In this document: positions 1-64,000 of the stretch, piece after piece | Layout: every line of letters starts with the position of its first letter | Position numbering within the stretch: position 1 is the first letter of the stretch | From: Streptomyces humicola | GTDB taxonomy: Bacteria > Actinomycetota > Actinomycetes > Streptomycetales > Streptomycetaceae | Assembly (NCBI RefSeq): GCF_024436035.1 | Contig: NZ_JANFNG010000001.1 | Coordinates: forward strand, 513,689-577,688 | Reading direction: 5' to 3' | DNA: 64,000 bases | The notes under the pieces: generated by a model | What the model was told of the DNA's origin: nothing | What the model saw: the letters and a program-made list of their open reading frames with translations, nothing else | Database searches by the model: none | Made by a program: the position numbers and the translations under genes

Positions 1-880
1 CGCCGGTGGCGTGGTACAGCTGCACCGCCGTCCCGATCATCGCACCGGAGTTGTAGCTCCAGAGCGTGGGGTCCACGGTGCCGTCGTCGCCGCGGCCGTT
101 CCGGTAGAGCCCGGCCGACTGCATCAAGCAGGTGCGGTTCCACTGGTATGCGCGTTCCGCCCAGTGGAGATAGGTTCGCTGCCCTGTTGTCTGGTACAGC
201 TCGACGGACAGCAGGGCGGCCAGGCCGGTGGAGTTGGCCACGCGTCCTTTGTTGCCGCTGTTCTCGATCCAGCGCTCCCCGCCGGGACAGGTGTCGCTCG
301 GGTCGGTGTCCCAGCCGCGGGCATCTGCGGCGAAGGCCGTGCGCGCGCGGCCGATCAGGTTCCGGTCACCGGTTGCGTGGTATGCGCTGACCAGGGACAG
401 GCCGACTTCCGCATTGTCGTCGTAGTAGAGGTCGCCGCCCTTGCCGAGAGGCGGCGGCACATAGGAGTTGTAGCCGGGGCGCGCGGGGTTGGTGGAGACG
501 TACTGCTGCAGCGCGGCGAATCGTGAGGCGACATCAGGGCGGAAGGTGCTCTGGTTGCCGGGTATGTTCTGCAGATCAAGCGTTGCCTGGCCGGCCTCAC
601 GGAACTCCCACACGTAGGAGTAGGGATTGTGTCCCGGCGGCGTGGGGGTGGTCTCCCGGTAGAGGTCATGACCGGCGGAGCCGAGGTAGAGGTACTGCTG
701 TAGTGCGTCGTACGAAGCGGCGGCGCGTTTCGCCCACAGTTGCGGCGTTTCGGCGGCGGAGTAGAGAGCCGGGTCGGCTGCCCTCCCTGCCCAGGCCGGA
801 AGAGCAGCCGAGCCGCCAAGGAGTGGGGACAGCGCGGCCAGTACGACGATGATGCGTTGCGCGCGGCGACGCACTGTCAT
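1..880 (-). CDS. Secreted glycoside hydrolase family 76 protein (partial, runs off left edge)
   Basis: Translating the minus strand from the ATG at 880 gives an open frame to position 1 with no stop (about 293 codons visible). Residues 1-31 form a signal peptide: Arg-rich start, hydrophobic core, AWA cleavage site. The mature part has the helical-barrel look of GH76 alpha-1,6-mannanases, with a Tyr-Tyr-Asp-Asp-Asn motif at about residues 152-156. The Asp-Asp pair is the catalytic signature of this family. Likely role: extracellular hydrolysis of alpha-1,6-mannan such as fungal cell walls. The start is supported by AAGGAGAG about 5 nt upstream. The family call is by motif recognition, and the C-terminus is outside the window. 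Confidence 0.8.
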   Translation of the reverse strand, partial: MTVRRRAQRIIVVLAALSPLLGGSAALPAWAGRAADPALYSAAETPQLWAKRAAASYDALQQYLYLGSAGHDLYRETTPTPPGHNPYSYVWEFREAGQATLDLQNIPGNQSTFRPDVASRFAALQQYVSTNPARPGYNSYVPPPLGKGGDLYYDDNAEVGLSLVSAYHATGDRNLIGRARTAFAADARGWDTDPSDTCPGGERWIENSGNKGRVANSTGLAALLSVELYQTTGQRTYLHWAERAYQWNRTCLMQSAGLYRNGRGDDGTVDPTLWSYNSGAMIGTAVQLYHATG

Positions 881-1320
881 CCCACTCTCCTTGCGCAGAA
901 AACCCCCGGCTTCAGCCGGGGGAGGAAACGCATCGTGGGCGCCGTGCGCAGAGCACCGGAGGGGCGCTCCGAATGCTCACCGGTCGATGCGTTGCGTGTC
1001 GCTGCACGCGGCCGGACACCTTGCAGTGGATACGGCCGAAAATCGAAACTAACGATAATCATTCCGAACGGCAAGGTGCGTGGGCGTGATATCAACAACA
1101 CCGCGCTTCTGAAAGTGGTGAGTTGTCTGGTTTGTGCTGGCCTTGTCGAAGCGTGCGACTTCGGTAGCGGCCGGCCATCACGTCCGCGACCAAAGGGAAT
1201 TCGCAGGCGGCTCCCATTCGGCGATGCCGCCTTGCCGTACCTGCGAGGCCGGTCCCGGGAATTGACGGGGATCGGGGGAGGCGTCATCCGGGCTTCGGTG
1301 TGTCGCAACGGCTGACGGGA
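881..1320. other. 440-bp gap upstream of the GH76 gene
   Basis: I find no convincing coding region here; open frames on both strands lack codon bias and ribosome sites. The gap holds the GH76 promoter and leader, the perfect stem-loop at 903-922, and an AT-rich patch at 1050-1066. That patch contains GATAATCATT (1054-1063), which resembles half of a Fur/Zur-type box. Whether it is a metalloregulator site is speculative. Confidence 0.5.
903..922 (+). repeat. Perfect 8-bp stem-loop, IS200/IS605 right-end-like or leader attenuator
   Basis: CCCCCGGC-ttca-GCCGGGGG is a perfect stem with a 4-nt loop, followed on the plus strand by AGGAAAC. This layout (GAA, stem, TTCA-type loop, stem, GAGG) matches what I recall of the right ends of IS200/IS605-type elements, where the hairpin is also the 3' scaffold of the TnpB guide RNA. 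No tnpA or tnpB is adjacent. On the minus strand the stem is followed by TTTT and sits just upstream of the GH76 ribosome site, so an attenuator is an equal alternative. Confidence 0.4.
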
Positions 1321-1420
1321 TCAGCGTGCGCTGGCCGGGAGGGCGGGGGCTTCGCGCTGCGCTCGCAGGAACGCCGCGAACGACTGCGGCGGACGCCCGC
1401 TGAGGCGCTCGGGCCCGTGA
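1321..1420 (-). pseudogene. C-terminal remnant of an NmrA/SDR-like NAD(P)-binding protein
   Basis: About 32 codons end at a TGA (1321-1323) and read LSGRPPQSFAAFLRAQ near the end. This strongly resembles the last helix of NmrA-like oxidoreductases (pattern L-x-G-R-x-P-x-S/T-F). There is no start or Rossmann region. The frame is cut at about 1405-1420, where a plus-strand MarR fragment begins, so this is probably a deletion scar. Confidence 0.5.
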
Positions 1421-1520
1421 GGCCTGGCTGGCGCGGGCGCTGCAGGAGCGGTGCACCGAGGAGCAGCGCCGCACGGTCATCGAGGCGATGACGCTGCTGG
1501 ACGGGGTGGCGCAGTCATGA
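1404..1520 (+). pseudogene. C-terminal remnant of a MarR-family regulator
   Basis: The frame after the stop at 1401 reads AWLARALQERCTEEQRRTVI and onward to a TGA at 1518-1520. This matches the C-terminal dimerisation helices of MarR regulators. The winged-helix DNA-binding part is absent. The stop overlaps the ATG of the next reading frame (ATGA), the usual MarR-MFS operon arrangement, so both remnants probably derive from one drug-resistance operon. Confidence 0.55.
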
Positions 1521-2069
1521 CGGTGCTCTCCGCGCGGCTGCGGGCGCAGCGGCGCACCGCGGGTCGCGGCGGATTCGACCGGAAGCTGATCGCGCCGATG
1601 ATCTTGGGTTCGATCCTGAACCCGATCAACTCCTCCATGCTCGCGGTAGCCCTGATCCCGATCGGCAAAGCGTTCGGCGCTCCGCCGTCAAGCCGGTCGT
1701 CGGCGCCCTCGTCCAGATCACCGGCTGCGCCGCACTGTTGCTGGTCGGCTCCTGCAGTCCCGTCTGGATGCTCGCAACCGTCGGCGCGGTCATCGGGATC
1801 CCCCAGGGACTGAACGGGCTGGCCAACCAGAACGCCCTCTACGCCCAGGCCGATCCGTCCCGTATGGGGTCCTCGGCCGGCCTGCTGCGTACCTTCCTGT
1901 ACCTCGGCGCACTTGTCGCCTCCGCCGCCAACGCCACTTTTACCGGCACGGCGCCACCACAGGCGGCCTGCATCAGCTCAGCCGGCTCCTGCTCGCCGTC
2001 GCCGCCCTGTTCCTGGTGGCGGCCCTCGCCGACCGCTCGCTGCGCCGCATCGGCCGCACCGAGCACTGA
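1517..2069 (+). pseudogene. Broken MFS multidrug transporter
   Basis: The start at 1517 encodes an N-terminus with a first membrane helix (IAPMILGSILNPINSSML) typical of DHA2-type MFS exporters. At about 1680-1695 the sequence jumps out of frame to the C-terminal third (NGLANQNALYAQADPSRMG, a recognisable late MFS loop). A second frameshift near 1938 leads to the natural C-terminus ending at 2067-2069. Most of the helices are missing. Together with the MarR piece upstream this was a MarR-controlled efflux operon, now dead. Confidence 0.7.
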
Positions 2070-2161
2070 CACGGCCCGTACCCAGCCCGTACCCAGCCCG
2101 CACCCAGACCATTGCCTCTCTTTTCCTCCCGTATCACGTCACACCAGAAAGGGGCGCAGCC

Positions 2162-2746
2162 ATGGCTGTCACCACCCTCGACCCGAAGACCGCGCTCGTC
2201 GTCATCGACCTGCAGAACGGCGTCGTCGCGGCTCCCGGCACGCCGCACGCCACCACCGACGTCATCGCACGGACGGTCGAGCTCGCCGACGCCTTCCGCG
2301 CCCGACGGCTGCCCGTCGTCCTCGTCCGCGTCACCGCCGCCCCCGACGGCTCCGACAGGACCCCGGGACGCAATGAGTTCCCCCGGTCCGCTCACACCCC
2401 GCCCGCCGGCTGGGACGAGATCATCGACGACCTCGCCGGCCACCGTGAGGACATCACCGTCACCAAGCGCAACTGGTCGGCCTTCTACGGCACCGACCTC
2501 GACCTGCATCTGCGCCGCCGGGGCATCACCCAGATCGTGCTCACCGGGGTCGCCACCAGCATCGGGGTGGAGTCCACCGCCCGCGCCGCCCACGAACACG
2601 GCTACCACCTCACGCTGGCCATCGACGCCATGACGGACGTGGATGCCGACGCCCACCGCAACAGCGCCGAGAGGATCTTCCCCCGCATCGGCGAGAGCGG
2701 CACCACCGCCGACATCCTGGACCTGCTCGCCAAGACCCACCCCTGA
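2162..2746 (+). CDS. Isochorismatase-family hydrolase-like protein without the catalytic Cys
   Basis: 194 residues, the usual length for the cysteine-hydrolase fold. The first catalytic Asp (VVIDLQNG) and the Lys (TKRNWSAFYGT) are visible. The nucleophile loop reads GVATSIGVEST, with Gly where active members have Cys. The family acts on isochorismate, nicotinamide or other amides; without Cys the chemistry is uncertain, and such variants are fairly common in actinomycetes. The start is supported by GAAAGGGG about 8-12 nt upstream of the ATG. The gene stands alone between the MFS remnant and a convergent small gene. Confidence 0.8.
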   Translation: MAVTTLDPKTALVVIDLQNGVVAAPGTPHATTDVIARTVELADAFRARRLPVVLVRVTAAPDGSDRTPGRNEFPRSAHTPPAGWDEIIDDLAGHREDITVTKRNWSAFYGTDLDLHLRRRGITQIVLTGVATSIGVESTARAAHEHGYHLTLAIDAMTDVDADAHRNSAERIFPRIGESGTTADILDLLAKTHP

Positions 2747-2771
2747 GCCCTGCCTCCGCTGCGAGTGGGCG

Positions 2772-3173
2772 TCAGCGGGACCACCGGCGGTGTCCGCGCC
2801 GATGCTGCGGCTGGGGTTGCTGGGGTTGCTGGGGTTGCTGGGGGAGCGGCGGCGGCGCCGAGGGCGCGCCGTCGCTGTCCGCCGGCGGGTGGAGGCCCTC
2901 CTCGGAATAGGTCGCCGTGGCGATGGCGTCCACGATTTGTTCCTCGGTGAACTCCGCCGATCCGGGGATGTGCGGGACATAGCCGATGAGCACGCCGTCG
3001 CTGACGACTTCCGCATCGAGACCCGCCGTGCCGTCGGTGTCCCAGAGCGCCTCGGCATCCTCGTCGAGCACGACACGGATTCCGAACTCGTAGACGCCCA
3101 CCTCTGCCAAGTGCGCCATCACGCCGCGGGCGCGCAGCGCCGACACCAGTCGCTTGGCGCGTTCCGAGTCCAT
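2772..3173 (-). CDS. Conserved hypothetical protein with Pro/Gln-rich tail
   Basis: 133 residues with a good AGGAGG ribosome site about 6 nt before the ATG at 3173. The first 95 residues form a compact acidic alpha/beta region (VGVYEFGIRVVLDEDAEALW). They resemble a small Streptomyces protein family of unknown function whose members are about this length. The last 35 residues are low complexity (PQQPQQPQQPQPQ) and are encoded by a 9-bp tandem repeat. No signal peptide or membrane helix. Function unknown. Confidence 0.7.
   Translation of the reverse strand: MDSERAKRLVSALRARGVMAHLAEVGVYEFGIRVVLDEDAEALWDTDGTAGLDAEVVSDGVLIGYVPHIPGSAEFTEEQIVDAIATATYSEEGLHPPADSDGAPSAPPPLPQQPQQPQQPQPQHRRGHRRWSR
2811..2837. 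repeat. 9-bp tandem repeat, three copies plus a degenerate fourth
   Basis: CTGGGGTTG is repeated head to tail at 2811, 2820 and 2829. It encodes the Pro-Gln-Gln units in the C-terminus of the hypothetical protein on the minus strand. It is a likely slippage-prone coding microsatellite. Confidence 0.9.
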
Positions 3174-3294
3174 GGCGGCCCTCCTGTACCTCATACCGTA
3201 AGCCCCGGTTCCGGCCGGCGAAACTCCTGCCGTCCTGCTCGGGGCATGCCGGGCGGCCGCCTTCGAGGCCCCGTCGCCGCGATACGGTCGCTGC

Positions 3295-3528
3295 GTGGCT
3301 GGCGCCCGGTTGACCACGCCCTCGTTCCTCGTGCTCGGCATCATCGACACGCTGGGCGAGGCCAGCCCGTACGACGTGAAGGTCGAGGCCGCCCGCACGG
3401 TGGCGCCGTTCTGGTCGGTGCCGCACGCGCAGGTCTACGCGCAGTGCCACCGCCTCGTCGAGGCAGGCATGCTGTCGGAGGCGCGGCAGACGGGCGGGCG
3501 GAACCGGAGGACCGACCTCACCTTCGGC
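3295..3528 (+). pseudogene. PadR-family regulator, N-terminal fragment
   Basis: From a GTG at 3295 the frame encodes a PadR winged helix (SFLVLGIIDTLGEASPYDVK, then FWSVPHAQVYAQCHRLVEAG) to about residue 78. The match then stops and the frame runs into unrelated sequence. The C-terminal dimerisation helices are missing. The break coincides with the beginning of a sterol-desaturase-like fragment, so a deletion seems to have fused the two genes. Confidence 0.65.
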
Positions 3529-3532
3529 GTGT

Positions 3533-3958
3533 TTATATCTGCCGCTGATCCTGCTGGGCGTTTCGCCGACCGCCGTGGCGTTCTGTTCCTCGGCCAATCT
3601 GGTCTACCAGTTCTGGATCCACACCGAGCGGATCCACAGGCTGCCCCGGCTCGTCGAAGCGATCTTCAACACCCCGTCGCACCACCGGGTTCACCATGCC
3701 TCCCAAGGCGGTTACCTGGACCGCAACTTCGGCGGCATCCTGATCGTCTGGGACCGGTTGTTCCGCAGCTTCGCCCCCGAGACCTACCAGCCCGTCTTCG
3801 GACTGACCAAGAACACCTCCACCTACAACCCGCTTCGCGTCGCCGCAAGAACCTGGGGCGAACGCTGGTGCTATCTCTTCCGCTGCCCGGGCTGGCGCCC
3901 CTCCGACCTGGTCGCCGATGCCAGTGGCGTGACCGGCGTCGGGCCGGTCACGCCGTGA
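3533..3958 (+). pseudogene. Sterol desaturase/fatty-acid hydroxylase, C-terminal fragment
   Basis: The frame ending at the TGA 3956-3958 reads NLVYQFWIHTERIHRLPR, then NTPSHHRVHH, then YLDRNFGGILIVWDRLF. This is the conserved C-terminal third of the membrane di-iron fatty-acid hydroxylase superfamily, including its HHxxHH metal box. The N-terminal helices and first His boxes are absent, and no start codon or ribosome site fits. It is fused out of frame to the PadR fragment upstream. Confidence 0.7.
3926..3954. terminator. Terminator-like hairpin between convergent genes
   Basis: GGCGTGACCGG (3926-3936) and CCGGTCACGCC (3944-3954) form a perfect 11-bp stem with a 7-nt loop. It overlaps the end of the desaturase remnant and faces the end of the GH16 gene. 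There is no U-tract, as is common in streptomycetes. Confidence 0.6.
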
Positions 3959-3985
3959 CGAATGCGCCGTGATGTGCGAGAGAGG

Positions 3986-5404
3986 TCAGGACGGGAGGTT
4001 CCAGACCTGGTTGGCGGCGCCGGTGCAGTCCCAGATCTGCACCTGGGTGCCGGGTGTCGTCGACCAGTTGGTGTCGTCCAGGCACTTGTTGGACTGCGGG
4101 TTGTACAACGACCCGTTGGACTGCGGTATCCAGACCTGCGATCCGGTGTTGTTGCAGTCGTAGAGGTCCACGGGTGTGCCGTCGGCGGTGCCGGCCGCGT
4201 AGACGTCCAGGCACTTGCCCAGCACATGCAGCGTCGTGCCTGCCTGGACGAACGTCCACTGCTGCGCGTTGCTGCCGTTGCAGGTGTAGACCTGGATCGG
4301 GTTGTAGTTGGCGCTGCTCGCAGAGCGGTCGTCCAGACACAGTCCGGCGTAGCCGGTGATGGGGCCGGTCGGCCCGGTGGTGCCGCCGCCGCTGCCGTTG
4401 GTCGTGTACGCCGCGACATATCCGACGCTCATCGTCCCGCCGGAGGTGGTGGAGCCGCTCGGCGTGGTGCAGCCGCACTGGCCGTTCGGGAAACCGCCGC
4501 CCATGGCGAGGTCGAAGATGATCGACATGTTGTGGTCGAAGGCCTGCTGCCAGGTGGAGGCGCCGACTTGGCTCTCGTTCACGCTGAAGTACTGCGTGCC
4601 GTCGAGGTAGAAGGTGATGGACTCGGCGGAGGTGTTCGTCCGGTCGAGGATCATCGAGTAGGTGTGGTAGCCGGTCTGGCAGCCGGGGCACGCCTGCAGG
4701 CCGCTGCCGATGCCGTTGCCCTCGTTGCACGGGCCGCCCGGATACGTGCCGCAGTGGATGGTGCCGGCGACGTCGGAGAGCGCGTTGACGTCCTCCATGA
4801 TGTCGATCTCGCCGTTCTCCGGCCACTGGCCGGGTCCCAGCATCCAGAATGCGGGCCAGTAGCCGGAGCCGTTGGCCGGGTCGGGCTGCTGGATCGAGGC
4901 GGTCACCTCCAGCTTGCCGCCGGCCGGAGCACCGACATTGGCGCTTGTGGTCTGTATGCGCCCGGAGGTCCAGTTGCCGCCGTTGTTCAGGGCGGTGATG
5001 TCCAGGTGGCCGTTGCCGTCGAGGTACACGTTGCTGGTCGAGTTGGTCATGGTCTCGATCTCGCCCGTTCCGAAGTTCGAGCCGGGACCGGTGTCGTACA
5101 TCCAGTTCGACGAGGAGGGCTGGCTGCCCGCCGAGCCGGAGAAGTCGTCACTGAAGACCGTGGACCACCCCGATGGCGGTGGTGGGACGGTCACGGCGTC
5201 CGCCGTGGTGGGGAAGGCCGCGAAGACGGTGAGCAGGCCCACCGCGACGAGCGCTGCTTCCCGGCGGCATTGTCCGGCGAACGAGCGCACGCGCCGGGGC
5301 ACGCGCAGTCTCGCGGTATGTGCAGTATGCGGTGCCGTGTGTGGCAGCGAACCGGCCGAACCAGCCGATATACGTGGGTTCCCCTGCCGACGTCTGCTCT
5401 TCAT
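3986..5404 (-). CDS. Secreted GH16 beta-glucanase with ricin-type lectin domain
   Basis: 472 residues from the ATG at 5404, which has AGGAGCAGGG just upstream. A long, basic N-region precedes a hydrophobic core and an ADA cleavage site near residue 70. Residues about 80-340 are a GH16 domain with the catalytic motif GEIDIMED (E199 and E204 as nucleophile and acid/base, D201 between). Residues about 345-472 are a ricin-B/CBM13-type beta-trefoil with three Q-x-W repeats (QQW, QVW, QVW). Expected role: secreted endo-beta-1,3(-1,4)-glucanase attacking fungal or plant glucan, with the lectin aiding binding. Exact specificity is not visible. It probably forms a secreted wall-degrading set with the GH76 enzyme. 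Confidence 0.9.
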   Translation of the reverse strand: MKSRRRQGNPRISAGSAGSLPHTAPHTAHTARLRVPRRVRSFAGQCRREAALVAVGLLTVFAAFPTTADAVTVPPPPSGWSTVFSDDFSGSAGSQPSSSNWMYDTGPGSNFGTGEIETMTNSTSNVYLDGNGHLDITALNNGGNWTSGRIQTTSANVGAPAGGKLEVTASIQQPDPANGSGYWPAFWMLGPGQWPENGEIDIMEDVNALSDVAGTIHCGTYPGGPCNEGNGIGSGLQACPGCQTGYHTYSMILDRTNTSAESITFYLDGTQYFSVNESQVGASTWQQAFDHNMSIIFDLAMGGGFPNGQCGCTTPSGSTTSGGTMSVGYVAAYTTNGSGGGTTGPTGPITGYAGLCLDDRSASSANYNPIQVYTCNGSNAQQWTFVQAGTTLHVLGKCLDVYAAGTADGTPVDLYDCNNTGSQVWIPQSNGSLYNPQSNKCLDDTNWSTTPGTQVQIWDCTGAANQVWNLPS

Positions 5405-5530
5405 CCCTGCTCCTCGCATCCGGTGAGCCGAGTATGGTCTGAACCATTCATGGTGCGACGTGAGTGTGGTCCTGCGCTGACGCGTCGTCAAGACGTGAAT
5501 GCACGATCGTTTTGCCGGAGGCGGCAGGGG

Positions 5531-6454
5531 TCAAGATGTGAACGCACGCGTGAACACCCGTGCAGCGCGGTGTTCGCGGGCCAGCACGCGGAGCGAGGCG
5601 ACGACGGATGGCCCGGCGGATCCTCGGACAAGCCCAGCGCCCTTCTCCTCCACCGCGCGCAGCCGGAGTTCCTGGATCGTGACGAGTGCACGGATGAACG
5701 GCCTGTTCCGCGCCTCCACCAGGTCCACGAGGCCGTATGACGCGGTGAGCCCCGTACGGATCTGCGCCGCCCGTTCCCGTACGAGCTCCCCGAGCGCCTC
5801 GCAGGCGACGCCCGCGCGGAGGGCGCCGAGGGTGACACCGTGCCGGGTGAGGGCGTCCTCGGGGATGCCGAGGCGTCCGGTGCGCAGATCCTCGGCGAGG
5901 TCGGCGAGGAAATCCAGACGCTGGCTCGCCTCGATGAAGGTCCGGCAGCCGGCGGCATAGGAATCGGCCGAGGCGCGGGGTGCGAGCAGGCAGGCGATCA
6001 GCATGAAGGCCGGGTGCGAGTAGGCGTCGACGTAGCGCCGCAGATCGCTCTCGGTTGCGAAGCCCTCCCAGTGAACCTCCTCGGGCGCACCGTCGAGATA
6101 GGTCTCGACCTGCCGTCGCAGCTGCGGGTGGCGCGTGATGGCGTCGAGCAGGGCGTGCAGGACGGGCAGGTCGGCGGAGCCGCCGTCCAGGGCTGCCCGC
6201 ACCCGGCTCTCCCACGCGGTGAACGCCGCCGCGCGCTCGCTTGCCGATCCCTGGTCGATGAGGTTGTCGCTGTGATGCATGAAGGCGGTGGCGGCGATGA
6301 TGTCGGGCACGCAAGGCGCCGGGAGCAGCAGGCGCACCGCCGCGTACTCGGCGCGGGCGAACCGCGCCACCAGGCGTCGCTGTTCGCTGAAGTCGCTGCG
6401 CAGCCGGGGAGCCGTGATCCCTGCCTGGTCGAGACTCCGCGACCAGCTGGTCAT
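5531..6454 (-). CDS. Squalene/phytoene synthase family protein
   Basis: 307 residues from the ATG at 6454 (GAGGGGG about 8 nt upstream; a GTG 30 nt earlier lacks a site). It has the two Asp motifs of head-to-head prenyl synthases: HHSDNLIDQ near the N-terminus and DFLADLAEDL in the middle. These bind prenyl diphosphates through Mg2+. The family condenses two prenyl diphosphates to presqualene diphosphate, squalene or phytoene. No carotenoid or hopanoid genes are adjacent, so substrate and product cannot be assigned. Some stand-alone members make unusual terpenes. Confidence 0.8.
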   Translation of the reverse strand: MTSWSRSLDQAGITAPRLRSDFSEQRRLVARFARAEYAAVRLLLPAPCVPDIIAATAFMHHSDNLIDQGSASERAAAFTAWESRVRAALDGGSADLPVLHALLDAITRHPQLRRQVETYLDGAPEEVHWEGFATESDLRRYVDAYSHPAFMLIACLLAPRASADSYAAGCRTFIEASQRLDFLADLAEDLRTGRLGIPEDALTRHGVTLGALRAGVACEALGELVRERAAQIRTGLTASYGLVDLVEARNRPFIRALVTIQELRLRAVEEKGAGLVRGSAGPSVVASLRVLAREHRAARVFTRAFTS

Positions 6455-6561
6455 TCGCCTGCCCCCTCGCCTGTTGTCGATCACGCGACTCTAGCCGACC
6501 CGCCGACATGCTTTGGCCGACTCGTTCGCTTGTGTGTTCGATATTGGCGTAGTCTGGGCGC

Positions 6562-7197
6562 ATGAGCGTCCACCTGCAGGCGTCGCTGTTCGACTCCGCC
6601 GAGGCCGCACCGCTGCGGCTCCGGGAGCTGGCAGCGCTGCGCCGCACCGAGCTGACCCACGGCGCGTGGATCGACCTGCTGCCGGGCTGGCTCACCGGCT
6701 CGGACGCGCTGTTCGAACGCTTGGCGGCGTGCGTCCCATGGAGAGCCGAGCGGCGTCAGATGTACGACAACGTCGTGAGCGTGCCCCGGCTGCTGGCGCA
6801 CTACGGCGAGGGCGAGCCGCTCCCGCACCCCGTGCTCGGTGAGGCCCGCGATGCGCTCAGCGCCCATTACGCAGAGGAACTCGGCGAGCCCTTCACCACG
6901 GCCGGGCTGTGCTTCTACCGCGACGGCCGGGACAGCGTCGCCTGGCACGGCGACCGCTTCGGGCGCGGCAGCACCCAGGACACGATGGTGGCCATCCTCT
7001 CCGTCGGCGAACCCCGCCCGCTCCTCCTCCGCCCCCGATACGGCGACGCACCCCATGTGCGCCTCCCGCTCGGCCATGGCGACCTCGTGGTCATGGGCGG
7101 CAGCTGCCAGCGCACCTGGGAGCACGCCGTCCCGAAGACCGCCCGCGGCGCGGGGCCGCGCATCAGCATCCAGTTCCGCCCCCACGGTGTTCAGTAG
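6562..7197 (+). CDS. AlkB-like Fe(II)/2-oxoglutarate dioxygenase
   Basis: 211 residues, the usual length for bacterial AlkB-like enzymes. The iron-binding triad is visible: WHGD (H129, D131) and H188 in WEHAVPKT. It is followed by the 2-oxoglutarate-binding Arg motif GPRISIQFR. An NVVSVPRLLAHYG stretch matches the nucleotide-recognition lid region. Likely role: oxidative demethylation of alkylated bases in DNA or RNA. It is a single gene, convergent with the GH65 operon, and no Ada-type regulator is nearby. Confidence 0.88.
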   Translation: MSVHLQASLFDSAEAAPLRLRELAALRRTELTHGAWIDLLPGWLTGSDALFERLAACVPWRAERRQMYDNVVSVPRLLAHYGEGEPLPHPVLGEARDALSAHYAEELGEPFTTAGLCFYRDGRDSVAWHGDRFGRGSTQDTMVAILSVGEPRPLLLRPRYGDAPHVRLPLGHGDLVVMGGSCQRTWEHAVPKTARGAGPRISIQFRPHGVQ

Positions 7198-7236
7198 GGC
7201 AAGGGCAGTGAGGCAGTAGTGCAGTAGGGGCGGTCG

Positions 7237-9582
7237 TCAGCGGAGGTGGCCGGGGCGGCGGCCCGCCGGTTGTGCGGGCTCGGGAAGGGCCGTCGGCGGT
7301 TTGACGGGGCGTGTTTGCGGGGTGTTCCTGGACACGGTCATGGTCTCTCCGTCGTGGCTGATCCGGAGGGGCTCGCCCTCCGTCAGCGCGTAGGTGACGC
7401 GGGAGTTGGTGATGTCGACGTGCAGGCACCGCCCGCGGACGAGCATGGAGAAGGCCAGCCGATTGAGCCTCTCCGGAAGTCGGGGGGCGAAATGCAGGAC
7501 GTCGGCGTAGTCGCGCATGCCGCCGAAGCCGGCGACCAGCCCCATCCAGGTGCCGGCGAGGGAGGCGATGTGCAGGCCGTCACGGGTGTTCCGCTCCAGG
7601 TCCTCCAGGTCCATCAGCGCGGCCTCCCCCAGGTAGTCGTAGGCCAGCCGCAGATGGCCCACCTCGGCGGCCATGACGCACTGGACGCAGGCAGACAGGG
7701 AGGAGTCCCGGACGGTCAGCGGTTCGTAGTAGGCGAAGTTCCGGGCCTTCTGGTCGTGTTCGAATGCATCGCCGCACAGGTACATCGCCAGCACCAGATC
7801 CGCTTGTTTGATCACCTGCTTCCGGTACAGGTCGACGTAGGGGAAGTGCAGCATCAGCGGGTACTCCTCGGGCAGCGTGCCGGCGAAGTCCCAGACCTGG
7901 TGGCGGGTGAAGCCCGCCGACTGCTCATGGATGCCCAGCGCGCTGTTGTACGCCACGGTCATCGCCTTCGCCGCGTCCCGCCAGCGGGCGGTCTCCTCCT
8001 GGTCGACGCCCAGCGCCGCGGCCTCGCCGGCGTGGCGTTCGGCCGCATCGGCCGCGGCCTGCAGATTCGCCCGGGCCATCAGGTTGGTGTAGACGTTGTC
8101 GTCCGCCAGCGCGCTGTACTCGTCGGGTCCGGTGACGCCGTCGATGTGGAAGCGGCCGTGGGAGTCGTGGTGCCCCAGGGAGTGCCACAGCCGGGCCGTC
8201 TCCACCAGCAGCTCCACCCCCGTCTCCCGTTCGAAGTCCTCGTCCCCGGTGGCCGAGACATAGCGCACGACGGCGGCGGCGATGTCAGCGTTGATGTGGA
8301 AGGCGGCGGTGCCGGCCGGCCAGTAGCCCGAGCACTCGGACCCCTCGATCGTCCGCCAGGGGAAGGTCGCCCCCTTCAGCCCCAGCTGACGGGCGCGCGC
8401 ACGCGCCGCCGGCAGGGTGCCCTGACGCCAGCGCAGTGCCTCGGCGACCGGCTCCGGTGAGGTGTAGGTCAGCAGCGGCAGGACGAACGTCTCGGTGTCC
8501 CAGAAGCAGTGCCCGTCGTATCCGGAGCCGGTCAGCCCCTTCGCCGGGAGTGGCCGCTGCTCGGCGCGGGCTCCGGCCTGCAGCACATGGAAAAGGGCGA
8601 AGCGGACGGCCTGCTGGATCTCGGCGTCGCCGTCGACCTCGACATCGGCGTGCCTCCAGAAGTCGTCGAGGAACTCCCGCTGCTGGTCGACCAGGCCCTG
8701 CCAGCCGGTGCTGCGCGCCCCGGCGAGCGCGGCCTCCACCTGGTCCCGGACTGCCGGGAGCGAGCGCACACCGGACCAGCCGTAGGAGACCAGCTTCTCC
8801 AGCCGGAACGTCTCGCCGGGGCCGAGGACGGTGGTGACCGTGAGGCGGCCCACGTCGTTGCTGCTCTCGCTGGAGGTCCGGGTGGGCTCCGGCCCCTGCA
8901 CCACATGGTCGGCCGCGGCCGCGAGACGCAGATCGCTGCTCGCGGTGCAGTGCACCAGGCGCAGTCGCGTGCCCACGGCGGTGTGCTCTTCGGGTTGGAG
9001 CGGGGATTCCAGGGCCGCCGCGACCCGGGGGTCGCCGGTGAGCTCGGGCAGTTGCTCGTCGGCGACGAGTTCCGACTGGACGACGAGATTGACCTGGCCG
9101 TCCAGCGGCTCGACCTCGTAGGCGATCGCGGCGATGGCCCGGTGGGTGAAGGAGACCAGACGGGTGGAGCGCACACGCACCGTCCGTCCGGCCGGTGACG
9201 TCCACTCGCACACGCGATGCAGCAGCCCGGCGCGCAGGTCGAGCACCCGTTCATGTGAGCGGAGCCGCCCGTAGCGCACGTCGAACGGCTCGTCGTCGAC
9301 GAGCAGCCGGATGAGTTTTCCGTTGGTCACGTTGATGACCGTCTGACCGGACTCGGGGAACCCGTAGCCGGCCTCCGCGTACGGCAGCGGATGCAGTTCG
9401 TGCACGCCGTTGAGGTAGCAGCCGGGCAGGCCGTGCGGCTCGCCCTCATCGAGGTTGCCCCGCCAGCCGACGTGCCCGTTCGACAGGGCGAAGACAGATT
9501 CGCTCTGCGCCAGGACGTCCAGATGGAGCCCCGTCTCGCGCAGGCACCAGGGCTCAACCGCATAGGCGGAGTGGCTGATCAC
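7237..9582 (-). CDS. Glycoside hydrolase family 65 disaccharide phosphorylase
   Basis: 781 residues starting at a GTG (9582) that overlaps the stop of the upstream mutase gene (GTGA). Domains: N-terminal beta-sandwich (about 1-270), helical linker, (alpha/alpha)6 barrel with the general acid motif GPDEY (E488), and a C-terminal beta-sheet domain. Family members reversibly phosphorolyse alpha-glucosides (maltose, trehalose, kojibiose, nigerose) to beta-glucose-1-phosphate. The coupled beta-phosphoglucomutase supports this reaction. Which disaccharide is used is not clear. An apparently longer frame upstream is only a shadow of the mutase gene. Confidence 0.88.
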   Translation of the reverse strand: MISHSAYAVEPWCLRETGLHLDVLAQSESVFALSNGHVGWRGNLDEGEPHGLPGCYLNGVHELHPLPYAEAGYGFPESGQTVINVTNGKLIRLLVDDEPFDVRYGRLRSHERVLDLRAGLLHRVCEWTSPAGRTVRVRSTRLVSFTHRAIAAIAYEVEPLDGQVNLVVQSELVADEQLPELTGDPRVAAALESPLQPEEHTAVGTRLRLVHCTASSDLRLAAAADHVVQGPEPTRTSSESSNDVGRLTVTTVLGPGETFRLEKLVSYGWSGVRSLPAVRDQVEAALAGARSTGWQGLVDQQREFLDDFWRHADVEVDGDAEIQQAVRFALFHVLQAGARAEQRPLPAKGLTGSGYDGHCFWDTETFVLPLLTYTSPEPVAEALRWRQGTLPAARARARQLGLKGATFPWRTIEGSECSGYWPAGTAAFHINADIAAAVVRYVSATGDEDFERETGVELLVETARLWHSLGHHDSHGRFHIDGVTGPDEYSALADDNVYTNLMARANLQAAADAAERHAGEAAALGVDQEETARWRDAAKAMTVAYNSALGIHEQSAGFTRHQVWDFAGTLPEEYPLMLHFPYVDLYRKQVIKQADLVLAMYLCGDAFEHDQKARNFAYYEPLTVRDSSLSACVQCVMAAEVGHLRLAYDYLGEAALMDLEDLERNTRDGLHIASLAGTWMGLVAGFGGMRDYADVLHFAPRLPERLNRLAFSMLVRGRCLHVDITNSRVTYALTEGEPLRISHDGETMTVSRNTPQTRPVKPPTALPEPAQPAGRRPGHLR

Positions 9583-10322
9583 GGCCCGGCCTCCAGCAGC
9601 TCTGCGAGGTCCTGGACGACGATGTCGGCACCGTGGGCGCGCAAGGCATCGGCCTGGCCCACACGGTCGACACCCACCACGGCCCCGAACCGGCCGGCCC
9701 GGCCGGCGTCCATACCGGCCAGGGCGTCCTCGAAAACGGCCGCCGCCGCGGGCTCGACACCGAGGTCGTGAGCGGCTTCCAGAAAGGTGTCCGGATGCGG
9801 TTTGCCCGGCAGCCTGCGCTCGGCAGCCACCACCCCGTCGATCCGCACGTCGAAGAGCTCCTCGATGCCCGCGGAAGCCAGCACGTCGCGGCAGTTGGCG
9901 CTGGAGGAGACCACCGCCGTGCTCATTCCGGCCGCTCGCACGGTCTCGACGTACCGCACCGATCCCGGATACGCCTCGACACCCTGTGTGCGGATCTTCT
10001 CCAGCACCAGGAGGTTCTTGCGGTTGCCGAGCCCGCGCACCGTCTGCAGCTGTGGCGGCTCGTCGTCGGACCCCTCGGGCAGCTCGATTCCCCTCGAGGC
10101 GAGAAAAGTGCGCACCCCGTCGGCGCGGGGACGGCCGTCGACGTACTCGTCGTAGTCGGCCACCGCATCGAAGGGGCGGAAGCCAGGACCGTCCCGCTGC
10201 CGCAGGAAGTCGTCGAAGGTCTCCTTCCACGCCGCCGCGTGGACGACGGCGGTCTTGGTCAGCACCCCGTCGAGATCGAACAGACATGCTGTGATCACGC
10301 CCGGGAGACCGAATCTCGTCAT
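9579..10322 (-). CDS. Beta-phosphoglucomutase (HAD superfamily)
   Basis: About 247 residues. HAD motif I is FDLDGVLTKTA (Asp nucleophile and second Asp). A cap domain follows, then motif II with SSSANC, the Lys region (PGKPHPD) and the acidic motif FEDALAGM. The enzyme converts beta-glucose-1-phosphate from the GH65 phosphorylase to glucose-6-phosphate. The two genes overlap by 4 nt and are translationally coupled. I chose the ATG at 10322; a GTG at 10331 is possible, and neither has a strong ribosome site. The pair lies just downstream of the lasso operon on the same strand and could be read through. Confidence 0.87.
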   Translation of the reverse strand: MTRFGLPGVITACLFDLDGVLTKTAVVHAAAWKETFDDFLRQRDGPGFRPFDAVADYDEYVDGRPRADGVRTFLASRGIELPEGSDDEPPQLQTVRGLGNRKNLLVLEKIRTQGVEAYPGSVRYVETVRAAGMSTAVVSSSANCRDVLASAGIEELFDVRIDGVVAAERRLPGKPHPDTFLEAAHDLGVEPAAAAVFEDALAGMDAGRAGRFGAVVGVDRVGQADALRAHGADIVVQDLAELLEAGP

Positions 10323-10396
10323 GGCCGCCACGACACATCATGGTAATTCGGGCGACGCGGGCATGCTTGTCGAGCGGGCCGTGCGCACGATCCCGT

Positions 10397-10822
10397 TCAG
10401 CGTGCGTGGCCGAGAGGCGGGACCGTCAGGAGCGGCCTGTAGTGGCCCTTGGGGCACGGCTCGCCGATCGGCTGGTCGTCGGCTTCGACCCAGGCATGGG
10501 CGGCGAACGGGTGGGTCCGTACGCCGGTGCACCAGGTCGGCCAGGCGTGGCGGGCCCGGCACAGCAGTGCGGTGGCGATGGAACGTTGCAGACAGTTCTG
10601 TCCCGCGCAGCGCAGGCTCACGGAGACGACCTCCTCGCGGGCGGTTCGTGCCTGTTCGGCGGTGGCCGGCGGTGCGCCGCGGCGGGCGAACTCCAGCACG
10701 CTGAGCAGCCGTGCCGGCCTGAGCCGGGCGAGCGGGCGGGCGACGCCGACGGCCAGCAGGGGCAGCAGGCGCCGCCGCAGCGGTAGTCGCCGCCTCTCGT
10801 CGAGGGCGACGGGAACACTCAT
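10397..10822 (-). CDS. Lasso peptide leader peptidase (B2 protein, transglutaminase-like)
   Basis: 141 residues, typical for stand-alone B2 proteins. The Cys-His-Asp protease triad of this fold is visible: Cys in QNCLQRSIATALLC, His in FAAHAWVEADD, Asp shortly after. The N-terminal half is Arg/Leu-rich as usual. It cleaves the precursor leader after the B1 protein delivers it. Its ATG overlaps the B1 stop (ATGA), so the two are translationally coupled. It is the last gene of the lasso operon A-C-B1-B2. Confidence 0.88.
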   Translation of the reverse strand: MSVPVALDERRRLPLRRRLLPLLAVGVARPLARLRPARLLSVLEFARRGAPPATAEQARTAREEVVSVSLRCAGQNCLQRSIATALLCRARHAWPTWCTGVRTHPFAAHAWVEADDQPIGEPCPKGHYRPLLTVPPLGHAR

Positions 10823-11073
10823 GGGGCCACCACCACTTCGGCGGCGCGCAGTTGGTGGATGACGGCGCTGACATCGTGCTCGGCCCGTTGCGGTGCGATG
10901 CCGTGGGCTGCAGCGAAGGCGGTGGCGATGGTCTCGGGCGATTCCCCGTCGAGGAGCCGGTGCAGCACCTGTCTGCCGGTGATGTTGAGTTGCCAGTAAC
11001 GGCCGGTGCGCTGGTGCAGCAGCACGGTTCCGTCGTCGGTGTCCGTCATGGATACGTCAGGATGGAGCCGCAT
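10819..11073 (-). CDS. Lasso peptide RiPP recognition element (B1, PqqD-like)
   Basis: 84 residues with the PqqD/RRE fold pattern: VLLHQRTGRYWQLNITGRQV, then helices ending VSAVIHQLRAAEVV. It binds the leader peptide, typically through a YxxP motif, which the precursor here has. The start at 11073 has GGAGG about 11 nt upstream. It begins 5 nt after the cyclase stop and overlaps B2. Confidence 0.88.
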   Translation of the reverse strand: MRLHPDVSMTDTDDGTVLLHQRTGRYWQLNITGRQVLHRLLDGESPETIATAFAAAHGIAPQRAEHDVSAVIHQLRAAEVVVAP

Positions 11074-11078
11074 GCGTG

Positions 11079-11834
11079 TCACACCTCCGAGGGGGCGGCG
11101 CCGGGTGCGCGGCGAGTGGCCGTGGCTGTGGCCGTGCGCAGCCAGGTTTCGCAGCCGAGCAGGTTTTCCAGCGTTTGGGTTGTCGTGTTGTCCGGTTGGG
11201 GAGCGGTCAGCCGCGCGCGGAGCGTGGCGGGCGCGATCAGTCCGCGGTCCGCCAGCGCGGAGTCGGCGAACGTCTGCAGGATCGCGGGGAGGTTGCGGCG
11301 CAGCCCCCTGCGGATGTCCTTGCCGAATTCGCCCTTCGTGGACCGCCGCAGCACCTCCTCGGGCACGATGCCGCGCATCGCATCGGCCAGCAGCGGCTTG
11401 AACCGCCACGGTCCCGCGTGTTCGTGCGCCGCGACGCGCAGGGTTGCTTCGAGCACGCCGTCGTCCAGGTACGGCATGTCCAGTTCCACACCGGACTCGG
11501 CGTACAGCTGCCCCAGCAGCCGATAGCTGGCGGTGTTGGAACGGACCATGAGCAGCACCTGATGCGTCGCCAGATCATCGGCGAGCGGCTGCGCCTGCCC
11601 GGCGGTACGGCGCAGCGCCTCGCGGACGCCGACCGGGCAGTGCCCGATCACCGCCAGCCGTGTGGGACCCGCCGCAGCCACCAACACCCGCTCGGGCGGC
11701 CACTCACCCACCAGCCACGGCCTCCCGGACGCATGCGCCAGCATCCGAGGGTTCCCGAACGGCACGAGCGCCTGAACTTCCGCGGCGTCGGCGGTGTCCG
11801 GCAGGACCACGAACCCAGCACTCACCTTTGCCAT
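11079..11834 (-). CDS. Lasso cyclase (asparagine-synthetase-like C protein), internally deleted
   Basis: Only 251 residues, whereas lasso cyclases are about 600. The first ~70 residues match the N-terminus (AGFVVLPDTADA, RLAVIGHCPVG). From VREALRRTAGQAQPLADDLA onward it matches the C-terminal quarter (ELDMPYLDDGVLEATLRVA, PWRFKPLLADAMRGIVPEEV). The central ~330 residues are missing in frame, including most of the amidotransferase-like domain and the SGGxDS ATP-pyrophosphate loop. Such a protein should not adenylate the acceptor Asp. The junction lies at about 11595-11630. It is either a real loss-of-function deletion or an assembly collapse. The ATG at 11834 is preceded by GGGGGAA. Confidence 0.8.
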   Translation of the reverse strand: MAKVSAGFVVLPDTADAAEVQALVPFGNPRMLAHASGRPWLVGEWPPERVLVAAAGPTRLAVIGHCPVGVREALRRTAGQAQPLADDLATHQVLLMVRSNTASYRLLGQLYAESGVELDMPYLDDGVLEATLRVAAHEHAGPWRFKPLLADAMRGIVPEEVLRRSTKGEFGKDIRRGLRRNLPAILQTFADSALADRGLIAPATLRARLTAPQPDNTTTQTLENLLGCETWLRTATATATRRAPGAAPSEV

Positions 11835-11861
11835 TTCCCCCGCCGCCGGTTCGATTTCGGC

Positions 11862-11932
11862 AGTCAATGAGAGTCAATAGAGTCAATGATAGTCAATGAG
11901 AGAAGGGTCAATAAGAGTCGGTGAGAATCAAT
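11862..11932. repeat. Helically phased AGTCAAT repeat array
   Basis: AGTCAAT occurs at 11862, 11872, 11881 and 11891, then variants GGTCAAT (11906), AGTCGGT (11916) and AATCAAT (11926). Spacing is 9-10 bp apart from one 15-bp step, so nearly all copies face one side of the helix. The array lies in the A-C intergenic region, in the 5' leader of the cyclase. It could be a multi-site binding array for a regulator or a leftover of replication slippage. Confidence 0.8.
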
Positions 11933-11940
11933 GATGTTCG

Positions 11941-11979
11941 GTGAGGACCGGGCTTCGCGTGCCGAAGCCCGGTCCTCAC
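11941..11979. terminator. 17-bp perfect stem-loop between lasso precursor and cyclase genes
   Basis: GTGAGGACCGGGCTTCG (11941-11957), loop CGTGC, CGAAGCCCGGTCCTCAC (11963-11979): a perfect 17-bp stem with a 5-nt loop, 31 bp downstream of the precursor stop. In lasso operons a hairpin here typically ends or stabilises the short abundant precursor transcript while allowing partial read-through into the enzymes. Confidence 0.85.
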
Positions 11980-12010
11980 TGCTGATTGCTGCGCACCTTC
12001 TGCGCGTCGG

Positions 12011-12145
12011 TCACCAGTAGTAGCTGATGAACCAGTCAGGCGCCGTGCCATTCCAGCTGCCCAACGTGTCCTCGATGAACTCTCCGACGGTGACCGGCGC
12101 CGGCGGCATGTACTCCGCGGGCAACTGCTCCGACTTCTCGTCCAT
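12011..12145 (-). CDS. Lasso peptide precursor, RES-701-like core
   Basis: 44 codons with an excellent ribosome site (GGGGGAGG, 12152-12159). The leader contains Y-x-x-P (YMPP), Gly, Phe and the conserved Thr at the penultimate leader position (EDTL), the standard actinobacterial lasso leader pattern. The predicted core is GSWNGTAPDWFISYYW (16 residues), with Gly1 and Asp9 forming the macrolactam ring. From memory, RES-701-1, an endothelin type B receptor antagonist, is GNWHGTAPDWFFNYYW, so 12 of 16 positions agree, including the ring closure and the C-terminal Tyr-Tyr-Trp. Differences are at positions 2, 4, 12 and 13. It is followed by the deleted cyclase, B1 and B2. Confidence 0.92.
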   Translation of the reverse strand: MDEKSEQLPAEYMPPAPVTVGEFIEDTLGSWNGTAPDWFISYYW

Positions 12146-12188
12146 CACAACCTCCCCCTACGGTGAACGTGGGTTAAACACGCGCCGC

Positions 12189-12217
12189 AATCTAGCATCG
12201 GATGTCTCCAAGGTCAG
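12189..12217 (-). promoter_or_regulatory. Predicted promoter of the lasso operon
   Basis: On the minus strand CTGACC (-35, 12212-12217) and TAGATT (-10, 12189-12194) are separated by exactly 17 bp. Predicted transcription start is near 12182, giving a leader of about 36 nt before the precursor ATG. Confidence 0.6.
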
Positions 12218-12231
12218 GTGATGTGCGTCAC
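12218..12231. promoter_or_regulatory. CRP-like operator upstream of the lasso promoter
   Basis: GTGATGTGCGTCAC fits the actinobacterial Crp pattern GTG-N6-GNCAC, with inverted arms GTGA/TCAC. It abuts the predicted -35 element. Its centre is about 42 bp upstream of the predicted start, the class II activator position. The site is shared with the divergent methyltransferase gene. Confidence 0.5.
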
Positions 12232-12359
12232 ATCCATTCATTGGCGGCTCGGAAGAGGTATTCGCGGCATGTCAAGGTATGCATCCAGCCATACTGGTGA
12301 CGGCAGAAAACATGGCACCATGGCCGGTGAACCGTTGAACAGGGGAAGCAGGGGGAAGA

Positions 12360-13214
12360 GTGAGCACACATCATTCCGCACACACCGACCGGTACAGCAC
12401 TGGCCTGCTGAGCAAGGATTCTCCGAAGGAACGCGCGCGCCTGGAGTCCATCCAGCGGAACGTGGACGCCTACACCACCGCCGTCCTCCGGGATCTTCCC
12501 ATAGCGCCGTCCGGCCGCTGCCTTGAGCTGGGTGCGGGCGCCGGTTCCATCGCCTACTGGCTCGCCGGCCACTTTCCCGACGGCCATGTGGTGGCCGCCG
12601 ACATCGACACCCGCTATCTCGACGCGAGCCGGGCCACCAACCTCGACGTGCACGAAATCGACGTCACCCGCGACGACTACATGCCGGGCAGCTTCGACCT
12701 CATCCACGCGCGCTATCTCTTCTGCCATCTGCCCGCGCGGGACGAGGTGATGGCGCGTGCCGTCGAATGGCTCGCCCCAGGAGGCTGGCTTGTCGTCGAG
12801 GAGCCGTATCTGCTGCCGGCGAGCACCTCTCCCTTCCCTTTGGTGCAACGTCTCATGGCCGCCTATCAGCACAAGTACGCCGAGCACGGGGCCGACATGA
12901 CATGGGCGCGCGGTGTTCCCGCGCTGCTTTCCCGCAACGGCCTGACCGATGTGGCGTTCTCGGGGAATCTCGGCTGCATGGGATGCCTCGGCAAGGACCG
13001 CTGGTCCCCGCTCATCAGTCAGGCGGGTCCGTCCCTCGTCGCCGACGGCCTCATCACGGAAACCGAGCTCACCGAGTTCTTCGAGCTGCTGAGCGACCCG
13101 GCCTTCGTCGACATCCCCCAGGTCACCATCGCCGCGTGGGGCCGACGCCCGTCCGGCCGACTACCGGAAGCGGGAGACGAACCGGCGTTGCCAGGCAGTC
13201 TCCACGGCGCGTGA
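12360..13214 (+). CDS. Class I SAM-dependent methyltransferase
   Basis: 284 residues from a GTG at 12360 with GGGGGAAG 5-10 nt upstream. The SAM-binding glycine loop is CLELGAGAGSIAYWLA, followed by motif II (VVAADIDTRYL) and the post-I region (FDLIHARYLFCHLP). The C-terminal part carries a GCMGCLG stretch and an unusual extra ~25 residues overlapping the convergent phosphatase gene by 54 nt. The acceptor is unknown. It is divergent from the lasso operon across a shared regulatory region, so a tailoring or regulatory link is possible but unproven. Confidence 0.82.
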   Translation: MSTHHSAHTDRYSTGLLSKDSPKERARLESIQRNVDAYTTAVLRDLPIAPSGRCLELGAGAGSIAYWLAGHFPDGHVVAADIDTRYLDASRATNLDVHEIDVTRDDYMPGSFDLIHARYLFCHLPARDEVMARAVEWLAPGGWLVVEEPYLLPASTSPFPLVQRLMAAYQHKYAEHGADMTWARGVPALLSRNGLTDVAFSGNLGCMGCLGKDRWSPLISQAGPSLVADGLITETELTEFFELLSDPAFVDIPQVTIAAWGRRPSGRLPEAGDEPALPGSLHGA

Positions 13215-13589
13215 CGCGTAGTGCTCCCGGATGTAGGCGATCGCCTCACGGCCGGGCAAGCCGTCGAGAACGACGAGGCATGCCAGCGCCGTGCCGGTCC
13301 GTCCATACCCGCCGCCGCAGGCGATCTCGACGCGTTCGGTTGCAGCGCGCGCCCATGCCTCGTGCAGCGCATCCGCGGCAGCCGTCGGGTCGGACGGCAG
13401 CCAGATGTCCGGCCAGCGAACCCACAGGGCCTCCCAGCCGACGGGGGGTGGGCGGTGTCCGAGCAGATACAGCGCGAAGGTGGGCGCCGGCCCTTCCGGG
13501 AGGGGGCGGCGCAGTCCCCGGCCGCGAACTCGCCGGCCCGAGGGCAGTTGCAGCACACCCGCCGTCGTGGGCTCCCAGGTACCGGTCAC
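13161..13589 (-). CDS. Small dual-specificity-type protein phosphatase
   Basis: 142 residues. The Cys-x5-Arg signature of protein tyrosine/dual-specificity phosphatases appears as ACGGGYGRTGTALA: Cys nucleophile, phosphate loop, Arg. The preceding Asp-rich strand (WPDIWLPSDP) could carry the general acid. It would dephosphorylate protein or small phosphoesters in the cytoplasm. It starts at a GTG (13589) without an obvious ribosome site, so the exact start is uncertain. Its 3' end overlaps the convergent methyltransferase. Confidence 0.7.
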   Translation of the reverse strand: MTGTWEPTTAGVLQLPSGRRVRGRGLRRPLPEGPAPTFALYLLGHRPPPVGWEALWVRWPDIWLPSDPTAAADALHEAWARAATERVEIACGGGYGRTGTALACLVVLDGLPGREAIAYIREHYASRAVETAWQRRFVSRFR

Positions 13590-13728
13590 GGCGCCGAGCG
13601 TAGCGATCAGCCGAACCCACCTGTGAGGAGCCGTGGCACCGGCGCCGGAGTGTGACGAATCACAGACAACGTGTGCTGGGCTTTAGGTAGCGTCAACTGC
13701 ATTACTGGCCAGTCAAGTTGGGGATCAG

Positions 13729-14598
13729 ATGAGCACTCTGCAAGCCGTGACCCTTGACCGCGTGGTCGACATGGCCCAATACCCCTTGTCGGAGCCCGAC
13801 AGCGCCGAGGGGCAGGCCGTCATCGCCCGGGCCCGGCGCGAACTGTCGACGCTCGGCTGTACCGTGCTGCCGGACTTCATCCGCTCTTCGTTCCGCGATG
13901 TCCTGCGGCAGGAGTGCGCCGCATTCGCCCCACGGGCCCACTTCGACGTCGAAACGGTCAACGTCTACAACATCGCCGTGGACTCGGAGCTCCCCGACGA
14001 CCACCCTGGCCGCAGAAGCTTCGAGCGGGGAAACGCCTTCGTCGCCCGCGACCACATCCCCGCGGACTGCATCATCAGCCTGCTCTACTCCCACGAACCG
14101 TTCCAGAGCTTCGTCGCCCGCTGCTTCGGCCTACCGCAGCTGCACCGGCTGGCGGACCCACTCTCCGGACTCGTCCTCAACGTCGTCGCCCCCGGCAGGG
14201 AGCACCCCTGGCACTTCGACACCAACGAGTTCACCGTGAGCATGCTCACCCAGGAGGCCGAATCCGGCGGCGTCTTCGAGTACTGCCCGAACATCAGGAG
14301 CGGGGCGTGCGAGAACTTCGACGACGTACGGGCCGTACTGGACGGCAAGGGAGACCGGTTGACCCGTCGCCTCGCCCTGAAGCCGGGCGACCTCCAGCTG
14401 TTCAAGGGCCGGTACTCGCTGCACCGGGTGAGCCCCGTGCGAGGCGAGATCGCCCGCCACTCGGCGATATTCGCCTACAGCGAGCGCCCCGGCGTCATCG
14501 GGAGCGCGGCACGGACCCAGCAGCTCTTCGGCCGCGTACTGCCCGAACACCTTCAGGCCGAGGGCCGTGCCGTGCGCGGGGACGCGCTGCTCGACTAG
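13729..14598 (+). CDS. Fe(II)/2-oxoglutarate dioxygenase, HalD/BesD-like family with an intact HxD
   Basis: 289 residues. Iron ligands are WHFDTNEF (H162, D164) and LHRVS (H232), then an Arg for 2-oxoglutarate (ARHSAIFAY). Overall sequence resembles the HalD/BesD family acting on free amino acids. The halogenating members replace the Asp by Gly; here Asp is kept, so hydroxylation or desaturation is expected. First gene of an apparent operon with a methyltransferase (68-nt gap) and a carnitine-type acyltransferase. I infer it hydroxylates a small amino acid or betaine precursor. The family assignment is from memory. Confidence 0.75.
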   Translation: MSTLQAVTLDRVVDMAQYPLSEPDSAEGQAVIARARRELSTLGCTVLPDFIRSSFRDVLRQECAAFAPRAHFDVETVNVYNIAVDSELPDDHPGRRSFERGNAFVARDHIPADCIISLLYSHEPFQSFVARCFGLPQLHRLADPLSGLVLNVVAPGREHPWHFDTNEFTVSMLTQEAESGGVFEYCPNIRSGACENFDDVRAVLDGKGDRLTRRLALKPGDLQLFKGRYSLHRVSPVRGEIARHSAIFAYSERPGVIGSAARTQQLFGRVLPEHLQAEGRAVRGDALLD

Positions 14599-14666
14599 GA
14601 CCTGGCGTAACACTCGGTCGCCGTAGGCCGTTTCCCCACTGTGCGTTCCACGGAGGAGCAACCCCC

Positions 14667-15590
14667 TTGCGTTTCGACTCGACCGGAAAAGTCTCGCTCG
14701 ACCACATCTACACCCAGCCCGATCCGCGCGCGTACTTCACCGTGCTGCGCGGGCTCGACTACGGCGTTCCGCAGCGCGCGAAGCCCTACTTCGCCAAGCT
14801 GATCGAGGAGTACCGGGAGTCGCAGCGCGTACCGGTCCCGAAAGTGCTCGACATCGGCTGCTCGTACGGGATCAACGCCGCCCTGCTGAAATACGACGCG
14901 ACGATGGACGAACTGTACGACCGCTACGGGAATGGAGGTGCGAACGGTGGCGCGAGCGGCGGCATCGACGCGAGGACGCGCGAGGCACTGCTCGCCCACG
15001 ACCGGGAGCTGTCCCGCTCGCGCCGGCCCGCACTGCGTACCCGCTTCGTCGGTCTCGACGCCTCCGCAAGCGCGCTGGCGTATGCGCTCGAAGCGGGGTT
15101 TCTCGACGACGCGATCCACGCCGACCTGGAGGAGCACGACCCCACCCCGCTTCAGCGTGCCCGGCTCGCCGGAACGGACCTGGTGATCTCGACGGGCTGC
15201 CTCGGATACGTCACGGAACGGACGCTCACCCGCGTCGTCAGAGCCCAGAGCGGCGGCCGGCCCTGGATGGCCCACTTCCTGCTGCGGATGTTCCCCATCG
15301 ACCCCGTCGACCGGGCCCTGGCCAGGCTCGGATATCGCACCGTCCCCGTGGGAGAGGCGGTCAGGCAGCGGCGGTTCGCCTCCGCGGAGGAGCAGGAGCT
15401 CGTCCTCGGGACGATGTCGTCGGCCGGGGTGGATGCGAAGGGCATGGAGGAGGAAGGCTGGCTGTACGCACAGCTCTACATATCCCGGCCGTCAGGCCCT
15501 GAGGACACCCCAGGACCCCACCGCCCCCACGATCTCCACGATCTCCACGACCTCCACGACCCCCACGATCCGAATCGGGAACAGAATTGA
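14667..15590 (+). CDS. Class I SAM-dependent methyltransferase
   Basis: 307 residues from a TTG at 14667, chosen because GGAGGAG lies 8 nt upstream; earlier frame is not coding-like. SAM motif I is VLDIGCSYGINAALL, then an acidic residue after RFVGLDAS, and the later motif TDLVISTGCLGYVT. The last ~20 residues are a low-complexity His-Asp-Leu repeat. It ends 2 nt before the acyltransferase start, so the two are coupled. In context it probably N- or O-methylates the product or substrate of the adjacent dioxygenase. Confidence 0.8.
   Translation: MRFDSTGKVSLDHIYTQPDPRAYFTVLRGLDYGVPQRAKPYFAKLIEEYRESQRVPVPKVLDIGCSYGINAALLKYDATMDELYDRYGNGGANGGASGGIDARTREALLAHDRELSRSRRPALRTRFVGLDASASALAYALEAGFLDDAIHADLEEHDPTPLQRARLAGTDLVISTGCLGYVTERTLTRVVRAQSGGRPWMAHFLLRMFPIDPVDRALARLGYRTVPVGEAVRQRRFASAEEQELVLGTMSSAGVDAKGMEEEGWLYAQLYISRPSGPEDTPGPHRPHDLHDLHDLHDPHDPNREQN
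15528..15572 (+). repeat. 9-bp coding tandem repeat, five copies
   Basis: CACGATCTC-type units at 15528, 15537, 15546, 15555 and 15564 (with CACGACCTC and CACGACCCC variants). They encode the HDLHDLHDLHDPHDP tail of the methyltransferase. Confidence 0.9.
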
Positions 15591-15592
15591 TC

Positions 15593-17413
15593 ATGAGCCA
15601 GGGAACGGCAGCCACCCCGACCTTCGCCCTCGAGGACACCCTGCCGCGCGTGCCGCTGCCCACGCTGGAGGAGAGCTGTGAGAGGTTCCTCGCCTGGTGC
15701 GCGCCGCTGCTGACCGAGGCGGAGCTGGCGGCGACCGAGGCGGAGGTCGCCGCCTTCCTGCGGCCCGGCGGCCCCGGCCGGATGCTGCACGCGGCGCTGG
15801 AGGAGTACGACGCCACCGAAGGCGTGCACAGCTGGCTCGACACCTTCTGGCCCTACCGATACCTGGGCCGCCGGGACAGGATCGCGCTCAACGCCAACTT
15901 CTTCTTCCTGTTCCGCGACTCGGACCTGCCACAGGTCGAACGGGCCGCTGGGCTCATCGCCGCGGCCGTCCACTACAAGCGCCGGCTCGACCGGGAGCTC
16001 ATCGAGCCGGTGGTGCAGCGCGGGCAGCCCCAGTCGATGGAGCAGAACAAGTTCCTCTTCTCCACCACACGGATTCCCGGGACGGAACAGGACACCGTCC
16101 GCGCCCCCTACACCGATCAGTGGCCCGGCCCCTCCGAAGCGCGGCACATCGTGGTGTTCTTCCGCGGCGCCATGTTCCGGATGGACGTGCTCGGCCCCGA
16201 CGGCGTGCCGCACAGCCTGGCCGACCTCGAAGCGGGACTGCGCGCCGTGATGAAGGCCGCAGCCGAGCGGCCCGTCGCCGCGGATGCCCCGGTGGGCCAC
16301 CTGACCACCATGGCCCGCGCGCAGTGGGCGGCCGCACGACAGTCCCTGCTCGCCTGCGACCCCGGCAACGCGGAGGCGCTGGACGCGGTCGAGACCGCGC
16401 TGTTCTGCCTCTGCCTGGAGGACTGCGCGCCTGCCGACACTCAGCAGGCCTGCGACCAGCTGCTCTACGGTGACGGCGGCAACCGCTGGTTCGACAAGGC
16501 CCTCTCCCTGATCGTGTTCGGCGACGGCCGGGCGGGCATCAACGTGGAGCACTGCGGCCTCGACGGAACCACCATCCTCGGCTTCGTCGACGCCCTGCTC
16601 GACACCCCCGCCGAGGAGCAGTCCCGACGGTCAGGGGCCCGCACTCAGGGCCCGCCGAAGCCGTCGCCCGTCGTCTTCGAGCTCGACGAGGCCCTGCGGG
16701 CGCACGTGCGCTCCGCCGCCGACGCCTTCGCCGCGTACGGGAAGAACACCGCCACCGCCATCGTGTCGTTCGAGGACTTCGGCAGCAACACAGCCAAGGC
16801 GCTCGGTGTCTCGCCCGACGCGTTCGTTCAGTGCGCCTACCAGCTCGCCCACCGGCGCGCCAAAGGCCACCTGGGTGCCACGTACGAGTCGATCGCCACT
16901 CGGCAGTGGCGGCGCGGGCGGACCGAGGCGATGCGTGTCGTCACCGCCGAGATGCAGCGGTTCGCGGCGGCTATGGACGATCCGGCGGCGCACGCGGACG
17001 CCCGGCGCTCCGCGTTCCGGGCCGCCGCCGAGAAACATGTGGCGCGCGCGAAGGAGTGCCAGGCCGGGCAGGCGCCCGAGCAGCACCTGTGGGAGCTGGA
17101 GCTGATCCAGCGCAGGCGCGGAACGGAGCTGGGGGTGACCGAACAACCCGCCCTGTACCGCAGCCCGGGCTGGCTCACGATGCGCGACGACTATCTGAGC
17201 ACCAGTTCCGCGCCGTCCGCCAACATCCAGTACTTCGGCTTCGGTTCGACCAGCAGCCGCTGCATCGGCGTCGCTTATGTACTGCTGCCCGAGCGGCTCA
17301 ACCTCTACCTGAGCACGCCGCTGCCGGTGGCGGGCGAGATGCGCGCGTTCGCCGACAGCCTCCGCGCGGCGGTCGGCGAACTGTGTGAGCTGATGGCGGC
17401 GGATCACGGATAG
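15593..17413 (+). CDS. Choline/carnitine O-acyltransferase family protein
   Basis: 606 residues, the usual size of this two-lobed family. The catalytic His is H320 in NVEHCGLDGTT. Flanking landmarks are RYLGRRDRIALNANFFFLF, the LYGDGGNRWFDKALSLIV strand before the His, and a C-terminal Ser/Thr-rich patch (FGSTSSRCIG). These enzymes move acyl groups between CoA and the hydroxyl of carnitine or choline. They are rare in bacteria and mostly found in biosynthetic settings. Last gene of the dioxygenase-methyltransferase-acyltransferase operon. I infer that it acylates the hydroxyl put on by the dioxygenase. Confidence 0.87.
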   Translation: MSQGTAATPTFALEDTLPRVPLPTLEESCERFLAWCAPLLTEAELAATEAEVAAFLRPGGPGRMLHAALEEYDATEGVHSWLDTFWPYRYLGRRDRIALNANFFFLFRDSDLPQVERAAGLIAAAVHYKRRLDRELIEPVVQRGQPQSMEQNKFLFSTTRIPGTEQDTVRAPYTDQWPGPSEARHIVVFFRGAMFRMDVLGPDGVPHSLADLEAGLRAVMKAAAERPVAADAPVGHLTTMARAQWAAARQSLLACDPGNAEALDAVETALFCLCLEDCAPADTQQACDQLLYGDGGNRWFDKALSLIVFGDGRAGINVEHCGLDGTTILGFVDALLDTPAEEQSRRSGARTQGPPKPSPVVFELDEALRAHVRSAADAFAAYGKNTATAIVSFEDFGSNTAKALGVSPDAFVQCAYQLAHRRAKGHLGATYESIATRQWRRGRTEAMRVVTAEMQRFAAAMDDPAAHADARRSAFRAAAEKHVARAKECQAGQAPEQHLWELELIQRRRGTELGVTEQPALYRSPGWLTMRDDYLSTSSAPSANIQYFGFGSTSSRCIGVAYVLLPERLNLYLSTPLPVAGEMRAFADSLRAAVGELCELMAADHG

Positions 17414-17467
17414 CGGGTCAGGTCCGCCACAGTGCTGCTGGAGCCGGACGGAGCGCCGGTGCCGTTG

Positions 17468-17519
17468 ACGACATGGTTGATCGTCCCCCTTCTTCGGAGG
17501 GAGACGGTCACCATGTCGT
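17468..17519. terminator. Long imperfect hairpin between convergent operons
   Basis: Outer arms ACGACATGGT (17468-17477) and ACCATGTCGT (17510-17519) are perfect. Inner arms continue with a one-base bulge through GATCGTCCCCCT, pairing 10 of 12, with a TCTTCGG-region loop. It sits 54 bp past the acyltransferase stop and 83 bp before the FdhF stop, and likely terminates both. Confidence 0.7.
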
Positions 17520-17602
17520 GCAGCTGGACACCGGAGCGTCGTTCCTAACCTCCACGTCCACTTGGTTTGCGTCACAACCGCGGGGACGACGGGACACCGG
17601 GC

Positions 17603-19915
17603 TCAGGTCGCGGGTTCCAGCCGGACCACGACGGACTTGTTCGTCGGCGTGTTGCTGACCTCGGCTGTGGAGTCCAGCGGCACCAGGACGTTCACCTCGG
17701 GGTAGTACGCCGCCACGCAGCCGCGCGGGGTGGGGTACCGCACAGTGCGGAAGCTCCGGGCGCGGCGCTCGCCGTCGGTGAAGACGCTGACGATGTCGAC
17801 GAGGTCGCCGTCGTGCAGGCCGTGGGCCCGAAGGTCCGCCGCGTTGACGAACAGGACGCGTCGCCCGCCCTTGATCCCGCGGTAGCGGTCGTCCAGCCCA
17901 TAGACGGTCGTGTTGAACTGGTCGTGGGCGCGTACGGTCGTCAGCAGCAGGTGCCCGTCCGGCACCTCCACCGCGGTCGGCGGGTTGACGGTGAAGCGTG
18001 CCTTGCCGGTGGCCGTGGGGAAGGTGCGCGAATCGTACGGGCCCCTCGGCAACATGAAGCCGCCGGGTTGCGCGACGCGCTCCTCGTACGCGTGGAAGCC
18101 GGGAACGACATGCTCGATGTGCTTGCGGATCCTCGCGTAGTCGTCACCCATCGCGCGCCAGTCGACGACGTCGTCGTCGCCGAACAGTGCGCGGCCGAGG
18201 CCGGTGACGATGGCGACCTCACTGCGCAGCTGCGGTGATCCCGGTATGAGCCGTCCACGGGAGGCGTGCACCATGCTCATCGAGTCCTCGACGGTCACGA
18301 ACTGCTCTCCGCGGGCCTGGATGTCGCGTTCGGTGCGGCCCAGGCAGGGCAGGATCAGCGCTTCCTTCCCATGACACAGGTGGGAGCGGTTGAGCTTGGT
18401 GGCCACATGGACGGTGAGCGCACAGTTGGCCATCGCGGACTCGGTGACCTCGGTGTCGGGCGTCGCGGCGACGAAGTTCCCCCCGAGGGCGAAGAAGACG
18501 TCGGCCTTTCCGTCGCGCATGGCGCGGATCGAGTCCACGGTGTCCCAGCCGTGCTTGCTCGGTGGGTCGAAGCCGAACTCGTCGCGCAGCCTGTCGAGGA
18601 ACGCATCGGGCATCTTCTCCCAGATGCCCATCGTGCGGTCGCCCTGCACGTTGCTGTGGCCACGGATCGGCGACGGCCCGGCGCCGGGACGCCCGATGTT
18701 GCCGCGCAGCAGCAGGAAGTTGACGATCTCGCGAATGGTGGCGACGGCGTTGCGGTGCTGGGTGAGCCCCATCGCCCAGCAGACGACGACGCTGCGCGCC
18801 GCGAGCACGTCCGTGGCGAGATTGCCGATCTGCTTGCGGGACAGGCCGCTCAGCGTCTCGAGCGTCGGCCAGTCGAGCGCACGCCACGCGGCCGCCGCGG
18901 CCGCGAAGCCGTCGCAGTGGCGCGCGATGAAGTCGTGGTCGAGCACGGTGCCCGGGCGCGCGTCCTCGCGTTCGACGAGTGTTCGGTTGAGCGCGGCGAA
19001 CAGTGCGAGATCGCCGTTGACGCGCACCGGCAGGTACCGGTCGGCGAGCTTGGTGCCGGGGCCCGCAAGACCGCGTGGTGTCTGCGGGTTGTGAAAACGG
19101 CCGAAACCGGCCTCCGGCAGCGGGTTGACGGCGGCGATGCGTGCGCCGCGCCGCTTGGCCTGTTCCAGCGCGGTGAGCATCCGGGGATGGCAGGTACCGG
19201 GATTCTGGCCGACGATGATGATCAACTCGGCGTGGTCGGTGATGTCGGTGAGCGAGACCACGCCCTTGCTGATGCCGATCGTCTCGGAGAGCGCCGCGCC
19301 GCTGGATTCGTGGCACATGTTGGAGCAGTCGGGCAGGTTGTTGGTGCCGAACCGGCGCGCCAGCAACTGGTAGACGAACGCCGCCTCGTTGCTCGTCCTG
19401 CCGCTGGTGTAGAACACGGCGCGGTTCGGATCGTCCAGTGCCTTCAGCCGGTCGCCGATGAGCGCGGTCGCTTCGTCCCACCCGATCGGCGTGTAGTGCG
19501 TCGCACCGGGGGCGAGGTGCATCGGCTCGGTGAGCCGGCCGTTGTGCTCCAGCCAGTGGTGGTCCTGGGCCCGCAGCTCGGCGACGGAGTGCGCGGCGAA
19601 GAACTCCGCGCCGACGCGCTTGCGCGTCGCCTCCCACGCGACGGCTTTCGCTCCGTTCTCGCAGAACTCCGCCTTCTTGCGGTGTTCGGGACCTGGATCG
19701 GCCCAGGCGCAGCTGGGGCAGTCGAAACCGTCGGTCTGGTTAACCTTCAGCAGTGTCTGCAGGCTGCGCTTCGGGCCCATCTCGGCGAGCGAGTACCGCA
19801 CCGACTCCGCGATGCCGCGCACGCCGACGCTGGACGTCTTCGGAGGGCCGACTTGAGGATTGTGTTCCGGCTTCGGTTCCGGGTTCTGTTGTGCGGGCGG
19901 CGGTGGGCCGGCCAT
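17603..19915 (-). CDS. FdhF/YdeP-type molybdopterin oxidoreductase
   Basis: 770 residues. The N-terminus has a Pro-rich lead, then DGFDCPSCAWADP, which holds only two of the Cys of the usual FeS motif. Domain with CSNMCHESSG has the Cys expected to ligate Mo. The GQNPGTCHPRMLTAL and GNIGRPGAGPSPIRGHSNVQ segments bind the pterin dinucleotides. The C-terminal MoCo-binding beta-barrel (FNTTVYGLDDRYRGI) is intact. This is the formate dehydrogenase-like FdhF/YdeP clade whose substrate is generally unproven; E. coli YdeP is linked to acid resistance. No accessory FdhD is nearby. Confidence 0.87.
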   Translation of the reverse strand: MAGPPPPAQQNPEPKPEHNPQVGPPKTSSVGVRGIAESVRYSLAEMGPKRSLQTLLKVNQTDGFDCPSCAWADPGPEHRKKAEFCENGAKAVAWEATRKRVGAEFFAAHSVAELRAQDHHWLEHNGRLTEPMHLAPGATHYTPIGWDEATALIGDRLKALDDPNRAVFYTSGRTSNEAAFVYQLLARRFGTNNLPDCSNMCHESSGAALSETIGISKGVVSLTDITDHAELIIIVGQNPGTCHPRMLTALEQAKRRGARIAAVNPLPEAGFGRFHNPQTPRGLAGPGTKLADRYLPVRVNGDLALFAALNRTLVEREDARPGTVLDHDFIARHCDGFAAAAAAWRALDWPTLETLSGLSRKQIGNLATDVLAARSVVVCWAMGLTQHRNAVATIREIVNFLLLRGNIGRPGAGPSPIRGHSNVQGDRTMGIWEKMPDAFLDRLRDEFGFDPPSKHGWDTVDSIRAMRDGKADVFFALGGNFVAATPDTEVTESAMANCALTVHVATKLNRSHLCHGKEALILPCLGRTERDIQARGEQFVTVEDSMSMVHASRGRLIPGSPQLRSEVAIVTGLGRALFGDDDVVDWRAMGDDYARIRKHIEHVVPGFHAYEERVAQPGGFMLPRGPYDSRTFPTATGKARFTVNPPTAVEVPDGHLLLTTVRAHDQFNTTVYGLDDRYRGIKGGRRVLFVNAADLRAHGLHDGDLVDIVSVFTDGERRARSFRTVRYPTPRGCVAAYYPEVNVLVPLDSTAEVSNTPTNKSVVVRLEPAT

Positions 19916-19931
19916 GTTCGCCTCTGTACGT

Positions 19932-20071
19932 CTATACGGGCCAGTGGAAACCGAGGGAGAAGTTGACCGCGACCGCGAACGCCAGGTAGTCGAACAGCTC
20001 CTGCAGCCCGTACATCAGGTATCCGGTGCCGAGACCGAAGAAGCCGAGAGCGGCCGCGGGGCCGCGGCCGC
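19932..20071 (-). pseudogene. Membrane-protein C-terminal remnant upstream of the molybdoenzyme
   Basis: A minus-strand frame of about 44 codons ending at a TAG (19932-19934) reads FFGLGTGYLMYGLQELFDYL and then FAVAVNFSLGFHWPV. This looks like the last membrane helix and tail of an integral membrane protein. It is preceded by an in-frame stop and has no ribosome site. The sequence at 20050-20071 is a pure-GC inverted repeat (GCGGCCGCGG-gg-CCGCGGCCGC). I do not recognise the family. A tiny real gene starting at an internal ATG cannot be excluded. Confidence 0.35.
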
Positions 20072-20203
20072 ATCAGTGCTCCCGCCGTTGCCCCTTTTAG
20101 GGTCTTTGGGGTGATCGTACCCCCGCTGGCGCGGCCCGCGGCTTGGCTACGTGATGTGCCCGTCCGGCCGCCGAGAGTGCATGCCGGCGGCCGGACGGTG
20201 CGG

Positions 20204-20485
20204 TCAGCGGCTGTAGCGCATGAACGCGCGCACCATGTGGCACGTCGTGTCGGAGGGCGGATGCACTCCGATCCGGGCGGCCGTGGTCCGTATCGTGCGG
20301 TTCGGTGCCTGCTCGGGACGGTGGAAGCCGGTGTCGAGCAGGGCGATGGCCAGGCGCATGGCCTTGAGCCGGCGATTGTGGGTTATGTACCACTCACGTG
20401 GGCGTCCGGGAGGCAGGGGCTTCTTCTGCAGCGGTGTCGTCGTCGGGGGCGTTGTCGCAGGGTTCGCGGGTACGGCAGCGGCCAT
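20204..20485 (-). CDS. Small conserved actinobacterial protein
   Basis: 93 residues with a perfect AGGAGG 6 nt before the ATG at 20485. Thr/Pro-rich first third, then a conserved-looking basic stretch (REWYITHNRRLKAMRLAIAL) and a tail ARIGVHPPSDTTCHMVRAFM. The arginine-rich helical character suggests nucleic-acid or protein binding. No known domain recognised. Confidence 0.65.
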   Translation of the reverse strand: MAAAVPANPATTPPTTTPLQKKPLPPGRPREWYITHNRRLKAMRLAIALLDTGFHRPEQAPNRTIRTTAARIGVHPPSDTTCHMVRAFMRYSR

Positions 20486-20604
20486 CGGCGTCCTCCTGAG
20501 GCGGTCCGGGACGTTCTCGGACTGCTTCGATTTTACTGTCGGGTACTGACAATGGCCGCTGGCCCGACGGCACTTGAGGCGCCCGCGGCGGTACGGTGAG
20601 CGGC

Positions 20605-20970
20605 ATGGAGATCTGGATCAACCCGGCGTGCTCGAAGTGCCGCAGCGCGATCGAGCTGCTCGATGCGGAGGGCGCCGAATACACCGTGCGGCGTTACCTC
20701 GACGACGTTCCCAGCGAGGAGGAGATCCGCGCGGTGCTCGACCGGCTCGGGCTCGAACCGTGGGAGATCACGCGCACTCAGGAGGCGGACGCGAAGGCGC
20801 TCGGGCTGAAGGAGTGGGCCCGCGACGAGGCCTCCCGCGACCGGTGGATTGCGGCGCTCGCCGGGCACCCGAAGCTCATCCAGCGTCCGATCATCACCGC
20901 GGACGACGGAACGGCGGTGGTGGCCCGTACCGGGGAGGCGGTCCACGACGCGCTCAAGCGCACCGCCTGA
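20605..20970 (+). CDS. ArsC/Spx-type thioredoxin-fold reductase
   Basis: 121 residues, the standard ArsC/YffB length. C-x-x-C near the N-terminus (NPACSKCRSAIELL) and the typical ArsC loop HPKLIQRPIITADDG with the anion-binding Arg. Members reduce arsenate using glutaredoxin-type thiols or act as thiol reductases. The C-x-x-C and absence of other ars genes make an arsenate role uncertain. The ATG at 20605 is preferred over a GTG 9 nt upstream. Confidence 0.85.
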   Translation: MEIWINPACSKCRSAIELLDAEGAEYTVRRYLDDVPSEEEIRAVLDRLGLEPWEITRTQEADAKALGLKEWARDEASRDRWIAALAGHPKLIQRPIITADDGTAVVARTGEAVHDALKRTA

Positions 20971-20993
20971 CGGCCGGCCACCGACGCTGCGGC

Positions 20994-23297
20994 TCAGAAC
21001 GTGCTCAGTGCGCTCGTCACGGGAGCCCGGGCGGCGCGCCGGGCCGGCACGACGCAGACGCAGACCGCCGCGGCGACCGCCAGGGCTCCGGCCAGCAGCA
21101 GCGTCCACGGTGACGGCGTCTGGGCGATTCCGGCGCCGACGCCGCTCGCGCGGCCCTGCAGATTGATCAGGGCGTCCGAGGCCACGACCCCGAGGCCGGT
21201 CCCCACGACCACGGCCACCAGGGTGAGCAGACCCGTGCCGGTCACGACGACGGTGGCGATCTGTCGTGGCGTCAGTCCCATGGCCCGCAGCACGCCGACG
21301 TCCCGGGTGTGATCGCGCAGCGCGTGGCTGGTCGCCGTGACCAGTTCGACCAGACCGATCAGCGCGAGGACGGCGACGAGCCCGACGACGACCACGCGAA
21401 CCGGCCCGAGCTGGTCGGCCGGGTCGGCGGTCGGACGGACGTCGAGCCGCCCGTGCGAGGCCGCGGTCAGGCCGGCGCGCACCGCGTCGGCGTTGGCACC
21501 CGGCCGCAACACCAGGGCGTAGTACTGAGGGCGCGGCAGGCCGCCGGGGCCTTCGAGGGCGTCGAGGTTCACCGAGAGCATGTCGCCGTTGTGATCGGGT
21601 TCGATGCTGCGGCCGACGATGTGCAGGATGTGCGGGGTTCCGCCGGCCATGACGCGCACCCACTGCCCGACCGAGACATGCATCAGGTCGAGCGCTCCCT
21701 GGCCCGCCACCGCCTCGTCCGTGTCGCGGATGCCACGGCCTTCGGCGACAGCGAAGGGGTAGGGGTGCGCGGACGTGCCGAGGGCGCGCATGGTGATGCT
21801 CGTCGTCTCCCCGGGCACCAGCGCCTGGATCTCGACGCCGGGATACGCGGCGGCGACGCCGGGCCGGCGGTTCAGCAGCCGCTGCGCCGAGGCGTCGTCC
21901 AGGCCGGTCGGCCTGGCGGTCAGCGGTGCGGCGAGGCCCACGCGTTGCGGGTGCTGCTGGAAACCGTCGAGCGTGGCCCAGCCGCCCAGCGCCACCGTGA
22001 TCATCAGCACCGGTATCGCCAGCCGCGACACCGTCAGTGAGGCACGCAGTGGCCGGTGGAAGGCGTCACGGGCGCCGAGGACGAGGGCGGGAGGCAGCCG
22101 CAGCAACAGAGCGAGGCGGGCCAGGCGGGACATGCGGCCCGCGGGGCGGTCGGAGCGCACGGTGGGCACGGCCGGCACGCGTCCGGCCCGCCACGCAGGA
22201 AGGGCCGTGGCCAGGCCGATGCTCAGCACCACCCCGAATCCCGTCGCGACGATCGCATCCAGGTGGTCCGGCTGGCCCTGCCACAGCACCATCGACTGTC
22301 CCAGCGGACCGGGCAGCAGCGGGCCGAGCAGGCTCGCCGCCGCCGAACCGAGGGCGAACCCGGCGACCGCGAGGGCCGTGTGCTCGTAGAGGAACAACCG
22401 GACGATCTGGGCCGGAGTGAACCCGACGGCCTTGAGCATCGCGATGTCCTGCACCTGGGCGAGCACGCGGCCGCCCGCTCCGCCGGCCATGGCCAGCGCT
22501 GCTGCCAGCAACGCCACGAGCCCGAAGACCCCGAGCATCAGTCCGAGCAGCCGGTTGCCGAGGTCCATCGCGCTGCGCACCTGTTGCCAGGTGGACACCT
22601 CGGCGACCTGGGCGCTGCCGAGTGCGTTGACGGCTTCCTGGGCGGTGAAATCCGTGGCGGCGGGGTCGGCGAGGCGCAGGCCGATGGCCTGCTGGGTACG
22701 CGCGGGGTCGGGCTCGATCCGGTCAAGGGTGGCGGGAAGCACCCAGCCGATGCCGGGCGTCCAGTCGGGATAGGGGCCCTGGTCGGCGGTATCGGCGGTG
22801 CCGAGCACCCGCAGGGTGTGGGTGGTGCCGTCGACGCTGCGGACGGTGACGTCGTCGCCGACGCCGGCCCATACCGAGTGGGCGAGCGAACTCTCCAGCA
22901 CGACCCCGTCGGTGACCGACGGGGTCAGCCACCGGCCGGTCTGCACCAGCGGCCGGGAGACGGCCGGCAGGGCGGGGCCGACGGCCCGCAGTTCGAGTGA
23001 GACCTTCTCCGCGCTGCGCACCAGGGTGCTGGGCGCGGTCCGGTACGGTCCGGCGACCGCAGTGACGCCGTCGAGGCGGGCGAGGGGAGAGGTGTTGACT
23101 CCCGGGCGCACGTGCAGCCACACGTGGCTGCCGTGCGACTGCTTGAAGATCCGTTGCCAGGGGTTGGTGGCATCGACCAGGAGCGCGTCGGCCAGGATCA
23201 GGGAGACCGCGACGACTGCGGTGACCAGCACCATCAGCGCGGCCTGAGCCCGGTGTGCACGGAGGTCGGCGAGCTCCCAGCGGAGGACTGCACGCAT
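20994..23297 (-). CDS. ABC exporter permease, FtsX/MacB-like
   Basis: 767 residues. An N-terminal helix (residues about 18-38) is followed by a large extracytoplasmic domain, then a block of three helices around residues 250-365. A second extracytoplasmic domain and a last three-helix block follow (about 630-760), giving the duplicated FtsX architecture. It begins 5 nt after the ATPase stop and forms an exporter with it, controlled by the PadR regulator at the head of the operon. Likely substrates are lipophilic drugs, peptides or lipids. Confidence 0.85.
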   Translation of the reverse strand: MRAVLRWELADLRAHRAQAALMVLVTAVVAVSLILADALLVDATNPWQRIFKQSHGSHVWLHVRPGVNTSPLARLDGVTAVAGPYRTAPSTLVRSAEKVSLELRAVGPALPAVSRPLVQTGRWLTPSVTDGVVLESSLAHSVWAGVGDDVTVRSVDGTTHTLRVLGTADTADQGPYPDWTPGIGWVLPATLDRIEPDPARTQQAIGLRLADPAATDFTAQEAVNALGSAQVAEVSTWQQVRSAMDLGNRLLGLMLGVFGLVALLAAALAMAGGAGGRVLAQVQDIAMLKAVGFTPAQIVRLFLYEHTALAVAGFALGSAAASLLGPLLPGPLGQSMVLWQGQPDHLDAIVATGFGVVLSIGLATALPAWRAGRVPAVPTVRSDRPAGRMSRLARLALLLRLPPALVLGARDAFHRPLRASLTVSRLAIPVLMITVALGGWATLDGFQQHPQRVGLAAPLTARPTGLDDASAQRLLNRRPGVAAAYPGVEIQALVPGETTSITMRALGTSAHPYPFAVAEGRGIRDTDEAVAGQGALDLMHVSVGQWVRVMAGGTPHILHIVGRSIEPDHNGDMLSVNLDALEGPGGLPRPQYYALVLRPGANADAVRAGLTAASHGRLDVRPTADPADQLGPVRVVVVGLVAVLALIGLVELVTATSHALRDHTRDVGVLRAMGLTPRQIATVVVTGTGLLTLVAVVVGTGLGVVASDALINLQGRASGVGAGIAQTPSPWTLLLAGALAVAAAVCVCVVPARRAARAPVTSALSTF

Positions 23298-23302
23298 CCG
23301 GG

Positions 23303-24079
23303 TCAGCTTTCCAGCCGCAGCACGTCGGCGACGCCGTTCGAGGTGCCGGACGGCGGTCCGACCGCGGTGTCGTCGGCTATCTCGCCGTCGAACAGGCTGA
23401 TGACGCGGTCCGCCGTGCTGGCGACGCGGGCGTCGTGGGTGACCAGGACGATGGTCTGGCCGCGCTCGTGGAACCGGGAGAGCAGTCGCAGCACATCGCG
23501 GGTGTTGCGGCTGTCCAGGCTTCCCGTCGGTTCGTCGGCGAGCAGCAGCCCGGGCTCGTTGACCAGGGCCCGGGCGAGGGCGACGCGTTGCTGTTCGCCT
23601 CCGGCGAGTCCGGCGGGCGTGCTGCCGGCCTTGTCCTCGATGCCGAGCTCCGCGAACAGCTCCTCGCGCCGGGCGCGGGCCTGACGCGGCGGTATCCCGG
23701 CCAGCAGCGCGGGCAGTTCCACGTTGTCGGCCGCGGTCATGTTGGCGACGAGATTGGAGAACTGGAAGACGAAACCGACGGACCGCCGGCGCAGCACGGC
23801 CCAGCGGGACTCGGGGAGGCCGTCGACCCGCCGCCCGTCCAGCCAGATCTCCCCACTGTCGGGCCGGTCGAGCCCGCCGAGCAGGTGCAGCAGCGTCGAC
23901 TTCCCGGCCCCGGACGGGCCCATGACGGCGACGAACTCGCCGCGGTCGACCTGCAGATCGACATGGCGCACGGCATGGGAGGGGACACCCTGGGCGCGAT
24001 GGACCTTGACCAGGTCCTTGACCCAGAGCATGGCATCCGGCGGCGGAACGGCCGCCACGGACGGGCCCGGTCGGCTCAC
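23303..24079 (-). CDS. ABC exporter ATP-binding protein, MacB/LolD-like
   Basis: 258 residues. Walker A GPSGAGKST, Q-loop FVFQFSNL, a signature motif reading LAGGEQQRVALARAL (LAGGE for LSGGQ), Walker B LLLADEPTGSLD and H-loop VTHD. The PTGSLD form is typical of MacB/LolD transporters. The GTG start overlaps the PadR stop (GTGA). It energises the FtsX-like permease downstream. Confidence 0.9.
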   Translation of the reverse strand: MSRPGPSVAAVPPPDAMLWVKDLVKVHRAQGVPSHAVRHVDLQVDRGEFVAVMGPSGAGKSTLLHLLGGLDRPDSGEIWLDGRRVDGLPESRWAVLRRRSVGFVFQFSNLVANMTAADNVELPALLAGIPPRQARARREELFAELGIEDKAGSTPAGLAGGEQQRVALARALVNEPGLLLADEPTGSLDSRNTRDVLRLLSRFHERGQTIVLVTHDARVASTADRVISLFDGEIADDTAVGPPSGTSNGVADVLRLES

Positions 24080-24582
24080 TCGAGTTCCTCCTGACAGCGC
24101 TCGAGCCAGTCGAGATCGGCCTGCAGATGCAGCATGGCCCCCTCGATGAGCAGGTGTGCGATGCGGTTGTCCCGGTCCTCCGCGGCGGCGAGCCGTGACA
24201 GGCCCCGCATGATGTTGAGGTAGTGGCGGCGCTGCTTGTTGATCAGTGCGACCCGGTCGGCCGCACCGGTGCCGGGGGCCAGTGCGAGCTTGGTGAAGAA
24301 GTCGTCCCGCACCCGGGGGCCCTCGGTCGGCTCGTCGAACCACCCGGCGAGAGCGGCGCGCCCGGCCTCGGTGATCTCGTACACCCTTTTGTTGGGCCGG
24401 CTCGACTGGCTGACGTCCTGTCCCTGGATCAGGCCGTTCTGTTCGAGTCGTCCCAAAGTGACGTAGATCTGGCCGATGTTCGGCTGAGGGTACGCTGCAC
24501 CGAAAGTCTGTTCAAGGGCCTGCTTGAGCTCGTAGCCGTGCGCGGGTTCCTTCGCGAGAAGCGCCAGTAGGGCCAGGCGCAC
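24076..24582 (-). CDS. PadR-family transcriptional regulator
   Basis: 168 residues: N-terminal winged helix (LALLAKEPAHGYELKQAL, then PNIGQIYVTLGRLEQNGLI) and C-terminal coiled dimerisation helices. GTG start at 24582 with AGGAGG about 8 nt upstream. First gene of PadR-ATPase-permease; PadR proteins usually repress such exporters until a drug binds. An AT-rich candidate operator lies 40-60 bp upstream. Confidence 0.88.
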   Translation of the reverse strand: MRLALLALLAKEPAHGYELKQALEQTFGAAYPQPNIGQIYVTLGRLEQNGLIQGQDVSQSSRPNKRVYEITEAGRAALAGWFDEPTEGPRVRDDFFTKLALAPGTGAADRVALINKQRRHYLNIMRGLSRLAAAEDRDNRIAHLLIEGAMLHLQADLDWLERCQEELE

Positions 24583-24620
24583 GGGTCCCGCCTCCTCGTT
24601 CCACCATCTGGTTCCTGGCC

Positions 24621-24640
24621 TACATATCAGCTATACATAT
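24621..24640. promoter_or_regulatory. Candidate PadR operator
   Basis: TACATATCAGCTATACATAT is a strikingly AT-rich 20-bp stretch with two ACATAT copies 11-13 bp apart, centred between the divergent PadR gene and a sugar-binding lipoprotein gene. Assigned by position and composition only. Confidence 0.4.
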
Positions 24641-24714
24641 CCGCAATGTTAACGCGTCGCCCGCGCCCGCCGCAGGCGGTGGCGGCGAACCCCTCGGAGG
24701 AGGAAGAGGAACGG

Positions 24715-25983
24715 ATGCGTTGGGGCAGGGTGGCGTGCTGGCTGTCCGCCGCTGCCCTGCTGCTCACCGGATGCGGCCTGCACACCGTCCCGGCCGCGAG
24801 CGCCGGTACGGACGGCACCGGTCCGGTGACGCTCGTCACCGGGCAGGATCTTACGGGTTACCTGCGCGGACGTCTGCAGGTGTGGAACGCTGCCCACCCC
24901 TCGCAGCGGGCCACGTTGATCCAGCTGCCCGCGGCCTCCGATGACGTGCGCGCCCAGATGATCAGCAACCTCCAGGCGAAGAGCGACAGATACGACGTGC
25001 TCAACCTGGACGTGGTCTGGACGGCGGAGTTCGCGGCCAACGGCTGGATCACGCCCCTCGACGCCCGCCAGTACCCGCTGGAGAAGTTCCTCAAGCCCGT
25101 TGTCTCCACGGCGATGTACCGCGGGCAGCTGTATGCGGTCCCCTATGTGACCAATGCCGGGATGCTCTACTACCGCAAGGACGTCCTCGACCGCGCGCAC
25201 GCGGCGCCGCCGCGGACCTGGGCCGATCTGGAGCGCCTCGCGACGACCGTGGCGCCCGGGTACGGGCTCAAGGGATACGCGGGCCAGTTCCTGCCCTACG
25301 AGGGGCTGACGGTCAACTATGCGGAGGCGGTGCAGTCCGCCGGCGGAGAGATCCTCTCCGACCATGCGACCAGGGCCGCCGTCGACTCGCCGGCGGCCCG
25401 GCGGGCGCTCGACTTCCTCGTCGACGGCGTGCGCAAGGGCTGGATCCCGCAGGAGGCGCTCACCTTCGACGAGGAGGGCTCGCGCAAGGCCTTCGAGGAC
25501 GGCCGGTATCTCTTCCTGCGCAACTGGCCGTACGTGTACGACCTGGCGGAGTCGAAGGACTCGAAGATCGCAGGGAAGTTCGCGGTGGCGCCGCTGCCGG
25601 GACCCGACGGGCCGGGGTCCAGCTCGCTCGGCGGCTCCGACCTCGCCGTCAGCAGCTATTCGCGGCATCAGAAGACAGCGCGGGCGCTGATCCAGTTCCT
25701 CACCAGCCTGGGCAACGAGCGCCAGGTGCTGCTCAAGGGCTCGCTGCCTCCGGTGTGGGCGCAGTTGTACACCGACCCGGCACTGGTCAGGCGGTTCCCC
25801 TATCTGCCGGTGCTGCGGCAGAGCATCTTGTCGGCCCAGCCCCGTCCGGAGACCCCCGACTACGACCAGGTGAGCCTGGCCGTGGCGGAGGCGCTGCACG
25901 ACGCGCTCACCCTGACGCGGTCACCGGACGAGACGGCCGCGCGTCTGACGAACGAGCTCAACGCCATCGTCGGCAACCCCTGA
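24715..25983 (+). CDS. Extracellular sugar-binding lipoprotein (ABC type, family 1)
   Basis: 422 residues from the ATG after GGAGGAGGAAGAGG. Lipobox LLLTGC (Cys20). The fold signature is VLNLDVVWTAEFAANGWI with the hinge and PYVTNAGMLYYRKDVL, as in maltose/trehalose-binding proteins. It should capture an oligosaccharide at the cell surface. No permease or ATPase genes accompany it. The next genes are an intracellular GH13 alpha-glucosidase and an MFS transporter, so it may borrow permeases encoded elsewhere together with the shared MsiK-type ATPase. Confidence 0.88.
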   Translation: MRWGRVACWLSAAALLLTGCGLHTVPAASAGTDGTGPVTLVTGQDLTGYLRGRLQVWNAAHPSQRATLIQLPAASDDVRAQMISNLQAKSDRYDVLNLDVVWTAEFAANGWITPLDARQYPLEKFLKPVVSTAMYRGQLYAVPYVTNAGMLYYRKDVLDRAHAAPPRTWADLERLATTVAPGYGLKGYAGQFLPYEGLTVNYAEAVQSAGGEILSDHATRAAVDSPAARRALDFLVDGVRKGWIPQEALTFDEEGSRKAFEDGRYLFLRNWPYVYDLAESKDSKIAGKFAVAPLPGPDGPGSSSLGGSDLAVSSYSRHQKTARALIQFLTSLGNERQVLLKGSLPPVWAQLYTDPALVRRFPYLPVLRQSILSAQPRPETPDYDQVSLAVAEALHDALTLTRSPDETAARLTNELNAIVGNP

Positions 25984-26088
25984 CGACGTCCGTTCGCAGC
26001 GCTTCCGTAACGCCGCCCGCACCTACCCGTCATGCACGCTGCGCATTCACGCCTGTGACCAGGGCTTTGGTGCTGCCGGGAAAACTCC

Positions 26089-26127
26089 GTCAACACCGTT
26101 GACACCTCCCCGTCGGCTATACATAAC
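26089..26127 (+). promoter_or_regulatory. Promoter with palindromic operator upstream of the GH13 gene
   Basis: GTCAAC-ACC-GTTGAC (26089-26103) is a perfect 6-bp inverted repeat that overlaps a consensus -35 TTGACA (26099-26104). A -10-like CATAAC lies 17 bp downstream (26122-26127), and a second palindrome ATGCATGCAT follows (26128-26137). The arrangement suggests repression, for example by a LacI-type sugar regulator not present in the window. Confidence 0.5.
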
Positions 26128-26250
26128 ATGCATGCATTGCTTTGGCGCGGCCTGCCGCTCCGTCGTGAGTCGGCGGCGATGGGCGCCACATTTGGACAAT
26201 TGCCCTTCTTTTCGTGCATAGTTCGCACGGCGCTCCAGGATGGGGACGGA

Positions 26251-28020
26251 ATGCTCGGCGTACCGCTTGACGACGACCCGCTGACAAGCACGGCGCGGGT
26301 CAACACGGTTCCAGGGCCGCGGTCCGGGGACCGGCTGTCTTCGCCCGAGCGGTGGTGGCGGGACGCGGTGATCTACCAGGTCTACATCCGCAGCTTCCTG
26401 GACAGCACCGGTGACGGCATCGGCGACCTCGCGGGCGTCAGCGCCGGCCTGCCGTACCTCAAGCGGCTGGGAGTCGACGGCATCTGGCTGACCCCTTTCT
26501 ACCCCTCGCCACAGCACGACCACGGGTACGACGTCGCCGACTACTGCGACGTCGACCCCGTCTACGGGGACCTGGAGTCATTCGACCGGCTCGTGCGCGA
26601 CGCACACCGGCTGGGCCTGAAGTGCCTCATCGACATCGTTCCCAACCACTGCTCCAGCCGGCACCCGTGGTTCCGGCAGGCGCTCGCCGACGGTCCCGGC
26701 AGCCCGGCGCGTGCACGGTTCCACTTCGCGCCGGGCCGCGGGGAGCACGGCGAGTTGCCGCCGAACAACTGGCGCGCGATGTTCGGCGGGCCCGCGTGGA
26801 GCCGCATCGTCGAGGCGGACGGCACGCCGGGGGAGTGGTATCTGCACCTGTTCACCCCGGAGCAGCCGGACTGGAACTGGCGCAACCCCGATGTCGCCGC
26901 CCACTTCGAGCACGTGGTGCGCTTCTGGCTGGACTGCGGGGCCGACGGCTTCCGCATCGACGTGGCGGCGGGACTGTTCAAACACCCCGATCTGCCGGAC
27001 TCGCCTGACCCCGAGGCGGACGAGCGCGCCCGCGACTCGGTCAATCCGCTCGCCTGGAACCAGCCCGAGGTCCACCGGATCTGGCGCAGTTGGCGGGCGA
27101 TCTGCGACCAGTACGCCGCACGGGACGGGCGCGACCGCCTCCTGGTCGGCGAGGTGTCGGTGCCGACCCCTGCCGACCAGGCCCAGTACGTCCGCCCCGA
27201 CGAACTCCACCAGGCCTTCTTCTTCCACCTGTTGAACGCCCCCTGGGATGCCGGCATCTTCCAGAAGGTCATCGACGAGGCGCTGCGCGACATCGCAGGC
27301 ACCGGGTCGACGATCACCTGGGTGCTCAACAACCACGACCAGGTAAGGGCGGTCACCCGCTACGCGGCGCCCACGCCCGCGGACGACGCGGACCTGCCCG
27401 ACCCCGGCGGTGCGAGGGCGCGCGCCGCGGCCCTGCTGATGCTCGCCCTGCCGGGAGCGGCCTACGTCTACCAAGGTGAGGAGCTGGGACTCCCGGAGGT
27501 CGTCGACCTGCCGGACCATGTGCTCACCGACCCGATCTTCCGGCGGACCGGCAGCCGGCTGCGGGTCCGCGACGGCTGCCGGATTCCGCTGCCGTGGTCT
27601 GGGCACGCCTCGCCGTTCGGCTTCAGTACGGGCGACGGAGCGGGCCGGCCCTGGCTGCCGCAGCCGGAGTGGTTCGCCAACCACACCACCGAGCGGGCGC
27701 TGTCCGACACCGGTTCGTTCTGGCACCTGTACCGCGAGGCGCTGCATCTGCGCCGGAGCCTTCCGCAGCTCGGCGAGGGCCCGCTGCGCTGGCTGGAGTC
27801 GCCGCCGCAGGTGCTGGCCTTCGTGCGCGGGGACGGGCTCGTGTGCGCGATCAACTTCGGCGACCACCCGGTACCCGCTCCGGTCGACGGCGTCCCGTTG
27901 CTGTCCAGCCGATCCTGCCCCGCGGGGACGCTGCCGGGCAACACGGCCGCGTGGTGGGTCGGCGACCACCCGGCGGCCTCGGACACGAAAGGGGGAACAG
28001 ACGCGAACAGCGGCAGTTGA
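26251..28020 (+). CDS. GH13 alpha-glucosidase/oligo-1,6-glucosidase-like
   Basis: 589 residues. Catalytic residues: nucleophile D237 in GFRIDVAAG, acid/base E301 in LVGEVSV, transition-state D363 in NNHDQ. No signal peptide, so it acts in the cytoplasm. The N-terminal WWRDAVIYQVYIRSF and QHDHGYDVADY motifs match GH13 exo-alpha-glucosidases (subfamily 30/31-like). It would split glucose from imported malto- or isomalto-oligosaccharides. The start at 26251 is the first ATG before the conserved region; an earlier ATG at 26128 would add 41 residues unlike the family. Confidence 0.87.
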   Translation: MLGVPLDDDPLTSTARVNTVPGPRSGDRLSSPERWWRDAVIYQVYIRSFLDSTGDGIGDLAGVSAGLPYLKRLGVDGIWLTPFYPSPQHDHGYDVADYCDVDPVYGDLESFDRLVRDAHRLGLKCLIDIVPNHCSSRHPWFRQALADGPGSPARARFHFAPGRGEHGELPPNNWRAMFGGPAWSRIVEADGTPGEWYLHLFTPEQPDWNWRNPDVAAHFEHVVRFWLDCGADGFRIDVAAGLFKHPDLPDSPDPEADERARDSVNPLAWNQPEVHRIWRSWRAICDQYAARDGRDRLLVGEVSVPTPADQAQYVRPDELHQAFFFHLLNAPWDAGIFQKVIDEALRDIAGTGSTITWVLNNHDQVRAVTRYAAPTPADDADLPDPGGARARAAALLMLALPGAAYVYQGEELGLPEVVDLPDHVLTDPIFRRTGSRLRVRDGCRIPLPWSGHASPFGFSTGDGAGRPWLPQPEWFANHTTERALSDTGSFWHLYREALHLRRSLPQLGEGPLRWLESPPQVLAFVRGDGLVCAINFGDHPVPAPVDGVPLLSSRSCPAGTLPGNTAAWWVGDHPAASDTKGGTDANSGS

Positions 28021-28096
28021 CCGTTCCGCGGCGGCACCCCGGGGGAGTGCACATGACCGACCAAGTTTGACCAACCGTCAGATCAGAGAGGTGGCC

Positions 28097-29662
28097 ATGT
28101 CATCATCCATACCAGCAGGAGCGGACAGAGCGGACAGTCAGGGGACTCCAGGCGCCATCAGGAGTCTCATCCCGGCGAGAATCGACCGCCTGCCGTGGTC
28201 CTCGTTCCACACCAGGCTGGTGCTTGCGCTCGGTGTGGCGTGGATCCTCGACGGTCTGGAGATCACCCTCGCCAGCGTCGTCAGCGACGCCCTGACCAAG
28301 CCGAACACCCTGAACCTGTCGGCGACCGCGTCCGCGGCGACCGCGACGGTGTACCTGATCGGCGAGGTCGTCGGTGCGCTGGTCTTCGGCCGGATGTCGG
28401 ACCGGCTCGGCCGCAAGAACCTGTTCATGCTCACCCTGGGCGTGTACCTGGTGGGCAGCGGCCTGACGGCGGCGACCGCGGGCGCCGGCACCGGGTGGGT
28501 GATCTTCCTGTACTTGACCAGGTTCATCGCCGGCACGGGCATCGGTGGCGAGTACGCCGCCATCAACTCGGCCATCGACGAGCTGATCCCGGCCCGCTAC
28601 CGCGGCCGGGTGGACATCGGGATCAACGGTACGTACTGGGCGGGTGCGATCATCGGCACGCTGGTGCAGCTGGCGATCTACAACCAGTTCATCGCCGACA
28701 GCCCGGGTCTTGCCTGGCGGATCGGTTTCCTCGTCGGCCCGGTGCTCGGCCTGGTCATCATCTTCGTCCGGCGCAACCTGCCCGAGAGCCCTCGCTGGCA
28801 GATCATGCACGGCCGCGCCGACGAGGCCGAGGCGACCATCTCCTACATCGAGGAGCAGGTCCGGGCCTCAGGACGGACGCTGGAGCCGGTCGACGAAAGC
28901 AAGCTGCTGGAGATCAAGCCGGCCGAACACGCCGGCTACATCACCCTGGTGCGGCTGCTGTTCAGCCGCTACCCGGGGCGCTCGGTCTACGCGCTCGGGC
29001 TGATGGTCACGCAGTCGTTCCTCTACAACGCGATCTACTTCACGTACTCGATCGTGCTGGGCGTCTTCTTCAAGGTTCCCGACGCCGGCATCCCGCTGTA
29101 CGGGCTGGCGTTCGCGGTCGGGAACCTGATCGGCCCGCTGGCGCTGGGCTGGATGTTCGACACCGTAGGCCGCAAGAAGATGATCGCGGGAACCTACCTC
29201 GTCTCCGGGGTGCTGCTGCTGATCAGCGGTTTCCTCTTCAAGGCCGGTGCGCTGACGGCGTTCACCCAGACCGCGGCGTGGGTGGTTATCTTCTTCTTCG
29301 CCTCGGCGGGCGCCAGCGCCGGCTACCTGACCGTCAGCGAGATCTTCCCACTGGAGGTCCGCGGGCAGGCGATTGCGGTGTTCTTCTCCATTGCGCAGAT
29401 CGTCGGCGCCCTCGCGCCGCTGTTCTACGGCTCGCTGATCGACACCAACCACCCCGATCCGAGCCACCTGTTCATCGGGTACATCGTGGGCGCGGTGCTG
29501 ATGATCGTCGGCGGTCTTGTCGCAGCGGTCCTCGGCGTGCCCGCCGAAGGCAAGTCTCTCGAGGACGTCGCCACGCCGCTTTCCGTCGTGCGCAAGGCCA
29601 CCGAGCAGGTCGCCGGGTACCGGGCCCCCGCGCCGAGGTCGACTCCGACGCCGGGCAGTTGA
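28097..29662 (+). CDS. MFS transporter, sugar-porter/metabolite:H+ symporter-like
   Basis: 521 residues with 12 predicted helices. Landmarks: GRMSDRLGRKNLF (loop 2-3 motif), RFIAGTGIGGEYAAINSAI in helix 4-5, ARYRGRVD in the middle loop, and DTVGRKKMIAG as the second-half copy. The GIGGEY signature places it with the metabolite:H+ symporter/sialate-type branch. Downstream of GH13 and before a strong terminator, it may supply the substrate for the glucosidase. Confidence 0.87.
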   Translation: MSSSIPAGADRADSQGTPGAIRSLIPARIDRLPWSSFHTRLVLALGVAWILDGLEITLASVVSDALTKPNTLNLSATASAATATVYLIGEVVGALVFGRMSDRLGRKNLFMLTLGVYLVGSGLTAATAGAGTGWVIFLYLTRFIAGTGIGGEYAAINSAIDELIPARYRGRVDIGINGTYWAGAIIGTLVQLAIYNQFIADSPGLAWRIGFLVGPVLGLVIIFVRRNLPESPRWQIMHGRADEAEATISYIEEQVRASGRTLEPVDESKLLEIKPAEHAGYITLVRLLFSRYPGRSVYALGLMVTQSFLYNAIYFTYSIVLGVFFKVPDAGIPLYGLAFAVGNLIGPLALGWMFDTVGRKKMIAGTYLVSGVLLLISGFLFKAGALTAFTQTAAWVVIFFFASAGASAGYLTVSEIFPLEVRGQAIAVFFSIAQIVGALAPLFYGSLIDTNHPDPSHLFIGYIVGAVLMIVGGLVAAVLGVPAEGKSLEDVATPLSVVRKATEQVAGYRAPAPRSTPTPGS

Positions 29663-29669
29663 ACCCGGC

Positions 29670-29706
29670 GGCGGGGCCTGCCTGCGGTGCGCAGGCAGGC
29701 CCCGCC
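29670..29706 (+). terminator. Strong terminator after the MFS gene
   Basis: GGCGGGGCCTGCCTGCG (29670-29686), loop GTG, CGCAGGCAGGCCCCGCC (29690-29706): a perfect 17-bp stem 8 bp past the stop. Confidence 0.88.
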
Positions 29707-29830
29707 CCCTCCCGCCACGGCGACGAGTCCCTGTGCACGGCCCAGCCCGGCGAGGATTGGATCCGCACCCGCCCGGCGTCCGGTCCCGCCAGCTCGGCCA
29801 GCTCGGCCAGCTCCGCGGAGAGAAGGCGAG

Positions 29831-30112
29831 ATGGGCACCCTCCACCGGACCGTGCGTGCCACGTTCGCGGGGTGGATCCTCAAGAGGCTGGCCGGGGCGG
29901 GCGCGCCCATGACGCCCGCGGTGTCGATGTCCGTCGCCGGCTGGCTGGCGTACACGGAGGAGGTCGTGCTCAGCTGGCTGGACCAGCGGCAGATGCCCCG
30001 GGCGGAGCTGATCGACCTCTGCGAACGCAGCTGCTACCAACTGGTGGCGGCCGCCATGGACGACCCCTCGCGCTTCGAGGAGGTCAGGGCCGCCGTCGAG
30101 CGGAGGCCCTGA
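29831..30112 (+). CDS. Short protein resembling a TetR C-terminal domain
   Basis: 93 residues with a fair ribosome site (GGAGAGAAGG). The WLAYTEEVVLSWLDQRQMPRAELI segment looks like the ligand-binding, dimerisation end of TetR regulators. There is no helix-turn-helix upstream: the first 25 residues are LHRTVRATFAGWILKRLAG. It is either an N-terminally truncated TetR protein or an independent helical protein. Three direct repeats of CAGCTCGGC lie just upstream (about 29790-29815). Confidence 0.5.
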   Translation: MGTLHRTVRATFAGWILKRLAGAGAPMTPAVSMSVAGWLAYTEEVVLSWLDQRQMPRAELIDLCERSCYQLVAAAMDDPSRFEEVRAAVERRP

Positions 30113-30122
30113 CCCCGGGAGA

Positions 30123-30650
30123 TCACACGCGGTCGTACACGAGGAGCCCGTCCTCGCGCAGCCGGGCACCCGTCGTCGGACGGTGTTCGGTGAGCCGCCC
30201 GTCGTGTGCCAGGTGCAGCACCTGCGCGTGGCGTACCAGAACGGCGAAGTCGGCGATGATCCGCCGGTGGCAGTGCCACCACACGGACTCGCCGCACATC
30301 ACGGCCGTACGGACGGCGGCCGCCTGCCGCAGCAGATCGTCCATGGCCGCGAGGAATTCCGGGTCGCGGGTGTGGCCGGCGTATCCGCGGAAGGCGGCGT
30401 TCTCCCAGAACACGTCGGGCGAGTCACGGGCCGCCTTGCGGAAACCCCCCAGCCGTCGCTCCCACCGGTAGTCGATCCCTGCCGCAGGCAGCCACTCCCG
30501 GAGCACCTCCTTGCCCACATCCGGGTTGTGCCTGCTGCCGGGCGCGGTCCGTACGTCGACGACGGCCCGTACACCGGCGCCGCGAAGGAGCGCGGTCAAC
30601 TGCTCGCGTCCGGCGGTGCCGTGCCCGAACGTCAGCAGTGCCCGCCTCAT
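30123..30650 (-). CDS. DUF488 family protein
   Basis: 175 residues. Hallmarks of DUF488: TFGHGTAGREQL at the N-terminus, VVDVRTAPGSRHNP, and the Cys/His-rich site VMCGESVWWHCHRRIIA. The conserved Cys and His residues suggest a metal or catalytic thiol, but the biochemical role of this family is not established. Its ATG overlaps the stop of the upstream regulator gene (ATGA). Confidence 0.85.
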   Translation of the reverse strand: MRRALLTFGHGTAGREQLTALLRGAGVRAVVDVRTAPGSRHNPDVGKEVLREWLPAAGIDYRWERRLGGFRKAARDSPDVFWENAAFRGYAGHTRDPEFLAAMDDLLRQAAAVRTAVMCGESVWWHCHRRIIADFAVLVRHAQVLHLAHDGRLTEHRPTTGARLREDGLLVYDRV

Positions 30651-32731
30651 GGCAGGGCCTGCTCGGCCCAGATGGTCTTGCCGCCGTGCTCATAGTGCAC
30701 GCCCCAGCGTCGGGTGAGCTGGGCGACGAGGAACAGGCCGCGGCCGCCTTCATCCGTGGTACGGGCGTGGCGCAGGTGCGGAGCGCTGCTGCTGCCGTCC
30801 GACACCTCGCAGGTGAGGGCACGGTCCCGGATGAGGCGCAGACGAATGGGACCTCGGGCATGCCGGATTGCGTTGGTGACGAGTTCGCTCACGACCAGCT
30901 CCGTGGTGAATCCCGCTTCGTCCAGTCCCCACAAGGCCAGTTGCGGCCCCGTCAGGGCGCGCGCCGTGCTGACCACGGCGGGGTCGGCCGGCAGGTCCCA
31001 CGTGACCACGTGTTCGTGCGGAAGCGCGCGGGTGCGGGCAACGAGGAGGGCGGCGCTCTCGCCGGCCGCCGGGCCTTGTCGCGGCAGCAGCGCCCGGGTG
31101 ACGGCGCCGCAGGCCTGTGCCGCGGAGTCGTACGGGTCGGCGAGGACGCGTTCCAGCTCGGTCAGCCCGGAGCGGGGATCCCCGCCACCGGCTCTGAGCA
31201 GGCTGTTGGTGCAGAGGGCCAGCAGGCTCCCCTCGGGCAGTTCCACCTCGGCTTTCCGGAACGGCTCCTCACCCACGCCGAGCGCCGGACCAGCAGGGCA
31301 GTCGAGGATCTCCGGCACCCCGGCGGGGCGGACGACGACGGGAGCCGGGTGGCCCGCCCGGGCCACGGTGCACTGGCGGGAGACCGGGTCGAGGACGAGG
31401 TAAAGGCAGGTCGAGCCCGCCACCTTCTCGACCTTCTCGCCCGCGGCCGGCCCGGCCTGCCCTTCCGCGTCAAGGCGGGCCACCAGGTCGCCCAGCCGCG
31501 CGAGGATTTCGTCCGGGGGCAGGTCGAGATCGGCCAGGGTGGACAGAGCGGCCCGCAGCTTGGCCATGCCTGCGGCGGCATGCAGGCCGCGCCCCGCCGT
31601 CTCACCGACCGCCATCGCCACCCGGGCCCCCGGCAGCGGAATGACGTCGAACCACGCCCCACTGGCGTCCGAGGGTGTGTAGCTGTGAGCGATATCCGCC
31701 GCGCTGTGCGCTGGCAGGTCGCGGACGTGCAGGCCGCGCTGCAGGGCGAGCGCGGCGTTGCGTTCCCGCGTGTACCGCAGGGCGTTGTCCAGGCAGAGGG
31801 CGGTACGGGCAGCCAACTCCTGTGCCAGTGCCAGGTCTTCCTCGTGGTAGGCGCCGTGCTCGCGCGAGCTTCGGTAAAAACTGACCAGCCCCAGCACCGC
31901 CCCCCGGGCGCACATCGGCACCACCATCAGGGAGTGGATGCCCTCCTCGATGATCCGCTTGGCGCGGACAGGGTCTTGCGCCAGCCATCCGGTGTTCGCG
32001 TCGAGCGCACTGACCACACGCGGCTGCAGGTCCGCCAGGCATCGCGTGTGCGGGGTCGGAGCGCCGGACGGCAGGCCGGTCGGTTCGCCTATGGGATAGG
32101 CCGTGGACGATGCCTTCCGGGTGGACCGGGAGGCGGCACGGCGCAGCAACGGGTTCGCGTACGCCGGTCCCTGGGTGGGATCGCCGCCGCACAGCACTGA
32201 ATCCGTCACGTCCACGCACACGCTGTCGGCGAGCCGGGGCACTGCCACATCGGCGAGCTCCCGGGCCGTGCTCATCACGTCCAGACGTGTACCGATACGG
32301 ATGCCTGCTTCGGCGAGCAGCGACAGACGCTCCTGGTGCCGGCAGCGGTCGGCTTCACCAGTCGCCGTCAGCGCCGCCCCGGGGGGCCCGACCTCCTGAG
32401 ACGGCCGATCCACGGGGGTGAGGACAACGGTCCAGCGTGGACCGTCGCCGGCTGCTTCCGACGGACGCAAGCGCAGGCCGCAGGCGACCGTGCCGCCGTT
32501 GCGATGCCGGACCTGGACGCTCCCCGAGGGGTCCGTCCCCACCGCCCTGGCCAGCAGGGACATCGCGGGGCAGTTCAATGCTTCCGCTCGTGGGTAGCCC
32601 AGGAGCTGCTCAGCCTCGCGGCTCCACTCGATCACCCTGCCGCGAGCGTCCACCACCACCGTGGCCACCGGCGCCGCCGGAGACACCGGGTGTTCGTTGT
32701 GCGGGTGTACGCGGCTCTGGAGACCGACCAT
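30647..32731 (-). CDS. PAS-GAF-SpoIIE-HATPase regulator with degenerate phosphatase site
   Basis: 694 residues. Order: PAS-like (about 20-110), GAF (about 140-310), SpoIIE/PP2C-like (about 345-560), HATPase_c anti-sigma-kinase-like (about 570-690). The kinase N-box (ELVVSELVTNAIRHARG) and G-box (GGRGLFLVAQL) look intact. In the PP2C part the usual Asp ligands are lost: SGAWFD for GGDWYD, VGETAGRG for GDVxGHG, CTNSLLR for TDGLxE, and GESAALLV for DDxxLLV. It therefore probably senses signals and acts through the kinase or as a scaffold in partner switching, rather than as a phosphatase. ATG at 32731 follows GGGAGG. Confidence 0.85.
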   Translation of the reverse strand: MVGLQSRVHPHNEHPVSPAAPVATVVVDARGRVIEWSREAEQLLGYPRAEALNCPAMSLLARAVGTDPSGSVQVRHRNGGTVACGLRLRPSEAAGDGPRWTVVLTPVDRPSQEVGPPGAALTATGEADRCRHQERLSLLAEAGIRIGTRLDVMSTARELADVAVPRLADSVCVDVTDSVLCGGDPTQGPAYANPLLRRAASRSTRKASSTAYPIGEPTGLPSGAPTPHTRCLADLQPRVVSALDANTGWLAQDPVRAKRIIEEGIHSLMVVPMCARGAVLGLVSFYRSSREHGAYHEEDLALAQELAARTALCLDNALRYTRERNAALALQRGLHVRDLPAHSAADIAHSYTPSDASGAWFDVIPLPGARVAMAVGETAGRGLHAAAGMAKLRAALSTLADLDLPPDEILARLGDLVARLDAEGQAGPAAGEKVEKVAGSTCLYLVLDPVSRQCTVARAGHPAPVVVRPAGVPEILDCPAGPALGVGEEPFRKAEVELPEGSLLALCTNSLLRAGGGDPRSGLTELERVLADPYDSAAQACGAVTRALLPRQGPAAGESAALLVARTRALPHEHVVTWDLPADPAVVSTARALTGPQLALWGLDEAGFTTELVVSELVTNAIRHARGPIRLRLIRDRALTCEVSDGSSSAPHLRHARTTDEGGRGLFLVAQLTRRWGVHYEHGGKTIWAEQALP

Positions 32732-32759
32732 CACTACCTCCCGGGGCAGGACAGGTCGG

Positions 32760-32784
32760 ACATTTTCCGAATAACGGAAAATGT
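32760..32784. promoter_or_regulatory. Perfect inverted repeat in the divergent promoter region
   Basis: ACATTTTCCG (32760-32769), AATAA, CGGAAAATGT (32775-32784): perfect 10-bp arms in an otherwise GC-rich genome, 29 bp upstream of the SpoIIE-type gene. Strong candidate operator; the protein that binds is unknown. Confidence 0.65.
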
Positions 32785-32848
32785 ATTTCGAATCATGACG
32801 TTATACATCACAAGCCTTCGCGTCAAGGGCATCTTGTGGCTTGGATAA

Positions 32849-32878
32849 GTTGACCGGTCAACCAAGATCCCTTAGGGT
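32849..32878 (+). promoter_or_regulatory. TetR operator overlapping the promoter of the mycothiol-enzyme operon
   Basis: GTTGACCGGTCAAC (32849-32862) is a perfect 14-bp palindrome. It contains the -35 TTGACC (32850-32855); a TAGGGT -10 (32873-32878) lies 17 bp on. The predicted start is at about 32885, one base before the TetR ATG, so the mRNA is probably leaderless. Autorepression is the obvious reading. Confidence 0.75.
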
Positions 32879-32885
32879 CGTGCCT

Positions 32886-33500
32886 ATGCAGCAGGAGGCG
32901 GGTACGCGGGAGCGCATCGTGAGGTCGGCGGCGCGGCTGTTCCTCTCTCGCAGTTACACCTCCGTCGGCATCGCCGACGTCTGTGCCGCCGCGGACGTGC
33001 GCAAGGGCAGCTTTTACCACTTCTTCCCGGCCAAGGCCGATCTCGCCAAGGCCGTCATCGACCTGCACGCCGGCGAGCTGGAGCGGCGCTTCGACCTGCA
33101 CGTGGGCGAGGGCGGGACCGAGCGCGCCCGGCTGTATGCCCTCGTCGACGCGGTCGCAGACATCCACGAGCGGTTCGAGGAACAGTTCGGCCGGATCGTC
33201 GGGTGCCCGTTCGGCAACTTCGCCGCCGAACTGGCCACGCTCGACGACGACGTGCGGGCGCATGTCGCCGCTGTGCTCCAGCGATGGGAGGAGCGCCTCG
33301 CCGAGGGGTGCCACCGGGCGGCGCAGGCCGGGGTGTTGCGGCCGGGGGTCGATCCGGCGCAGCTCGCCCGTACCCTCCTCGCCCAGGTCCAGGGCCTGAT
33401 CCTGCTCGCCAAGGTCCGCCGCGGCCCCGCGGAGTCGATCCCCGCCGATCTGCGCGGACTGATCGGTCACTACATGAACGAGGAGGCCGCACTGCCGTGA
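32886..33500 (+). CDS. TetR/AcrR-family repressor
   Basis: 204 residues. N-terminal helix-turn-helix: [20 protein letters not shown], then [20 protein letters not shown]. The C-terminal ligand domain ends with [11 protein letters not shown]. It sits directly behind a palindromic operator and overlaps the next gene by GTGA, so it probably represses its own operon of two mycothiol-linked enzymes. The inducer may be an electrophile or nitro compound. Confidence 0.9.
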
Positions 33501-34192
33501 TCAGGGACCGCGTCGATTTCCACTTCGATCCGATGTGCCCGTTCGCCTACGAGGCCTCGGTGTGGATACGCAACGTCCGCGACGAAACCGGCCTGGAGGT
33601 GAGCTGGCGGTTCTTCAGCCTCGAAGAGGCCAACCGCGCCGACGGCAAGAAGCACCCCTGGGAACGCGACTGGTCCTACGGCTGGTCGCTCATGCGGATC
33701 GGTGCCGCACTGCGCCGCCGCGACATGGCGCTGCTCGATGAGTGGTATGCCGTGACGGGCCGGCTCCTGCACCGCGACGGAGGCAAGCCGCACGACCCCG
33801 ACGTGGCCCGGCGGCTGCTCGCCGGAATGGGCGTCGGTGCGGACGTGCTCGACGAGGCCATCGGCGACCCCTCGACCCACGAGGACGTCAGGGCCGATCA
33901 CCAACGGGTCCTGGACGCGGAAGGGTTCGGCGTCCCGACGCTGTGCTTCCCGGACGGCGAATGGCTCTTCGGCCCGGTTCTGATCGACGCTCCGGCCGGT
34001 GAGAAGGCGCTCGCCCTGTGGAACGTGGTGACCGGCATGGCCGACCTGCCGGACGTCTACGAACTCCAGCGCCCCAAGTCCGCGGCGCACCAGGAACGCA
34101 TCCTGCGCCACCTCCAGCCGTACCTGCGGGGCCGGGACTGGGTCAGTATCGACCGCGGCCAGGTCATCGAACTCGACGGGAGCCTCTCGTGA
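33497..34192 (+). CDS. Mycothiol-dependent nitroreductase-like DsbA-fold protein (Rv2466c type)
   Basis: 231 residues. Thioredoxin/DsbA fold with active-site motif [11 protein letters not shown]: a single Cys, no C-x-x-C. Also [11 protein letters not shown] and the cis-Pro loop GVPTLCFP. This matches the Rv2466c group, which uses mycothiol to reduce nitro drugs and handle electrophiles. GTG start overlaps the TetR stop; the next gene overlaps its stop in turn. Confidence 0.82.
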
Positions 34193-35001
34193 TCGACAAG
34201 GACACCGTGGTCGACGCCCTCGCCCAGGAGTGGGCCGCGATCGACCATCTCGTCGCCGGTCTCGACGACGACCAGTGGGCCGCCGCGAGCCCTTGTCCCG
34301 GCTGGACGGTGCAGGACGTGGTCGCCCACATCATCGGCACCGAGCTCGGGTTGAGCGGCGGACAGCCGGATCCTGCCACCGCGGACGTCCACAGCCTGCC
34401 CCACGTCCGCAATGACATCGGCGCGTTCAATGAAGCGTGGGTGGCCTGCTTCCGCGACCGCAGCCCGGCCCAGGTGCTCGACCGGTTCCGTGCCGTCACC
34501 GGGCAGCGCACCGAGGCGCTCGCCGAGATGCCGGCCGAGGAGTTCCACGCTCCGTCCTGGACCCCTGCCGGACACGCCACTTACGCGCGGTTCATGCAGA
34601 TCAGGGTCTTCGACTGCTGGATGCATGAGCAGGACATCCGGGACGCCGTCGGACGCCCCGGCAACGAGGACGGTCCCGGCGCCGCGATCAGCATCGACGA
34701 GATCACGCAGGCGCTCGGATACGTCGTCGGCAAGCGCGGCAAGGCACCGGACGGATCGTCGCTCACCTTCGACCTCACCGGGCCGCTGCGGCGGCAGCTG
34801 CACGTCACGGTCGACGGCAGGGCGAGGGTGGTCGACGGACTTGCCCGGCCCGCGGATGTCGCGATCTCGCTGCCCCTCGGGGTGTTCACCCGGCTGTGCG
34901 GCGGCCGGGCCCGTCCGCAGGACGTGGCCGATTCGATCGCGTTCGAGGGCGACCGGGAGCTCGGCCGCCAGATCGTGAGCTCACTGGCGTTCACCATCTG
35001 A
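34189..35001 (+). CDS. Mycothiol-dependent maleylpyruvate isomerase/DinB-family protein
   Basis: 270 residues. The N-terminal DinB-like four-helix bundle contains [18 protein letters not shown] and [15 protein letters not shown]. These hold the His/Glu/Asp residues that bind a divalent metal in mycothiol S-transferases. C-terminal SCP-2-like domain ([15 protein letters not shown]). Third gene of the TetR operon with 4-nt overlap; likely conjugates mycothiol to a small substrate. Confidence 0.85.
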
Positions 35002-35003
35002 CA

Positions 35004-35024
35004 CCATGTGCGCGGCTCACATGG
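35004..35024 (+). terminator. Hairpin after the mycothiol operon
   Basis: CCATGTG (35004-35010), 7-nt loop, CACATGG (35018-35024), immediately past the stop at 35001. Short, so only a moderate candidate. Confidence 0.45.
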
Positions 35025-35187
35025 GCCCGTGCCCAGGAGGGGGCGCCGCGCACGTGTCGGGGGACGCCGTACCGCTCGTACGTTGCGCGCATCAATTGCG
35101 CGTCACCGTACGATCCACATCCCGTAGTGGGTGATGACACGTCAGGGCTAGAGTGGCGGTGAGCTGCACCAGAGTTGGGGACCGGAG

Positions 35188-36012
35188 ATGAGTGAGCCTG
35201 TGGACGTCGACGACCTGCTGCGGAAGCCGAGCATTGCTCGCATGTACGACTACTTCCTCGGCGGCAAGGACAATTACGCGATCGACCGGGACACCGCAGA
35301 GGCCGCCTTGGAGGCCTATCCCGGCGCCAAGGCCTTCGCCCGTGCCAACAGGACGTTCCTGAGCAACGCCGTGCACTACCTTGCCGGGGAGGCCGGGATC
35401 CGGCAGTTCCTCGACATCGGGGCGGGGATTCCGACGTCGCCGAACACCTTCGAGGCCGCCCAGGGAGTGGCCCCGGAATGCCGGGTCGTCTACGTCGACA
35501 ACGATCCCATCGCTCTCGCCCACGGCCGCGCGTTCATCAACAGCGATCCGCGCGGGAGGACTGCATGGATCCAGGAGGATCTGCGCAATCCGGACGCCAT
35601 TCTCGCCGATCACACGCTGTCGGGGCCGGATGCCGTGCTGGACCTGAGCCGGCCGGTGGCGCTGATGCTGATCGCCATCATGCACTTCATCACCGACGAG
35701 GAAGGCCCGTACGACCTGGTGAGGACGCTGATCGATGCGCTGCCGTCGGGAAGTTACCTGATGCTGTCCCACGTCACGCCGGACTACAACCCGGTGCAGA
35801 TCGCACGGGCCGTCGCCGCATACGAGAAGAGCGGAGTCCGTGCCCAGGTACGTACGCGCGCGCAGGTGGAACGGTTCCTGGAAGGGCTCGAACCGGTCGG
35901 CCCGGGCATCGACCTGGTCTCGCGGTGGAATGCGGCCGGGGCCAGCACCGTGCACAGCTCCCTGACCGATGAGGAGGTCTCCTGCTACGGGGTGGTCGCC
36001 CGCAAGCCGTGA
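35188..36012 (+). CDS. SAM-dependent methyltransferase, PF04672 (DUF574) family
   Basis: 274 residues with the family landmarks RKPSIARMYDYFLGGKDNYA, FLDIGAGIPTSPNTFEAA (SAM loop), VVYVDNDPIALAHGRA and MLSHVTP. This family is greatly expanded in Streptomyces and of mostly unknown targets. A related copy lies at 37656-38507; the protease gene sits between them on the minus strand. GGGGACCGGAG precedes the ATG. Confidence 0.9.
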   Translation: MSEPVDVDDLLRKPSIARMYDYFLGGKDNYAIDRDTAEAALEAYPGAKAFARANRTFLSNAVHYLAGEAGIRQFLDIGAGIPTSPNTFEAAQGVAPECRVVYVDNDPIALAHGRAFINSDPRGRTAWIQEDLRNPDAILADHTLSGPDAVLDLSRPVALMLIAIMHFITDEEGPYDLVRTLIDALPSGSYLMLSHVTPDYNPVQIARAVAAYEKSGVRAQVRTRAQVERFLEGLEPVGPGIDLVSRWNAAGASTVHSSLTDEEVSCYGVVARKP

Positions 36013-36094
36013 ACGCGACGGAACGGGCCCCGGCCGCGCGATGCGACCGGGGGCCCGGTGGTGCTTGCTGTCGGCGCTGCTGATGCGGCGTGCG

Positions 36095-37345
36095 TCAGCC
36101 GGTGAAGGCTGCCGTGCCGTTCGGTGTGCCGAGGCCGGTCGGGCCGTCATAGCCCTGTCCGGCGTTGCACAGGTAGCTGGGCGAGCAACTGCCGTTGGAG
36201 CCGGAGGTGACGTCGTTCAGCGCCGAGGGGTTGTTGTAGGGGAAGGAGGCGGGGTTGCTGCCGGACGATGGCGTCCCGGCGTCCGCGTAGACGCTGGCGA
36301 TGATCGGCGACGAGGCGCTGGTGCCGCCGTACACGTCCCAACCGGAGGCGCCGTAGGTGTCGTAGACCGCGACGCCGGTGTTCGGGTCGGCGACGGCCGC
36401 GACATCGGCGACGGTTCGGTTGGAGCAGCCGGAGTCGGTCTGCCAGCTGGGCTTGGGCTCGTACTGCGAGCACCCGGAACCGGTGCCCTCCCCGCCTGAG
36501 CTGGAGCCCCACACCGTCTCCGACCAGCCGCGCGAGCTGCTGTCCTGGGTCAACGAGGTGCCGCCGACCGCTGTGACACCCGGGGAGGCCGCCGGGTACT
36601 CCACGCCGTAGCCGGAGTCACCGGCGGATGCGGTGATCACGACGCCCGGGTGGTTGAAGTAGCTGCTGTCGGCGGAGGTGTCCGAGGGGTCCTCGGAGCC
36701 GCCGTAGCTGTTGGAGACGAAGCCGGCGCCCTGGCTGACCGCCTGGTTCACGGCCGTGCCGAGATCGCTCATATCGGCCGAGTTGGCCTCGACGAGGACG
36801 ATGTGGGCGTTGGGCGCGATCGCCGAGACCATGTCCAGGTCGAGGGAGATCTCACCGGCCCAGCCGGAGTCGGCGCTTGGGTAGTTGGTGCCGCCGTTCT
36901 GGTCGATCTTCTTGAAGCAGCCGTTGTCGGTGGTGCAGGCCGGCAGGCCGTACTGCGAACGGTACGTCGCCAGGTCCGACTCGGCGTTGGGGTCGTCCTG
37001 CGCGTCCACGATCGCGACGGTCTGGCCGGAACCGCCGTCGGAGGGCAGGTTGTACGCGCTCTGCAGGTCGGACGGCCCGTAACCGGAGGGTGTGGCGTTG
37101 GGCGACAGCGCACGCTTTTGCATGACGTTGGTGCGTTCCAGGGCGTTGCACGCCATCTCGCCGGCCCTCTTCGGCACCGAGCACAGACGCTTGAAGTCGG
37201 GCTGGTGGGCGGTGGTGGCCGCGTTTGCCGGAGTCGACAGGGTGAGGGCGCCGACGACGAGAGCTGACGCGGAGGCGCTTGCGAGCAGGGCCGTGCGGAG
37301 TCTTCGGCGCCGCACGGGGGATTCGGATCGATCGGATATAGCCAA
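36095..37345 (-). CDS. Secreted S53 (sedolisin-type) serine-carboxyl protease
   Basis: 416 residues from a TTG at 37345 with GGGAGGG 7 nt upstream. Signal peptide with basic start, hydrophobic core and ANA cleavage near residue 38. The catalytic Glu-Asp pair lies in WAGEISLDLDMVSAIAP, the oxyanion Asp in ASAGDSGYG, and the nucleophile Ser in GGTSASSP. The short N-terminal segment is not a full sedolisin propeptide, so this may be a self-compact member. Secreted, acid-tolerant proteolysis is expected. Confidence 0.88.
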   Translation of the reverse strand: MAISDRSESPVRRRRLRTALLASASASALVVGALTLSTPANAATTAHQPDFKRLCSVPKRAGEMACNALERTNVMQKRALSPNATPSGYGPSDLQSAYNLPSDGGSGQTVAIVDAQDDPNAESDLATYRSQYGLPACTTDNGCFKKIDQNGGTNYPSADSGWAGEISLDLDMVSAIAPNAHIVLVEANSADMSDLGTAVNQAVSQGAGFVSNSYGGSEDPSDTSADSSYFNHPGVVITASAGDSGYGVEYPAASPGVTAVGGTSLTQDSSSRGWSETVWGSSSGGEGTGSGCSQYEPKPSWQTDSGCSNRTVADVAAVADPNTGVAVYDTYGASGWDVYGGTSASSPIIASVYADAGTPSSGSNPASFPYNNPSALNDVTSGSNGSCSPSYLCNAGQGYDGPTGLGTPNGTAAFTG

Positions 37346-37655
37346 CGAACGGCCCTCCCTGGGGGGATGGGGACGGCGCGAGGAGGCACCCTTGTGAGGT
37401 GCCGGGCCGCTGCGCAGTCCCGGAGGTGTGGGAACTCGTACGTGGTGCTGCCCGGCGGGATCAGGGCCCCGCGCGGGGTTCCGGCGGGGAGACGCATGCG
37501 TGCAGATCATGCACATGTCAGATCTGCCAATTGCCACCCCGCCGAGTGGTGTCTATGCGGTGAGGAAACTAGCGGACGCCTGTTCGCCCGACAAGACAAA
37601 GTCGGGCAGGAAACACAGGATCCACACAGTGACGCGGGTGGCGGCCGGCGGCCGG
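37346..37655. other. 310-bp gap upstream of the protease gene
   Basis: No convincing gene. It holds the protease leader and promoter region, with an AT-rich stretch near 37505-37535. A hairpin, GCCCGAC (37586-37592) and GTCGGGC (37601-37607) with an 8-nt loop, probably terminates the upstream methyltransferase. Confidence 0.5.
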
Positions 37656-38507
37656 CTATGGCTTCACGGCGAGACCGGCCACGATCAGCTGCTCCCAGAC
37701 GGTCAGTTCGCGGTCCGCGCCGCCGGTGCTTCCGGTGCCATCCGCGCCGCTGCCGATACGGGGGACGTCCTTCACCGTGTCGGGCCGCCAGGACGCCGCC
37801 GGCACTACCCCGGGGTCCTGGATCTCCAGGCCGGCGAACAGGTCACGGATCTCCTCGTCGCTGCGCCACCTTCCCCGGCCGAACGTCGCCTGGAGCACCC
37901 GCTCCGCCTCCGTCGTCTCCTTGTTGTGCCCCGTGCGGAAGTGGCTGATGAAGACGCAGCTTTTGGACGGCACCTGGTCGCGCCAGTAGCGGACGACGGC
38001 GGCGGGGTCCTCGTCGTCGTTGAGGTGGTGCAGGATCGCGCTGAGAATCACCGCGACCGGCCGGTCGAAGTCGATCAGCGCAGTGGTGTCCGGGTGGTGG
38101 CGGATGACCTCCGGTTCGCGGACGTCCGCCTTGATGACCGTGGTCCGGTCGTTCTCCACCAGCAGCGCCCGGCCGTGCGCGAGGACGATGGGGTCGCTGT
38201 CCACGTAGACCACCCGGGAGTCGTGCGCATGGCGCTGGGCAACCTGGTGGACGTTGTCGGCCGTCGGCAGGCCGCTTCCCATGTCGATGAACTGCCGTAT
38301 CCCGGTCTGCACCGCGATGTCGCGTACCGCGCGCACCAGCGCCTGGCGGTTGGAGTAGGCGATGGCGACCGAGCCGGGCATGTCGTTGATGAACCGGTCG
38401 CCGATTGCTCGGTCCACCGCGTAGTTGTCCTTGCCGCCGAGCAGATAGTCGTAGACGCGGGCGATGCTCGGCTTGCTCACGTCCACTCCGGAAACGCCGT
38501 CGGCCAT
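37656..38507 (-). CDS. SAM-dependent methyltransferase, PF04672 (DUF574) family
   Basis: 283 residues, paralogous to the gene at 35188-36012. Shared landmarks: SKPSIARVYDYLLGGKDNYA, FIDMGSGLPTADNVHQVA, VVYVDSDPIVLAHGRA, HHLNDDEDP. The start at 38507 has AAGGGAAG upstream. A longer, Gly/Ser-rich linker (IGSGADGTGSTGGADREL) precedes the last strand. Target unknown. Confidence 0.9.
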   Translation of the reverse strand: MADGVSGVDVSKPSIARVYDYLLGGKDNYAVDRAIGDRFINDMPGSVAIAYSNRQALVRAVRDIAVQTGIRQFIDMGSGLPTADNVHQVAQRHAHDSRVVYVDSDPIVLAHGRALLVENDRTTVIKADVREPEVIRHHPDTTALIDFDRPVAVILSAILHHLNDDEDPAAVVRYWRDQVPSKSCVFISHFRTGHNKETTEAERVLQATFGRGRWRSDEEIRDLFAGLEIQDPGVVPAASWRPDTVKDVPRIGSGADGTGSTGGADRELTVWEQLIVAGLAVKP

Positions 38508-38765
38508 GACAACTTCCCTTCCTGCACACGGTTCTGCGCTCGGTGCTGTGATCAGCAATCCTAGGAGAGTCCCGGTCCGCGCGCCCCCGGCTTGCCCCGA
38601 CGGGGGAGGTCTCCGTCGATGCCGGCGAGGAATGCCTCCGTCCGCTTTATGTGCATGACATGTTCACCGTCATGAGCCTTCCGCGTTGTCTACGCGCGTG
38701 GTGTTCTGCTGCGCACCGGCCACAACCTCATGGCCGACGACCAGTCAACTCAATGGGGGCCACTC

Positions 38766-39746
38766 ATGGTTCGACCAACCCTCCGGCGCGCAGTCGTCGC
38801 CGGCACCTGCGCCGTCGCGCTCGCCTGTGCCGCGCCGGCCCACGCCGCCGGGAGCTACTCGGCGTTCGCCTTCACCCTGGGCAACAGCGAGCCGACGATC
38901 TACGACTTCATCAATTCCGCCACCACGTCACTTGACATGACCATGTACGAACTCAGCGACTCGACCGCGGTGTCCGACCTGATCAAGCGGAAACAGGCCG
39001 GGGTCAAGGTGCGGGTGATCCTCGACGGAACCAGGACCTCGGTCAACGACTCGGCGTACAACGCCCTCAAGAACGCAGGGGTTGGGGTCGTCTGGTCGTC
39101 CTCCCGGTTCGTCTACACCCACCAGAAGACCATCACCGTGGACGGCACCGAGTCGCTCATCCTCAGCGGCAACCTCACCTCCCAGTACTACCCGACCAGC
39201 CGCGACTACGGGGTCTTCGACAGCGACAGCAAGGACGTCAACGCCATCGAGCAGGTCTTCGACGCGGACTACACCGACGCGTCGATCACGCCGAGCGACG
39301 GCGACAACCTGCTCTGGTCGCCCACGGACTCCCAGTCCCGGCTGCTCTCCTTCATCAACTCCGCCACCAAGAGCCTCGACGTCGAGGAGGAGGAGTTCAG
39401 CGACAGCGCCATCGTCAAGGCGATCGCTCAGAAGGCTCAGGAGGGCGTGACCGTACGCGTGGTGGTGGAGGATCCGTCCTCCTACGCCTCGGAGATATCC
39501 GAGATAAAGAACGCCGGTGGCACGGTGGTGGGCTACTCGTCGAGCACCGGCTTCTACATCCACGCCAAGGCGATGGTCGCCGACTACGGAACGTCGACCG
39601 CCGCCGTCGAGGTCGGGTCGATGAACATCAGCAGCAACTCGCTCAGCAGCAACCGCGAACTGGGGATCACCCTCCACGACACCGGTGTGGAGTCCGTCGT
39701 GGAGAACGCGTTCACCAGCGACTACGACGGGGGCACTCCCGCCTGA
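38766..39746 (+). CDS. Secreted phospholipase D-like protein
   Basis: 326 residues with a clear signal peptide ending AHA-A near residue 29. Two HKD motifs: HQKTITVD followed by SGN, and HAKAMVAD followed by GSMN. This gives a complete PLD active site from one chain. Likely an extracellular phosphodiesterase acting on phospholipid or nucleic acid. Compact size suggests the bacterial endonuclease/PLD subgroup. Its own terminator follows. Confidence 0.88.
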   Translation: MVRPTLRRAVVAGTCAVALACAAPAHAAGSYSAFAFTLGNSEPTIYDFINSATTSLDMTMYELSDSTAVSDLIKRKQAGVKVRVILDGTRTSVNDSAYNALKNAGVGVVWSSSRFVYTHQKTITVDGTESLILSGNLTSQYYPTSRDYGVFDSDSKDVNAIEQVFDADYTDASITPSDGDNLLWSPTDSQSRLLSFINSATKSLDVEEEEFSDSAIVKAIAQKAQEGVTVRVVVEDPSSYASEISEIKNAGGTVVGYSSSTGFYIHAKAMVADYGTSTAAVEVGSMNISSNSLSSNRELGITLHDTGVESVVENAFTSDYDGGTPA

Positions 39747-39775
39747 CCCGGCCCGGCTGCGTCCAGCCGCCGCCC

Positions 39776-39802
39776 GCCGCCTCCCCCCGCAAGGGAGGCG
39801 GC
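39776..39802 (+). terminator. Terminator after the phospholipase D gene
   Basis: GCCGCCTCCC (39776-39785), 7-nt loop, GGGAGGCGGC (39793-39802): perfect 10-bp stem 30 bp past the stop. Confidence 0.75.
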
Positions 39803-39955
39803 GGCCGGCCACCGGTCACTCCGCACAGCCTTCGATGATCACTCAGGGCACTGTTGTCATCTCGTTAAGTGTCCACTTCTTGACGGCACCCCGATACGGG
39901 GATTGACTCACGCCACCTTCGGCCGCGGCCTCGCGGCGACTCCCGGGAGGTCTGC

Positions 39956-41062
39956 GTGACGACCATGTGGCGGTGCGCCGCGTCTGCGGCGATGGCGGTG
40001 GCGATGTCGATCGACCTGGCGGCCTGCGCCGGCAAGCCCGTCTATGGCACGCCCAGGACCGACGCGGCGAGCGTCGCCGAAGGCTTCGCGGTGGGCCTGG
40101 CACTGCCGGAGACCCAGACCACCCGCTACGACGCGGTCGACCGTCCCACCATCAGGAAGAAACTGCAGGAGTTGTGCCCGAAGTGCACGTTGGACTACAA
40201 GAACGCCGGAGGTGACGCCAACGTCCAGCGGCAGCAGATCGATGCCCTCATACGCGACGGGGTGAAGGTCATCATCCTTGACGCCGTCGACTACCGGGCG
40301 ATCCGTCCCTCGGTCGACAAGGCGCACGCTCTGGGTATCAAGGTCGTCGCCTACGACCGGCTGGCGCAGGGCGCGGTCGACGCTTACGCGTCGTTCGACA
40401 ACACCGAGATCGGCAAGCAGCAGGGCGAGGGCCTGCTGCAGGCGCTCGGCTCCCGGGCCACGCCGGCCAGCCGGATCGTCATGATCGACGGCGACCGGGA
40501 CGACCCCAACGCGGCCCAGTTCAAGGCCGGCGCGCACAGCGCTCTGGACGGGAAGGTCACCATCGCCGCCGAGTACGACACCGACGGCTGGCTCGCCGAC
40601 AACGCGAACAAAGAGGTGGCCGATGCGATCGCCCGGCTCGGCAAGGACAACATCGCCGCCGTCTACTCGGCCAACGACGGCATGGCCACCGGTGTCATCA
40701 GCGCTCTGCAGTCCGCCGGGATCGCACCGCTGCCACCGGTGAGCGGCCAGGACGCACAACTCGACGCCGTCCAGCGCGTGATCGCAGGCACCCAGGCCTT
40801 CACGATCTACAAGCCGTATGTGGTGGAGGCGGAGACGGCCGCGGAGATGGCGATCGACGTCGCCACCGGAACGCCCATCGACATCGCCAACACGACCGTC
40901 TCCAACGGGACCGACAACGCCGTCCCCGCCAGGCTGGTCGACACGGCGATCCTCGACGCCAGCGACATCAGACAGACGGTGGTCGCCGACGGGCTCTACA
41001 CGATCGACCAGATCTGCACCCCGCAATACGCGCAGGCCTGCGCAAAGGCAGGCCTGAAGTAG
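39956..41062 (+). CDS. Periplasmic-binding-protein-like sugar-binding lipoprotein (family 2)
   Basis: 368 residues from GTG 39956 (GGGAGG 7 nt upstream) or ATG 39965. Lipobox LAAC near residue 24. The fold resembles xylose/ribose-binding proteins: DGVKVIILDAVDY, VVAYDRLAQGAVDAYASFDN, IAAVYSANDGMATGVISAL. It should bind a pentose or related sugar outside the cell. No ABC ATPase or permease is nearby, so it is an orphan receptor or works with a transporter elsewhere. Confidence 0.88.
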   Translation: MTTMWRCAASAAMAVAMSIDLAACAGKPVYGTPRTDAASVAEGFAVGLALPETQTTRYDAVDRPTIRKKLQELCPKCTLDYKNAGGDANVQRQQIDALIRDGVKVIILDAVDYRAIRPSVDKAHALGIKVVAYDRLAQGAVDAYASFDNTEIGKQQGEGLLQALGSRATPASRIVMIDGDRDDPNAAQFKAGAHSALDGKVTIAAEYDTDGWLADNANKEVADAIARLGKDNIAAVYSANDGMATGVISALQSAGIAPLPPVSGQDAQLDAVQRVIAGTQAFTIYKPYVVEAETAAEMAIDVATGTPIDIANTTVSNGTDNAVPARLVDTAILDASDIRQTVVADGLYTIDQICTPQYAQACAKAGLK

Positions 41063-41081
41063 ACCCTCGGGGCGGCCAGGG

Positions 41082-41432
41082 TCAGCCCGTGGCACGCGTC
41101 GGATCGGGCGTCCTGCCGGTCACGGAGGAAATCCTGGCAGGCGGGTCGAAGGGGCCCCGGCTCTCGCTTCGCGCCTCGCCGGCCGAGGAGGTCAGCGCGG
41201 TGTTGGCAGGGGGCGCCGGAGTGATGGATCGGGTGCTCAGCCTGTGACTGGCCGCCTCGTCCAGGCTCACCGGTCGCCGCAACGTGGCGGCCAGCCGGCC
41301 CGCTTCACGGCCGAGGGCGGCGATGTCGTCCCACCGGAGGGTGAGGACGACGTGAAGGGCGGCATCCCCGTCCGGGAGGGCATGGAGGGGAAGACTGCCG
41401 GCGGTGCTGCTCGGATTGCTCGGATCGCTCAT
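41082..41432 (-). CDS. Hypothetical protein
   Basis: 116 residues with GGAGG 8-12 nt before the ATG at 41432. The central portion (DAALHVVLTLRWDDIAALGR, then EAGRLAATLRRPVSLDEAAS) looks structured and amphipathic. Both ends are disordered (Ser/Pro/Thr-rich). No known domain. The frame extends upstream without coding character. Confidence 0.5.
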   Translation of the reverse strand: MSDPSNPSSTAGSLPLHALPDGDAALHVVLTLRWDDIAALGREAGRLAATLRRPVSLDEAASHRLSTRSITPAPPANTALTSSAGEARSESRGPFDPPARISSVTGRTPDPTRATG

Positions 41433-41527
41433 CGGGTGATCCTCCACGGTAATGGCGGCATGGGGAGCTCTGCGCGTGACCGGCGCCGCTCTGCATGGAG
41501 TCAATACGGGCGTGTCCGCGGAACGGT

Positions 41528-42040
41528 TCACCCGGACCCGGACCCGGACTCGGGCACGGACCCGGACTCCGACTCGGACTCGGGCACGGACTCGCTGAGC
41601 ACGGCGGCCATCGTGGCGCCGAGCTCCCAGCACGCCTGGAGGTCGGCCTTGCCCGGCTCGCCGGTGACCGCGACCTCGGCGGCCGCCTGCTGCCAGCCCA
41701 TCCCGGTGGTGATCGAGACGATCCCGCGCACCGTTCCGGTGACGTCGCTGCCGCCGTGCACGTAGTAGCCGAACGGCCTGCCGCGGGTGGTGTCCAGGCA
41801 CGGGTAGTAGACCTGGTCGAAGAAGTGCTTGAGCGCTCCGGACATGTAGCCGAGGTTCGCGGTGGTGCCGAGCAGATAGCCGTCGGCGGCGAGTACGTCG
41901 GGGACGGTCGCGGCGAGCGCCGGCCGTCGTACGACCTCTACCCCTTCGATCTCGTCGGTGGTCGCACCAGAGACGACGGCTTCGAACATCGCCTGCAGGT
42001 TGGGTGACGGAGTGTGATGCACGATCAGCAAGGTGGGCAC
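41528..42040 (-). CDS. Flavodoxin-like/NAD(P)H-dependent oxidoreductase
   Basis: 170 residues starting at GTG 42040. FMN-binding start PTLLIVHHTPSPNLQAMFEA and the flavodoxin loop GYLLGTTANLGYMSGALKHFFD with KPFGYYVHGG-like GRPFGYYVHGG. A soluble flavoprotein reductase is expected. The last 22 residues are acidic Ser/Glu/Gly repeats (ESESESG type), encoded by GGACTC-like microrepeats at about 41530-41590. Confidence 0.8.
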   Translation of the reverse strand: MPTLLIVHHTPSPNLQAMFEAVVSGATTDEIEGVEVVRRPALAATVPDVLAADGYLLGTTANLGYMSGALKHFFDQVYYPCLDTTRGRPFGYYVHGGSDVTGTVRGIVSITTGMGWQQAAAEVAVTGEPGKADLQACWELGATMAAVLSESVPESESESGSVPESGSGSG

Positions 42041-42182
42041 AGCAGCCGAGCCTGCCCGCTCGCCGGCGCCGCTGGCAAGCAGGCGCCGCCGCGCACTGGT
42101 CCTGGTGCGACCGCCGCAGCACCATGGAAGGGAGCAGCCGAGGAGCGAGCAGCCCGGCGCCGAAGAGCCGAGGAGGAGTGCG

Positions 42183-42554
42183 ATGAGCGTCGAACTGAAC
42201 CACACCATCGTGCGGGCGCACGACAAGAAGGCCTCCGCCGAATTCCTCGCGGGCATTCTGGGGCTGCCCGTCGGGCCGCCGACCGGACCGTTCGTGCCGG
42301 TCGAGCTCGGCAACGGCGTCACCCTCGACTATGCCGAGTCCGACGAGATCGTTCCGCAGCACTACGCGTTCCTGGTGGGTGAGGAGGAGTTCGACGCGGC
42401 GTTCACCCGCATCCGTGACGCCGGGATCGAGTACTACGCGGACCCCGGCCACCACGAACGCGGCGAGATCAACCACCGTTGGGGCGGCCGCGGCGTGTAC
42501 TTCGACGACGTCAACGGCCACAACATGGAGTTGCTGACCCGCACCGCTCAGTAA
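42183..42554 (+). CDS. VOC/glyoxalase-family protein
   Basis: 123 residues, one VOC domain pair. Possible metal ligands are His in ELNHTIV, His in PQHYAFLV and Glu in HNMELLT. GAGGAGG precedes the ATG at 42183. The WGGRGVYFDDVNGHNMELL ending is characteristic of glyoxalase/bleomycin-resistance-like proteins. Substrate unknown; possibly detoxification alongside the divergent flavodoxin-like gene. Confidence 0.87.
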   Translation: MSVELNHTIVRAHDKKASAEFLAGILGLPVGPPTGPFVPVELGNGVTLDYAESDEIVPQHYAFLVGEEEFDAAFTRIRDAGIEYYADPGHHERGEINHRWGGRGVYFDDVNGHNMELLTRTAQ

Positions 42555-42767
42555 TCGATCCTGTGCATCGCGTGCCTTCGCATCTCACGCGGTGTGAGCT
42601 CTGTATCGCCCTGAGGTGCGAATCGGGCCGTACGGGGCGCGGCCGGGGCGGTGTGACACGGTCGCGGCCCATTCTTGGTCTGGGCTTTACAAGCCTCCTG
42701 CAACCACTTGTGTAGATTCCGTGTCTTTGGGGATACCGGATCATCTGATGAAGTGACTGAGTGGAGC

Positions 42768-43751
42768 ATGGGCGTGGGGCGGATCAAGGGGAATATCGGT
42801 ATCGCGCTGGTGGCGTGCGCAGTGGTCGCCGGCGCCAGCGCGTGCGGCGGCAATGCATCGGCGTCGGCCACCGCCTCGAAGTCGCCGAACCCGAAGGCGA
42901 GCGTGACCGCGCACCCGTCACCGACGGGCCCCTCCGGCCCGCCGATGCTGCTGGACACCATCGTCCCCGAGGACGGGTCGACGGTCGGGGTGGCCATGCC
43001 GATATCCGTGGTGTTCACCGACCCCGTAGCGGTCTCGGCGCGGGCCGCGATCGAGCAGCGCCTTAAGGTGACCACCTCGGTCCCGGTCACCGGTGCATGG
43101 CACTGGTTCAGCAGCACGCGGGTCGACTGGCGCCCGGAGAAGTACTGGCCGTCCGGGACCAAGGTGACACTCGACGCCGATCTGAACGGCGTCGGTGACG
43201 GCAACGGCGAATACGGCGTCCACAGCTACCAGCACACCTTCACCATCGGCCCGGACACGGAGGCCACCGTCTCCGTCCCCGGCCACACGATGAAGGTCTA
43301 CCGCAACGGCTCGCTGGTGCGCACCATGCCGATCGACGCCGGCAGCCCCAGCTTCCCGTCCTGGGACGGCACCATGGCCGTCATCGACAAGCAGCGCGAG
43401 GTGCGGATGACCTCCTGCAGCGTCGGCATAACCTGCGACAAGAGCAACCCCAACTACTATGACCTGACGCTGCCGTGGGACGTTCAGCTCACCACCTCGG
43501 GCACGTACGTCCACTACTCCACCGGCGACCCGTACCCCGGCCACAGCTACGGTTCGCACGGCTGCGTCCACCTGTCGATGTCCGATGCCCAGTGGTTCTA
43601 CAACTACGTCGAGCAGGGCGACCCGATCACCATCACCGGTTCGCCGCGCGGCGACGCCGCCGGGGACAACGGCTACGCGGCCTTCAACCTCACCTGGTCG
43701 CAGTGGCTCGCGGGAAGCACCACCGGCGCGCAGACGACCAGCACCTCCTGA
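42768..43751 (+). CDS. L,D-transpeptidase lipoprotein with Ig-like domain
   Basis: 327 residues. Lipobox GASAC (Cys26), Ser/Pro linker, an Ig-like domain (about 60-165, TIVPEDGSTVGVAMPISVVF), then the YkuD catalytic domain with HSYGSHGCVHLS (Cys nucleophile and His). A short Trp-containing tail follows (FNLTWSQWLAG). Same layout as mycobacterial LdtMt2-type enzymes that form 3-3 peptidoglycan crosslinks outside the membrane. Confidence 0.93.
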   Translation: MGVGRIKGNIGIALVACAVVAGASACGGNASASATASKSPNPKASVTAHPSPTGPSGPPMLLDTIVPEDGSTVGVAMPISVVFTDPVAVSARAAIEQRLKVTTSVPVTGAWHWFSSTRVDWRPEKYWPSGTKVTLDADLNGVGDGNGEYGVHSYQHTFTIGPDTEATVSVPGHTMKVYRNGSLVRTMPIDAGSPSFPSWDGTMAVIDKQREVRMTSCSVGITCDKSNPNYYDLTLPWDVQLTTSGTYVHYSTGDPYPGHSYGSHGCVHLSMSDAQWFYNYVEQGDPITITGSPRGDAAGDNGYAAFNLTWSQWLAGSTTGAQTTSTS

Positions 43752-43780
43752 CGAAGCGCCTCCCGAAGAGCCGGCAATAC

Positions 43781-43811
43781 GGGTGCGGCGGCCCCTGTGG
43801 CCGCCGCACCC
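43781..43811 (+). terminator. Terminator after the L,D-transpeptidase gene
   Basis: GGGTGCGGCGGCC (43781-43793), loop CCTGT, GGCCGCCGCACCC (43799-43811): perfect 13-bp stem. Confidence 0.88.
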
Positions 43812-43847
43812 TATTGATCTGATGGGGCGTCAGCTAGCCTTCGCCTC

Positions 43848-44834
43848 ATGCCCGTCACGGTCGTGCGCTTCAACCTCGTCGATCCCTCACCCACCCCCGA
43901 GTCGCTGGCCGCCCGCTACCGCGCCGCCGTCGAGATGGCCGCCTTCGCGGACGAACGCGGCATCACGACCGTCCAGACCGAGGAGCACCATGCAACCGAC
44001 AACGGCTGGATGCCCTCACCGCTCGCCTTCGCCGGAGCGGTCTTCGGCGCGACGCGCCGCATCACCGTCACCGTCTCGGCGCTGATCGGTCCGCTCCACG
44101 ACCCGCTCCGCCTCGCCGAGGACATCGCCGTCCTCGACCTGATCGGAGCAGGCCGCCTCGTCACCGTCGCAGGTCTCGGCTACCGGCCCGAGGAGTACGC
44201 GGCGCACGGCAAGGAATGGAAGCGGCGCGGCGCACTGCAGGACGAGACGCTGGAGGCGCTGCTGACCGCGTGGCGGGGCGAGCCCTTCGTCCACCAGGGC
44301 CGTACGGTCCAGGTGACGCCGCGTCCGTACACCAGGCCCCATCCGCTCCTGCTCGTCGGAGGCAGCTCGAAGGCTGCCGCGCGCCGCGCCGCCCGCCTCG
44401 GTCTGCCCTTCTTCCCCAGCGCGCGCCTGCCCGAGCTGGAGTCGTACTACCACGAGCGCCGCGCCGAATACGGCACCGAGGGCTGGGTGCTGCAGCCCCC
44501 GGCCCGCACCTGCCTGCTGCACATCGCCGAGGATCCGGACCGCGCCTGGCACCGCTACGGCTCCCACCTGCTGTACGAGGCGCTCACCTACGCCTCCTGG
44601 CAGTCGTCCGGCATCCACTCCGCCGTCCGCTCCACCGCCGGAGACGTCGAGGAGCTGCGCCGGGAGGGCGTCTACCGCATCGTCACCCCCGACCAGTGCC
44701 TGCGCATCGCCGAAGAGGCGGGCCCCGAGAGCTCGTTGATACTCCACCCGCTGTGCGGTGGCATGCCGGTCGACGAGGGCTGGCGCTCCCTGCACCTGTT
44801 CGCGGAGCGTGTCCTGCCGCGGCTGCCCGCCTGA
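43848..44834 (+). CDS. LLM-class flavin-dependent oxidoreductase
   Basis: 328 residues of luciferase-like TIM-barrel. Landmarks: TTVQTEEHHATDNGWMPSP (the typical EHH of the FMN/F420 site), LHDPLRLAEDIAVLDLIGAGRLVTVAGLGYRPEEY, and GGSSKAAARRAARLG. Flavin or F420 monooxygenase/reductase; no partner reductase nearby. Single gene. Confidence 0.88.
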   Translation: MPVTVVRFNLVDPSPTPESLAARYRAAVEMAAFADERGITTVQTEEHHATDNGWMPSPLAFAGAVFGATRRITVTVSALIGPLHDPLRLAEDIAVLDLIGAGRLVTVAGLGYRPEEYAAHGKEWKRRGALQDETLEALLTAWRGEPFVHQGRTVQVTPRPYTRPHPLLLVGGSSKAAARRAARLGLPFFPSARLPELESYYHERRAEYGTEGWVLQPPARTCLLHIAEDPDRAWHRYGSHLLYEALTYASWQSSGIHSAVRSTAGDVEELRREGVYRIVTPDQCLRIAEEAGPESSLILHPLCGGMPVDEGWRSLHLFAERVLPRLPA

Positions 44835-44880
44835 CGTGCCTGACCCCGTGCCTCCATGGGGGCCGTGACCAGTACAGTTA

Positions 44881-44897
44881 CCCGCGGGTACCGCGGG
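44881..44897. promoter_or_regulatory. Inverted repeat upstream of the LAL regulator
   Basis: CCCGCGG-GTA-CCGCGGG, flanked by TTA and GTA, 39 bp before the regulator ATG. Perfect 7-bp arms. Possible autoregulatory site. Confidence 0.45.
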
Positions 44898-44935
44898 GTA
44901 CTCGCCGCAGGGGGACGGCCGGAAGAGGATGGTGC

Positions 44936-47716
44936 ATGAAGACGGCCCCGATGCCGCTGCTCGGACGCGACCGGGAGATCGCCGCGGTCGAGGCGATGCT
45001 GGCCGGGGCGGTCGACGGCACCGGAAGCGTGCTGGTGGTCAGCGCCGGCGCGGGGCTAGGAAAGACGGCCTTGCTGGACGCGGCGGCCGAGCTGGCGCGG
45101 CGCAGCGGGTTCACTGTGCTCAAGGCGCGCGGCAGCCCGCCCGAGCGCGATCTGCCATTCGGCCTGGCGACCAGGGTGTTCGAGCCTGCCCGCGCGGAAC
45201 TGGTGGCCGCGGGGCTCGACACCGGCGAGGCGGGGCAGCCCCAGCCGGCCGCCCTGCACCGGGCTCTCGCCCATCTGGCGTCCCGAACGTCCGTCCTCGT
45301 GGCCGTCGACGACCTCCACTGCCTCGACCGGCAGTCGCTGCGCTGGCTGAGCACCCTGCCGCACCGCGTCGACCATGCGCCGGTGGCCGTGATGCTCACC
45401 GTGTGCCCCGGCGAGCCGCCCGCGGACCCCGCCGTCCTCGACGAGCTGCTGGCGGCGAGCGCGGCGGAGCTCCACCCGGCCCGCGTCGGCGCCGAGGCCG
45501 TATCGGCACTCCTCGAACGCACACTGGCCAGCACACCCGACGAGCCCTTCACCGCCGCCGTCCTGCGCGAGACGGGCGGCAACCCCCTCCTTGTCACCGA
45601 ACTCGCCGCCGCCATACGGGACCACGGGATCGCACCGTCCGCGGACTCGGCGGCCGAGGTGGCCGGCCTCGCCGTCCCCCGGCTCGCCTCCGCGCTCCAC
45701 GCCCGGCTGCGCCGCATATCGCCCCACGCCCTCGACGTCGCTCGGGCCGCCGCCGTACTCGGCGAGGAAGCGGACCTCCAGCGGGTCACCGCTGTCTGCA
45801 GCGCCCGCGGACTCGATCCGCACGTGGTCTTGGAGGTGCTCACGGCGCTGAGCCGGGCGGACGTACTGCCCGTGACGGAGCTTGCCATCGCCTTCGCCCA
45901 GCCCTTGCTGCGCACCACCGTGCTGCGCAACACTCCGTTCGGGCAGCTGCAGAGCCTGCACGCCGAGGCGGCGCGGACCCTGCGGTCGACGGGCGCACCC
46001 GAAACCCGCGTCGCGGAACACCTCCTCGCCACCCCGGCTACGGCCGGACCGTGGGCAGTCGCCGTGCTGCGCGAAGCGGCGGCGACCGCACTCGGGCGCG
46101 GCGAGCCGGAGATGGCCGCCGCTCACCTGGCCAGGGCGCTGAGCGAACCGGTGCCGGACGCCGACCGCACCCGGCTGCTGACCCAACTCGGCCGGTCCGA
46201 GGCGTACATCGGCTTCGACTCCGCGATCCGGCATCTCACCGAGGCGTCGCGGACCCCCGCGCCACCCGGCCACCGCGCCGAGGCGGTACGGGAGCTGGCG
46301 GAACTGCTCGCGCTGACCGGACGGCACCGGGCCGCCGTCGACCTTCTCGGCGCACCGGACGACGACACCGGCGCCGATCGGGCACTCGCACGCATCGAGC
46401 TGCGGCTCGACCATGAGGCCACGGCGGAGGAGGCGGCGGAGCTGCTCGGCCGGCTGCCCAAACCCGTGGCCTCGGGCGAATCGGAGGAGGGCCGCCACCT
46501 GAGCCTGCTCGCCATGCGTGCCGCATGGGCGGGCCGGTCCCGGACCCGCGCCGCAGCCCTCGCCCAGCAGGCGCTGGCCGCCCTCCCCGTCACCCCGCGC
46601 TCGGTCCGCCCCATCCTGCGCTGCGTCCAGGTGCTCGGCCAGGCGGGCCTCGCCGAGGACGGGTACGAACGCTGCGACGCTCTCGTCGGCCACGCCGAAC
46701 GGTGGTCGCACCGGCCCTGCCTGGCCGCGGCCCGCTCCCTGCGCGGCACGATGGCCCACCGGCTCGGCCGGATATGGGAGGCCGCCGAGGACAGCCGCGC
46801 CGCGCTCGGCCTGCTCGTCGCCTGCGGGGCGCCACGCGGCAGCGGCACGGCGACGGAGTTCCTGGCCCGGCTGGTGGAGATCCTCACCGATCTCGGTGAA
46901 CTCGACGAGGCGGCGGGGCTCGTCGAGCAGGCGGAGCTCTCCGGTGACGTGCCGGAGACATGGGCCGGTACGGCGCTGCTGCTCGCACGCGGCCGGCTGC
47001 GCGTCGCCTGCGGGCGGTCCGCCGAAGGGCTGCGGGACCTGCTGTCCGCGGGCAACAGGTTTCCGACCTGGGCCGTGGAGAATCCCGCCGTCGCACCGTG
47101 GCGCTCCGAAGCGGCCATGGCGTTGCTGGCGCTCGGTGAGACCACGGAGGCGCGCCGCCATGCCGCCGACGCGGTCGAGCAGGCGCGCCGGTGGGGTGCG
47201 CCGGGCCCGCTGGGCGGCGCGCTGCGCATGCTCGGGGCCGTCCAGGGCGGCTCCCGCGGACTTGCCAGGCTCGAGGAGTCGGTCAACGTTCTGGAGCGCT
47301 CCTCCGCCAGGTTGGAACTGGCGCGGTCGCTGAGCGAGTACGGGTCGGCGCTCGGCCGGGCCAAGCGCCCGACGCCGGCCAGGCGGGCGCTGCGTGCGGC
47401 GCTCGACGTGGCGGAGGAATGCGGCTGCGCGGACCTGGCGCGGCGCACGCGCATCGAGCTGGCCGCGTCGGGCGGGCGCCCGCCCAAGTCGCCGGGGACG
47501 GAGGGCGTCGCCGCCCTGACCGCGGCCGAACTGCGTACCGCGATGCTCGCCGCCAAGGGCAAGACCAACCGCGAGCTCGCCGAGATCCTGCTGGTCCAGT
47601 TGCGGACCGTCGAGGTCCATCTCACCAATGCCTACCGAAAGCTGGGCATAGACGGACGCGACCAGCTTGCGTCCGTTCTGCACGGGCGTACACCGACCCG
47701 TACCGGGTCACAGTGA
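44936..47716 (+). CDS. LAL-family (MalT-like) LuxR transcriptional regulator
   Basis: 926 residues from the ATG at 44936 (GGAAGAGGA upstream). N-terminal AAA ATPase: Walker A SAGAGLGKTALL near residue 35, Walker B VLVAVDDLHCLD. Long helical TPR-like middle (about 350-840). C-terminal LuxR helix-turn-helix: ALTAAELRTAMLAAKGKTNR, then RTVEVHLTNAYRKLGI. LAL proteins are often pathway-specific activators. The next plus-strand genes, 360 bp downstream, are the double-glycine peptide and its exporter, so it may control them. Confidence 0.9.
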   Translation: MKTAPMPLLGRDREIAAVEAMLAGAVDGTGSVLVVSAGAGLGKTALLDAAAELARRSGFTVLKARGSPPERDLPFGLATRVFEPARAELVAAGLDTGEAGQPQPAALHRALAHLASRTSVLVAVDDLHCLDRQSLRWLSTLPHRVDHAPVAVMLTVCPGEPPADPAVLDELLAASAAELHPARVGAEAVSALLERTLASTPDEPFTAAVLRETGGNPLLVTELAAAIRDHGIAPSADSAAEVAGLAVPRLASALHARLRRISPHALDVARAAAVLGEEADLQRVTAVCSARGLDPHVVLEVLTALSRADVLPVTELAIAFAQPLLRTTVLRNTPFGQLQSLHAEAARTLRSTGAPETRVAEHLLATPATAGPWAVAVLREAAATALGRGEPEMAAAHLARALSEPVPDADRTRLLTQLGRSEAYIGFDSAIRHLTEASRTPAPPGHRAEAVRELAELLALTGRHRAAVDLLGAPDDDTGADRALARIELRLDHEATAEEAAELLGRLPKPVASGESEEGRHLSLLAMRAAWAGRSRTRAAALAQQALAALPVTPRSVRPILRCVQVLGQAGLAEDGYERCDALVGHAERWSHRPCLAAARSLRGTMAHRLGRIWEAAEDSRAALGLLVACGAPRGSGTATEFLARLVEILTDLGELDEAAGLVEQAELSGDVPETWAGTALLLARGRLRVACGRSAEGLRDLLSAGNRFPTWAVENPAVAPWRSEAAMALLALGETTEARRHAADAVEQARRWGAPGPLGGALRMLGAVQGGSRGLARLEESVNVLERSSARLELARSLSEYGSALGRAKRPTPARRALRAALDVAEECGCADLARRTRIELAASGGRPPKSPGTEGVAALTAAELRTAMLAAKGKTNRELAEILLVQLRTVEVHLTNAYRKLGIDGRDQLASVLHGRTPTRTGSQ

Positions 47717-48075
47717 GCTGACAACTCCCGCTCCCTGCCTACCCTTTCACTTCCCTCACTCCGTTCACGTTTCTCCACACCACGTGCGTACCAGGCGCAC
47801 AGCCGCCGCGCGGTGCCGCTTCCGCCGTGTCTTCGCCTGCCCCTAAACGCGGATTTGTCCGACCGAGGCCCAAGGGGGCGGGTGCAGCAGTGGTAAATGC
47901 GCCACCGCAGCGATGTGAAGAACTCGTCGATATTCGGTGGGTAATGCGTCACGGAAGCCCGTTGCGGTACCGAAACGTTGACCGAAACATTCACCGTCCA
48001 CAGGTGGCCCGGCGCTCCGCTGACGTGGTTTTCTCCTAACCCGAACCCCACAAGCACTGAAGGGAAGCGCGCCTC
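47717..48075 (+). other. 359-bp gap upstream of the double-glycine peptide gene
   Basis: No gene found. It is locally less GC-rich and holds the peptide promoter region. A direct repeat ACCGAAACGTT/ACCGAAACATT (about 47970-47995) flanks TTGACC, a possible -35. AGGGAAG serves as the ribosome site. Confidence 0.45.
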
Positions 48076-48309
48076 ATGCGTAACGACTTCACGCCGATCG
48101 AGACCCGCGAGATCGACGACGCCGACCTGGACAACGTCTCCGGTGGCGTTCTCGGCCTCGACCTCGCCGGCGTCACCGGCACCGTTGCCGGTACCGTCGC
48201 CGGCACCACCGCCACCGTCGAGGGTGCCCTGCCCGCGCCGGTGAACGGCCTGGCCGCCCCGGTCAACGGCGTCGTGCAGAACGTCACCGGCACCATCGCC
48301 GGCCTCTGA
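48076..48309 (+). CDS. Double-glycine leader peptide, cysteine-free RiPP/bacteriocin-like precursor
   Basis: 77 residues. Leader of 24 residues, acidic, ending DDADLDNVSGG, a textbook double-glycine cleavage site for C39 peptidases. The predicted 53-residue core starts VLGLDLAG and is almost only Gly, Val, Thr, Ala, Leu, Pro and Asn, with no Cys or Ser. It has internal repeats (TGTVAGTVAGT, APVNGLAAPVNG). The exporter genes with a C39 domain follow. No LanM, radical SAM, YcaO or other modification gene is adjacent, so the product may be an unmodified bacteriocin-like or surface peptide. Confidence 0.88.
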   Translation: MRNDFTPIETREIDDADLDNVSGGVLGLDLAGVTGTVAGTVAGTTATVEGALPAPVNGLAAPVNGVVQNVTGTIAGL

Positions 48310-48345
48310 CGACTGCATTTGCTCAATCGACCGGCACAGCATCGG

Positions 48346-48369
48346 GCTACCGGTACAGCTACCGGTACA
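48346..48369. repeat. Tandem 12-bp repeat between peptide and exporter genes
   Basis: GCTACCGGTACA twice in tandem (48346, 48358), each containing the palindrome TACCGGTA, plus a third partial ATACCGGTTT from 48377. Possible regulator site or the foot of the exporter promoter. Confidence 0.7.
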
Positions 48370-48394
48370 GTTGATAAATACCGGTTTGGTTGAC

Positions 48395-48428
48395 CATGGG
48401 CCCCGGGATTCTCTGCCCGGGGCCCATG
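48395..48428 (+). terminator. Strong terminator downstream of the peptide gene
   Basis: CATGGGCCCCGGG (48395-48407), 8-nt loop, CCCGGGGCCCATG (48416-48428): perfect 13-bp stem 86 bp after the peptide stop and 102 bp before the exporter start. It would give a short abundant peptide transcript with limited read-through. Confidence 0.85.
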
Positions 48429-48529
48429 AATGCTGTCGGTGGACGGCCGGCTGCGCACTACTGCGCCTGTGTTACGGTCAAGTCCTTCTGTGACCGACCG
48501 AGATGAACGCAGTTTGAGGGAATAGTTCT

Positions 48530-49336
48530 GTGCAGTTCCGGCAAAAGGCGCTTGCCAAGGTGCAATCGCCTGAGGAGCTCGACATTCCGGTGCGACTCGC
48601 CCGGCCGCAGGGCTGGTTCGTCCTGGCCGTCACGATGGCCGTCGTGGCCGTCGCGTGCTTCTGGGCCGTGACCGGTACCGTGACCTCCACCCTGACCGCC
48701 CCCGGGATCCTCACCCATGCCGAGGGCAGTTACATCCTGCAGAGCCCCGTCGCGGGTCAGGTCACCGCAGTCTTCGCCAACGAGGGCGACACCCTGCGCA
48801 GCGGCGCGCCCTTGCTGAGTATCCGCACGGACCAGAGGACCGAGACCGTACGGACCGTGGCCGCGGGCCGGGTGACCACGCTGTCGGCGAAGATAGGCGC
48901 GGTGGTGGCCACCGGCGCGGACCTGGCGAGCGTCGAACGGATCGACAACCCCGACGAACCCCTGATCGCCATGGTGTACGCACAGGGCGACAGCAGTGCG
49001 ACGATCCCGGTCGGCGCACCCGTGGACCTGACCGTTCAATCGGTGCCTGCCCAGCAGTACGGCGTACTGCGCGGCCATGTCGAGGCAGTCGGCCAAATCC
49101 CCGAGACACAGCAGCAGATCGCCGACTTCCTCGGCAGCAGCCAGCTGGGGGAGGAGTTCTCGGCGCAGGGGCAGCCCGTCGCGGTGGTCGTCCGGCTCGA
49201 CCCGTCGTCAGGCACCCCTTCCGGCTACGCATGGTCGACGGCGCACGGACCGCCGCACACCATCGAGTCCACCACACTGGTGAGCGGATCCATCCACCTC
49301 GCCTCCCAGCACCCCGTCGACTGGATCCTCCCGTGA
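48530..49336 (+). CDS. NHLM/NHLP bacteriocin-system HlyD-like membrane fusion protein
   Basis: 268 residues from a GTG with GAGGGAA upstream. Cytoplasmic N-terminus with PEELDIPVRLARPQGW, one membrane helix (about 30-52), then a biotinyl-lipoyl-like hairpin (GSYILQSPVAGQVTAVFANE) without the long coiled coil of Gram-negative HlyD. This is the short actinobacterial form that couples to the ABC exporter. Its stop overlaps the GTG of the next gene. Confidence 0.85.
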   Translation: MQFRQKALAKVQSPEELDIPVRLARPQGWFVLAVTMAVVAVACFWAVTGTVTSTLTAPGILTHAEGSYILQSPVAGQVTAVFANEGDTLRSGAPLLSIRTDQRTETVRTVAAGRVTTLSAKIGAVVATGADLASVERIDNPDEPLIAMVYAQGDSSATIPVGAPVDLTVQSVPAQQYGVLRGHVEAVGQIPETQQQIADFLGSSQLGEEFSAQGQPVAVVVRLDPSSGTPSGYAWSTAHGPPHTIESTTLVSGSIHLASQHPVDWILP

Positions 49337-51561
49337 CCGGGCAGCGAGGGCGTCACCGCCCGGCCGGCGCGCGCACCGGGCCGGCGCCGAAGCCGCGCGC
49401 GGGGAGGAAGCAGAAGACCGTCCGCACCCCCACCGTCCTGCAGATGGAGGCGGTGGAGTGCGGAGCGGCCGCACTTGCCATGGTGCTCGCCCACTACGGA
49501 CGCCATGTGCCGCTCGAAGAGCTGCGCATCGCCTGCGGCGTCTCCCGTGACGGTTCGCGCGCCAGCAACCTGCTCAAGGCTGCCCGCAGCTACGGCCTGA
49601 CCGCTAAGGGCATGCAGATGGAACCGGCTGCACTCGCCGAGGTACGGCCCCCGGCCATCCTCTTCTGGGAGTTCAACCACTTCGTCGTCCACGACGGCCT
49701 GGGCCGGCGCCTCGGCCGCCGCGGCGTCCACCTCAACGACCCCGCCCGCGGCCGCCGTTTCGTGCCGATGGAGGAGTTCGACTCCAGCTTCACCGGCGTC
49801 GTGCTCACCTTCGAGCCCGGCACCACCTTCCGCCGCGGCGGTCGCAAGCCCGGGATCATGGGCGCCCTGCCCGCACGGCTGCGCGGCACCACCGGCACCA
49901 TGCTCGCCGCACTGATCGCCAGCTTCCTGCTGGTCGTCGTCGGCGCCGCAGTGCCGGCCCTCAGCCGCACGTACATCGACATGTTCCTCTTCGGCAACCA
50001 GACGTCGCTGCTGCCGGTGCTCTTCGCGTCGATGGCCACGACGGTGGTGCTGACCGCCGTGCTCACCGCCCTGCAGCAGGCCAATCTGCTGCGCGGTCGC
50101 ATCATCTCGTCCACGCTGAGCAGCGCCCGGTTCCTGCGCCATCTGTTCAGGCTGCCCGTCACCTTCTTCGCCCAGCGCAATCCGGCCGACCTCGTCCAGC
50201 GCCTGCAGTCCAACGACACCGTCGCCGAGACGCTGGCCAGGGACCTCGCCGCCGCGGCCGTGGACGCCGTGGTCGTCGTCGTGTACGCGGTGCTGCTGTG
50301 GACGTACGACCCCCAACTGACCGTCATCGGGGTGCTGCTCGCCCTGTTCAACGTGGTTGCCCTGCGGCTGGTCATCCGGCTCCGGAGCACCGGCGTGCAG
50401 AAGTTGCGTGCCGACACCGCCCGGCTCACCAACACCTCCTACAGCGGCCTGCAGTTGATCGAGACCATGAAGGCCACCGGCGGTGAGAACGGCTACTTCC
50501 GCCGCTGGGCCGGCCAGCATGCGACCACCCTCGACCTGCAGCAGCGGCTCGGCGTGCCGAGCGCGGCGCTTGCCGTGGTCGCACCGACCCTCGCGGCGCT
50601 CAACAGCGCGCTGATCCTGCTGATCGGCGGATTGCGCGCAGTCGAAGGACATGTCTCGATCGGCCTGCTCGTCGCCTTCCAGGCGCTGGTGACCAGTTTC
50701 ACCGCCCCCGTCACCCGGCTCAACGGCGTGGCCGGCCGCGTCCAGGACTTCGCCGCCGACGTGGCCCGGCTCAAGGACGTCGAGAGTTTCCCAGGGGATG
50801 CGCGGCTCGCCGGCGCGGAGAGCGACCCACGAGTGCGCAGGCTCAGCGGGCACGTGACGCTGGAGTCCATCACCTTCGGCTACAACCCGCTTGACAAGCC
50901 ACTGCTCACCGACTTCTCGCTCTCCGTCGGGCCGGGTCGGCAGGTAGCCCTCGTCGGCGGCTCCGGCAGCGGCAAGTCCACCGTCTCCCGGCTGGTCGCC
51001 GGCCTGTACAAGCCGTGGGAGGGCGAGATCCGCATCGACGGGCAGCGTCTGGAGGAGATCTCGCGCAGTTCGCTGTCCGCCTCGGTCTCCTTCGTCGACC
51101 AGGACATCTTCCTCTTCGAGGGCACCGTCCGCGACAACGTGGCGCTGTGGGACCCGTCGATACCGGACGAGGCGGTCGTGGCCGCGCTGAAGGACGCCGC
51201 CGTCCTCGACGTGGTCACCCGGCGCCCCGGCGGCATCCACAGCCGGGTCGAGCAGGACGGCCGCAACTTCTCCGGCGGCCAGCGGCAACGGCTGGAGATC
51301 GCACGGGCATTGGTCCGCCAGCCGAGCGTCCTCGTCCTCGACGAGGTGACCAGCGCCCTCGACGCCGAGACCGAGCAGGTGATCATCGACAACCTGCGGC
51401 GGCGCGGCTGCGCCTGCGTCGTGATCGCGCACCGGCTGAGCACCGTGCGCGACAGCGACGAGATCGTCGTCCTCGACCACGGCTCCGTCGTGGAGCGCGG
51501 CCGTCACGAGGAGCTCATCGCCGCCGGTGGCACCTACGCCGAGCTGGTCAGGGAGCACTGA
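49333..51561 (+). CDS. NHLM/NHLP ABC exporter with C39 peptidase
   Basis: 742 residues. C39 peptidase domain (about 30-165): Cys43 in MEAVECGAAALAM, His in FNHFVVHDG, Asp136 in HLNDPARG. Six-helix membrane domain (about 185-460). Nucleotide-binding domain with Walker A GGSGSGKST, signature FSGGQRQRLEIARAL, Walker B VLVLDEVTSALD and H-loop IAHRLST. It cleaves the leader after Gly-Gly and exports the core. The substrate is most likely the 77-residue peptide upstream. Confidence 0.92.
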   Translation: MTGQRGRHRPAGARTGPAPKPRAGRKQKTVRTPTVLQMEAVECGAAALAMVLAHYGRHVPLEELRIACGVSRDGSRASNLLKAARSYGLTAKGMQMEPAALAEVRPPAILFWEFNHFVVHDGLGRRLGRRGVHLNDPARGRRFVPMEEFDSSFTGVVLTFEPGTTFRRGGRKPGIMGALPARLRGTTGTMLAALIASFLLVVVGAAVPALSRTYIDMFLFGNQTSLLPVLFASMATTVVLTAVLTALQQANLLRGRIISSTLSSARFLRHLFRLPVTFFAQRNPADLVQRLQSNDTVAETLARDLAAAAVDAVVVVVYAVLLWTYDPQLTVIGVLLALFNVVALRLVIRLRSTGVQKLRADTARLTNTSYSGLQLIETMKATGGENGYFRRWAGQHATTLDLQQRLGVPSAALAVVAPTLAALNSALILLIGGLRAVEGHVSIGLLVAFQALVTSFTAPVTRLNGVAGRVQDFAADVARLKDVESFPGDARLAGAESDPRVRRLSGHVTLESITFGYNPLDKPLLTDFSLSVGPGRQVALVGGSGSGKSTVSRLVAGLYKPWEGEIRIDGQRLEEISRSSLSASVSFVDQDIFLFEGTVRDNVALWDPSIPDEAVVAALKDAAVLDVVTRRPGGIHSRVEQDGRNFSGGQRQRLEIARALVRQPSVLVLDEVTSALDAETEQVIIDNLRRRGCACVVIAHRLSTVRDSDEIVVLDHGSVVERGRHEELIAAGGTYAELVREH

Positions 51562-51562
51562 C

Positions 51563-54460
51563 GTGACATCCGTCCACCCTTCGGCGGCCACCGGCGCGGC
51601 CCATGGCGACGTGGTCGTCGCCGCCCTGGGCGGCCTCGGCACGCCGGTCGACTGCGCGAGCGTGCGGGCCCTGCCGCTGGAGGGACCGCATGTGCTGTGG
51701 CTCGTCGTCGACGGTGCGATGGACCTGTTCGCCGTCGACGCGGTCCAGCAGGGGCGATGGCACTTCCTGGGCCGTCTCGAAGCGGGGACTGTGCTGCTCG
51801 GCCCGGTCGAGGGGCCGCAGCACACGCTGCTGGGCAGGCCCTTGCAGGGATGCGTCCTCCGGCGGATCCAGTTGCGCGAGCTGCTCCGGCCCCAGCCCCC
51901 GTACGGCGATCAGCAGTACGGTCACCAGTACGGCGGCCCGTACACCGACCCCTGGTCTTACAACAGCCCCGAAGCGGCACTGAGTCCGCTGGAGGACGCG
52001 TTCGCCCGTGGCATCGGCCGCAGCCTGCGGGTGCTCTCCGAAGCTCCGTTGAACGGCACGTCGGGGCCGGGTGCCGCGTACGAACCGGCCGACGAGAGCA
52101 TCCTGTGGATGCCGGTCGCCCCCGGCAGCCTGCAGTACGGGGCCGTCTACGGCGCGGAAGCGGCACAGGACCTGCTGATCGACGGCGCCATGTGGCAGCT
52201 CATGCTCGACCAGCAGGCACGCCTGCTCCACGCGCTCGACGGATGGATCAACCGCCTCGAACGCGCCCACGAGGATCGCACGGCGGCCGGCATCAAGGCA
52301 GGCGAGGCCGTCCGCGCCCAGGCCGACCAGGCGCTGCTCGCCTCCATCGACAGAAACGACAGGGCGGGGCGCGGCGCCGCAGGCACCACCGAAGGGGCCG
52401 ACGGCACCACCCTCGCCGCCTGCCGTCTGGTCGGCGCCGCGGCCGGCGTCGAGGTCTCCGCGCCCCCGGCGGGCGGGGCCGCGGACGAGCGTACCAACCC
52501 GGTCGAGCGGATCGCGCTCCACTCGCGGTTCCGCACCCGCGTCGTCAGACTCACCGGCGCCTGGTGGCGGGAGCACACCGGCCCCCTGCTCGGCCACCGC
52601 GCCGGGACCGGGTCTCCGGTGGCCCTGCTGTGGCGCCGCGGCGGTTACGAAGCGGTGAACCCGACCACCGGCAGGCGGACGAGGATCGGCAAGGCCAACG
52701 CAGACGAGTTCGAGCCCCGCGCCGTGATGTTCTACCGTCCGCTGCCCGAAGAGCCGCTGTCCGCCTGGGGACTGCTGCGTTTCAGCCTGCGCGGCACCGG
52801 CAAGGACGTGCGCAACCTGGTGCTCGGCGCCGTCGTCGCCGTCGCGCTCGGGGCGCTGGTGCCGATCGCGACCGGCCAGGTGCTCGGCGTCTACGTGCCG
52901 AATGCCGAGCACGACCTCATCGTCCAGACGGCACTGGCGCTGGTGGCCACCACCGTCGTCTCCGCCGCGTTCATGCTGCTGGAGAACGTCGCCATCCTGC
53001 GCATGGAGGGCCGCATCGAGGCCACACTCCAACCGGCCGTCTGGGACCGGCTGCTGCGCCTGCCGACGAAGTTCTTCGCCGGGCGCTCCACCGGCGAGCT
53101 GGCCAGTGCGGCGATGGGCATCAGCGCGATACGCCGTGTGCTCTCCGGCATCAGCTCGGTGGCGGCCCAGGCCTGCACTGTCGGTGCGGTGAACTTCGCC
53201 CTGCTGATGTTCTACAGCCCGTCGCTGACCCTGGTGGCGCTGGGCGTGCTGCTCGTCAGCGCCGCGGTGTTCCTCGGCATGGGGCTGTGGCAGCTGCGTT
53301 ACCAGCGCAGACTGATCGCGCTCAGCAACAAGCTCAACAACCAGGCCTTCCAGTCGTTGCGCGGGCTGCCGAAGCTGCGGGTGGCGGCGGCCGAGAGCTT
53401 CGCCTACGCGGCCTGGGCGCGCGAGTTCGCCGAAAGCCGCGAACTGCAGCAGCGCGTCGGCCGGATCAAGAACCTCAACACCGTGTTCAACGCGGTCTAC
53501 CTGCCGTTCTGCACGCTGCTGATGTTCGCGCTGCTCGCCGGACCGGCCCGCGGCGCGCTTTCGGCGAGCGGATTTCTCACGTTCAACACCGCGGTGACGA
53601 TGATGCTCACCTCGGCGACGCAGCTCACCGGCGCGCTCATCTCCGCCGCATCCGTGCTGCCGCTGTTCGAGCAGCTCAAGCCGGTGCTCGACGAGACTCC
53701 CGAAGTGCCCGGCGGCAATGTGGCGCCCGGGCAGCTCGCGGGGGAGATCGAGGCCAGGCACCTTTCGTACCGGTACTCCGACGAAGCGCCGCTGGTGCTC
53801 GACGACGTCTCATTCACGGTGCGGCCCGGTGAGTTCGTGGCGATCGTCGGGAACAGCGGCTGCGGCAAGTCGACCCTGCTGCGGCTGCTCATCGGCTTCG
53901 ACCGGCCGACCGGCGGCAGCGTGCTCTACGACGGCCAGGACCTGGCGGCGCTCGACCAGACCGCGGTGCGCCGCCAGTGCGGAGTCGTCCTGCAGAACGC
54001 GCAGCCGCACTCGGGCTCGATCCTGGACAGCATCTGCGGCTCGGAAATGTACTCCCTCGACGAGGCGTGGGAGGCGGCCGCGATGGCGGGCCTCGCCGAG
54101 GACATCAAGCGCATGCCGATGGGGATGCACACCGTGCTCTCCGACGGCGGCAGCACCATCTCCGGAGGTCAGCGGCAACGCCTGATGATCGCCCAGGCCC
54201 TGATCCGGCGCCCGCGCATCCTGTTCTTCGACGAGGCCACGAGCGCGTTGGACAACGAGACCCAGCGCGTCGTGATCGACAGCACCCGCCAACTGCGGGC
54301 CACGCGCATCGTGATCGCCCACCGGCTGTCCACCGTCATGGACGCGGACCGGGTGATTGTCATGGCGGACGGCCGGATCGCCCAGCAGGGGCCGCCCGCC
54401 GAACTGCTCGCCGACGCGGGCGGCCTCTTCCACGCGCTGGTCCGCCGCCAGTTGCAGTGA
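51563..54460 (+). CDS. NHLM/NHLP ABC exporter, second ATP-binding/permease protein
   Basis: 965 residues, starting 1 nt after the previous stop. The first ~400 residues are a non-ABC region: a cyclic-nucleotide-binding-like beta domain, then an Ala/Gly-rich linker with a Tyr/Gln-rich stretch PPYGDQQYGHQYGGPYTD. This length and layout are typical of the second NHLM ABC protein. Six-helix membrane domain (about 420-700). NBD with Walker A GNSGCGKST, signature ISGGQRQRLMIAQAL, Walker B ILFFDEATSALD. It presumably pairs with the C39 protein in one export complex. Confidence 0.9.
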   Translation: MTSVHPSAATGAAHGDVVVAALGGLGTPVDCASVRALPLEGPHVLWLVVDGAMDLFAVDAVQQGRWHFLGRLEAGTVLLGPVEGPQHTLLGRPLQGCVLRRIQLRELLRPQPPYGDQQYGHQYGGPYTDPWSYNSPEAALSPLEDAFARGIGRSLRVLSEAPLNGTSGPGAAYEPADESILWMPVAPGSLQYGAVYGAEAAQDLLIDGAMWQLMLDQQARLLHALDGWINRLERAHEDRTAAGIKAGEAVRAQADQALLASIDRNDRAGRGAAGTTEGADGTTLAACRLVGAAAGVEVSAPPAGGAADERTNPVERIALHSRFRTRVVRLTGAWWREHTGPLLGHRAGTGSPVALLWRRGGYEAVNPTTGRRTRIGKANADEFEPRAVMFYRPLPEEPLSAWGLLRFSLRGTGKDVRNLVLGAVVAVALGALVPIATGQVLGVYVPNAEHDLIVQTALALVATTVVSAAFMLLENVAILRMEGRIEATLQPAVWDRLLRLPTKFFAGRSTGELASAAMGISAIRRVLSGISSVAAQACTVGAVNFALLMFYSPSLTLVALGVLLVSAAVFLGMGLWQLRYQRRLIALSNKLNNQAFQSLRGLPKLRVAAAESFAYAAWAREFAESRELQQRVGRIKNLNTVFNAVYLPFCTLLMFALLAGPARGALSASGFLTFNTAVTMMLTSATQLTGALISAASVLPLFEQLKPVLDETPEVPGGNVAPGQLAGEIEARHLSYRYSDEAPLVLDDVSFTVRPGEFVAIVGNSGCGKSTLLRLLIGFDRPTGGSVLYDGQDLAALDQTAVRRQCGVVLQNAQPHSGSILDSICGSEMYSLDEAWEAAAMAGLAEDIKRMPMGMHTVLSDGGSTISGGQRQRLMIAQALIRRPRILFFDEATSALDNETQRVVIDSTRQLRATRIVIAHRLSTVMDADRVIVMADGRIAQQGPPAELLADAGGLFHALVRRQLQ

Positions 54461-54487
54461 CGCCGGCGGCCTCGGCGCCCGTCTCCT

Positions 54488-55243
54488 TCAGCTGCGCAGC
54501 ATGCCGCCGACGATGGAGCCGATGCCGGCGCCCTCGGCGCTGCTCGCGCCGGCCTCGCGGGTGATGTACGGCTCGAGCGCGTGGGCCAGGTTCGGCAGTG
54601 GCATGCTCTGGAGCCAGATCTGGCCGGGTCCGGTCAGTGCGACCAGGTGGTAGCCGTCGCCGCCGAAGATCTTGTTGGCGACGCCCGGAACGGTGGTGAT
54701 GTTGAACTGCACCTGCTCCTCGAACATGCCCACATGTCCGGGGTGGACGAGCATGGTCTGCCCGGGACCGAGCATGTACTGGGTCAGCTCCCCCGACAGC
54801 TCGATCCAGGCGCGCCCCTGGCCCTCCAGCCGCTGCAGCACAAAACCGTCGCCGCCCCACAGACCGCCGCGGAAGGACTGCTGCAGACCGACGGTCGGGC
54901 TGACGCCCAGCGTGCCGCACAACCAGCCGTGGCGGTGGACCAGAAAGCCGCGGCCCGGCGCGATGTCGACGGGCACGATGTGGCCGGGCACCTTCGCCGC
55001 AAAGGCCACCAGGCCGGGACCGTCCTGTGCCTGATACTGCGTCAGGAACAGCCCGCCGCCGCCCACCGCGCGCTTGAGGGTGTTCATGAACCCGCCGCCG
55101 CCCCCGCCCGACCTGGTGGTCTGCGACATCCGCACGTTCGCCGACATCCACGACAGCTCACCGTGCGTCGACACCACTGTTTCTCCCGGCGCGAGCTGGA
55201 CCTCCAGCACCGGCATCGTGCTGCCCTTGATGTCCGCCTGCAT
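54488..55243 (-). CDS. AIM24 family protein
   Basis: 251 residues. All-beta TRAP-like AIM24 fold with VSTHGELSWMSANVRMSQTT, a Gly-rich turn, GLFLTQYQAQDGPGLVAFAA and LGPGQTMLVHPGHVGMFEE. Yeast Aim24 is mitochondrial; bacterial roles are unclear. The gene ends 27 bp from the convergent exporter gene and starts 39 bp after the GT39-like gene, so it may be the last gene of the poly-gamma-glutamate-type operon. Confidence 0.87.
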   Translation of the reverse strand: MQADIKGSTMPVLEVQLAPGETVVSTHGELSWMSANVRMSQTTRSGGGGGGFMNTLKRAVGGGGLFLTQYQAQDGPGLVAFAAKVPGHIVPVDIAPGRGFLVHRHGWLCGTLGVSPTVGLQQSFRGGLWGGDGFVLQRLEGQGRAWIELSGELTQYMLGPGQTMLVHPGHVGMFEEQVQFNITTVPGVANKIFGGDGYHLVALTGPGQIWLQSMPLPNLAHALEPYITREAGASSAEGAGIGSIVGGMLRS

Positions 55244-55282
55244 AGTGCATCCTCCCCCTGCTGCATGAATCGACGGCTCATG

Positions 55283-57187
55283 CTACCGACGCGCGGCCCC
55301 GCAGTCGTAGAGGGTGAAGCTGCCGGCCGACGTACGTCCGAATGCGCTGGGCGGGATGCGGGTGCAGTGCGCCGTGACCCAGGCGGTGTCCGGAGTGGAC
55401 GGGCGCGCGGTGGTGAGCAGGGCATAGCGCAGCCTTCCGGCGGAGACCAGATCGCTCAGCTGCTCCACGGTCGGGAACGGGGTGACGCCGGTGAACCCTC
55501 CCATCACGAGCATCGGCTGCGAGGTGGCCCGCAGCAGCGGCTCCGCGCTGTAGGCGGCCTGCGTGGCGAGAAGGTACTGCGCGCCGTCGCGGTGGGCGGT
55601 GAGGTAACCGAGCAGCGCGGCGTCCCGGGCCGACGGGGTGTGCAGGCCCACGTATCCGCCGGAGCCGTGGTGGAGCATGCTGAGATAGCTGCTGCCCACC
55701 GGCCCGGCCAGCGGCGAGGTCGATGCACCGGCGTAGAGCGGGTCGAGCGAGGAAACCGCCCAGACCGCCGGTGCGGTCAGTACCGCTGCCACACCGGTGG
55801 CGAAGGCGGCCCGCACCGCCCGCTCGCTCGTCCGCGGTCCGCTCGACCACAACCCGAGCGCCCCGCAAAGGCCCAGCAGTACCGGTACCGGGAGCAGCCA
55901 GGCGGCGAATGCGGTGTGCCCGCTGTCGAGGATCGCGGCCCACACCGCGGTCAGGCCGATCGCGACGGGCAGCACCGCCCGTCGCGCGCCGCCCTCCTCG
56001 TACGCGGACCGGAAGACGGCAAGGCCTCCGCCGGCCAGCGCGGCCAGCGCGGGCGCGAACACCGCTGTGTAGTAGCCGTGGTTGCCGTTGGAGGAGCTGA
56101 ACACCACCGCGTGCACCGCCAGCCATCCGCCCCACAGCAGGTATCCGGCGCGCAGCGCGTCGGTGCGGGGCTGCCCCTTGCGCCACACCACGCCGAGCAC
56201 CGCCGCCATCACAGCGAGCGGAAGGAGCCAGGCGATCTGCGGGCCCACGGTGTGGTTGACCAGCATCGTCCAGCCGGTGTTGCCCGTGGTGCGGCTGGCG
56301 GCGGTGCCGGAGACGGCGCCGAGCGCGCTCGGATCCTTGCCGAAACGGCTCAGCCCGTTGTAGCCGAAGACCAGGGTGAACGGGTTGTTGTTGGTCGTGC
56401 CGTCGAGGTAGGGACGGTCCGCCGCCGGCGTCACCCACACCAGCAGCAGCCAGGAGCAGGAGACGGCGAGCGCCGTGATCCCGCCCGCCAGCACCTGCAG
56501 CCCCCGCCGCACCACCGAGCCGGGCGCGCCCAGCAGGTGGACGACGGCGAAGACCGGCAGCACCAGCCAGGCCTGCAGCATCTTCGCCTGGAAGGCCAGC
56601 CCCACCCACACCCCGCAGACGAGCAGCGGCAGCAGCCGCCCGGTCCGCGCCGCCTTCTGCAGCGACCCGGCGGCGAGCACCAGCAGCAGGGTGAGCAGCG
56701 TGTCCGGGATGGTGTTGCGGGTGAGGACGACGGTGACGGGCGTGAGCGTGAGCACCAGCGCGGCGAGCAGGCCGGCCAATTGCCCGGCCCAGGCACGGAC
56801 GATCCGGTACAGCATCCAGACGGTGAGCAGCCCTTCGATCACCTGGGGGAGTGCCACCGCCCAGTTGTGGGGGCCGAACAACCAGACGCTCGCCGCCTGC
56901 GGCCACAGCGCACCGGGGATCTTGTCGACCGTGATCGAACCGCCGGGGTCGAGACCGCCGTAGAGGAAGGCGCGCCAGCTGGTGGACATCGACCGCACGG
57001 CCGCGCTGTAGAACGGGTGGATCGAGGCGTGGCCGATGCCCCAGGTGTACAGGACCGTGGCGAGCGTGAGCACCAGCAGCAGCGCCGGCAACTCCCAGGC
57101 CGGGCGCGAGCCCTGGCGGGGAGTGGCTCTCCTTGAGGAGCGGCGGCGGTGCGTGGCGGGTTCCCTGGTGACGGGGATGGTGGCCAT
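55283..57187 (-). CDS. GT39/ArnT-like membrane glycosyltransferase
   Basis: 634 residues with 11-13 predicted helices. The first periplasmic loop after helix 1 has YGGLDPGGSITVDKIPGALW with the acidic residues of the GT-C fold. Downstream are VLTRNTIPDTLLTLLLVLAA and the second signature PFTLVFGYNGLSRF. C-terminal extracytoplasmic domain ends with CGAARR. It would transfer a sugar from a lipid-phosphate donor to an extracytoplasmic acceptor, here perhaps a cell-envelope polymer. Confidence 0.83.
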   Translation of the reverse strand: MATIPVTREPATHRRRSSRRATPRQGSRPAWELPALLLVLTLATVLYTWGIGHASIHPFYSAAVRSMSTSWRAFLYGGLDPGGSITVDKIPGALWPQAASVWLFGPHNWAVALPQVIEGLLTVWMLYRIVRAWAGQLAGLLAALVLTLTPVTVVLTRNTIPDTLLTLLLVLAAGSLQKAARTGRLLPLLVCGVWVGLAFQAKMLQAWLVLPVFAVVHLLGAPGSVVRRGLQVLAGGITALAVSCSWLLLVWVTPAADRPYLDGTTNNNPFTLVFGYNGLSRFGKDPSALGAVSGTAASRTTGNTGWTMLVNHTVGPQIAWLLPLAVMAAVLGVVWRKGQPRTDALRAGYLLWGGWLAVHAVVFSSSNGNHGYYTAVFAPALAALAGGGLAVFRSAYEEGGARRAVLPVAIGLTAVWAAILDSGHTAFAAWLLPVPVLLGLCGALGLWSSGPRTSERAVRAAFATGVAAVLTAPAVWAVSSLDPLYAGASTSPLAGPVGSSYLSMLHHGSGGYVGLHTPSARDAALLGYLTAHRDGAQYLLATQAAYSAEPLLRATSQPMLVMGGFTGVTPFPTVEQLSDLVSAGRLRYALLTTARPSTPDTAWVTAHCTRIPPSAFGRTSAGSFTLYDCGAARR

Positions 57188-57255
57188 GGCGGGGTCTCTC
57201 GTGGCGGGATGGTGTCGGTCGGACGGCGCCGAGCGCGTCGTCGGTGTCGTCGCAG

Positions 57256-58341
57256 TCACAGGCGCCGGGCCGTTCGCAGCCCCTGGGCGTAGAAGCCGTT
57301 GCCGTCCAGGGTGGCGACGCCGGCCAGGTCGCCCATGGTCGGTCCGTCGGCGGCCGAGCGGCTGGAGTAGAAGCGGGGGCGGCCGCCGTTGTCCAGGCCC
57401 ATGTACATGCCGCAGTGGTCGATGGCGTGCGGTCTGCCGATGTTGATGGAGAAGAAGACGAGGTCGCCGGGTTGCAGCATGCTGATGTCGGTGGGCCGTT
57501 GGTTGGTGTCGGGAATCAGCAGCACACCAGGTGCGTACGCGGAGATGGCGTATGCCCGACGGGGCAGGCCGATGCCAGGGGTGTCGGTGTCGTGCATGGG
57601 GTAACCCATGCGGTAGCCCCAGACGAGACGTTGGAACCCCGAGCAGTCCACGTCGCCGTAGCGGGCCTGCTGCGGGGTGACCCGCGTGCCGTCCGGGAAC
57701 GTCCACGGGATGCCGAGGTAGTCGTAGAAGTCGGACTTCTCGTCGTGGTAATGGAAGTCGAGCGGCGAGGCGACACCGGGCACGTGCGGGCCGAAATGGG
57801 CTCGACCGGCATAGCGCAGGCCGGACTTGGTGTACAGGTCCGGGGCCCCGTCGCCGTACTGGAACGCCACGGCGAGCACGTCCGGGCTGCGGTCGGCGAG
57901 CGTCCGGGGGAACCACTGCCGGAACCAGGACGTCGACTCCTCGCCCTGCCGCCACACAGACGGGAGCAACCGTATCCACGCCGTGCTGTGCACCACGGCG
58001 CTGGTCGTACGCGGCTCGCTGAAGGTGCGGGCCGGGCCGGTCAGAACGGCCGTGCGTGCGCCATCGGTGAAGGTGGCGAGCGCGCTGCCGTCGGTGGTCC
58101 GCACCACCGTGCGGGCCGGGCCGGTGAGCCGCTCGAAGGCGTAGCCGCCGGACGGCACCGCGGTGGGCGCCCCGGCCGCGCCGCCCGCGCCGCCCGCGCC
58201 GCCCGCGCCGCCCGTGCCGTCGCCGCGGCCGAACCGGTCCCAGGCATACCCCCCGGCCGCGCCGGCCGCGGCGATCCCGGCGAGGGCGCCGAGGACCTGA
58301 CGGCGGTTCGGCGTGCGGCGCGGGCGGCGGTCGGGGTGCAT
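57256..58341 (-). CDS. Secreted NlpC/P60-like peptidase with Tat-type signal
   Basis: 361 residues. The N-terminus has RRTPNRRQVLGALAGIAAAG, a Tat-like twin-Arg signal region, then a Gly-rich linker (GGAGGAGGAGG). The catalytic domain has Cys in GDVDCSGFQRLVWGY, a His in PHAIDHCGMYMGLDNGG and a polar partner beyond. Likely cuts peptide or gamma-glutamyl bonds. Being inside a CapB/CapC operon suggests it trims or releases poly-gamma-glutamate, in place of the usual CapD/PgdS-type enzyme. ATG 58341 has GAGG upstream; ATG 58353 is possible. Confidence 0.85.
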   Translation of the reverse strand: MHPDRRPRRTPNRRQVLGALAGIAAAGAAGGYAWDRFGRGDGTGGAGGAGGAGGAAGAPTAVPSGGYAFERLTGPARTVVRTTDGSALATFTDGARTAVLTGPARTFSEPRTTSAVVHSTAWIRLLPSVWRQGEESTSWFRQWFPRTLADRSPDVLAVAFQYGDGAPDLYTKSGLRYAGRAHFGPHVPGVASPLDFHYHDEKSDFYDYLGIPWTFPDGTRVTPQQARYGDVDCSGFQRLVWGYRMGYPMHDTDTPGIGLPRRAYAISAYAPGVLLIPDTNQRPTDISMLQPGDLVFFSINIGRPHAIDHCGMYMGLDNGGRPRFYSSRSAADGPTMGDLAGVATLDGNGFYAQGLRTARRL

Positions 58342-58391
58342 GACGGGCCTCATCTGGGGTGCGTACGGGCGGAACAGAGGTGGCGGGCCGG

Positions 58392-58874
58392 TCAGCCGGT
58401 AGGCAGCGCACCGAGCAGCAGCGCGGCGAGGAGCACCACGTAGGTGGCCACGGTCACCGCGGCGGTGGAGATGGTGGTGGCGGCCAGCGGCTGCCGCACG
58501 AGCTGATAGGCGATCAGACCCGGCACGATGAAGCCCAGGGTCTGGGTCGTGTACAGCAGGGGGAACTCCTGCTGGAGGATGAGCATCACCGTGGTCTGCA
58601 TCAGTACGGCCGACAGCACCACTGCGGCGAACAGCCGTTTCCCGTACAGGATCACGTTGCGCTGCAGCACCTTGGTGACGGCGAAGGTGAGCGCCGAGAC
58701 GCCGACCATCATCGCGGCCATCCCCAGATCGGTGATCATGGTCAGCGCGAGCCAGCCGGGGGTGATCATGCCGCCGGGGGAGAGGTTGGTGGTCAGGTAG
58801 CAGACCAAGGAGAAGACCAGGCCCAGGGCGATTCCCAGTGCGGCGGCCTGCGGGGTGACGGTAGCGGGGATCAC
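58392..58874 (-). CDS. capC: Poly-gamma-glutamate biosynthesis protein CapC/PgsC
   Basis: 160 residues, all membrane: about five helices. Typical PgsC start AAALGIALGLVFSLVCYLTT, and LSPGGMITPGWLAL. Its ATG overlaps the CapB stop (ATGA). CapB and CapC together form the poly-gamma-glutamate synthase core at the membrane. Confidence 0.88.
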   Translation of the reverse strand: MIPATVTPQAAALGIALGLVFSLVCYLTTNLSPGGMITPGWLALTMITDLGMAAMMVGVSALTFAVTKVLQRNVILYGKRLFAAVVLSAVLMQTTVMLILQQEFPLLYTTQTLGFIVPGLIAYQLVRQPLAATTISTAAVTVATYVVLLAALLLGALPTG

Positions 58875-60355
58875 AGGGGCTTCCTCATCGCGTGGTACGG
58901 GTCGGCGGGCAAGGGCTCTTCGGCCAGGGGCTGTTCCGGCAGGGGCCGTTCGGGCAGGGCTTCCGGTACGGAATGCGTGCGCGCCGCCTGGCGTGCGGCG
59001 GCGCGTCGCGCCAGCTCGCGCTGCCCTGGAATGTGCAGCCCGAATGCCGGGGTCTCCAGCGGCGCCACCCAGCTGTACGGCTCGGGCTGGGGCGGGCGCG
59101 CCACCGCGATCTGGAGGGTGTCCTCGTTGCTGCGGCCGTCACCGGCGGGCTGATGAGTCAGCGGCTCCTCGGTGTCGTCGAGATCGAGTTCGGCCAGGCA
59201 CTCCAGGAACAGCTCCCCCTGGCCGTGGATGTTGCCGATCGCCACCAGCGAGGAGACCGGGCCCAGTTCGCCCAGGATGTCGCGGGTCAGCTCCTCCGGG
59301 TCGCGCCGGTCGCCGCCGAGGTCCACCACGCGGCCCTGCCAGTCGGCCGGGATGCCGTCCCTGGCGCTCTTGGTCGGGTGCCCGATGAGGAAGACGGTCT
59401 CCGGTGCCAGGCCGGGGACGATCGCCCCCATCTGCCCGTTGCGCTCCACCCGGTCCGGACGGCAGTTGACGACCACGTGCAGCGGCTGCCGGATCGCGCC
59501 GAGCTCCTCCAGTTGGCGGACGTTCATCAGCGTGGATTCGGGGTCATTGGCGGCGAAGACGTTGGCGAAGCGCAGCCGCTTGCCGTCCTCGGTCCGGTAT
59601 CGCTCCACGGAGAGCACACCCGGGTCGGGCGGCGCATCCCACATGCCGCGCAGGGCCGTCTGCCGGTCCACGCCCATCAGTTCGGCCACCGCCAGTGCGA
59701 TGGCCACGTTCTCCTTGAAGGTGAACCAGCTGAAGCCGCGCAGTTCCTCGTCGGTCACCGACTCGGGATCGACCGCGATCAGGCGGCAGTTCCGCTTGTC
59801 GGCCTCCTCCTGAAGGATGTGCAGCCGCTCCCGTTCGGCGGTGACGCAGACCCCGTCGACCGGCATCGAGCGGCACAGCGAGCGGGCGACGTCGTCCAAC
59901 GTCGGTCCCATCTCGGCGAGATGGTCCTCGCGCACGTTGCACAGCACGCCGATGGTGGAGCGGATCAGCTTCTCCTGGTTGATCTCCTGCAGTGCGGGCA
60001 TCACCGCCATGCACTCGATCACCAGCGCGTCGGGCCGGTATGTCGCCGCGCGGCGCACGATGCCGATCTGCTCGACGACGTTGGCGAGGCCGAACTTGCG
60101 GTAGACCGGCTCCTCGGTGGCGTCGGGGTGGATGAACCGGGCCGCGGTGCCGGTGGTCTTGGCGACGGTAACGACGCCGCCGCCGCGCAGCGCCCCGGCG
60201 CACAGCCGGGTGATCGAGCTCTTGCCGCGGATGCCGTTGACCAGCACTCGCGTGGGGATCTGCTCCAGCGACGCGTAGTGGCGCCGCTGCTCCAGGACTC
60301 CGGCGACCAGCAGCACACCGCAGGTGAGCAGCAGCACGACATAAAGGAAAAGCAC
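58871..60355 (-). CDS. capB: Poly-gamma-glutamate synthase CapB/PgsB
   Basis: 494 residues from a GTG at 60355 with GAAGGG upstream. N-terminal membrane anchor (about 1-20), then the Mur-ligase-type ATP site VNGIRGKSSITRL, TGTAARFIHPDATEEPVYRK, and NVREDHLAEMGPT. It forms gamma-linked polyglutamate using ATP. The C-terminal ~80 residues are an added Pro/Ala/Arg-rich tail unlike B. subtilis PgsB (about 393 residues). The long open frame reaching beyond 60355 is a shadow of the neighbouring gene. Confidence 0.9.
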   Translation of the reverse strand: MLFLYVVLLLTCGVLLVAGVLEQRRHYASLEQIPTRVLVNGIRGKSSITRLCAGALRGGGVVTVAKTTGTAARFIHPDATEEPVYRKFGLANVVEQIGIVRRAATYRPDALVIECMAVMPALQEINQEKLIRSTIGVLCNVREDHLAEMGPTLDDVARSLCRSMPVDGVCVTAERERLHILQEEADKRNCRLIAVDPESVTDEELRGFSWFTFKENVAIALAVAELMGVDRQTALRGMWDAPPDPGVLSVERYRTEDGKRLRFANVFAANDPESTLMNVRQLEELGAIRQPLHVVVNCRPDRVERNGQMGAIVPGLAPETVFLIGHPTKSARDGIPADWQGRVVDLGGDRRDPEELTRDILGELGPVSSLVAIGNIHGQGELFLECLAELDLDDTEEPLTHQPAGDGRSNEDTLQIAVARPPQPEPYSWVAPLETPAFGLHIPGQRELARRAAARQAARTHSVPEALPERPLPEQPLAEEPLPADPYHAMRKPL

Positions 60356-60369
60356 GTCAGTTCGCCCTT

Positions 60370-62661
60370 CTACCGCCACTGCGCGGTCTCGGCCCGGGAG
60401 ACCTGGGCGGGAATGTGGACGCGAGCCTGCCCGCCCAGGCGTTCCCGCTCGGCCAGCGCCTGCCGGAGCAGTTCGAGTCCGCGTGTCACCGAACCGGTCT
60501 CGTCGTGGTTGACCGGGTACAGCACGGTCCTGCGGTCTCCGCCCGCCAGCCGCTCGGCGAGCCGGGTCAGGGCGCGCAGCGGCCGGATCACCACGATGTG
60601 CAGCCAGGCCAGGCAGGCGACGCCGAGGGCCAGCGCGAGCAGTCCGGCGAGCATGGTGCGCCACTGGGCCTGGTACGCGGTCAGATTGAGCGCCTGGGCG
60701 GGTTCGGCGGCCACCACCCGCCAGCCGAGCCCGGCGGCCGGTCCGGTCAGCGCGAGCGGTGCCGCGGCCGCCACGGAGGGGCCGGACGATGCGGACGCCC
60801 CCGTGGGCAGGACCGCCGACACCGCGATGCCCGCGGTCCCGGGCGCGCCCTCGCTGTCCGCCGCGAGGCGGGTGAATCCGGAGGCGGGCAGTGCCTGGAA
60901 GGCGCGGAAGCCGACGCTTGCCGCGAGCACCTTGTGGTGGTCGTCGGCCAGCCACACGCTGCCGAGGCCGGGTGCGGGCAGCAGGCTGTCCAGCGCTTTG
61001 ACGTCGATCTCGCCGAAGAGCACGGCCGCGGCGCCGGAACCCTTCACCCGAGGGATGCGGGAGTAGGCGGCGATCGCCGGTATTCGGCCGGAGGTGTTGA
61101 CGCGGGTGATGCCGCTGCCCGTCGGTGCGTGGACGAGGGTGCGCAGAGGTGTCTCGCCCACCCGCAGCAGGATCTTCCCGGTGCCGTCCAGGAGGTACAG
61201 CGACCGGAACTGGCGGTGGTCGGTGAGCGTGCGCCGGAGCGTCCTGCGTTCGTCCGCCGGGGACTTGCCCGCGATGAGGGAGGCCACGTCGGTGAGATCG
61301 GTGGAGGACGCGTCCAGCGACTGGCGGACCCGGTCGGCGGCCGCCTCGGTGCGCGCCTGCTGGTCGGTGACGACGGTGGCGGGCACCGCCGTCGCCGGAT
61401 CCGCACGGTTGTCGACGAACAGCATCGGTCCCGCCCACGCGGCGACCAGCAGGGTGCAGACGACGACCACGCACCGGGTGCCGGGCCCGCGCCGAGTCAG
61501 CGGCTCCTGCGGCCCGGCCTCGCCGAGCAGTTGTTGCCGTACCGACTCCAATGCCCGGCCGATTCGGGCGGGTTCGCCGAATGCGGGGACCGGGACGGGC
61601 CGGGCCAGCTCGTCCTCCGCCTCCGGACCGCCCTGGATGCCGCGGGCGAGCCGGGCGGCGGAGAGGTGCAGGCGGAGCACGGGGCGCTGCACGGTGGCCC
61701 ACAGCAGCAGGCAGACCAGCACCGCGATTCCCGCCAGGGCCGCGGCCGCGACGAGGGCGAACCGGCCGTATCCGGTGGTGTCGGCGGTGAGCGGCACGGC
61801 GGCGGAGGTGAGCACGGTCAGGCCGAGCTCGGCGGTGTCGCCCGTGCCGCCGGCCTGGGCGACGGAGGCCCACCCGGCCACGGTGCGCTGCCCGCCCGCC
61901 GTACCGCCGAGGAGGGTCCCGGAGGCGCCGGCGGCTTGGGCGTCGGCCGAGCCCGCCGCGGCGGCCGCCAGCGAGCGGCCACCGTCTCCGGGGAGCGGGG
62001 CTGTGCTCGGGGCCGTCGTGGCGAGCACGTTCCCGTCCCGGTCCACGAGCTGCGCGGTACGGCCGGCGCCGTGCACGGGGGGAGCGGTGAGTGTCTCGGA
62101 GGCGGCGAGCAGCCACTGCTTCCGGCTCTGGCTCTGCGTCAGGTCCTGCCCCTGGTCCTGGTTGGCGTCCTGGGTCTGGCCACCCGAGGGAAGGGTCACG
62201 AAGGCGAAGAGCAGCAGGCGCGGCCCGCCGTTGCCGGAGGACACAAGACGGGGCGGGATGGCGTCAGTGCCGCTGCCCGCCATCGCCGCCACGTCCACAC
62301 CGGTGAGCGGCACGGCCTCGCCTGTCGCTGCCAGAACGCTGCCCGTCTTCGGGTCGAGCAGCGCACCGCCGCGCACCGAACCCCGCGTGGGGAGCAAGGA
62401 CTTGACCACCGTGGCGGGAGTGGAGCGGGTCGTGGGCGCATACGCGGCGGCGGTTCTGCGCAGCGTCGTGGCCTGCGCGGTCAGGGAGGTGCGGACCGAG
62501 ACGGCGGTGTCGGCGGCGATCCGCCCCTCCTCGTCGCGTACCGCCTGCGGGACTTGCTGCCCACGGATGGTGCCGAGACCGAGTGCGGTGAATCCGGCCA
62601 CCGCGAGCAGCAGACACAGGAGCGCGGCGATCGGCGGGCGGACGCCGCCGAGGAGGGGCAT
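60370..62661 (-). CDS. Large membrane protein with extracytoplasmic sensor regions and HAMP
   Basis: 763 residues from the ATG at 62661 (start uncertain). One N-terminal helix (about 8-30), a ~280-residue extracytoplasmic region with two disordered Gln/Gly-rich parts, a central helix (about 300-325) and a short cytoplasmic stretch. Then another helix (about 400), a second Cache-like extracytoplasmic domain (SLYLLDGTGKILLRVGETPL), a last helix and a HAMP-like end (LERLAGGDRRTVLYPVNHDE). No kinase or cyclase output domain. It sits at the head of the CapB/CapC operon, so it may be a sensor or assembly factor for the polymer. Confidence 0.65.
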   Translation of the reverse strand: MPLLGGVRPPIAALLCLLLAVAGFTALGLGTIRGQQVPQAVRDEEGRIAADTAVSVRTSLTAQATTLRRTAAAYAPTTRSTPATVVKSLLPTRGSVRGGALLDPKTGSVLAATGEAVPLTGVDVAAMAGSGTDAIPPRLVSSGNGGPRLLLFAFVTLPSGGQTQDANQDQGQDLTQSQSRKQWLLAASETLTAPPVHGAGRTAQLVDRDGNVLATTAPSTAPLPGDGGRSLAAAAAGSADAQAAGASGTLLGGTAGGQRTVAGWASVAQAGGTGDTAELGLTVLTSAAVPLTADTTGYGRFALVAAAALAGIAVLVCLLLWATVQRPVLRLHLSAARLARGIQGGPEAEDELARPVPVPAFGEPARIGRALESVRQQLLGEAGPQEPLTRRGPGTRCVVVVCTLLVAAWAGPMLFVDNRADPATAVPATVVTDQQARTEAAADRVRQSLDASSTDLTDVASLIAGKSPADERRTLRRTLTDHRQFRSLYLLDGTGKILLRVGETPLRTLVHAPTGSGITRVNTSGRIPAIAAYSRIPRVKGSGAAAVLFGEIDVKALDSLLPAPGLGSVWLADDHHKVLAASVGFRAFQALPASGFTRLAADSEGAPGTAGIAVSAVLPTGASASSGPSVAAAAPLALTGPAAGLGWRVVAAEPAQALNLTAYQAQWRTMLAGLLALALGVACLAWLHIVVIRPLRALTRLAERLAGGDRRTVLYPVNHDETGSVTRGLELLRQALAERERLGGQARVHIPAQVSRAETAQWR

Positions 62662-62982
62662 GTCAGCGCGGCGCCGGATGCGGTGCCTGCGCGGCGCGCG
62701 GTCGACCGTGGGCAGGGCAGGGTCCTCTCGATGCGGCGCGTGGCGCCGGGAAGGGGTGGGAAGGGGAAGCACCAGGCAGAGAGCGCACAAGATACCTGAA
62801 ATATGCTTACACACCTATCACATGAATCGCGATCGGCGCCGTGGCGGCGCTTGTCGGCCATGCCCACATCGATGAGAGTTATGAAACGATTTAGGTGATT
62901 TAAGGAATTTCGGGCGGCTGGGGCGATTGAACCGACCCCCTCTTGCGGCCGTTCAGGGGCGGAGAGATAAGGTATGCCTCGG

Positions 62983-63001
62983 TTAAGTTAGGCTGACCTA
63001 A
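62983..63001 (+). promoter_or_regulatory. Iron box (DmdR1/IdeR-type operator)
   Basis: TTAAGTTAGGCTGACCTAA matches the 19-bp actinobacterial iron box TTAGGTTAGGCTAACCTAA at 16 positions. It lies 56 bp upstream of the ferric-iron binding protein start, so the gene is expected to be derepressed under iron limitation. Confidence 0.88.
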
Positions 63002-63056
63002 GTCGCTGGCCCGCGTCGAGGTCGGCCGTTGAACGAAGTTGAACGAAGGGGTCTTC

Positions 63057-64000
63057 ATGCGCCGCCCGCTCCTCGCCGTCGTCGTGCCCGTCTGTGCCAT
63101 CGCTGTCGGTGCCACAGGCTGCAGCGCCCTCGGCGGCTCCACGGGCGGTTCCTCCGCCGACGGCAAAACCACCACGATCACCCTCTACAACGGGCAGCAC
63201 GAGCAGACCACGCAGGATCTGGTCGCCGCCTTCGAGAAGCAGAACCCGTCGATCAAGGTGAACATCCGCAGCGACGACGAGGACGCCCTCGCCCAGCAGA
63301 TTCGGCAGGAGGGCGCGAAGTCCCCGGCCGACGTCTTCTACACCGAGAACTCCCCGGCCCTCGAGTCGCTTCAGGCGAGCGGCCTGCTCGCGCCCGCCTC
63401 CGGCGCCGCGCTCGCAGCCGTCCCCGCCAAGTACGACTCGCCGGCAGGCGGCTCCGGCGGGCGCGACTGGGTGGGCGTCTCGGCCCGGGTGTCGGTGATG
63501 GTGGTGAACACCGGCCAGGTCCCGGCCGGCCAGACGCCGACCACCGTCCTGCAGCTCGCCGACCCCAAGTGGAAGGGCAGGATCGCTCTTGCCGGCGGCG
63601 AGACCGACCTCCAGCCGGTGGTCACCTCGGTCGCCAAGGCCTACGGAACGGCCAGGGCCGACCAGTGGCTCGCGGCGCTCAAGGCCAACGCCGCCAGTCA
63701 CATGGTGCCCGACAACGAGACGGTCACCTCCGACGTCGACAGGGGGCAGGCCGCGATCGGCCTGGTCGACAACTACTACTGGTACCGGCAGGCCGTGCAG
63801 GACGGCGGCATCGGCAAGACCCACTCCAAGGTGGCCTACTTCGCCGCGGGCGACCCGGGCTATGTGCTCGACGTCTCCGGCGCGGCCGTGCTGAAGTCCT
63901 CGACACACAAGGCAGCAGCCGAGAAGTTCCAGGAGTTCCTCACCTCCGACACCGCACAGAAGATCATCGCCACCTCCGACAGCTTCGAGTACCCCATCCG
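63057..64000 (+). CDS. Fe(III) ABC transporter substrate-binding lipoprotein (partial, runs off right edge)
   Basis: Open frame from the ATG at 63057 to the window end (314 codons). Lipobox ATGC near residue 22. Binding-protein fold with TITLYNGQHEQTTQDLVAAF, SPADVFYTENSPALESL and IGLVDNYYWYRQ. The conserved Tyr pair Tyr-Tyr in DNYYW is characteristic of FbpA-type ferric-binding proteins. GAAGGGG serves as ribosome site. An iron box lies in its promoter; permease and ATPase genes presumably follow outside the window. Confidence 0.92.
   Translation, partial: MRRPLLAVVVPVCAIAVGATGCSALGGSTGGSSADGKTTTITLYNGQHEQTTQDLVAAFEKQNPSIKVNIRSDDEDALAQQIRQEGAKSPADVFYTENSPALESLQASGLLAPASGAALAAVPAKYDSPAGGSGGRDWVGVSARVSVMVVNTGQVPAGQTPTTVLQLADPKWKGRIALAGGETDLQPVVTSVAKAYGTARADQWLAALKANAASHMVPDNETVTSDVDRGQAAIGLVDNYYWYRQAVQDGGIGKTHSKVAYFAAGDPGYVLDVSGAAVLKSSTHKAAAEKFQEFLTSDTAQKIIATSDSFEYPI

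Follow-up and report, generated by a model that had tools for sequence, protein, structure and literature searches.

Three genes, termed DIOX, MT and AT, lie on the forward strand between positions 13729 and 17413 of the window, a stretch of 64,000 nucleotides of Streptomyces humicola DNA (NZ_JANFNG010000001.1, positions 513,689 to 577,688 of the forward strand) whose numbering is used throughout. With gaps of 68 nt between DIOX and MT and 2 nt between MT and AT, and all three genes on one strand, the linkage proposed in the sequence-only reading is real. MT was called from a TTG start codon with GGAGG upstream, and AT from an ATG with an alternative TTG at 15587. None of the three proteins matched an NCBIfam profile at E<=0.01.

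Table 1. Genes and predicted functional residues of the DIOX-MT-AT locus (positions in the 64,000-nt window).
Feature	Position	Strand	Description and basis
DIOX, dioxygenase	13729..14598	+	289 aa; predicted hydroxylase, Fe(II)/2-oxoglutarate oxygenase of the BesD/HalB/Hydrox family
DIOX W161-H162-F163-D164	14209..14220	+	metal-binding HxD (not HxG); sequence reading
DIOX H232	14422..14424	+	distal metal ligand; role by motif
DIOX R243	14455-14457	+	presumed 2-oxoglutarate ligand; role by motif
MT, class I SAM methyltransferase	14667..15590	+	307 aa; fold and Pfam matches of relatives
AT, choline/carnitine acyltransferase family (PF00755)	15593..17413	+	606 aa
AT H320	16550..16552	+	catalytic histidine; aligns with the HSWGDG histidine in CPT2
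AT Gln497	17081..17083	+	at the position of the carnitine-acyltransferase Arg; alignment

DIOX matched the Pfam family HalD (PF23169; E=6.2e-12, 45.8 bits, cut-off 26), which it has in common with BesD, HalA, HalB, HalD and Hydrox, and apart from a weak match to WelO5 no other Pfam family was found at E<=0.01. The predicted model (pLDDT 91.7) was matched by HalB, Hydrox 7jsd, HalA, BesD and HalD at Z 20.1-21.1, followed by Hydrox 9oet (Z 17.7) and SnoN (Z 16.4). DIOX thus shares its predicted fold with the BesD, Hal and Hydrox structures (6nie, 9oer, 7u6j, 7u6h, 7jsd, 9oet), although it is only 13-18% identical to them in structural alignments; 7jsd is, according to its title, a hydroxylase crystallised with lysine. 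A PDB sequence search with DIOX returned nothing at E<=0.001 and placed HalB and HalD at E 0.16-0.28, a relationship that the fold comparison later bore out.

In the radical halogenases BesD and HalD, HxG replaces HxD and the halide site is left free. Alignment with HalB and HalD placed a Gly at the Asp position, whereas DIOX has HxD, and H162 and D164 were invariant in all 78 of the named loci where DIOX was within reach. H232 and R243, which we take from the motif to be the distal metal ligand and the 2-oxoglutarate ligand, were both invariant in the same 78/78. DIOX thus lacks the HxG of the BesD/HalD-type radical halogenases, and the predicted BesD fold combined with HxD...H is that of the BesD-type amino-acid hydroxylases (Hydrox). 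Because this fold, that of a family of free-amino-acid halogenases and hydroxylases, occurs together with an invariant HxD, hydroxylation rather than halogenation is strongly implied as the chemistry of DIOX, as had been argued earlier from the retained HxD. A carnitine-pathway hydroxylase of the TMLD/BBOX type was also considered and set aside; those enzymes belong to the TauD/clavaminate-synthase-like family, which differs from the HalD family.

AT matched PF00755 over profile positions 1-572 of 574 (544 bits, E=5.4e-163), and its closest solved relative was CPT2 (E=4.6e-73). The full-length match and the catalytic His, conserved as H320 in 80/80 loci, place AT in this family, and together with intact TYES, GRT and STS motifs they are shared with CrAT, COT, CPT2 and choline acetyltransferase. 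In carnitine acyltransferases the Arg of the 'DRH' motif binds the carnitine carboxylate. CPT2, COT and CrAT have this Arg, as does an actinobacterial AT unlinked to the trio (L169), whereas AT has Gln497 at the position in 80/80 trio loci; choline acetyltransferase has Asn there. The replacement of Arg by Gln makes carnitine an unlikely substrate, and the acceptor of AT is probably not carnitine; Gln497 alone does not rule out carboxylate binding. AT as a plain carnitine acyltransferase (sensu stricto) was accordingly dropped, so that of the earlier description of a full carnitine/choline-type enzyme the family assignment stood and the carnitine type did not. Phe548 of AT, aligned through CPT2 and L169, occupies the position of CrAT Met564, which we take from CrAT mutagenesis to bear on acyl chain length. 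This suggests by analogy that the acyl group is short, probably acetyl or propionyl. In PHROGs the sole match of the trio was one of AT (3.9e-4), of unknown function, and a plasmid sequence search with AT gave no match.

The trio is kept together in many soil actinomycetes. PF00755 was found in 39/394 family genomes, 42/394 class genomes and 0/14 control genomes; the statement that bacterial carnitine acyltransferases are uncommon agrees with the controls but not with a frequency of about one in ten sampled genomes. Trio-type AT was present in 40/394 class genomes. The sequence-only reading had made its proposal depend beforehand on co-occurrence in other genomes and, indeed, a DIOX orthologue (E<=3.9e-108) was found in the same 40, adjoining AT in 40/40, and in none of the 354 class genomes without trio-type AT, while MT of the same kind was found in 38/40 (at most 6 DIOX and 5 MT first-look candidates per genome were scored, and weak paralogues were possibly missed). 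The other two encoded elsewhere a second methyltransferase, MT2, in whose further surveys, outside the class survey, every candidate was scored. Among the 80 named loci, DIOX adjoined AT in 78/78 with room, and MT lay between them in 66/78, a local MT being absent from 12/78 and from 11/39 AT-positive family genomes. The next commonest neighbour cluster (23/81 loci) reflected local synteny, and within 10 kb of the trio there was no further conserved neighbour, including no transporter, regulator, aldolase or aldehyde dehydrogenase. In a genome collection with a single representative of each species, relatives of AT were encoded on 410 stretches. DIOX-MT-AT is a conserved, co-inherited module. 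Some Streptomyces trio loci lie near housekeeping genes, presumably lipA, lipB and glnA as recognised from their translations.

MT itself gave a sub-threshold Pfam match to Methyltransf_25 (19.8 bits, cut-off 27); members of its alignment matched Methyltransf_12 (17/27) and Methyltransf_25 (16/27) at E<=0.01. The predicted model has the Rossmann-like fold of class I methyltransferases, and D62-x-G64 of the SAM-binding glycine motif was present in 66/66 loci with MT, features that place it among the class I SAM methyltransferases. Relatives of MT located between DIOX and AT were 57-80% identical. Structural matches were generic, covering N-, O- and C-methyltransferases alike, and a PDB sequence search returned proteins of other kinds at E 0.04 or worse. 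Remote plasmid-borne relatives adjoin genes for an EutA-like protein, DMT transporters and ATP-grasp proteins. MT could methylate a carboxylate, a sulphur or something unrelated.

The replacement methyltransferase MT2 is approximately 40% identical to the local MT. It was present in 18/19 genomes without a local MT and in 1/28 with one (Fisher p 8e-11, relatedness ignored), as well as in 2/40 AT-negative family genomes and 9/354 AT-negative class genomes; Amycolatopsis anabasis has neither protein. MT2 sequences grouped in three clades, and the 11 regions read showed three genomic settings: 8/11 shared one, with genes judged by eye to be xanthine-dehydrogenase-like, L160 and L161 shared a second, and L158 stood alone. 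No partner gene was common to all 11. Since replacements occur in three clades, methylation seems to be required for the module, and the view of MT as dispensable was dropped.

The surroundings of remote DIOX homologues (29-47% identical, whose substrate need not be that of DIOX) were also read. In the plasmid survey, 7 neighbourhoods were read of 119 matching records, and betaine genes adjoined the homologue in 4/7, two of these four being the same gene set. An OpuAC/ProW/ProV-type transporter was found in Caballeronia, MttB in two Paracoccaceae, and MttB with a GbcA-like Rieske protein in Mesorhizobium; betaine genes were absent from the Pseudomonas, Klebsiella and Ensifer neighbourhoods and, judged by eye, from those of 5/5 remote actinobacterial homologues. 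Some remote homologues lie in catabolic-looking gene sets.

We propose, with a probability of about 0.5, that this one three-gene module methylates and hydroxylates a small amino acid or a betaine and then O-acylates it. The substrate of MT would be a small amino acid or an amine, whose methylation, most likely at the nitrogen, would yield a betaine; DIOX would hydroxylate an unactivated carbon of the methylated compound; and AT, using its catalytic His in the chemistry of its family, would move an acyl group from CoA onto the hydroxyl so formed. The product is probably a small acylated, hydroxylated, methylated amino-acid derivative, similar to acetylcarnitine yet distinct from it, and may serve as a compatible solute, an acyl store or a signal. 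The acyl-betaine pathway suggested earlier thus keeps the co-inherited trio, the HxD and the betaine genes near some remote DIOX homologues in its favour, and loses the carnitine-type AT.

Should MT instead be a carboxyl O-methyltransferase, the product would be an O-acyl hydroxy-amino-acid methyl ester and not a betaine. A masked carboxylate on the acceptor would fit the loss of Arg from AT, and O-methyltransferases are among the fold matches of MT, but MT matched no carboxyl methyltransferase family in Pfam or NCBIfam and the betaine genes found next to certain remote homologues of DIOX argue against an ester, which we consider unlikely. Quite unlikely is a carnitine-type acyl shuttle or store of primary metabolism in which AT would form genuine acylcarnitine or transfer the acyl group to a betaine that the cell has imported: the full-length PF00755 match, the intact catalytic His and STS motif and the housekeeping genes near some Streptomyces loci agree with it, whereas Gln497 and the Pfam matches of DIOX do not, and the linkage of MT and DIOX points to an acceptor that the cell produces rather than imports. 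That DIOX oxidises, and MT and AT modify, a foreign compound or antibiotic to break it down or inactivate it would suit the patchy distribution and the catabolic-looking sets, but with no conserved transporter or regulator, and with three-part co-inheritance and MT replacement suggesting biosynthesis, we judge it improbable. Equally improbable is a pathway of DIOX and AT with MT merely co-transcribed and acting on a different molecule, for which the loci lacking a local MT and A. anabasis speak and against which stands MT2 in three clades.

The preferred reading, a methylated and hydroxylated acceptor acylated by AT, recalls eukaryotic carnitine biosynthesis (TMLD, BBOX) and CrAT, in which methylation, 2-oxoglutarate-dependent hydroxylation and O-acylation are likewise combined; unlike that route, the trio has no conserved adjacent aldolase or aldehyde dehydrogenase. 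We know of no linked MT and AT described for BesD, Hal or Hydrox enzymes, and in open-licence PMC literature on the trio or on bacterial acyl-betaines no such trio appeared in the titles among the matches listed, print elsewhere being possible.

Molecules of the acylcarnitine kind are known from eukaryotes. We tentatively raise a possibility that we hold at somewhat less than even chances: about one actinomycete in ten would produce esters of a hydroxylated betaine with short acyl chains, a hitherto unknown class of compounds and a bacterial counterpart of acetylcarnitine or acetylcholine. The BesD-family hydroxylase would then be specific for betaines, and the PF00755 acyltransferase would have been retuned to the new acceptor. 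Since the module is small and widespread, its product could be sought by expressing the three genes and comparing metabolomes. If the proposal is true, actinomycetes would own a home-made acylcarnitine analogue, and the range of the BesD family would take in methylated amino acids besides free ones.

The 7.07-Mb genome around the window encodes a single PF00755 match, the acyltransferase (AT) of a gene run in which a predicted Fe(II)/2-oxoglutarate-dependent hydroxylase (DIOX), a class I SAM methyltransferase (MT) and AT follow one another in that order, with gaps of 68 nt (DIOX-MT) and 2 nt (MT-AT). A low-complexity repeat of HDL units lies at the end of MT (window 15520-15587, + strand) and another, of GVQ units, is internal to the AT of the relative L005; both vary among species.

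Genes of the trio and its surroundings, in window positions
Feature	Position	Strand	Basis or setting
DIOX	13729-14598	+	Pfam HalD, E=6.2e-12
MT	14667-15590	+	Pfam: methyltransferase match below threshold only
AT	15593-17413	+	Pfam PF00755, E=5.4e-163
Lasso-peptide type genes	10397-11867	-	B2 protein NF033537, E=2.6e-33, and asparagine-synthase-like ORF
Second SAM methyltransferase gene	12360-13214	+	Pfam; upstream of trio
Small tyrosine-phosphatase-like protein	13161-13589	-	Pfam; divergent from DIOX

PF00755 was present in 1 of 2 genus genomes, 39 of 394 family genomes, 42 of 394 class genomes and 0 of 14 control genomes. Two of the positive class genomes, G470 (E 5.0e-87) and G642 (E 1.4e-89), encoded only a remote AT. 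In the other 40 a DIOX orthologue (E≤3.9e-108) adjoined the AT match on the same contig, and no such orthologue was found in the remaining 354 (at most six DIOX candidates scored per genome, lists compared by reading). The methyltransferase of the trio kind (MT1) was found in 38 of these 40 (at most five candidates per genome) and lay between DIOX and AT in 37; in G410 it adjoined a further AT gene carried by a different contig. Of the two AT genes of G410 (contigs C176 and C184), one accompanies DIOX and mere MT remnants (L035), the other an intact MT, and the trio seems split across the two contigs.

A scan across species genomes turned up AT relatives in 410 stretches; the best 80 of these (the named loci) came from Streptomyces, Wenjunlia, Actinomadura, Saccharopolyspora, Frankia, Amycolatopsis, Actinokineospora and others. 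Excluding L114 and L134, where the DNA ends too soon, DIOX adjoined AT in 78 of 78 loci, with MT1 between them in 66. The next commonest neighbour cluster (ORFs of at least 90 aa within 10 kb) occurred in 23 of 81 loci, which we read as local synteny. The sequence-only reading had the three genes tightly linked, and they do co-occur in other genomes; the trio is inherited together, as a module of three enzymes whose catalytic residues are conserved. No paper on it was among the matches listed in the open literature on such pathways.

A methyltransferase was sought elsewhere in 19 distinct genomes lacking MT1 at the locus (ten, G173 and eight more; four others were dropped because their coordinates were those of genomes already counted). 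In G173, DIOX was present without MT1 and AT reads in two frames. A second methyltransferase (MT2), sharing about 40% identity with the window MT, was encoded in 18 of the 19 and was not found in the sole exception, Amycolatopsis anabasis. Among 28 AT-positive family genomes with MT1, MT2 proper occurred in G232 only, and G000 and G375 carried weaker paralogues (34% and 33%). The Fisher p for 18/19 vs 1/28 was 8e-11, or 5e-9 with the weak paralogues counted, relatedness being ignored in both. MT2-like genes were present in 2 of 40 family genomes outside the list of AT-positives and in 9 of 354 AT-negative class genomes (at most five candidates scored per genome).

In a quick AT tree the MT1-less state took seven changes, at least three forced by well-supported branches; this tree counted as MT-bearing the unlinked L169 and also L114 and L134, which are too short to judge. 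In an MT tree with a still unsettled bootstrap, the MT2s formed three clades, the largest holding AT-positive genomes only, G232 included; the second paralogue (L255) of G753, an AT-positive genome of that clade, grouped with genes of AT-negative genomes. Three genomic settings of MT2 were seen among 11 regions read. We read this pattern of presence, clades and settings as the repeated swap of one methyltransferase for a different one in a pathway that depends on such an enzyme: the methyltransferase of the module is replaced when lost.

In the MT alignment (27 members, E≤0.01), 17 matched Methyltransf_12 and 16 Methyltransf_25. The top fold neighbour of the MT model (pLDDT 83.3) was TylM1 (Z 13.8, rmsd 2.9, 171 aligned), and numerous others came within 1 unit of it; since these include N-, O- and C-methyltransferases acting on small molecules and RNA, the fold does not assign the acceptor atom.

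The catalytic His and the STS-motif serines of AT were invariant in 80 of 80 loci. Carnitine acyltransferases bind the carnitine carboxylate through an Arg, at whose position choline acetyltransferase has Asn. AT has Gln497 there in 80 of 80 loci, in contrast to the Arg of CPT2, COT, CrAT and the unlinked actinobacterial L169. The acceptor site thus departs from that of carnitine enzymes, and the proposed carnitine/choline-type assignment holds for the PF00755 match and catalytic His but not for this residue. Passages of the review PMC11852590 did not show the carboxylate-binding role. Phe548, also in 80 of 80 loci, aligns with CrAT Met564 through CPT2 and L169. Met564 limits acyl length in CrAT, and our guess from this position is that the acyl group may be short. 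L169 (3454-5241, - strand; from G642) is another kind of PF00755 protein, 29% identical to the window AT, with the carnitine-type Arg kept; nearby ORFs resemble a dipeptide-type ABC transporter, and no DIOX match was found in G642 among at most six candidates scored.

The DIOX model (pLDDT 91.7) aligned by VIA-align to the amino-acid halogenases HalB, HalA, BesD and HalD and the hydroxylase homologue Hydrox 7jsd (Z 20.1-21.1), then to Hydrox 9oet (17.7) and SnoN (16.4). H162, D164, H232 and R243 were invariant in 78 of 78 loci; DIOX keeps the HxD motif, as had been claimed, and the four residues match the pattern of a hydroxylase.

Among 119 plasmid records matching DIOX, seven neighbourhoods were read and four held quaternary-amine genes: an OpuAC/ProW/ProV-type transporter with a 47% identical homologue in Caballeronia, a shared MttB gene set in Rhodobacteraceae M382 and Alisedimentitalea, and MttB with a GbcA-like Rieske protein in Mesorhizobium. 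None were found beside the homologues of Pseudomonas, Klebsiella and Ensifer. Six class genomes also encode a remote homologue; five of their neighbourhoods were read, for the most part by eye in translated sequence, and none showed such genes. With four of seven plasmid but none of five class neighbourhoods, the case for a betaine is only suggestive. One of the five held a DddP-like M24 protein, as in Caballeronia and Pseudomonas, and one an arginine-deiminase/DDAH-like neighbour. A remote DIOX homologue is followed by a DddP-like M24 protein in three genomes (L152 7926-13092, L232 3195-5419, L153 7953-10190); the Caballeronia pair also has a betaine-type transporter, and such pairs perhaps mark an undescribed betaine breakdown route. 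In L233 (7179-8852) the homologue is immediately next to an arginine-deiminase/dimethylargininase-like gene.

Of the 561 positions of the albusnodin-type cyclase model, the asparagine-synthase-like ORF (262 aa) covers only 416-559; the lasso-peptide cluster may thus be degraded, or the ORF cut short. Amycolatopsis anabasis encodes a homologue of the phosphatase-like protein (47% identical) 2.4 kb downstream of its AT (L107 14176-14586); the remaining 79 named loci, a number of them with short flanks, yielded none. The second SAM methyltransferase had no match at E≤1e-8 across the 80 named loci.

Taken together, we infer that the module would methylate and hydroxylate one small amino acid or betaine and O-acylate it with a short chain.
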